DNA from: a virus | Length of the DNA: 21,185 nucleotides | Direction: 5' to 3' (one strand) | IMG/VR virus record: IMGVR_UViG_3300024255_000195 | Location: 1-21,185 of that record | Part shown: in pieces, positions 1 through 21,185 of the stretch | How positions within the stretch are numbered: the stretch's first letter is position 1 | Layout: every line of letters begins with the position of its first letter | Position numbers and translations under genes: made by a program | The notes under the pieces: model-generated | The model's database searches: none | What the model saw: only the letters and a program-made list of their open reading frames with translations | Told to the model about the DNA's origin: nothing

Positions 1-2
1 AA

Positions 3-482
3 TACGGTAAGAAATTACCACAAGATAAAGATGTAAAAACTAAAAAAGGTACACAACCTAAAAAGTATTACAAATATATGAAGAAAAGTGAAAAAGAAAA
101 AAGAGCAAAACACTTTTCAAAACAAAAATATAAGAAGTCAGATAACGATAAAGATTACAAAGCTGCACCAGGAGATAAAGACGCAAAGACAACTACTAGT
201 GTACATACGAAGAAATATCAACAGATGTATGGTAAGGAATCTTATGAAATAGGTAAAGATTATGCAGACCATACTAAAATTGTAACCCCAGGACAGCGTG
301 CAGAAACAAGTCCAGAGACAATAAACCAAGAAGATATACAGAAATGGGCTTCTTCAAGTGAGACTATTGATAAATATAAGAAGAGATACGGAGAAGAGTA
401 TCAAGTAGAATTGAATGACGCTGTGAAAAAAATGGAGGAGAGATTGAAAGTACAATCTTTTAAAGAATATGTTAAGATTTAG
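3..482 (+). CDS. Lys-rich phage protein with internal repeat, 5' end outside window
   Basis: The reading frame is open from the first complete codon to the stop at 480-482, so this is the C-terminal 159 residues of a longer protein. The first internal ATG, at 78, has no Shine-Dalgarno sequence before it, so I do not treat it as the start. The product is highly charged and Lys/Tyr-rich, with no signal peptide or membrane segment. A motif P-x-DKD-x-KT-x6-KKY occurs twice with identical spacing: near the start of the visible part, and about 50 residues later (residues 31-47 counted from the Met at 78). Tyr-Gly-Lys/Glu-Glu sequences also recur. The stop overlaps the start of the next gene, suggesting translational coupling. 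I recognise it only as resembling unknown proteins of marine T4-like phages; a virion or head role is inferred from its neighbours. Confidence 0.75.
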   Translation, partial: YGKKLPQDKDVKTKKGTQPKKYYKYMKKSEKEKRAKHFSKQKYKKSDNDKDYKAAPGDKDAKTTTSVHTKKYQQMYGKESYEIGKDYADHTKIVTPGQRAETSPETINQEDIQKWASSSETIDKYKKRYGEEYQVELNDAVKKMEERLKVQSFKEYVKI

Positions 483-1008
483 TGATTATGCAGATAAGAT
501 AACGGTCTCGTTAAACTATCATATTGAGAATAGCATACCTCTAGCTGAGAACATATATAGAGTACATAGCGAAGAGTTTTATGCCTTGTTTAGAGAAGCA
601 AGACATATGTTTAATGAAGGTCTATTACAATGCGAAAGTGAATGGGATAGAACTTTATTAGAAACAGACATTGGAGAATTTGCTGAATATGAAGGTATGA
701 AAGTACCTTTAGATTGTCCGATACAAGAAGAAGACGAAAAGAATCCGCCTTTAAATAAACCAAAAAAAGGTGGACCTAAAAAGTTTTATGTTTTTGTAAA
801 AGACGGAGATAAGATTAAGAAGGTTACTTGGGGAGACACTACTGGTTTAAGAGTTAAGTTAAACGACAAACAAGCCAGAAAATCTTTTGCTGCTCGTCAT
901 AAGTGCGACCAACAAAAAGATAAAACAAGTGCTGCCTATTGGGCTTGCAACTTACCTCGTTATGCGAAGTCATTAGGACTATCGGGTGGGGGTAACTTTT
1001 ACTGGTAG
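469..1008 (+). CDS. Conserved phage protein with C-terminal DUF5872-like domain
   Basis: The 179-residue product has a helical N-terminal part containing a conserved-looking segment around FNEGLLQCESEWDR, with acidic residues following. Its C-terminal 75 residues match a pattern I recall from many marine phage proteins (DUF5872, from memory): KFYVFVKDGDKIKKVTWGD, then ARKSFAARHKC, then KDKTSAAYWAC. The spaced cysteines and histidine in that domain could bind metal, but this is not established. The start at 469 lies inside the end of the upstream gene and has no strong ribosome-binding site, so translation is probably coupled. The protein ends with a Gly-rich, aromatic tail (GGGNFYW). Function is unknown; a capsid or virion-assembly role is inferred from gene context. 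Confidence 0.75.
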   Translation: MLRFSDYADKITVSLNYHIENSIPLAENIYRVHSEEFYALFREARHMFNEGLLQCESEWDRTLLETDIGEFAEYEGMKVPLDCPIQEEDEKNPPLNKPKKGGPKKFYVFVKDGDKIKKVTWGDTTGLRVKLNDKQARKSFAARHKCDQQKDKTSAAYWACNLPRYAKSLGLSGGGNFYW

Positions 1009-1017
1009 GAGTTGACA

Positions 1018-1293
1018 ATGGAATTTTATGATGAAAGACCGGACGAAACAAAAACGGACGATTTCTTTCAACGAAGTTTCGGACAAGACGCCAACGAAGA
1101 GAATTTAGTTTGGCACCGAGATAGACGAAATAGAACGATAAGAATTATTGCTGGAGTTAATTGGAAATTACAAATGGATAATAAACTCCCAGTCATTATG
1201 AAAGTAGGAGATGTTTTTGAAATACCAAAGGAAACATTTCATAGAGTACATAAAGGTGAAGGTAGACTAATAATAGAAATAAAGGAATTTTAG
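1018..1293 (+). CDS. Small cupin-fold protein
   Basis: I chose the ATG at 1018 rather than the TTG at 1012 because TAGGAG at 1006-1011 is correctly spaced for 1018 and too close for the TTG. The 91-residue product fits a minimal beta-barrel. A Trp-His followed by Arg-rich strands (WHRDRRNRTIRII) is followed by KVGDVFEIPKETFHRVHKG, a typical cupin second motif with G-D, P and H in the expected order, and a final strand IIEIKEF. Members of this family bind a metal or small ligand, but the full HxH...E metal set is not obvious here, so it may be non-catalytic. It sits tightly between two likely head-region genes. A virion-associated or sugar-binding role would be guesswork. Confidence 0.7.
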   Translation: MEFYDERPDETKTDDFFQRSFGQDANEENLVWHRDRRNRTIRIIAGVNWKLQMDNKLPVIMKVGDVFEIPKETFHRVHKGEGRLIIEIKEF

Positions 1294-1307
1294 GAGAGAA
1301 ATATAAG

Positions 1308-3215
1308 ATGACAAGATATACACAAACAATGAGAGAAGCACTAGAAGAGGTGTGGGCAAACGATATTCAGATTGACGAAGGCAAGATGAAGACAATTGCT
1401 ACTCTTTTTGACCAAGGTAAATCAGCTGAAGCAATTGCAAAACAAATGAAGTTGCCTGTTGCAACCGTTAAAACTATTCTAGGTGAAGAAGACATCAAGG
1501 AAGAACAACTGGTTGAATTTACAGACCAACAAATCAAAAAGTTAAAAGCAGAATATGCTGACCTTGCAGGTAAGAGAATATCTATCGCAAGAGCAAATCA
1601 GTTAAGAAACATCTTTGACAAAATTGCAGACGCACAACTTCCTAAACTCTTCAAAGCAGACATTCCTTTTATTTCAGCAATGGCAGTTAGTCGTATGATA
1701 TCCAAAGGTATCAAAGTACCACAAGGTGTAAAACTTTCAGCATTTGAAAACAAGTCTTGGGACCAAGTTATTTTAGAATATACTGAATATGTAGAGTATA
1801 TGGCAAAGAACGGTGGCGAGGCAAGTAAGATTGCAAATATGTTTAAAGGTAAAACAGGTGGTGGAGAAATTCACAAATCTGGTTCAGAAGTTAGAATTGA
1901 TAGTGCAAAAGATGTAGAAGCAATCCATAAAAAAGTAATGGATAACTTCCCAGACACTAGAATACTAACTAAAGAAGAAGACGAATTACACGAAGGCACA
2001 GGAACTATTAAAGGTTTCACAAATGAAAAAGAGAAATCAAATATGGTTTCACTTGCAAAACAACACGGTCTAAAAGTATCAGATGTACCTGGTGGTATTG
2101 AACTAAAAGGTAATATGAGAAAGATACTAGATATGCAATTAGCAACTAGGTCTCACTTAAAGACTGAAAGTATTGAAGAAGCAGTACTTGCTGGAAGAGA
2201 TTACAAATATTCTGGTAAAGGTCCTGTTGAAATCAGTAAAGCAAATTTCAAAAAAATTAATAAAGATTATAAGAAGACTACACCAGGACAAGAAATGATG
2301 GTAGTACTAGACCCGAAAACACACGGTACGGTATTAGCACCAGTTAAGTTTACAGAAGAAACAGAAAATGGTGAAGTTGAATCTGGTAAGATTAAGTTTA
2401 AAGACTTGAAGAAAGAGAAGAAAGATGAACCTAAAGTTGATGTAGACGCTCTTAAAGACCAGATAACTTTGTTAAAAACAAAATTAGAAAACGAAAAGAA
2501 TAAAGCAATCAAACCAGAACCAAATCCTGATACAGGAGAAGTTCCATTACAAGTTGGATTAGCACAAAAGATATTAAGAGACAAACAAAAGAAAGAAGTA
2601 AAAGAAGAAGTTATTTCAGAAGGCTTTACTTCACAACAAATCAAAATGGCATACGGTATTGCAAACGATAAGAGATACAAAGGTGGCAATATGACAGGTG
2701 CTATTAAAGCAATTGAGAAACTTGCAAAAGGATTATCAGACCATCCAGATGTTCAAAAAGTACTACAAAGAACTAACGAAGGTTTTGCTTCAGACGCTCA
2801 AAGAAAGGCTGCTTTCGCAAATGGTTATAAAGAACCTAAGAACAAAAACGAAGAAGACGCTTACGATAAAGATGATGAGAAACCTAAGAAGAAATTTAAA
2901 GAAGCTTATGGTAAAAAGTTTGAGACTGATACGAAGCTTCAGAAGAAAGTAAAAACTGAAAACAAAAATCATCCTGCAAAAGAAATGTATGAAGCGATTG
3001 AAGGATTAAAAAATAAAGCAGAGAAATCTGGAATGCCATATGGTATTCTAAAGAAAGTATTTGATAGAGGAATGGCTGCCTGGAAAGGTGGACATAGACC
3101 TGGGGCTAGTCAACACCAATGGGCGTTTGCTAGAGTAAATTCATTTATAACTAAATCAAGTGGAACTTGGGGTGGGGCAGACAAAGACCTTGCCGCTAAA
3201 GTAAAAGGAAGCTAA
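1308..3215 (+). CDS. Large multi-domain phage protein with C-terminal DUF5824-like domain
   Basis: This 635-residue protein is preceded by a good TAGGAGAG ribosome-binding site. Residues about 25-60 look like a helix-turn-helix (KTIATLFDQGKSAEAIAKQM, then LPVATVKTILGE), the pattern of a small resolvase-type DNA-binding unit. A central part (about 200-400) is mixed alpha/beta and includes DVPGGIELKGNMRKI and a Lys-rich segment ending in PVKFTEE. A Lys/Glu-rich coiled or disordered stretch follows. The last about 75 residues (YGILKKVFDRGMAAWKGGHR, then ARVNSFITKSSGTWGGADKD) match a compact domain I recall as DUF5824, common in marine phages. The gene ends two bases before the next start. Function is unknown. 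An assembly or nucleic-acid-linked structural role is inference from context and the HTH-like segment. Confidence 0.75.
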   Translation: MTRYTQTMREALEEVWANDIQIDEGKMKTIATLFDQGKSAEAIAKQMKLPVATVKTILGEEDIKEEQLVEFTDQQIKKLKAEYADLAGKRISIARANQLRNIFDKIADAQLPKLFKADIPFISAMAVSRMISKGIKVPQGVKLSAFENKSWDQVILEYTEYVEYMAKNGGEASKIANMFKGKTGGGEIHKSGSEVRIDSAKDVEAIHKKVMDNFPDTRILTKEEDELHEGTGTIKGFTNEKEKSNMVSLAKQHGLKVSDVPGGIELKGNMRKILDMQLATRSHLKTESIEEAVLAGRDYKYSGKGPVEISKANFKKINKDYKKTTPGQEMMVVLDPKTHGTVLAPVKFTEETENGEVESGKIKFKDLKKEKKDEPKVDVDALKDQITLLKTKLENEKNKAIKPEPNPDTGEVPLQVGLAQKILRDKQKKEVKEEVISEGFTSQQIKMAYGIANDKRYKGGNMTGAIKAIEKLAKGLSDHPDVQKVLQRTNEGFASDAQRKAAFANGYKEPKNKNEEDAYDKDDEKPKKKFKEAYGKKFETDTKLQKKVKTENKNHPAKEMYEAIEGLKNKAEKSGMPYGILKKVFDRGMAAWKGGHRPGASQHQWAFARVNSFITKSSGTWGGADKDLAAKVKGS

Positions 3216-3216
3216 T

Positions 3217-3537
3217 ATGTCATATTTAAAAAGTAAACCTGGTTCAGTTGAAGAAGCGATAACAGCTGCAGTAATGCAAGAGAAGTTATCTCCGAAACAA
3301 CAGAAATTAGATAAGAACAATAACGGTAAGATTGATGGTTCTGACCTTGCAAAATTAAGAGCAAAGAAAGAAGATAACCACAATAAAGATATGTCCGGAG
3401 ATACGGTTCTACCTAAATCACAAGAACCTAAAGACCCTATGAACATCAAGTCAAAAGAACCTGAAAAGAAAACTACTCTAAATGCGAGTAAATCAGACTC
3501 AATTGATGTTAATCCAAAGATAGATTATACAACATAA
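3217..3537 (+). CDS. Small protein with one EF-hand-type calcium-binding loop
   Basis: The 106-residue product starts two bases after the previous stop. Residues 32-43 form a canonical 12-residue EF-hand loop, DKNNNGKIDGSD, with ligands D32, N34, N36, D40 and D43 and the invariant Gly at position 6 of the loop, followed by a short helix (LAKLRAKK). It is flanked by the predicted helix VEEAITAAVMQEKL. The rest is Lys/Pro/Ser-rich and probably disordered. Single EF-hand or dockerin-like loops occur in phage virion proteins, where calcium stabilises the particle; that role is inferred. The gene closes the first co-directional block and is followed by a promoter region. Confidence 0.65.
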   Translation: MSYLKSKPGSVEEAITAAVMQEKLSPKQQKLDKNNNGKIDGSDLAKLRAKKEDNHNKDMSGDTVLPKSQEPKDPMNIKSKEPEKKTTLNASKSDSIDVNPKIDYTT

Positions 3538-3562
3538 TTACATCTTTTTGCTCATTTTGTGC

Positions 3563-3591
3563 TTGACAAAGCTATAGGAATGTGTTAATAT
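3563..3591 (+). promoter_or_regulatory. Sigma70-like promoter upstream of the HAD nucleotidase
   Basis: A perfect -35 TTGACA lies at 3563-3568 and a -10 TAATAT at 3586-3591, separated by 17 bases. TG at 3583-3584 gives an extended -10 (TGT before TAATAT). The -35 is embedded in TGCTTGACA, shared with three other intergenic sites in this window. It lies in an 85-base gene-free stretch and starts transcription toward the gene at 3623. Confidence 0.8.
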
Positions 3592-3599
3592 AAAGCATA

Positions 3600-3626
3600 A
3601 TGAAAAAAGGATATAAAACACTATGA
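3600..3626 (+). other. Possible 8-codon leader ORF (MKKGYKTL)
   Basis: An ATG at 3600 is 8-9 bases after the -10 box, near the expected transcription start. It opens an 8-codon frame whose TGA overlaps the ATG of the nucleotidase gene (ATGA at 3623-3626). It could be a leaderless coupling peptide or simply part of the 5' leader, since the AAGGA at 3607-3611 serves the main gene. Confidence 0.25.
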
Positions 3627-4219
3627 AATTCAAAGAACTCCGAAGTGATGTTGTACATCAAGTCAAAAAACTATCATTAAAAAACGAAGCATTTAGACAA
3701 GACAATAAGAAGTTGCCTCGTATCTATTGTGATATGGACGGAGTCCTATGTAATTTTGAACAGGCTGCACAAAAGGCAGTTAAAATGCCTCTATCACAAT
3801 GGGCATTAGAACCTAGAAAGAAATTTAAAACAATAAGAGATAAGTGGCAACCAATAATGCAGACTAAAAATTTCTGGTCTACATTACCTTGGAATCCAGG
3901 TGGTCAAAGACTTTGGTCTTTCATATCAAAGTATGACCCACATATCTTATCTGCTTATGTAGAACAGACTTCGGATCCTAGTTGTATTCCTGGCAAATCA
4001 AAATGGGCTAGAACAAAATTAGGTATGTCCGGTAGTAAAGTGAATTTAGTAAAACGAAGAGAAAAACAGAATTTTGCTAAAGTTGGTGGTATGCCAACAA
4101 TTCTAATTGACGACTATATTAAAAACATCAATCAGTTTAGAGCAAGAGGTGGTATAGGTATTCATCATACTAGTACTGCTAAAACGATTTCTGAATTGAA
4201 GAAACTTGGTTTTAAATAG
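3623..4219 (+). CDS. HAD-superfamily 5'(3')-deoxyribonucleotidase-like phosphatase
   Basis: The 198-residue product carries the HAD motifs in order. The nucleophile motif is IYCDMDGVLCNFE, with D37 and D39 as catalytic aspartates. A motif II Ser lies near residue 110 (ILSAY), a Lys-containing GKSKW segment at 124-128, and the acidic metal site LIDDYIKNIN with D163/D164. This order and the short cap match the NT5C/mdN type of deoxynucleotide 5'-phosphatase found in many large phages, where it adjusts dNMP pools; exact substrate is unproved. About 30 residues precede the HAD core and are Lys-rich, of unknown role. Its own sigma70-like promoter separates it from the flanking late-type genes, so it may be expressed earlier than they are. 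Confidence 0.8.
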   Translation: MKFKELRSDVVHQVKKLSLKNEAFRQDNKKLPRIYCDMDGVLCNFEQAAQKAVKMPLSQWALEPRKKFKTIRDKWQPIMQTKNFWSTLPWNPGGQRLWSFISKYDPHILSAYVEQTSDPSCIPGKSKWARTKLGMSGSKVNLVKRREKQNFAKVGGMPTILIDDYIKNINQFRARGGIGIHHTSTAKTISELKKLGFK

Positions 4220-4226
4220 TCAATCT

Positions 4227-4234
4227 TATAAATA
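4227..4234 (+). promoter_or_regulatory. Candidate T4-type late promoter (TATAAATA)
   Basis: An exact TATAAATA, the -10-like box of T4 late promoters, lies in the gap between the nucleotidase and an abundant-looking virion protein gene. It would start RNA near 4240. The word is not rare in DNA this AT-rich (a few chance hits are expected in the window), so its position carries the argument. Confidence 0.5.
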
Positions 4235-4240
4235 TAAACG

Positions 4241-4268
4241 ATTAATCATTAAGTTAACTTAAATTAAT
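4241..4268 (+). repeat. Dyad-symmetric 5' leader element
   Basis: TTAAGTTAACTTAA at 4249-4262 is a perfect 14-base palindrome. It is flanked by ATTAAT at 4241-4246 and ATTAAT at 4263-4268, so symmetry continues after a two-base bulge. It starts where the late transcript would begin and ends just before the AAGGAGAG ribosome-binding site. A 5'-end hairpin that stabilises mRNA, or an operator, are both possible. It is AT-rich and therefore weak as RNA. Confidence 0.4.
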
Positions 4269-4281
4269 AAGGAGAGATACT

Positions 4282-4860
4282 ATGAGTTTATGGGGATCAA
4301 GCTCCAGTGATGAAAGTAAACCTAAAAATCTTACTACAACTGAAAAAGCAGAAGTTTTTGCTAATGAAAAAGGTTGGGTTGTAAGAGCAGGGTCTGCTAG
4401 AACTGGAAACGGAAATACTTCCGCTACTCCTGAAGTACTAGTCGCAATTGGTGGATTAGCAACAGCATTAGCTGCCGCTACAATTTCATCAACTGAATGG
4501 GATATATCAGAATTTGATGTATCTGCTGGTGGTACTTTATCGGTAACGGTAAACTATAACGAACAAATAACGGTTGCAGGTTCGCCTACAATCGCAGTAA
4601 CCAACTCACAAGCAGGTGGTGGTTCAGCTGCGTCATTAACATTGACGAAATCAGCTGCAACTGCTAACACGGTAACATTTACATTAGTTGTAGGTGCAGG
4701 TGGTTCAACTATTAGTGCAGATGATGTACTATCTATTGCGGCTCAGAATGTCGCTTTAGCAGGTGGAACTATTACTGATACGGTTGCTTCAAGTGCTGCT
4801 GCTGTCGCTATATCTGCTGGTGCAGGTTCTGGCGCAGGAACAATTACTGCTGTTGCGTAA
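4282..4860 (+). CDS. Virion protein with C-terminal Ig-like domain, probable decoration protein
   Basis: The 192-residue product begins MSLWGSSSSDESKPK, a start I associate with structural proteins of marine T4-like phages, and continues with a short segment ending EKGWVVRAGSAR. From about residue 75 it is a Thr/Ser/Ala/Gly-rich beta-sandwich pattern: TLSVTVNYNEQITVAGSPTI, then LTLTKSAATANTVTF, and so on. This resembles bacterial Ig-like repeats (SwmB/cadherin-like). There is no signal peptide. It has a strong AAGGAGAG ribosome-binding site, its own TATAAATA box and a strong terminator 33 bases after the stop, suggesting a separately transcribed, highly expressed gene. A capsid decoration or adhesion role (analogous to Hoc) is inference. 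Confidence 0.7.
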   Translation: MSLWGSSSSDESKPKNLTTTEKAEVFANEKGWVVRAGSARTGNGNTSATPEVLVAIGGLATALAAATISSTEWDISEFDVSAGGTLSVTVNYNEQITVAGSPTIAVTNSQAGGGSAASLTLTKSAATANTVTFTLVVGAGGSTISADDVLSIAAQNVALAGGTITDTVASSAAAVAISAGAGSGAGTITAVA

Positions 4861-4892
4861 TAGATAATAAGAACAATAAAATTAAGAATATT

Positions 4893-4919
4893 AGGGGATC
4901 CTTTGTGGTCCCCTTTTTT
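4893..4919 (+). terminator. Rho-independent terminator
   Basis: AGGGGATC at 4893-4900 pairs with GGTCCCCT at 4907-4914 (8 pairs including one T-G wobble) around a 6-base loop, and six Ts follow from 4914. It is the clearest terminator in the window and ends the Ig-like virion gene unit. Confidence 0.9.
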
Positions 4920-4924
4920 ATTTG

Positions 4925-4932
4925 TATAAATA
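4925..4932 (+). promoter_or_regulatory. Candidate T4-type late promoter (TATAAATA)
   Basis: An exact TATAAATA starts five bases after the terminator T-run and about 75 bases before the next gene. A terminator directly followed by a late box supports a real transcription-unit boundary. Predicted RNA start is near 4939. Confidence 0.6.
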
Positions 4933-4942
4933 GTATTAATGG

Positions 4943-4982
4943 TGCGTATATGATGTACGCAGTAGTTTACCACAATTAGTGG
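4943..4982 (+). promoter_or_regulatory. Two small hairpins in the 5' leader of the 5001 gene
   Basis: TGCGTA (4943-4948) pairs with TACGCA (4956-4961) over a 7-base loop, and CCAC (4970-4973) pairs with GTGG (4979-4982) over a 5-base loop. The first would lie within a few bases of the 5' end of a late transcript, where hairpins often protect mRNA. Confidence 0.4.
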
Positions 4983-5000
4983 AATTATAGGAGAACAGAA

Positions 5001-5450
5001 ATGGCAGACAAGAAAATTACAGCCCTAGATAACCTAGGCACATCATTGGCAGTAGAGGATTTATTCCATATTGTTGATGACCCCTCAAATACACCAATTA
5101 ATAAAAAGGTAACAGCGAAAGATGTCTTTAATAACATCCCAACTTTTATCGGATTGACATCAACTAGTGAAGCATTAACTTCTACTAGTACAGCGATTGA
5201 CACAACATCAGCAATTTCAGAAGTAGACCAATCTGGCGGTGCAACAGCACTTTCAATGGCAGATGGTGCTAACGGAATGATTAAAACAATTATTGCAGTA
5301 GGTACTGGTGGTAACGCCATCACTATTACACCAACTAATTTAAGAGGATATTCAACTATCTCTTTAAGTGGTGAAGGTGAAACGGTAACTTGTTTATTTA
5401 AAAATTCTAAATGGAATGTAATTGCACATAATGGTGCTACACTCGCATAA
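5001..5450 (+). CDS. Phage virion protein with MADKKITxL-type N-terminus
   Basis: The 149-residue product starts MADKKITALDNLGTSLAVED, continues LFHIVDDPSNTPINKKVT, and then KDVFNNIP. This N-terminal module recurs at the start of many marine phage structural and fibre-like proteins. The remainder is Thr/Ser/Gly-rich beta structure ending in a strand-rich segment (TVTCLFKNSKWNVIAHNG). The C-terminal half resembles a small trimeric beta domain. There is no signal peptide or membrane segment. A clear TAGGAGA ribosome-binding site precedes the ATG. It is the first gene after a terminator and a TATAAATA box, and probably leads the late operon running downstream. Whether it is a decoration protein or part of the tail or baseplate cannot be told from sequence. 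Confidence 0.65.
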   Translation: MADKKITALDNLGTSLAVEDLFHIVDDPSNTPINKKVTAKDVFNNIPTFIGLTSTSEALTSTSTAIDTTSAISEVDQSGGATALSMADGANGMIKTIIAVGTGGNAITITPTNLRGYSTISLSGEGETVTCLFKNSKWNVIAHNGATLA

Positions 5451-5477
5451 TATTAATTAATTTGAGGAGAAATAATT

Positions 5478-5720
5478 ATGGCTATATCACTTGGCGTAGT
5501 TGAGAAAGAATATAATCAACTATTTAAAGAAAGAGAAACACTAACTGAAAGTGTTAACAAACTAGAGAATGAACTAGCAAGTACAAAGTCTCGTTTAAAT
5601 GCTTTGCACGGTGCAGTACAAGTACTAGAAAAGTTAATGCGAAAAGCAGATAGCGATTTGACATTAAGAGAAGCAGAAAAAGAATTAAAACCCGTTGTAG
5701 AGGAACAACCAAATGGATAA
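5478..5720 (+). CDS. Small coiled-coil protein
   Basis: The 80-residue product has a TTGAGGAGA ribosome-binding site. Nearly the whole chain between residues 8 and 60 shows heptad-like spacing of Leu/Val (LTESVNKLENELASTKSRL, then LHGAVQVLEKLM), so it should form a parallel or antiparallel coiled coil. The end is acidic (EEQPNG). Its stop overlaps the start of the following 49-codon gene by eight bases. No enzyme motif is visible. A scaffold or virion-assembly partner role is only suggested by neighbours. Confidence 0.6.
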   Translation: MAISLGVVEKEYNQLFKERETLTESVNKLENELASTKSRLNALHGAVQVLEKLMRKADSDLTLREAEKELKPVVEEQPNG

Positions 5721-5862
5721 AATAACAGAAAAGTCAAAAACTTTGCAAGAAATTTTAACGGTTAATCCAAACGAGGTTAATACTGAAAATGACCTTAATG
5801 AATTTGAAGAAGATTTAGTACCTGGTACTAAAAAAGATAATAAAAAAGAAAAAGAGGAATAA
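5713..5862 (+). CDS. Small acidic protein (49 aa)
   Basis: ATG at 5713 lies inside the end of the upstream gene. The 49-codon frame ends TAA directly before the ATG at 5863. It is acidic and Lys/Glu/Asn-rich (EVNTENDLNEFEEDL, then a Lys-rich tail) and probably disordered. Perfect packing between the two neighbours supports it as a real gene. Function unknown. Confidence 0.5.
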   Translation: MDKITEKSKTLQEILTVNPNEVNTENDLNEFEEDLVPGTKKDNKKEKEE

Positions 5863-6285
5863 ATGAAAACTTTTAAAGAACACTTAAAAGAAGACAAGAC
5901 GGTCGGAACAGCTACATCAAACGCAGTAGAAGATAGTAATATCGGTACAGCGAATTTGAAAGACCCTAATGTACTTAAAAGAGTTAACGCATTTGTTGGT
6001 TCGGTTGCAGATATGGAATATATCAAACCTCAACAAGCAGTTGATTCATTAAGAGAAAAATTAATGAGAATTGGTTTAGATATTTCACCTATGAAATTAG
6101 AAGGTGACGCTGGAACGGTATCTGGTGAAGTAAAACAATTCGGTGGTACATACGGTAAAACAACTGAAACGAAACCTGAAGATGTAGTAGTAGATAATGG
6201 TCCTGGTATTGATAACTTAAAATTAGAAGTTAAGTACGAAACATTGTCTAACGGTTCATCAAAGGTTTACGCTAAATTAAAATAG
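5863..6285 (+). CDS. Candidate internal head protein with capsid-targeting leader
   Basis: The 140-residue product begins MKTFKEHLKED. In T4, internal proteins carry a 10-residue capsid-targeting leader (MKTYQEFIAE, as I recall) removed by the gp21 prohead protease after a (Leu/Ile)-x-Glu site. Here Leu8-Lys9-Glu10 falls at exactly the same position. The remainder is small, soluble and mixed in charge: a helical part (VLKRVNAFVGSVADMEYI, then AVDSLREKLMRIGLDIS) and a C-terminal beta part (LEVKYETLSNGSSKVYAKLK). No enzyme motif is visible. It follows immediately on a 49-codon gene. It may be packaged in the capsid and delivered with DNA, but short MKTF-type starts also occur on other marine phage proteins. 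Confidence 0.65.
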   Translation: MKTFKEHLKEDKTVGTATSNAVEDSNIGTANLKDPNVLKRVNAFVGSVADMEYIKPQQAVDSLREKLMRIGLDISPMKLEGDAGTVSGEVKQFGGTYGKTTETKPEDVVVDNGPGIDNLKLEVKYETLSNGSSKVYAKLK

Positions 6286-6295
6286 GCGTAAATTA

Positions 6296-6658
6296 ATGTT
6301 CAAACAGATAACCGACAAGAACTGGTTATTGTATGCACAAAAGCATTATGATAATCCGACATTTGAAACTGAAAAAGAATTTTGGGATGATATAAAGAGA
6401 TTTAAATATCTCAAAAGATTGTTTCGGAAATATGAAACTACGAGCCTATTAAAAATTAGGTTGGTAACAAATCATATTATCGTACTACAAAATGTTTTCG
6501 GTACGGATGCCTGTATTACTTTATTGTTATATAAAAATGACACGAAGTATTGGCCTATCTTAAAGTCTGTTTTTAAATACCTAAACTATTTGTATCCGTC
6601 GGAACTAGACGAACTGACAGAAGACGAATATGTTAGACGGGAGTTAGAGAAACTATAA
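6296..6658 (+). CDS. Conserved marine T4-like phage protein of unknown function
   Basis: The 120-residue product is helical and aromatic-rich: NWLLYAQKHYDNPTFETEKE, then FWDDIKRFKYLKRLFRKYE, then LVTNHIIVLQNVFGTDACI. I recall very similar sequences (MKHYDNP...RFKYLKRLFRRY...RLxxNHxIxLxNVFG) in cyanophages, always without a known function. The TAA overlaps the next ATG (TAATG at 6656-6660), so the two genes are likely translated together. The strong conservation across marine T4-like phages and the late-gene setting suggest a morphogenesis or late-transcription accessory role, but nothing in the sequence shows it. Confidence 0.7.
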   Translation: MFKQITDKNWLLYAQKHYDNPTFETEKEFWDDIKRFKYLKRLFRKYETTSLLKIRLVTNHIIVLQNVFGTDACITLLLYKNDTKYWPILKSVFKYLNYLYPSELDELTEDEYVRRELEKL

Positions 6659-7251
6659 TGGCAAGCAGAGCAGTAGATTTATTAATAGCATATAGAGTAA
6701 TTAAATTATTGGTTACTCCGTTTAAGAACCAAGAAGCGTTTAAAACAGGTATTATAGACGCAGATGGTAAAGTACTTAAACCATATAGACTATTAAAAAC
6801 AGGTGCAGAAAAATCATCTTACACAATGCTACATAGATTTGTATTCAACTTAAAAAGAATACTAGGTAAAGTAGGATTAGGTAGTAAGATAGGTTCGTTT
6901 GCTGTTGCATTAGGTTTATTACTAAAAGAAGATAAAGAGTTTGCTTTAGACCAAGGTAAGAACATAGAGAGTACACTTGTTAAGATATTAAAAGAGAAGA
7001 ACGAATTAGTTTATCCTATGTCTCTTAATGAAGAGTACTTTACAGATTCAACTTTAAAAGTTGGAAGTTATCAATTAAAAGAAGAACTATTTACTGGCGA
7101 AGAATTTTTACCTAAAGGTACAGATGTCTTTACTTTAGAAGAACTTACACCTGATTCCACGGTGTTAGGTTTAGATATATATAAGATGAAGTACGGTAAA
7201 GATATGCAAGAAATATATGTTCCTGGAGACTATTTAGATGAGCGAAGATAA
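6658..7251 (+). CDS. Conserved T4-like phage protein of unknown function
   Basis: The 197-residue product has a recognisable N-terminal block (RAVDLLIAYRVIKLLVTPF, then FKTGIIDADGKVLKPYRLL, then YTMLHRFVFNLKRILGKVG) that I remember from cyanophage and other T4-like genomes next to the preceding family. Hydrophobic stretches near residues 5-20 and 80-92 are short and interrupted by Arg/Lys, so I do not call membrane segments. The C-terminal part is acidic with a beta-like stretch (GEEFLPKGTDVFTLEEL). It starts on the TAATG overlap with the previous gene and overlaps the next by 14 bases. Function unknown; partnership with the upstream protein is inferred from constant adjacency. Confidence 0.7.
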   Translation: MASRAVDLLIAYRVIKLLVTPFKNQEAFKTGIIDADGKVLKPYRLLKTGAEKSSYTMLHRFVFNLKRILGKVGLGSKIGSFAVALGLLLKEDKEFALDQGKNIESTLVKILKEKNELVYPMSLNEEYFTDSTLKVGSYQLKEELFTGEEFLPKGTDVFTLEELTPDSTVLGLDIYKMKYGKDMQEIYVPGDYLDERR

Positions 7252-7828
7252 AAAATTAAAAGAATTTAAAGATGTATGGGAAGCTTGTTGGACAGGTTAC
7301 AAACAAGTCGGCACTAAAAAGAAAGGTGACCGAGTTGTACCTAATTGTGTTCCAGAAGAAGCACCTGCTAATGCAGTTGCACACGGTGGAGTATCTATGC
7401 CACCTGACGCTGTACAAGATAAGAAAAAAAAGAAAGATGTTCTAACTAGACTTGGTACAAAGATTAAAGAGAACAAAGATAACAATAACGCTGTACTGAA
7501 TAGTGTACTAGACCAATTAGATAGACTAGATGTTATTGTAGACGAATTAACATACGGTAAAAACGAACCAGAGTTTGTCGTAGATGAAGAAAAAAAATCA
7601 ATTTTAGAAAAAGCAAAATTAACTGATAGTGCATTTGGTAGTATCGGTCAAGGTTCTTATGGTTCACTTAACCCAATACCAAGTTTAGGAGATACTCCTC
7701 CAGTTAGTGCAACACGACCTAGCAGGAAGATTGGTTTACAAGCCAACAAGGATCCTAGACACGGAATAAAACAAGATAAGAAAACAAAGAACTTAAAAAT
7801 AGTTAAACGAGAGGATAACAATGAGTAG
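7238..7828 (+). CDS. Phage protein with N-terminal GYKQxGxKKKGDRxVPNCVP motif
   Basis: The 196-residue product opens with CWTGYKQVGTKKKGDRVVPN followed by CVPE, a short motif with two cysteines that recurs at the ends of many marine phage virion-region proteins. A Gly-rich link (AHGGVSMPPDA) and a Lys-run follow, then a helical stretch (NAVLNSVLDQLDRLDVIVDE) and a basic, Pro/Ser-rich disordered tail. GGAG at 7224-7227 is a suitable ribosome-binding site inside the previous gene. The stop overlaps the next start. I do not recognise a function; a structural or assembly role is inferred from position. Confidence 0.65.
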   Translation: MSEDKKLKEFKDVWEACWTGYKQVGTKKKGDRVVPNCVPEEAPANAVAHGGVSMPPDAVQDKKKKKDVLTRLGTKIKENKDNNNAVLNSVLDQLDRLDVIVDELTYGKNEPEFVVDEEKKSILEKAKLTDSAFGSIGQGSYGSLNPIPSLGDTPPVSATRPSRKIGLQANKDPRHGIKQDKKTKNLKIVKREDNNE

Positions 7829-8324
7829 TTTTAACGGATTATTAGACGCAATATTTTTACCACCAAGAAACTGGGTATTAAATAAAGCTCTAAGGTTTAA
7901 ATCAGATGATTTAGATAATACAGAAGTAAAAATGTTGAAAGAATGTAGCGTAGATGTTATTGATAATGGAAAAAATACAGCAACAATTACGGTACCAAAA
8001 AATTATATAACAGACCTTGCAAGTGTGCCAAGAATATGTTGGGCATTTATTGCTCCATTTGATGTTGCAAGAGCAGCTGTAATACACGACATTTTATACG
8101 AAAAAATTAACGGTGCATTTAAAGAAGGTATCATATCTACAAAGAAACAAAGAGAACTATATAGAAGTATAGCAGATAAGGTATTCAGACAAGGTATGGA
8201 AAATTCAGAACCTTCAGTTCCTAAGTGGAAAATTAAATCTGCTTACTATAGTGTGAGAATGTTTGGTCGTTGGGCAATCAACTCAAGCGCTCCACGAGGT
8301 GCTAAACCACAGGCGAAGAAATAA
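7821..8324 (+). CDS. DUF1353-family phage protein
   Basis: The 167-residue product contains the family signature: NYITDLASVPRICWAFIAPF followed by ARAAVIHDILYE and, later, a helix with YRSIADKVFRQGM. The conserved T-D-L-A-S-x-P-R and A-A-x-x-H-D-x-L-Y patterns define DUF1353 in phages and prophages. The conserved Asp and His suggest a metal-binding or hydrolase-like site, but activity has not been shown to my knowledge. These genes often lie near lysis or tail genes, which fits here: two small membrane proteins and a spanin pair follow at once. The last 30 residues (WKIKSAYYSVRMFGRWAI) are amphipathic and could associate with membrane. Confidence 0.8.
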   Translation: MSSFNGLLDAIFLPPRNWVLNKALRFKSDDLDNTEVKMLKECSVDVIDNGKNTATITVPKNYITDLASVPRICWAFIAPFDVARAAVIHDILYEKINGAFKEGIISTKKQRELYRSIADKVFRQGMENSEPSVPKWKIKSAYYSVRMFGRWAINSSAPRGAKPQAKK

Positions 8325-8325
8325 T

Positions 8326-8595
8326 ATGTGGTTCTTTTTAATAAAATCTGCTATGGGTGCCATAGTAGGACAATCTACTAATGCCTGGTTTAAGAAAACT
8401 AAAATGGGTATCTGGTTTTACAAGAAAGTAGATAAGTGTTATAGTTGGGCAGCCAAGAGATACGATTTAGATGTTCTTACTAAAGAAGAGAAACTAATAC
8501 AAAAGTTTCCTATGTTAGTAAAGAAAATTAATAAACTAGAAGATGAAATAGCAAAAGTGAAAGTAGAACAAGTAAAATTAAGAGGTAAAAAATAA
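8326..8595 (+). CDS. Small protein with hydrophobic N-terminus and C-terminal coiled coil
   Basis: The in-frame upstream extension to 8263 lies inside the DUF1353 gene, so I place the start at the ATG at 8326, two bases after that stop. The 89-residue product begins MWFFLIKSAMGAIVGQSTNA, a short hydrophobic segment that may insert in or lie on the membrane. A basic aromatic region follows, and residues 60-86 form a charged coiled coil (LVKKINKLEDEIAKVKVEQ). Its stop overlaps the next ATG (TAATG). It might be a holin-like or lysis-accessory protein by position, but the hydrophobic part is short for a classical holin. Confidence 0.6.
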   Translation: MWFFLIKSAMGAIVGQSTNAWFKKTKMGIWFYKKVDKCYSWAAKRYDLDVLTKEEKLIQKFPMLVKKINKLEDEIAKVKVEQVKLRGKK

Positions 8596-8702
8596 TGTTT
8601 TTAACAATAGGACTTATAGTTGGTTTTATGTTAGGTTGGTATGTAAACGAAAAGTTTGAAGACCTAGCAGAATTAACTAAAAAAATAAAATTCTGGAGAT
8701 AA
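8595..8702 (+). CDS. 35-aa single-pass membrane peptide
   Basis: An ATG in a TAATG overlap opens 35 codons ending at 8702, one base before the next ATG. Residues 2-16 (FLTIGLIVGFMLGWY) form a transmembrane helix with GxxxG-like small residues, and the remainder is a charged helix (NEKFEDLAELTKKIKFW). Tight packing on both sides supports it. It is a plausible pinholin-type or antiholin-type partner in the lysis region, on position only. Confidence 0.6.
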   Translation: MFLTIGLIVGFMLGWYVNEKFEDLAELTKKIKFWR

Positions 8703-8703
8703 T

Positions 8704-9183
8704 ATGATATTCGGTGGTGCAAAAATGATTATGGCAGGTATATTAATTGCAGGACTAGCCGGTGGTGCAGCTTATGTTTATAAGTTGAAAGCAGACAATG
8801 AGATATTGAAAGCAAACCAAATCAAGTTAGAAGAATCAATTAATGACCAAAAGGCTGTAATACAACAGCAGAAAGAAGATTTTGGTAAGATACTAGAAGC
8901 GAACAAACAAATGAATGTTCTGGTGAGCGCCCTAAAGAAAGACTTAAATGAACTTGATAAAAGGTTCAATAAAAAGAAACGAGACATTGGTAAACTAGCA
9001 ATAGACAGAACCGGTGCAATTGAAAGAATAATAAACAAAGGTAGTGCAAACGCTACTAGATGTATTGAAATTGCAATGGGTAGTCCATTAACAGAAAAAG
9101 AAATTAAAGCAACTTTAAAGAGTGAGATTAATACTGAATGTCCATCAATAGCGAATCCAAATTATGTTGAATATGCAAATTAG
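8704..9183 (+). CDS. Probable i-spanin (inner-membrane lysis protein)
   Basis: The 159-residue product has one N-terminal transmembrane helix (about residues 8-26, MIMAGILIAGLAGGAAYVY) followed by a long periplasmic coiled coil (28-95) and a C-terminal domain with two cysteines, C120 and C146. This is the architecture of Rz-type i-spanins, which bridge the periplasm with an outer-membrane lipoprotein partner and fuse the membranes in the last step of Gram-negative lysis. The next gene starts inside its 3' end and encodes a small lipoprotein, the classical overlapping spanin arrangement. GGAG at 8695-8698 serves the start. The assignment rests on architecture and synteny. Confidence 0.75.
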   Translation: MIFGGAKMIMAGILIAGLAGGAAYVYKLKADNEILKANQIKLEESINDQKAVIQQQKEDFGKILEANKQMNVLVSALKKDLNELDKRFNKKKRDIGKLAIDRTGAIERIINKGSANATRCIEIAMGSPLTEKEIKATLKSEINTECPSIANPNYVEYAN

Positions 9184-9538
9184 AAATATATTTTTAGTTT
9201 TAATACTTGCAATCGCAGTTAGTGGTTGTTCTTCTGTTAAGAAGTTAGACATCTTTAAAACAGAAGTAGAAAGAGAAAAACTAAATTTAGATAAACCTAC
9301 ACCACCTGAACTAGAACAGATTAAGTGGATTATTATTACTTCTGAAAATGCACAAGAAGTATTTAAGAAGTTAGAAGAAACAGGTATAGACCCTGTGCTG
9401 TTTGGTTTAACAGACGCTGACTATCAACTCATTGCAAAGAACTTTGCTCAAATCAGAAACCATATGATGAAAACAAATGCTTTATTAGATGAGTATAAAA
9501 AATATTATGAACCAAAAGACAAAGAAAAAGATAAATAG
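9164..9538 (+). CDS. Probable o-spanin (outer-membrane lipoprotein)
   Basis: The product has a lipoprotein signal peptide: hydrophobic FLVLILAIAVSGCSS with lipobox VSGC, placing the acylated Cys at residue 22 from the ATG at 9164 (residue 19 if the ATG at 9173 is used; both lie within the i-spanin 3' end and neither has a clear ribosome-binding site). The mature chain is about 100 residues: PPELEQIKWIIITSENAQEV, then FKKLEETGIDPVLFGLTDAD, then a helix ending EYKKYYEP. I recall this W-I-V-I-T-x-E-N-A / L-F-x-L-T family as a lipoprotein next to i-spanins in diverse phages of Gram-negative hosts. With the i-spanin it would join inner and outer membranes at lysis. A lipobox implies a Gram-negative host. 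Confidence 0.75.
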   Translation: MLNMQIRNIFLVLILAIAVSGCSSVKKLDIFKTEVEREKLNLDKPTPPELEQIKWIIITSENAQEVFKKLEETGIDPVLFGLTDADYQLIAKNFAQIRNHMMKTNALLDEYKKYYEPKDKEKDK

Positions 9539-9558
9539 TAATATGAATTGATGTTTTA

Positions 9559-9592
9559 CCTTATGACTACAGACCCACACTATAGCATAAGG
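9559..9592 (+). promoter_or_regulatory. Hairpin overlapping the ribosome-binding site of the 9603 gene
   Basis: CCTTATG at 9559-9565 is a perfect inverted repeat of CATAAGG at 9586-9592 (7 pairs, 20-base loop). The 3' arm covers most of the AAGGA at 9589-9593 that serves the TTG start at 9603. Formation would reduce translation of that gene. GATAAATA at 9530-9537 upstream is a weak late-promoter candidate. Confidence 0.4.
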
Positions 9593-9602
9593 AACGAGAA
9601 CA

Positions 9603-10082
9603 TTGATAGACCCAATTTCTGCCATAGCAATGGCAACAACAGCATACAAAGCAGTAACCAGAGCAGTCGCAATAGGCCAAGAGGCTGAACATACTTTCAA
9701 ACAAATGGGAAAGTGGTATACTGCTGTAGCAGATATACGAAAAGCGGCTGAACATAATAAGAACCCACCTATATTTAAGAAACTCTTTTCAGCAGGTAGC
9801 GTAGAAGAAGAGTCCTTACAATTACTCATACACGAAAAGAAAATAATGGAACAAGAAAGAGAACTACGGTCTCTTTTAAACTTTCGTTTTGGTCCTAATA
9901 CTTGGACTGAACTTACAGAAATGAGAAGAAAGATTAGAGCTCAAAGAGAAAAAGAAGTATATAAACAAAAAGAACTACAACGCAGTATATTAGACGGTAT
10001 CGCAATAGGATTACTTGTACTTCTTGTAGGTGGCTCAATATGGGGTATGATATTACTCGCAATTAGTCAAGGAAAGTTTTAG
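9603..10082 (+). CDS. Conserved phage protein with C-terminal membrane segment, TTG start
   Basis: The start is the TTG at 9603, giving MIDPISAIAMATTAYKAVTR, which matches the usual MIDPIxA beginning of this family as I recall it; AAGGA at 9589-9593 is well placed. The 159-residue product is helical. After a middle section with FKKLFSAGSVEEESLQLL and LNFRFGPNTWTELTEMRRKI comes a basic stretch and then one transmembrane helix near the C-terminus (about residues 130-153, IAIGLLVLLVGGSIWGMILLA). Similar proteins are widespread in marine podo- and myoviruses, often near lysis genes, with no known function. The C-terminal anchor suggests a cytoplasmic domain held at the inner membrane. Confidence 0.7.
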   Translation: MIDPISAIAMATTAYKAVTRAVAIGQEAEHTFKQMGKWYTAVADIRKAAEHNKNPPIFKKLFSAGSVEEESLQLLIHEKKIMEQERELRSLLNFRFGPNTWTELTEMRRKIRAQREKEVYKQKELQRSILDGIAIGLLVLLVGGSIWGMILLAISQGKF

Positions 10083-10090
10083 TCAAAACA

Positions 10091-10110
10091 TTGACACCAG
10101 GGTGTGTCAA
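10091..10110 (+). repeat. Perfect 7-bp inverted repeat after the 9603 gene
   Basis: TTGACAC at 10091-10097 is mirrored by GTGTCAA at 10104-10110 with a 6-base loop, eight bases after a stop codon. No T-run follows, so it is not a standard terminator. It could slow polymerase, mark an RNA processing point, or compete with the downstream inverted repeat, since its GTGTC arm can also pair with GACAC at 10180-10184. Confidence 0.45.
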
Positions 10111-10140
10111 ATAAATCCTACGAAAACAATTGGTTAGGAA

Positions 10141-10184
10141 GTGTCCTTTGCATAAATAATATTATAGAATATACTCAAGGACAC
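10141..10184 (+). promoter_or_regulatory. RBS-sequestering inverted repeat enclosing a late-promoter box
   Basis: GTGTCCTT at 10141-10148 is a perfect 8-bp inverted repeat of AAGGACAC at 10177-10184, with a 28-base loop. The 3' arm contains the AAGGA ribosome-binding site of the gene starting at 10190. The loop contains CATAAATA at 10151-10158. RNA read through from upstream would hide the ribosome-binding site, while RNA begun near 10165 would lack the 5' arm. Confidence 0.55.
10151..10158 (+). promoter_or_regulatory. Candidate late promoter (CATAAATA)
   Basis: One mismatch to TATAAATA, in a gene-free stretch about 30 bases before the ATG at 10190. A TATTAT follows at 10160-10165 but has no matching -35, so a late-type promoter is the better reading. 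Confidence 0.45.
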
Positions 10185-10189
10185 ACACA

Positions 10190-10969
10190 ATGGATAGGTT
10201 ATTTAAACTTATTATAGTATGTTTTGTTATGGTAGGACTCACTACAAGTCCTGTTTGGTCTGATACTACATCATCTGGAGCGACTACTAATACTCTCTCA
10301 AATTCTACGGGAAGTAATACCACAATCACAGGTGGATATTCGCAGGAATCAACAACTACTTACGCTAGCGGTTCGTCTAGTAATACCACAAGTACGACTA
10401 ACGCAACCACAAATAACAACTCAAACATAAGAGACCAACAGAATACTGCCTCAGCGCCCTCTATGAGTGCTATGTCGCAAGATGTTTGCGTTATGGGTAT
10501 GTCTGGTGGACTACAATATCCTGGTATCGGTTTATCACTTGGTGCTCATATAAGAGACGAAAATTGTGAACGAATTAAATTAAGTAAAGTCTTAAATGAC
10601 CTAGGTATGAAGGTCGCTGCTGTTTCTATATTGTGTCAGGATCCTAGAGTGTTTGAAGCAATGATACATTCCGGAACACCTTGTCCATATCAAGGTAAGA
10701 TTGGTGCTGAAGCAAAAGCACAATGGAACAAATATGACAAGTTAAGACCTGATTATGATTTATATGTTGAGAAACTAAAAGTCATAGAGAACAAAGAAAA
10801 AGAATTAACAAAGACTAGTGAAAAAGACAAGTCTTTAAATTACCAATTAACTGAACAAACTGCTATCGCTAATGAGATAAGAAAAGAAAATAAGAAGTTA
10901 GACGCATACGCAGATAAACTTGAAAAGAAAGTTGAGAAACTTGAAAAGAAAGTAAATAAATCAAAATAA
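10190..10969 (+). CDS. Sec-exported Ser/Thr-rich protein with four-cysteine domain
   Basis: The 259-residue product has a clear signal peptide (basic MDRLFK, hydrophobic LIIVCFVMVGLTTS, likely cleavage after Ser24). Residues 25-92 are Ser/Thr/Asn repeats without structure, like an exported linker. Residues 95-172 form a conserved domain with C100, C126, C149 and C165 (VCVMGMSGGLQYPGIGLSLG, IRDENCERIKLSKVLNDLG, AAVSILCQDPRVFEAM, TPCPYQG), suited to two disulfides in the periplasm. From about 185 to the end it is a Lys/Glu coiled coil (KLEKKVEKLEKKV). I recall the four-Cys family from marine phages without known function. It could act on the host envelope, in lysis or exclusion, or be an exported virion-related protein. 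Confidence 0.7.
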   Translation: MDRLFKLIIVCFVMVGLTTSPVWSDTTSSGATTNTLSNSTGSNTTITGGYSQESTTTYASGSSSNTTSTTNATTNNNSNIRDQQNTASAPSMSAMSQDVCVMGMSGGLQYPGIGLSLGAHIRDENCERIKLSKVLNDLGMKVAAVSILCQDPRVFEAMIHSGTPCPYQGKIGAEAKAQWNKYDKLRPDYDLYVEKLKVIENKEKELTKTSEKDKSLNYQLTEQTAIANEIRKENKKLDAYADKLEKKVEKLEKKVNKSK

Positions 10970-10976
10970 GGACACT

Positions 10977-11090
10977 ATGGAAACATTAATATGGTTAACA
11001 ATTTATACAGGAGTAATAGTATATGCGTGGTTTAAATGTGATAAACTTGCTGACGACCTTAATCCTTATAATTTCCGTAAACGAGATTAA
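10977..11090 (+). CDS. 37-aa membrane peptide
   Basis: ATG at 10977 with TAAGGA eight bases before it opens 37 codons ending at 11090. Residues 3-19 (TLIWLTIYTGVIVYAWF) form one transmembrane helix, followed by a polar tail containing one Cys and ending in a basic cluster (NFRKRD). Its last 68 bases overlap the start of the 606-aa gene in another frame. Similar tiny membrane peptides recur throughout this window. Function unknown. Confidence 0.5.
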   Translation: METLIWLTIYTGVIVYAWFKCDKLADDLNPYNFRKRD

Positions 11091-12843
11091 GGCAGAAACC
11101 TGTACAACTAACGCTCTAGGTGACCGTACCTGTACCACATCTACTGCTGGTACGACCACAGGTAATGTCTTAACAAACTCAACTTTCGGAACATCTGATT
11201 ACAACACAAACGGTTGGACAATTTCAGGTGATGTCGGTCACGGCCACAATAACACATCAGGTACAACTCAATCAGGACAAAATACTTCAGGTGGTGTATT
11301 AGCATTTGAAGGCGACCCCAATGGTAGTATTTACCAAGATGTAGATTTAGTTGGTGATGGTAAATTAACACAAGCACAAATCAATGAAGGCTTTACTTCA
11401 ACAATGTCGTCAGACATTTGGTTTTGGAATAATACAGAAAATACATTTACTCTTAAACAAACTATCACAGCCGGTGATGGTACGGTAACTACACAAACAA
11501 GAAATATAAATGACCACGACCCTAATAGGGCAGGTAATGCTGGTCAATGGAATAATTATACAGATAGTTATACTCACAATACAAATACACAAACAGATTT
11601 TACAATAAGAGCTGAAGTTTACAATAATACTGCTGGCACAGCTTCTGATGGTGCCCATAGAGGACCAGATGTAGATAATGTTCAGTTATCTATTACAACT
11701 GCTGGTGTTGAATCAACAACAATTACACTTTGCACAGAATTAGGTACTTGTACAAGTGTAGGTAATGATGTTGCAGACGCAGTTAATTTAACAACAGAGG
11801 ATGGCGTAGATTTGTTTGAAGATTTAGATACAAAAGTTGATGACGCAGTTAAAAATTTTGAACAGATTGAAGTTGTATCTATTGATACTACAATGCTTAT
11901 AGAAGATGACCTTGGTAAAATAGAAGAAGTAAAGTTTGAAGAATTTGTACAAACACAATTTACAGATTTTATAGAAACAAATGATTTAGTACAAGAATTT
12001 AATACTGCTCTCGTTGAAGAGAATATAACAGAAGAACAATTTTTTGAAGAAGTAGGTAATATGATGAAGGAGGAACTCAATGTTGCTCCTGAACCTAAAG
12101 TAGAAGAACCTAAAATGGAGGAAAATAATGTTGTAGCAACGAAATCTAATTTAGAAGAAGAGACTATCAAAGAGGAACCTAAACAATCAGGTGAACCTAA
12201 AATAGAAAACGAACCTAAACAAGAGGAATCAAATGCAAGTAATACAAATTCAAATGAACCAGAACCTAATAACACCGAGACTACTAAAGAAGATGAGACA
12301 AGCAGTACGAGTGAACCTGAGGCAAGTGAGTCAACAGAAGAGAAGTCAAATGAATCTTCTGTGGACGAAGATACGAAAGCAGAAGGAGAGACGACGGAGA
12401 CGGCAAATGAAGAAAGCGTGGATGCAGATGAGACTGGCACAACAAAGGAAACAGATGTTGATAGCGGAAATGAGAAGAATATCGCAAGCAGCATAAGTGC
12501 CAAAGTAGAAAAGATTATTAAGAAATTAGAGAATACATTAATGACGGTAGACCAGAAAGTAAAAGCAGTACAATTTATAACACTAAAGGCGATGAGTGAT
12601 AACGCTCCTGATATGTCTTCATATAAAAATCAGTCCTTTTACTCTTCTGTTCAACTTCCTGATGGAAATGTAGATTTCTTTAATCAACTAAATATAGAAC
12701 AAACACAAATATATAAAAGTGTAACCTTAGCAAAATATACTGATAACGACCCTTTAACAACTCAACGAATAGAGTTAGATAGAATTAAGACTGAGGAAAA
12801 CAGATTAAAAATTGAACTAGAACAATTGAGGAAACAACTATGA
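11023..12843 (+). CDS. Large exported protein: beta domain, long acidic linker, C-terminal helical domain
   Basis: The 606-residue product begins with a signal peptide (hydrophobic INLLTTLILIISVNEIKA, likely cleavage after Ala24). Residues about 45-230 are a Thr/Asn/Gly-rich beta domain (GNVLTNSTFG, NTNGWTISGDVG, GGVLAFEGDPNGSIYQDVDL) resembling the jelly-roll carbohydrate-binding or PEP-CTERM-associated fold of secreted proteins. About 270-345 is acidic and helical. About 350-485 is strongly acidic low complexity with repeated EPK units, then Thr/Glu/Ser runs. The rest (IASSISAKVEKIIKKLENTL, and a final coiled coil) is helical. GGAG at 11010-11013 serves the ATG. It ends on an ATGA overlap with the next gene. 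Possible roles are envelope binding, receptor masking or a virion-attached exported factor; none is shown. Confidence 0.7.
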   Translation: MRGLNVINLLTTLILIISVNEIKAETCTTNALGDRTCTTSTAGTTTGNVLTNSTFGTSDYNTNGWTISGDVGHGHNNTSGTTQSGQNTSGGVLAFEGDPNGSIYQDVDLVGDGKLTQAQINEGFTSTMSSDIWFWNNTENTFTLKQTITAGDGTVTTQTRNINDHDPNRAGNAGQWNNYTDSYTHNTNTQTDFTIRAEVYNNTAGTASDGAHRGPDVDNVQLSITTAGVESTTITLCTELGTCTSVGNDVADAVNLTTEDGVDLFEDLDTKVDDAVKNFEQIEVVSIDTTMLIEDDLGKIEEVKFEEFVQTQFTDFIETNDLVQEFNTALVEENITEEQFFEEVGNMMKEELNVAPEPKVEEPKMEENNVVATKSNLEEETIKEEPKQSGEPKIENEPKQEESNASNTNSNEPEPNNTETTKEDETSSTSEPEASESTEEKSNESSVDEDTKAEGETTETANEESVDADETGTTKETDVDSGNEKNIASSISAKVEKIIKKLENTLMTVDQKVKAVQFITLKAMSDNAPDMSSYKNQSFYSSVQLPDGNVDFFNQLNIEQTQIYKSVTLAKYTDNDPLTTQRIELDRIKTEENRLKIELEQLRKQL

Positions 12844-13172
12844 TAAAACAATTAAAAGATAACTTGGCAAGTGTGGCAGCTTTAATCGCAGCCGTAGTTG
12901 CTATTGGTGGTGGATTCGTTAAATACGGAGAATTGACTACTAAAATGAACGCATTAGAAGAAAGAAAAGGTGTTAATATTGCACCTCTACAAGAATCTAT
13001 TAAAGCACTAGAAATTAAAATTACACAATTAGAAGGTAACATACCTGCTGATATTTCTGGTAGTGTACAAAAGAACAAAACTCAAACAAAAGTAAACGAA
13101 AAAGAAATTGAAGTACTGAAACTTCAAATACAAGAACTTAAATTAAAAGCAAAAAATCCACTTGCGGGTTAA
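12840..13172 (+). CDS. Membrane-anchored coiled-coil protein
   Basis: It starts on the ATGA overlap with the 606-aa gene, so the two are probably translated together. The 110-residue product has one N-terminal transmembrane segment (about residues 10-29, LASVAALIAAVVAIGGGFVK) and then a coiled coil interrupted by a Pro-containing turn (ALEIKITQLEGNIPADISG, then KEIEVLKLQIQELKLKAKNP). I recall small cyanophage proteins of the same layout. The tight link suggests it may hold the upstream exported protein or its coiled-coil end at the inner membrane; this is inference. Confidence 0.65.
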   Translation: MIKQLKDNLASVAALIAAVVAIGGGFVKYGELTTKMNALEERKGVNIAPLQESIKALEIKITQLEGNIPADISGSVQKNKTQTKVNEKEIEVLKLQIQELKLKAKNPLAG

Positions 13173-13194
13173 TTGATTTTTAAAGGAAATCGCT

Positions 13195-13677
13195 ATGTCT
13201 ATAGATAAAAACGGTAACGGTGAAACTAGGGCAACCCTAACTTCACTATCAAAAGAAGTGTACGACAATCGTACAAGTATAGAGGTGTTGAAGTCTGAAC
13301 TTCAACAGAGCAATATGGTACATAGAAGACTAGACACGGCGATTGACAAGTTAACTAATATCAGTAGTGGTATTAAATCAATGCTTGCTGTACACGAAGA
13401 AAAACTAAATCAAGCAGAAAAATTAGATGAAATTATCTTCTCAAAGTTAAAGGACAGACAAGAAGATACTGAAACGAGATATAGACAACTAAAAGATAAT
13501 ATTGATATGACTGAAAAGCGTATTATGAATGAAATAAGGTCTATTAAGAACTCTCTAGGAGAAAAGGTAAATATGCTAGAGAAGTGGAAATACTTAATAA
13601 TCGGTGGTTCTATTGTAATAGGATTCATTTTAGCAAGAAACTTCCCATTAGTTGTAGAGTTAATGAAAGTATCATAG
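13195..13677 (+). CDS. Long coiled-coil protein with C-terminal membrane anchor
   Basis: The 160-residue product has AAAGG at 13182-13186 before its ATG. Residues 15-130 are helical with heptad spacing and include VHRRLDTAIDKLTNISSGIK, then SMLAVHEEKL, a motif I recall from related cyanophage proteins. One transmembrane helix lies near the C-terminus (about 132-148, YLIIGGSIVIGFILA), followed by a short polar end. It is the last gene before the replication-module promoter. Tail-anchored coiled coils of this type in marine phages have no known function. Confidence 0.65.
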   Translation: MSIDKNGNGETRATLTSLSKEVYDNRTSIEVLKSELQQSNMVHRRLDTAIDKLTNISSGIKSMLAVHEEKLNQAEKLDEIIFSKLKDRQEDTETRYRQLKDNIDMTEKRIMNEIRSIKNSLGEKVNMLEKWKYLIIGGSIVIGFILARNFPLVVELMKVS

Positions 13678-13681
13678 GTGC

Positions 13682-13710
13682 TTGACAAATAGCATAAGAT
13701 ATAGTATGAT
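13682..13710 (+). promoter_or_regulatory. Strong sigma70-like promoter for the replication and nucleotide module
   Basis: TTGACA at 13682-13687 and TATGAT at 13705-13710 are separated by 17 bases, and the -35 sits in TGCTTGACA. It is located between the envelope-protein block and the primase gene, with predicted RNA start near 13717. No second promoter is obvious before nrdA or nrdB, so these are probably one operon. Confidence 0.85.
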
Positions 13711-13738
13711 GTGTACTATATTAATTAAAGAGTGCTAA

Positions 13739-14749
13739 ATGTCAAGTTATACAGATTTAAAATTCATCAACGAAATCTCGGCCCGACTAGGTCATTTTAA
13801 GAAAAAAGGTGACTATCTATTTAACTTTAGATGTCCACATTGTGGTGATAGTCAAAAGTCCAAACTAAAGTCCAGAGGTTATTTCTACCGTAAGAAAAAC
13901 GATATGTTTTTCAAATGCCACAATTGTGGTATGGGTCAGAACCTCGCTAACTTTCTAAAACACATAGACCCAAAAGTCTATGAAAAATATCTATTAGAAA
14001 GATATAAGTCGGACGCACCAGCGACACCAAAACCAGAGTTTAAGTTTGATTTTAAACCGAAGTTGAAGATAGAGAATGACTATATATCTGAACTTACGGC
14101 AATATCAAATTTAGAAGACAAACATCCAGTACGAGAGTATGTGGAGAAGAGAATGATACCTGAAAAGTATTTTGACAAACTTTTCTTATGTCATAAGTTT
14201 TACGAGTGGGCACACAAAATCGCACCTCGTAAATACAACACTAGTAAGTATGACCATCCAAGACTAGTGATACCGTTCTATGATACAGACGGTAAAGTAT
14301 TCGCCTATCAAGGTCGTGCCTTTGGTAAAGAGACACCAAAGTATGTAACCATTAAGTTAGACGAAGACAAAGATAAGATATACGGATTAGAAAGAGTAAA
14401 CTTTGCACAACACATTTATGTTGTAGAAGGTCCTATTGATAGTTTGTTTATTGATAATAGTATTGCAGCCGGCGGCGCTGATTTGACGCTAGATAGTAAA
14501 TATAATCCTGAAAAGGTGACATATATATTTGATAACGAACCAAGAAACAAAGAAATAATTAAACGAATGGAAAAGATAATTGAATTAGGTTACAACATTT
14601 TTATTTGGCCAGAAGATATACAACTCAAAGATGTTAATGACTTAATTATGACAGGTGTATCTAAAGTACAACTACAAGAGATTATAAGTATCAACACATA
14701 TTCAAAATTATCAGCGAAACAAGTTTTAACAAATTATAGAAAAGCATAG
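13739..14749 (+). CDS. DNA primase, T4 gp61-like
   Basis: The 336-residue product has an N-terminal zinc-binding domain with C32-x2-C35 (RCPHCGDSQKSK) and C60-x2-C63 (FKCHNCGMG), then a linker, a helical segment (HPVREYVEKRMIPEKYFDK) and a TOPRIM-type catalytic region. In that region IYVVEGPIDSLF supplies E230, and YIFDNEP and DVND supply further acidic metal ligands. This order and size match T4-like primase, which acts with a gp41-type helicase to lay RNA primers for lagging-strand synthesis. No helicase is in this window. It leads the operon after a strong promoter and is followed after 12 bases by nrdA. Confidence 0.9.
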   Translation: MSSYTDLKFINEISARLGHFKKKGDYLFNFRCPHCGDSQKSKLKSRGYFYRKKNDMFFKCHNCGMGQNLANFLKHIDPKVYEKYLLERYKSDAPATPKPEFKFDFKPKLKIENDYISELTAISNLEDKHPVREYVEKRMIPEKYFDKLFLCHKFYEWAHKIAPRKYNTSKYDHPRLVIPFYDTDGKVFAYQGRAFGKETPKYVTIKLDEDKDKIYGLERVNFAQHIYVVEGPIDSLFIDNSIAAGGADLTLDSKYNPEKVTYIFDNEPRNKEIIKRMEKIIELGYNIFIWPEDIQLKDVNDLIMTGVSKVQLQEIISINTYSKLSAKQVLTNYRKA

Positions 14750-14761
14750 TAGGAGAAATAG

Positions 14762-17128
14762 ATGACTGAAACACAAATTAATGTTATAAAAAGAAATGGG
14801 CGTGGACAAGAGCCTTTGAATATTGACAAGATACACGATATGGTAGAATATGCTTGTGAAGATATAAAAGGAGTTTCATCAAGTCAAGTTGAAATGAATA
14901 GTGGTTTACAATTTTACGATAATATTCCTACAGACCAAATACAACAGATTTTAATTAGGTCTGCTTCAGACTTAATCTCATTAGAATATCCAAACTATCA
15001 ATATGTTGCAAGTAGACTTCTTCTTTATAGTTTAAGAAAAAGTATCAATGGTAAACTATGGGACCATCCTCATTTGTTTGCTCACACAAAGAAGTGTGTA
15101 GATTTAGGTGTCTATGACGCAGACATTTTAAAACAATATGAAGAAGGTGACTTTGATAGAATGAATACTATGATTGACCACGATAGAGATTATAGTTTTA
15201 CCTATGCAGGATTAAGACAAGTTATGGATAAGTATCTTGTACAAGACAGAAGTAGTGGTGCAATCTTTGAGACACCACAATTTATGTATATGATGATTGC
15301 GGCTACAATCTTTGCGAAGTATCCTAAAAACAAAAGATTATCATACATTAAAAAGTATTACAATGCTATCTCACAATTTAAGATAAACATTCCTACGCCT
15401 GTTATGGCGGGTGTTAGAACCCCTATGAAACAATATGCTAGTTGTGTACTTGTAGATGTCGCAGATAGTCTTCCTAGTATCTTTAGCAGTGATACAGCGA
15501 TTGGTTATTACACAGCACAAAGAGCAGGTATAGGTATCAATGCAGGTCGTATTAGAGGTATCAATAGTAGAATTAGAGGTGGTGAAGTTGCACATACAGG
15601 TGTTGTTCCTTTCTTAAAGAAGTTTGAAGCAACCGTAAAATCTTGTACACAAAACGGTGTAAGAGGTGGTTGTGCTACGGTACACTTTCCTATCTGGCAT
15701 AAAGAGATAGAAGATATTATTGTTTTAAAGAACAACAAAGGTAGTGAAGATAATAGAGTTAGAAAACTAGATTATTCAATTCAACTATCAAAACTATTTT
15801 ATGAGAGATTTATTAATGATGAAGAAATGACATTATTCTCTCCACACGAAACGCCAGGTCTTTATGACGCTTTCGGTACACCAGAGTTTGATGAGTTGTA
15901 CAAGAAGTATGAGAAAGACACAAAGATTTATAGAAAGAAAATAAGTACACAAAAATTGTTTATGGACTTATTAAAAGAAAGAGCAGAAACTGGTCGTATG
16001 TACATTATGAATATTGACCACGCAAATTCTCACTCTTCTTTTAAAGACAAAGTTAATATGTCTAATCTATGCCAAGAAATTACATTACCTACAGACCCTA
16101 TTGAACATATAGATGGTGATGGTGAGATTGCATTATGTATTTTAAGTGCAATTAATGTTGGACTATTAAAGAATTTAGATGAGTTAGAAAGTTTATGCGA
16201 CTTATCAGTAAGAGCATTAGAAGAGATTATAGACCATCAGAAGTATCCAGTAAGAGCTGCTGAAATCTCTACAAAGGCACGAAGAAGTTTAGGTATTGGT
16301 TATATCGGACTTGCACACTATCTAGCGAAGAAAGGTTTTAATTATGACCAAAAGATGGCGTGGAAAGAAGTTGATAAACTAACAGAAAGTTTCCAATACT
16401 ACCTGTTGAAAGCAAGTAATGAAATTGCAAAAGAAAAAACAAAGTGTGATTACTTTGACAGGACAAAATATTCAGATGGTATCTTACCTATTGATACTTA
16501 CAAAAAAGAAGTTGATGAGATTGTAAATCGTAAACTCAGCTTTGATTGGGAAGCATTAAGAAAAGATATTATGCAATACGGGCTAAGACACAGCACTCTC
16601 TCCGCTCAAATGCCTTCTGAATCATCTAGTGTGGTTTCCAATGCTACAAACGGCATTGAACCACCTAGAGATTATCTATCAGTTAAGAAGAGTAAGAAAG
16701 GTACATTGAAACAAGTTGTACCCGACTATGCAAGACTAAAGAATAACTATACTTTATTATGGGATATGAAGAGTAATGAAGGTTATATAAATATCGTTGC
16801 AGTAATGCAGAAGTATTTTGACCAAGGTATATCAGGTAACTGGTCATACAATCCAGAACTTTTTGAAGATAACCAAGTCCCTGTATCTACAATGGCACAA
16901 GACTTGTTAAATACATATAAGTATGGTTGGAAAACATCTTACTATCAAAACACTTATGACGGTAAGAAAGAAGATGAACCTATGCACCCTATGACTTATG
17001 ATGAACAAATCGTAGGTAGTGTTAATCTTCAACCAGACCAAAAGAAGAATGTGCTACAAGACACGCAAACAGAAGTTTCAGTTCCTGTCGTAGAAGATGA
17101 CGGTGAATGTGAAGCTTGTAATATTTAA
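14762..17128 (+). CDS. nrdA: Class Ia ribonucleotide reductase, large (alpha) subunit
   Basis: The 788-residue product is full length for NrdA. An ATP-cone occupies residues about 5-95 (NVIKRNGRGQEPLNIDKIHD), so dATP feedback control is probably kept. Catalytic residues are present: C228 (YASCVLVD) and C459 (ALCILSA) as the redox pair, and N435, C437 and E439 in MSNLCQEITLPT as the active site with the thiyl Cys. The radical-transfer tyrosine pair is in TSYYQNT, and the C-terminal reducing pair is C783/C786 (CEAC). PSESSSVVSNATNGIEPP is the phosphate-binding signature. No intron or intein interrupts it. It reduces ribonucleoside diphosphates with NrdB, encoded 18 bases downstream, to supply dNTPs. 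AGGAGA at 14751-14756 serves the ATG. Confidence 0.97.
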   Translation: MTETQINVIKRNGRGQEPLNIDKIHDMVEYACEDIKGVSSSQVEMNSGLQFYDNIPTDQIQQILIRSASDLISLEYPNYQYVASRLLLYSLRKSINGKLWDHPHLFAHTKKCVDLGVYDADILKQYEEGDFDRMNTMIDHDRDYSFTYAGLRQVMDKYLVQDRSSGAIFETPQFMYMMIAATIFAKYPKNKRLSYIKKYYNAISQFKINIPTPVMAGVRTPMKQYASCVLVDVADSLPSIFSSDTAIGYYTAQRAGIGINAGRIRGINSRIRGGEVAHTGVVPFLKKFEATVKSCTQNGVRGGCATVHFPIWHKEIEDIIVLKNNKGSEDNRVRKLDYSIQLSKLFYERFINDEEMTLFSPHETPGLYDAFGTPEFDELYKKYEKDTKIYRKKISTQKLFMDLLKERAETGRMYIMNIDHANSHSSFKDKVNMSNLCQEITLPTDPIEHIDGDGEIALCILSAINVGLLKNLDELESLCDLSVRALEEIIDHQKYPVRAAEISTKARRSLGIGYIGLAHYLAKKGFNYDQKMAWKEVDKLTESFQYYLLKASNEIAKEKTKCDYFDRTKYSDGILPIDTYKKEVDEIVNRKLSFDWEALRKDIMQYGLRHSTLSAQMPSESSSVVSNATNGIEPPRDYLSVKKSKKGTLKQVVPDYARLKNNYTLLWDMKSNEGYINIVAVMQKYFDQGISGNWSYNPELFEDNQVPVSTMAQDLLNTYKYGWKTSYYQNTYDGKKEDEPMHPMTYDEQIVGSVNLQPDQKKNVLQDTQTEVSVPVVEDDGECEACNI

Positions 17129-17146
17129 TAATAAGAGGAAATAAAA

Positions 17147-18250
17147 TTGAGCAATACGGTATTCAATAAAGGAAAATCAATAGACTACACTAAACAACCT
17201 ATGTTTTTTGGTGAGGAACTACAGGTTCAAAGATATGATAATATGAAGTATCCAATCTTTGATAAACTTACACAACAACAATTAGGTTTTTTCTGGAGAC
17301 CAGAAGAAGTATCTTTGCAGAAAGACAGGTCTGATTGGTCAGCATTAAGACCAGAACAGAAGTTTATCTTTACATCTAATCTAAAATATCAAACTATGTT
17401 AGATAGTGTACAAGGTAGAGGTCCGTGTCTTGCGTTTTTACCTTTTGTATCATTACCAGAACTAGAAGGCTGTATCGTAACCTGGGACTTTATGGAGACA
17501 ATACATAGTAGAAGTTATACATACATTATTAAGAATTTGTATTCAGACCCAGCAGAAATATTTGATACTATTATAACAGATGAAAAGATTGAACGAAGAA
17601 GTAAATCAGTAACCAATGCCTATGATGACTTTATCCATACAGGTATGAAACATCAATTAGGTAATAAAGTTGATGAGTACGATTTAAAAGAAAAACTATG
17701 GAGAACACTTGTAACCGTAAACATATTAGAAGGTTTAAGATTTTATGTTTCTTTTGCTTGTAGTTTTGCATTTGGTGAATTAAAACTTATGGAAGGTAGT
17801 GCAAAGATTATCTCTTTTATTGCTAGAGACGAATCACAACACCTTGCCGTATCACAAAGAATTATTAATAACTATCGTGGTCCTGAAAACGATAAGGTTA
17901 TGAATAAGGTTATAAAAAATAATGAAAAGTTTGTTGAACAAATGTACAAAGACGCAGTAGAAGAAGAGAAGCGTTGGGCAACATATCTATTCTCAAAAGG
18001 TTCTATGGTAGGACTTTCTGAAAAGTTATTACACAATTATGTAGAATGGACAGCAAACAAAAGAATGAAAGCAATTGGTATTAAACCAATCTATGAACAA
18101 GGTAATGCTAATCCTTTACCGTGGACTGAACATTGGTTTAACAGCAGAAGTTTACAAAACGCACCACAAGAGACAGAAATAGAAAGTTATGTTATCGGTG
18201 GTATCAAACAAGATGTTGAAAAAGACCAGTTTAAGAAATTTAAATTATAA
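17147..18250 (+). CDS. nrdB: Class Ia ribonucleotide reductase, small (beta) subunit
   Basis: The start is a TTG at 17147 with GAGGA at 17135-17139; the resulting N-terminus (SNTVFNKGKSIDYTKQPMFF) aligns with E. coli NrdB, and a later ATG would remove conserved sequence. The 367-residue product has the complete di-iron/tyrosyl set: D86, E117, H120, radical Y124 (ETIHSRSYT), E195 (LEGLRFYVSF), E229 and H232 (ARDESQH). The hydrophobic C-terminal tail (KKFKL) is the usual docking peptide for NrdA. It makes the tyrosyl radical used by NrdA. The stop overlaps the next ATG (TAATG). Confidence 0.97.
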   Translation: MSNTVFNKGKSIDYTKQPMFFGEELQVQRYDNMKYPIFDKLTQQQLGFFWRPEEVSLQKDRSDWSALRPEQKFIFTSNLKYQTMLDSVQGRGPCLAFLPFVSLPELEGCIVTWDFMETIHSRSYTYIIKNLYSDPAEIFDTIITDEKIERRSKSVTNAYDDFIHTGMKHQLGNKVDEYDLKEKLWRTLVTVNILEGLRFYVSFACSFAFGELKLMEGSAKIISFIARDESQHLAVSQRIINNYRGPENDKVMNKVIKNNEKFVEQMYKDAVEEEKRWATYLFSKGSMVGLSEKLLHNYVEWTANKRMKAIGIKPIYEQGNANPLPWTEHWFNSRSLQNAPQETEIESYVIGGIKQDVEKDQFKKFKL

Positions 18251-18420
18251 TGGAAAAATCAAAATACGAATGTCCTCATTGCGAAGAGGAGTTTACAATA
18301 TCGTGGAAAAATGACGAACTGGAACCAATAACTTGTCCGTTTTGTGGAGGCTCAATAGACGAACCTGAAGAAGATGTTTTAACAGAGGATACCACAGATG
18401 ACGAAGATACTTGGAATTGA
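18250..18420 (+). CDS. Small zinc-ribbon protein (56 aa)
   Basis: A TAATG overlap with nrdB starts a 56-codon gene. Two CPxC knuckles, YECPHCEEEF (C8, C11) and ITCPFCGGS (C29, C32), are spaced as in a zinc ribbon, and the C-terminal 20 residues are strongly acidic. Such peptides are common in T4-like marine phages, usually annotated only as zinc-finger protein. Its last 23 bases overlap the RuvC-like gene, so expression of the two is linked. It could bind nucleic acid or another protein. Confidence 0.7.
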   Translation: MEKSKYECPHCEEEFTISWKNDELEPITCPFCGGSIDEPEEDVLTEDTTDDEDTWN

Positions 18421-18976
18421 TTACTCATTAACTTGTCCTGCTGTATGTGTTGTTGATGAACGACCATTAGTAGACAACCCATTAGAGAATTGTAAGTTTT
18501 ACTACTTAACAACCGTTAAGAAATACGAAGGTGTATTTTTAGATGGTAAGATAATAGGACATCTTATGCCTAAATGGAATAATGAACAAGAACGACACGA
18601 TAAAATTAGTGAATGGGTATTCAATAATTGTATAGGACACACAATAAATCCTAGAGTGTTTATAGAAGATTACTCATTTGGTAGTAAAGGAAGAGTATTC
18701 AATCTAGCAGAAAATTGTGGTTTATTAAAACATAAGTTATATAAGAAAGGTATCAAGTTTGATACCGTAGTACCTAGTGTAGTAAAGAAACTTGCCACAG
18801 GTAAAGGAAACGCAGACAAAGAGAAAATGTACGATAAGTTTTACGAGGAAACAGGTGTAAATCTTATGGAACATTTAGACCAACAAACTCTCAAAAATCC
18901 TGTTACCGACATAGTAGATAGTTATTTTATATTGAGGGGTGGCTATGACCAATATATGGACAAAAATCAGAAATAA
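18398..18976 (+). CDS. RuvC-like (RNase H fold) Holliday-junction resolvase family nuclease
   Basis: The 192-residue product has a RuvC-type core: beta-strand ILGIDYSLTCPAVCVVD with D8, then VFIEDYSFGSKGRVFN with E90 at the end of a strand, then the TGKGNADKEKM loop, and TDIVDSYFI with D171 and D174. These acidic positions match the four metal ligands of RuvC. I recall close relatives annotated as RuvC or crossover-junction nuclease in cyanophages. T4 uses the unrelated gp49 for resolving branched DNA before packaging, so this may replace it. It lies at the end of the replication and nucleotide operon and overlaps genes on both sides. Confidence 0.8.
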   Translation: MTKILGIDYSLTCPAVCVVDERPLVDNPLENCKFYYLTTVKKYEGVFLDGKIIGHLMPKWNNEQERHDKISEWVFNNCIGHTINPRVFIEDYSFGSKGRVFNLAENCGLLKHKLYKKGIKFDTVVPSVVKKLATGKGNADKEKMYDKFYEETGVNLMEHLDQQTLKNPVTDIVDSYFILRGGYDQYMDKNQK

Positions 18977-19190
18977 AGAACGATGGATAGGACTTGCAAT
19001 TGCAGTTTCTTCCGTATTCATCTTATCAGAAGCAAATATAGACACACAATGGATAGGTTGGTTATTATCAATCGTAGCGTGTATAATGTGGGTCTATTGG
19101 GGATATAAAGATAAAGATTATCCTAGAGCATTGATGGAATTGATGTATTTACTACTATCAATGAGAGCAATGTACAACTGGCTTATCTAA
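18945..19190 (+). CDS. Small three-helix membrane protein
   Basis: I prefer the ATG at 18945 over the GTG at 18939, because the GAGG at 18934-18937 is spaced for it. The 81-residue product has three hydrophobic helices (about residues 14-29, 37-53 and 62-80) with a conserved-looking loop YWGYKDKDYPRALMELMYLL. I faintly recognise this loop from phage and bacterial small membrane proteins related in layout to half of a PnuC- or SWEET-type transporter, but the match is from memory. It overlaps the RuvC-like gene by 32 bases. The next gene encodes another protein of the same size and topology. Confidence 0.6.
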   Translation: MTNIWTKIRNKERWIGLAIAVSSVFILSEANIDTQWIGWLLSIVACIMWVYWGYKDKDYPRALMELMYLLLSMRAMYNWLI

Positions 19191-19238
19191 AAGTCAGTAA
19201 AATCAACAAAAAAACTTCAAAAATAACCAAAATAGTGC

Positions 19239-19267
19239 TTGACATACTGCTAAAAGTATGGTATTAT
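19239..19267 (+). promoter_or_regulatory. Sigma70-like promoter, start point coincides with an ATG
   Basis: TTGACA at 19239-19244 and TATTAT at 19262-19267 are separated by 17 bases, with the shared TGCTTGACA form of the -35. The seventh base after the -10 is 19274, the A of the ATG of the following gene, so the mRNA may be leaderless. The surrounding 83-base gap otherwise holds only an A-rich stretch. Confidence 0.85.
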
Positions 19268-19273
19268 GTATAT

Positions 19274-19516
19274 ATGATGAAAAAACACACTATACAAAAC
19301 ACACTTAAATGGTTAGGAACCTTCATTTTGATACTTGGAACAGGTATTAATTCACTTGGAATATACCCCTTAGGCCCTCTAGTAATGGTGCTAGGAGGGT
19401 TAATCTGGTGTATCGTAGGTATCTTATGGAAAGAACTATCCTTAATAATCACAAATTTGACACTTTCTATCGTTTCAATCGTTGGAATATGTTATAAATT
19501 AGGGTATTTATTTTAA
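19274..19516 (+). CDS. Small three-helix membrane protein, possibly from a leaderless mRNA
   Basis: The frame is open back to a TTG at 19235, but that lies in the promoter, so I start at the ATG at 19274 (a second ATG follows directly at 19277). There is no ribosome-binding site upstream. The 80-residue product has three hydrophobic helices (about 12-30, 34-52 and 55-76), with GTGINSLGIYPLGPLVMVLG between the first two and WKELSLIITNL before the last. Size and topology match the preceding gene product, so they may be diverged duplicates or two halves of one complex. Function unknown. Confidence 0.6.
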   Translation: MMKKHTIQNTLKWLGTFILILGTGINSLGIYPLGPLVMVLGGLIWCIVGILWKELSLIITNLTLSIVSIVGICYKLGYLF

Positions 19517-19535
19517 TAATATGCTCGTTTTTTGC

Positions 19536-19564
19536 TTGACAATGATTGCGAAATGATGTATTAT
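19536..19564 (+). promoter_or_regulatory. Sigma70-like promoter for the small-gene cluster
   Basis: TTGACA at 19536-19541 and TATTAT at 19559-19564 with a 17-base spacer; the -35 again lies in TGCTTGACA. The predicted start base, 19571, is the A of an ATG that opens a 17-codon frame. The downstream genes to at least 20085 are chained by TAATG overlaps. Confidence 0.85.
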
Positions 19565-19570
19565 ATGAGT

Positions 19571-19624
19571 ATGAATAAGACAAAAGAACAATTAAATAAC
19601 AAAGGAGACACACACTATGAGTAA
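19571..19624 (+). other. Possible 17-codon leader ORF at the transcript 5' end
   Basis: The frame MNKTKEQLNNKGDTHYE starts at the predicted transcription start and its TAA (19622-19624) overlaps the ATG at 19617 of the next gene by eight bases. It could be a leaderless leader peptide coupled to that gene, or untranslated leader carrying the AAAGGAG ribosome-binding site at 19601-19607. Confidence 0.3.
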
Positions 19625-19805
19625 AGTAATGAACTATTATTGGGACGAAGCTGAAAAAGCAGTTGATAAGATTATTGAGAAATTGAAAGATGGTCAGATT
19701 GACTATGATACTTGCAAGTCTGAAATCTTAAAGACAGACAATATTGACCTGTGTTCAATTGATGAATACAATGTTGATGAAGTAATAACTTCGGAGACTG
19801 CTTAA
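19617..19805 (+). CDS. Small acidic helical protein (62 aa)
   Basis: AAAGGAG at 19601-19607 is a strong ribosome-binding site for the ATG. The 62-residue acidic product is mainly helical (WDEAEKAVDKIIEKLKDGQI), with two Cys at 33 and 46. I recall short proteins of this type (a DAEEAVDxI-like helix) in cyanophages, of unknown function. The TAA overlaps the next ATG. Confidence 0.6.
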   Translation: MSKVMNYYWDEAEKAVDKIIEKLKDGQIDYDTCKSEILKTDNIDLCSIDEYNVDEVITSETA

Positions 19806-20011
19806 TGACAGAATTATCAGATAAAGCAATGTCAGATATTGACAAATATAATAAGTTGAGAGAAGAAGAGTTAATCATAAAAAACAAACAAACAAGAAAT
19901 AAGTTTGAGAGAAAACTAGACGAATACAATCACACTATGGAATTTATTAGAACTATAGTGCCAGTTGCAATTTTAGTTTTACAAGTAGTAATCTTGGTGA
20001 GGTTGACTTAA
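19805..20011 (+). CDS. Small coiled-coil protein with C-terminal membrane anchor
   Basis: The 68-residue product begins on a TAATG overlap. Residues 8-45 are a charged helix (YNKLREEELIIKNKQTRNKF), and residues 48-66 (IRTIVPVAILVLQVVILV) form a transmembrane segment reaching almost to the C-terminus. It should be anchored in the inner membrane with a cytoplasmic coiled coil. I recall similar small cyanophage proteins with unknown role. Its stop overlaps the ATG of a 24-codon frame. Confidence 0.6.
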   Translation: MTELSDKAMSDIDKYNKLREEELIIKNKQTRNKFERKLDEYNHTMEFIRTIVPVAILVLQVVILVRLT

Positions 20012-20085
20012 TGATTACTAGTTTTTTTATAATGATGTTTACAATGATGACTATAATAATACTATTGAGAAAGGTACTATCATAA
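20011..20085 (+). CDS. 24-aa Met-rich membrane peptide
   Basis: A TAATG overlap on each side (20009-20013 and 20083-20087) frames a 24-codon gene. It encodes a hydrophobic peptide with six Met (TSFFIMMFTMMTIIILL) and a basic end (RKVLS). Exact packing between two genes argues for translation, though it could instead only pass ribosomes to the next gene. Confidence 0.45.
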   Translation: MITSFFIMMFTMMTIIILLRKVLS

Positions 20086-20513
20086 TGACAAAAGGTTCTA
20101 GTTTAAATTTAGTTTACGGTATTGAATACTATGATGAAGAAGATATGGAATACTTCTACATCTATCACACTATCTTTAGAAATGTTCCTTTAAGTCAGTT
20201 GAACAGACTAAACAACAAAGAATTTCAAAAAAGAATTAAAACCTATTGCGATAAGCATTATACAGAAAGTGCTATAAACGCTACAGGTAGCAGTAAAGTT
20301 GAAATGATACACGGCGACAAGTATTATGAAACTTACGAAGATGTATTTGGTGAAGATGTTGCCATTACAAGAGACAACGCTCTATTTAACGATTATGGTC
20401 AACTATGGAATGGTAGACAATTCTTTAAATATGATTTTGCACCAAAGTTAACACAACAATATGAACATAAACATTTGAATAAACTAGTAGGAGGATATAA
20501 GAATGATAATTAA
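20085..20513 (+). CDS. Unknown soluble phage protein (142 aa)
   Basis: I do not recognise this protein. It starts on a TAATG overlap, is 142 residues long, aromatic and acidic (GIEYYDEEDMEYFYIYHTIF), and has a basic helical middle (LNNKEFQKRIKTYCDKHYTE) and an aromatic C-terminal part (YGQLWNGRQFFKYDFAPKL). No signal peptide, membrane segment or catalytic motif is visible. It sits among tiny genes probably transcribed early from 19536. Position in this cluster suggests host-takeover or accessory function, without direct support. It overlaps the next start by 11 bases. Confidence 0.6.
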   Translation: MTKGSSLNLVYGIEYYDEEDMEYFYIYHTIFRNVPLSQLNRLNNKEFQKRIKTYCDKHYTESAINATGSSKVEMIHGDKYYETYEDVFGEDVAITRDNALFNDYGQLWNGRQFFKYDFAPKLTQQYEHKHLNKLVGGYKNDN

Positions 20514-20793
20514 TGTAGGAGATACTATCAAAGGTAATCACGGAAGAATAGGCGAGATAATTAATATCGGTATCGCAACAGAAAAAACTGATATTGCAGC
20601 TGAGAACGATACAAGTTTGAATGCTCAAACATATGACACCGAGTTAAACTATACAGGTGCTGTTACCTATTCAGGAGAGACAGGAACACACTGGTGTTAT
20701 TTTAGTCAGATTGAAGACAACCTGACCGAGAAAGAAAAAAGTGATATAGATATTAGTATCAATTTAGAAAACGATAGCAAAGAGGGTAAGTAG
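20503..20793 (+). CDS. Small protein with SH3/KOW-like N-terminus
   Basis: AGGAGG at 20489-20494 is the strongest ribosome-binding site in the cluster. The 96-residue product begins INVGDTIKGNHGRIGEIINI, which has the Gly-Asp...Gly...Gly-x-Ile spacing of a small SH3/KOW-type beta barrel. Two further strand-like sections end in THWCYFSQIE, followed by an acidic tail. KOW-like folds bind RNA, DNA or ribosomal proteins; whether this one does is unknown. Confidence 0.55.
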   Translation: MIINVGDTIKGNHGRIGEIINIGIATEKTDIAAENDTSLNAQTYDTELNYTGAVTYSGETGTHWCYFSQIEDNLTEKEKSDIDISINLENDSKEGK

Positions 20794-20798
20794 AAAAA

Positions 20799-21011
20799 AT
20801 GATTGATGTAATGACGGTCATTGAAGAACTAAAAGAAATCAAAGACCAACTTCAAAGTGGCAATGTACCAATGGCCATTAAGAAGGTTGATGAAGGTATT
20901 GCATATAGAGAAAAAGAAGTCGCAGACTTTGAAGCTGAATATGCACCAAAAGACACTAACAAAATGCCATTAGGAGATTTAGCAAATGATCCTTTTGACG
21001 ATATAAGATAA
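20799..21011 (+). CDS. Small acidic helical protein (70 aa)
   Basis: The gene starts five bases after the previous stop; the nearest ribosome-binding-like GAGGG is about 12 bases upstream. The product has two helices (VIEELKEIKDQLQSG, VPMAIKKVDEGIAYREKEV) laid out like a short helical hairpin or TPR-like unit, then an acidic Pro-containing tail. No family is recognised. Confidence 0.55.
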   Translation: MIDVMTVIEELKEIKDQLQSGNVPMAIKKVDEGIAYREKEVADFEAEYAPKDTNKMPLGDLANDPFDDIR

Positions 21012-21020
21012 GGAGACAAT

Positions 21021-21185
21021 ATGCAAGACGCTATGTTTACAATTATATTACTTTCTATTGTAGGAGGCGGTATGGTTTATATGCTCATTGAGTTATCATC
21101 TTGTAGAAAGATATGTAAGAACTTAATGAACAATATTAAGAGTTATATTAAGAAATCTGAAAAGAATAGTCAGATGGAATTACCT
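21021..21185 (+). CDS. Small membrane protein, 3' end outside window
   Basis: TAAGGAGA at 21008-21015 precedes the ATG. The 55 visible codons encode one N-terminal transmembrane helix (AMFTIILLSIVGGGMVYMLI), then two Cys (28 and 32) and a Lys-rich cytoplasmic-type helix (KNLMNNIKSYIKKSEK). The frame is still open at the window edge. It resembles the other tiny membrane proteins of this cluster in layout only. Confidence 0.6.
   Translation, partial: MQDAMFTIILLSIVGGGMVYMLIELSSCRKICKNLMNNIKSYIKKSEKNSQMELP

Follow-up and report, generated by a model that had tools for sequence, protein, structure and literature searches.

The window, i.e., the whole stretch of 21,185 bases of a virus record that was analysed, carries four promoters of one class together with the genes and small reading frames behind them. 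In the following, offset denotes the number of bases between the -10 box and an ATG.

3561..3591, plus strand: promoter GCTTGACA-N17-TAATAT (TTGACA 3563-3568, 17 bases, TAATAT 3586-3591)
3600..3626, plus strand: non-conserved frame of eight codons, opened at offset 8 and closing with ATGA
3623..4219, plus strand: 5'-3' deoxyribonucleotidase-like gene (phrog_2643, E 1e-26; Pfam NT5C below its cut-off)
13680..13710, plus strand: promoter GCTTGACA-N17-TATGAT, followed by a leadered gene at 13739 and thus a counter-example
19237..19267, plus strand: promoter GCTTGACA-N17-TATTAT of the membrane gene (TTGACA 19239-19244, 17 bases, TATTAT 19262-19267)
19274..19516, plus strand: gene of a membrane protein (80 aa; PF20189, i.e., DUF6552 of Pfam), putatively leaderless; predicted +1 is the A of the ATG at 19274
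19534..19564, plus strand: promoter GCTTGACA-N17-TATTAT of the leader and the 62-aa gene (TTGACA 19536-19541, 17 bases, TATTAT 19559-19564)
19571..19624, plus strand: predicted 5'-terminal (leaderless) upstream ORF of 17 codons; predicted +1 is the A of the ATG at 19571, stop codon TAA 19622-19624
19601..19607, plus strand: Shine-Dalgarno-like AAAGGAG of the 62-aa gene, within the leader frame; SD-like in relatives too
19617..19805, plus strand: 62-aa gene, led by a Shine-Dalgarno (SD) site

The named phage nearest to the window at the DNA level is Pelagibacter phage Mosig EXVC030M, with 75.7% identity across 24% of its length, followed by phage HTVC008M. The host recorded for both phages is the SAR11 bacterium Candidatus Pelagibacter ubique HTCC1062. 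The window is a fragment of a T4-like phage, and since these nearest named phages infect SAR11, its host presumably belongs to this group, which ranks with the most numerous kinds of cell in the ocean. A gene for ribosomal protein S21 is annotated in Mosig (Mosig_00016, L004:9932-10141) and in HTVC008M (gp109, L366:41228-41431); a link of S21 to the choice of start sites would be speculation.

The form GCTTGACA-N17-TANNAT occurs at four sites in the window versus none in 100 shuffles. Generic promoter-like sites between positions 18000 and 21185 amount to 17, versus 16.1 in shuffles, and because the generic scan yields about as many sites as the shuffles, the information is carried by the GCTTGACA class and not by a generic match. 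Transcription canonically starts six bases after the -10 box, and from the position of the -10 boxes the starts are predicted at 19274 and 19571. The succession of TATTAT, six bases, and ATG, which the earlier note had described for these two promoters, is exact in both cases, with GTATAT intervening before 19274 and ATGAGT before 19571. Offset 6 is confined to these two among the four promoters of the window. The promoter at 3561 is followed by an ATG at offset 8, and no ATG is situated near the predicted start of the promoter at 13680, whose gene is primase-like and has a 'putative DNA primase' as its nearest annotated counterpart in Mosig.

The product of the gene at 19274 matches PF20189 over nearly the full length of the profile (residues 3-73 to positions 6-76 of 78). 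By protein search, 16 loci with the membrane gene were identified, of which 15 possess the promoter and the six-base spacing; the sixteenth, L021, is a weak match (39%) without promoter. Considering all fetched promoters of the class, offset 6 is kept before the membrane gene in 11 of 11 distinct variants, a set in which the promoter is present by construction and the offset is not. The distance from the -10 box to the ATG, whose comparison in relatives had been proposed as a check, is thus unchanged. These variants have diverged in the N-terminus, in the promoter spacer, and in the six bases that follow the -10 box, and two of them are one codon shorter near the N-terminus with the frame preserved. 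The 18 bases before 19274, gtatggtattatgtatat, are the promoter itself and contain no SD site; SD-like tetramers precede 71% of 35 ORFs of the window versus 3% in a control stretch. The earlier description of a membrane-protein gene which lacks a ribosome-binding site and carries its ATG at the predicted +1 therefore holds. By the test of length changes in frame among the 11 variants, together with the DUF6552 match, the 5' AUG at 19274 is a genuine start of a coding sequence. Due to the exact spacing in all variants, the in-frame changes of the N-terminus, the missing ribosome-binding site, and the family match, leaderless translation of the membrane gene is well supported at the sequence level.

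In case of the promoter at 19534, a 17-codon leader overlapping the next gene had been claimed and is indeed seen, since its stop lies beyond the gene start at 19617. The 62-aa product has no PHROG match, and Pfam returned only a sub-threshold match to WSN. An ATG at offset 6 was observed in 8 out of 8 variants of this promoter, i.e., in seven grouped variants and in the positional homologue L100, which occupies the corresponding position behind the membrane gene. Five variants (window, L012, L093, L094, and L096) retain the arrangement of a predicted 5'-terminal upstream AUG (5'-uAUG) ORF followed by an SD-led coding sequence; their leaders of 14-18 codons extend 1-13 nt beyond the first nucleotide of the following gene, and two different frames are used. 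In the other three, a long ORF of 114 (L089), 114 (L095), or 80 (L100) codons starts from the same ATG, and its stop overlaps the next gene as that of the window leader does. The L089 and L095 ORFs begin with MKTTKNT and thereby match the L094 leader, and their divergence (dN 0.078, dS 0.208) is consistent with coding. No leader frame is broken before the next gene in any variant of this promoter. The leader peptides are poorly conserved between variants, and that the five short frames remain open is not significant in comparison with shuffles (0.33-0.51 each, with a product of 0.012 over related, non-independent rows). In the wider family of the 62-aa gene, as judged by reading, an ATG at offset 6 is present in 17 of 49 loci and absent in 32; the 17 comprise 12 loci near the window as well as L047, L048, L050, L064, and L052, which have weaker -35 boxes. 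These 49 are taken from 52 loci, with L049, L066, and L069 left out due to a match off the start codon or a contig end.

For the promoter with TTGACA at 3563, the earlier note had described an ATG 8-9 bases downstream which opens an eight-codon frame ending in ATGA. The distance to the ATG at 3600 is eight bases, and the TGA of the frame lies within an ATGA shared with the gene at 3623. In the only other variant, L367:453, the offset is 8 as well, but one base fewer before the gene results in 10 codons instead of 8. Its sequence is identical in G007, G008, and G011, detected in a search of 40 records (29 with a match) in which a last base other than G was required. Such a change of the leader frame in relatives had been named beforehand as evidence against a conserved leader, and with offset 8 in both variants and frames of 8 versus 10 codons, a translationally coupled leader with conserved +1 ATG and frame was not found at 3600. 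A phrog_2643 deoxyribonucleotidase also occurs in another virus (L108:5904-6404), where it is of the leaderless type with offset 6, whereas in the window it is situated behind the eight-codon frame.

A 5'-terminal AUG at 19571 is likely from the comparison of the variants, and two explanations of the short ORF that it opens deserve consideration besides our own. The first, to which we assign slightly less than an even chance, regards the leader ORF as a functionless by-product, either a relict of a longer leaderless ORF or a consequence of the A-rich 5' region of an SD-led gene. The 114-codon ORF of L089 and L095 points in this direction, as it starts at the same ATG, shares its first residues with the L094 leader, and overlaps the next gene with its stop in the manner of the window leader; the position of the ATG at exactly offset 6 in all eight variants and in the five loci with weaker -35 boxes speaks against it. 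According to the second explanation, which we consider rather unlikely, a +1 AUG in front of an SD-led gene starts a leader peptide whose translation is coupled to that gene and regulates it; coupled leader peptides had been proposed in the earlier note. The constant +1 ATG and the overlap of all five short leaders with the next gene in two frames fit this proposal, and the same build was observed at the unrelated promoter L378:6494, with eight codons leading to ATGA. Furthermore, some Escherichia coli 5'-uAUG ORFs change downstream expression, but several have no effect on the next gene, according to PMC4965119. Poor conservation of the peptides, an openness that may be due to chance, the changed frame at 3600, and the 32 family loci lacking the ATG argue against coupling. 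Of the proposed coupled leader peptides, the conserved ATG and the unbroken frames at 19571 thus stand, but a long ORF takes the place of the leader in three of eight variants, the openness is unremarkable, and the ATG does not extend to most of the wider family. A regulatory peptide or a coupling to the gene at 19617 is therefore possible.

To place the two promoters in the context of the pelagiphage clade, sites of the exact form GCTTGACA-N17-TANNNT were collected from 125 fetched loci (1.46 Mb with overlaps), many of which are near-identical relatives and which include the genomes of both isolates. Identical 70-mers were merged, and only sites with 400 bases after the -10 box were used, so that sites at contig ends are missing. 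Grouping by likeness of the promoter DNA or by blastp of the first ORF reduced 87 distinct sites to 31 groups. Phage ORFs of at least 40 codons are our own calls from the 5'-most ATG and not annotations. The numbers of groups with an ATG in at least half of their members are 3, 0, 1, 0, 1, 0, 10, 2, 2, 1, 0, 3, 0, 2, and 0 for offsets 0 to 14, respectively. Given a background of 0.029 per group and offset, derived from offsets 15-99, approximately 0.9 groups are expected at offset 6, where 10 of 31 are found (P 1.1e-8); without the two promoters of the window and L100, 7 of 28 groups remain (P 1.3e-5). Drawing a random member per group yields 9 to 10 groups at offset 6, a range explained by the L052 group, of whose two members one has offset 6 and the other 9. 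As judged from the first member, 8 of the 10 offset-6 groups open ORFs of at least 46 codons and two open short leaders.

Even in the clade, an ATG at offset 6 or 7 is a minority feature (12 of 31 groups). In 14 of the 31 groups, the distance from the -10 box to the first ORF of 38 codons or more is at least 20 bases, and leadered genes are thus at least as common as leaderless ones. Base -1 is a pyrimidine in 25 groups and base +1 an A in 19, a bias which is expected if transcription begins there. Annotated genes start at these positions as well, namely Mosig_00022 and Mosig_00122 at offset 6 and HTVC008M gp113 at offset 7. A gene finder with a model for leaderless starts is among the references of the Mosig announcement, and the annotated starts may therefore not be independent of the signal. 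Family profiles likewise begin at offset-6 ATGs in case of a gp33-like late-transcription coactivator (PF16805, residue 1 to profile position 3) and of a pyrimidine-dimer glycosylase-like protein (Pyr_excise, PF03013, residue 1 to profile position 1). The offset test rests neither on poor profile matches nor on the 32 of 49 loci nor on annotations affected by the gene finder. Leaderless starts as a recurrent design in the related phages are supported by these comparisons.

Some individual loci deviate from or add to this picture. The class promoters at L369:9218, L374:9297, and L378:10622 (minus strand) are followed by an ATG at offset 2 (in one case also at 11), not 6; this ATG shares its frame with another one at offset 38 which has an SD-like site, giving two possible starts of one protein. 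An unannotated ORF of 52 codons between annotated genes (L003:8219-8377, minus strand; Mosig 108219-108377) lies behind a GCTTGACA promoter with ATG at offset 8, and similar N-termini occur behind offset-7 promoters in L183 and L184. Both the gp33-like gene of a related phage (L368:12422-12628) and a gp55-like gene of another virus (L107:2564-3109) are late-transcription genes and seemingly leaderless.

A preference of the RNA polymerase instead of the ribosome might also place an ATG at the start, if T(-1)A(+1)T(+2)G(+3) were a favoured transcription initiator. The prevailing -1 pyrimidine and +1 A, together with the two ATG groups that lead only short frames by their first member, are compatible with this explanation. 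It is nevertheless very improbable, considering the ORFs of at least 46 codons in 8 of 10 groups, the in-frame length changes of the membrane gene, and the three family profiles (gp33-like, Pyr_excise, and gp55-like) that begin at such ATGs. Moreover, the 16 groups with ATN at offset 6 comprise 10 ATG, 4 ATA, 1 ATT, and 1 ATC, in DNA rich in A+T. Chance in A+T-rich DNA, which might be suspected from the generic sites that barely exceed shuffles and from only 5 of 83 ATGs at offset 6 in the general virus sample (see below), is rejected as scarcely credible, since the class is absent from shuffles, the offset-6 peak is significant with and without the window promoters, and the spacing before the membrane gene is invariant.

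In our reading, which we hold with good confidence, a subset of strong sigma-70-type promoters starts its RNA on the A of an AUG, giving a leaderless message at 19274 and a 5'-terminal upstream ORF at 19571. The phage would possess a set of promoters GCTTGACA-N17-TANNNT, and at the subset in question the first transcribed base would be the A of the AUG. At 19274 this AUG would be the start codon of the small DUF6552 protein, with ribosomes binding the 5'-terminal AUG without an SD site. At 19571 it would begin a short upstream ORF which runs into the SD-led gene, and since it does so, one RNA would be readable in both the leaderless and the SD-led manner. The short ORF may represent a stripped-down form of, or a landing place for, the longer leaderless ORF of relatives. 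Spacing, recurrence beyond chance, ORFs, conservation in frame, and absence of SD sites are established by sequence comparison; initiation by 70S ribosomes, the exact transcription start, and the SAR11 host are inferred, as is whatever influence the leader may exert on the 19617 gene.

For other viruses, IMG/VR sites were picked for an ATG 2-14 bases after the -10 box and stem from 80 of at least 120 loci, and a further set likewise covers 80 of at least 120 stretches; sites with up to 15 differences were merged. Among the picked sites listed, offsets 6 and 7 account for 22 and 15 sites, respectively (22 and 18 with a less strict merge), compared to at most 8 at any other offset. Thus 37 of the 93 ATGs at offsets 0-14 in these listed sites fall at 6-7, and ORFs of at least 40 codons follow 25 of these 37 versus 19 of the 56 elsewhere (six of the 19 at offset 5; P 0.003 among the sites listed). 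Ten ORFs with offset 6 or 7 were compared to PHROGs. Six match near the beginning of a family or with room for the N-terminus, namely L107 (gp55-like late sigma factor, offset 6, residue 4 to profile position 3), L108 (deoxyribonucleotidase), L141, L150, L152, and L168 (for one of three families). For L106, L115, L124, and L159 the match begins only well inside the profile, and their true starts may therefore lie elsewhere. In an all-virus sample unselected for ATG, which required 160 bases downstream and was merged by the same limit of 15 differences, ATA (10 of 83) is more frequent at offset 6 than ATC (6) and ATG (5). The excess of ATG at offsets 6-7 is modest (12 versus 4, P 9e-4), and the first ATG of a long ORF lies at offsets 5-7 in 11 of 83 cases, with 3.5 expected (P 0.001). 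Because of this proportion and of the surplus of ATA over ATG, leaderless starts seem to be a minority in other viruses and commoner in the pelagiphage clade.

The presumed hosts were represented by three SAR11 genomes (stretches L345-L364, L387-L405, and L479-L498; 1.18 Mb) with 1086 ORFs of at least 80 codons, again own calls from the 5'-most ATG and not annotations. A first test with a fixed spacing of 17 bases gave a vague bump at offsets 5-9, and none for TATAAT alone; rescoring of the predicted ORFs with spacings of 16-18 bases revealed a sharp peak at 6. The motif TTG-N19..21-TANNNT is found at offset 6 in 7, 5, and 8 cases per genome, i.e., 20 of 1086 versus 3.3 per offset (P 4e-10). 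Since the scoring method was switched after the first test, the third genome, which was fetched after the pattern had emerged, is of importance; on its own it yields P 1e-5. The 20 cases are not all independent, as three orthologues, one MnmG-like, one PheS-like, and one resembling a membrane protein, each contribute in two genomes. By their N-termini, we take offset-6 ORFs to encode MnmG, PyrG, Lon-like, FtsH, PheS, and Fur-like proteins. The Fur-like ORF has offset 5 in one genome and 6 in another. The signal before such housekeeping ORFs appears to be a sign of leaderless starts. SD-like tetramers precede 15-16% of SAR11 ORFs (control stretch 8-10%), compared to 52-71% of the ORFs of Mosig, HTVC008M, a 120-kb relative, and the window (control 3-13%). 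The phage-type form TTGACA-N17-TATNAT gave 26 hits in 23 of 26 SAR11 genomes, 21 of them, by eye, inside one coding family (labelled NPPY methyltransferase-like), and is uninformative for the host offset; hosts rarely use this form, which their phages use. An E. coli K-12 control of 50 kb with 45 ORFs was too small to be informative.

We tentatively suggest, at clearly less than even probability, that leaderless initiation is a permanent mode common to SAR11 and their T4-like phages, in which the phages place chosen genes, perhaps as a separately controlled class of translation. The hosts would make little use of SD sites and keep leaderless housekeeping genes, in contrast to SD-rich phages, and the chosen phage genes would be those of small membrane proteins, of gp33 in relatives, and of gp55 in another virus.

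Leaderless initiation and 5'-uAUG ORFs are known kinds. Leaderless genes have been the subject of a survey (Zheng et al. 2011, PMC3160421). In these genes a TANNNT signal precedes the start codon by about 10-12 bp, and here such a signal is found at this distance more often than by chance (10 of 31 groups). Both there and here, the -10 distance puts +1 on the start codon without an SD site. That survey concerns cellular genomes, with leaderless genes in 2 of 117 alphaproteobacterial genomes, whereas the present case concerns a phage clade with near-consensus -35 boxes and three SAR11 genomes. In E. coli, mRNAs that carry a uAUG at their 5' terminus (Beck et al. 2016, PMC4965119) resemble the 19571 arrangement in that a short ORF at the 5' end precedes an SD-led gene and stops near or inside it (rhaB with 8 aa and an ATGA overlap; overlaps in pcnB, ptrB, and xap). 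These 5'-uAUGs can bind 70S ribosomes, and their removal may raise, lower, or leave unchanged the expression of the next gene. The E. coli ORFs were shown by reporters and toeprints, the phage case by comparison only, and unlike in E. coli, the same AUG opens a long ORF in relatives of the phage. The cI mRNA of lambda (PMC4965119 and PMC9031893) likewise stems from a phage gene translated from a 5'-terminal AUG, but this is the single repressor gene of a temperate phage, whereas here several independent genes of T4-like phages are concerned. Sinorhizobium meliloti, an Alphaproteobacterium too, has 171 leaderless mRNAs, all with AUG (PMC3616915); these starts were mapped experimentally, in a soil symbiont and not in SAR11.

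In the portions of the literature searched, no report of leaderless initiation or 5'-uAUG ORFs for SAR11 or its phages was found. In PMC9004378, PMC2704228, PMC7892664, and PMC9516812 the word 'leaderless' occurs only in reference lists, and searches for cyanophage leaderless transcripts, phage Cappable-seq, phage early promoters, and pelagiphage promoters yielded, as far as these sources were accessible, nothing on this clade. Within this scope, the repeated occurrence of both elements in T4-like phages of SAR11, and the indication of such starts in SAR11 itself, are new.

Pelagiphages are difficult to manipulate genetically. A rule consisting of a near-consensus promoter, six bases, and an ATG and thus locating start codons that lack a ribosome-binding site, would allow gene starts in such phages to be corrected and overlooked small genes to be recognised, and would give a testable class of differently translated genes. 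Leaderless initiation in Alphaproteobacteria is suggested to extend to SAR11.
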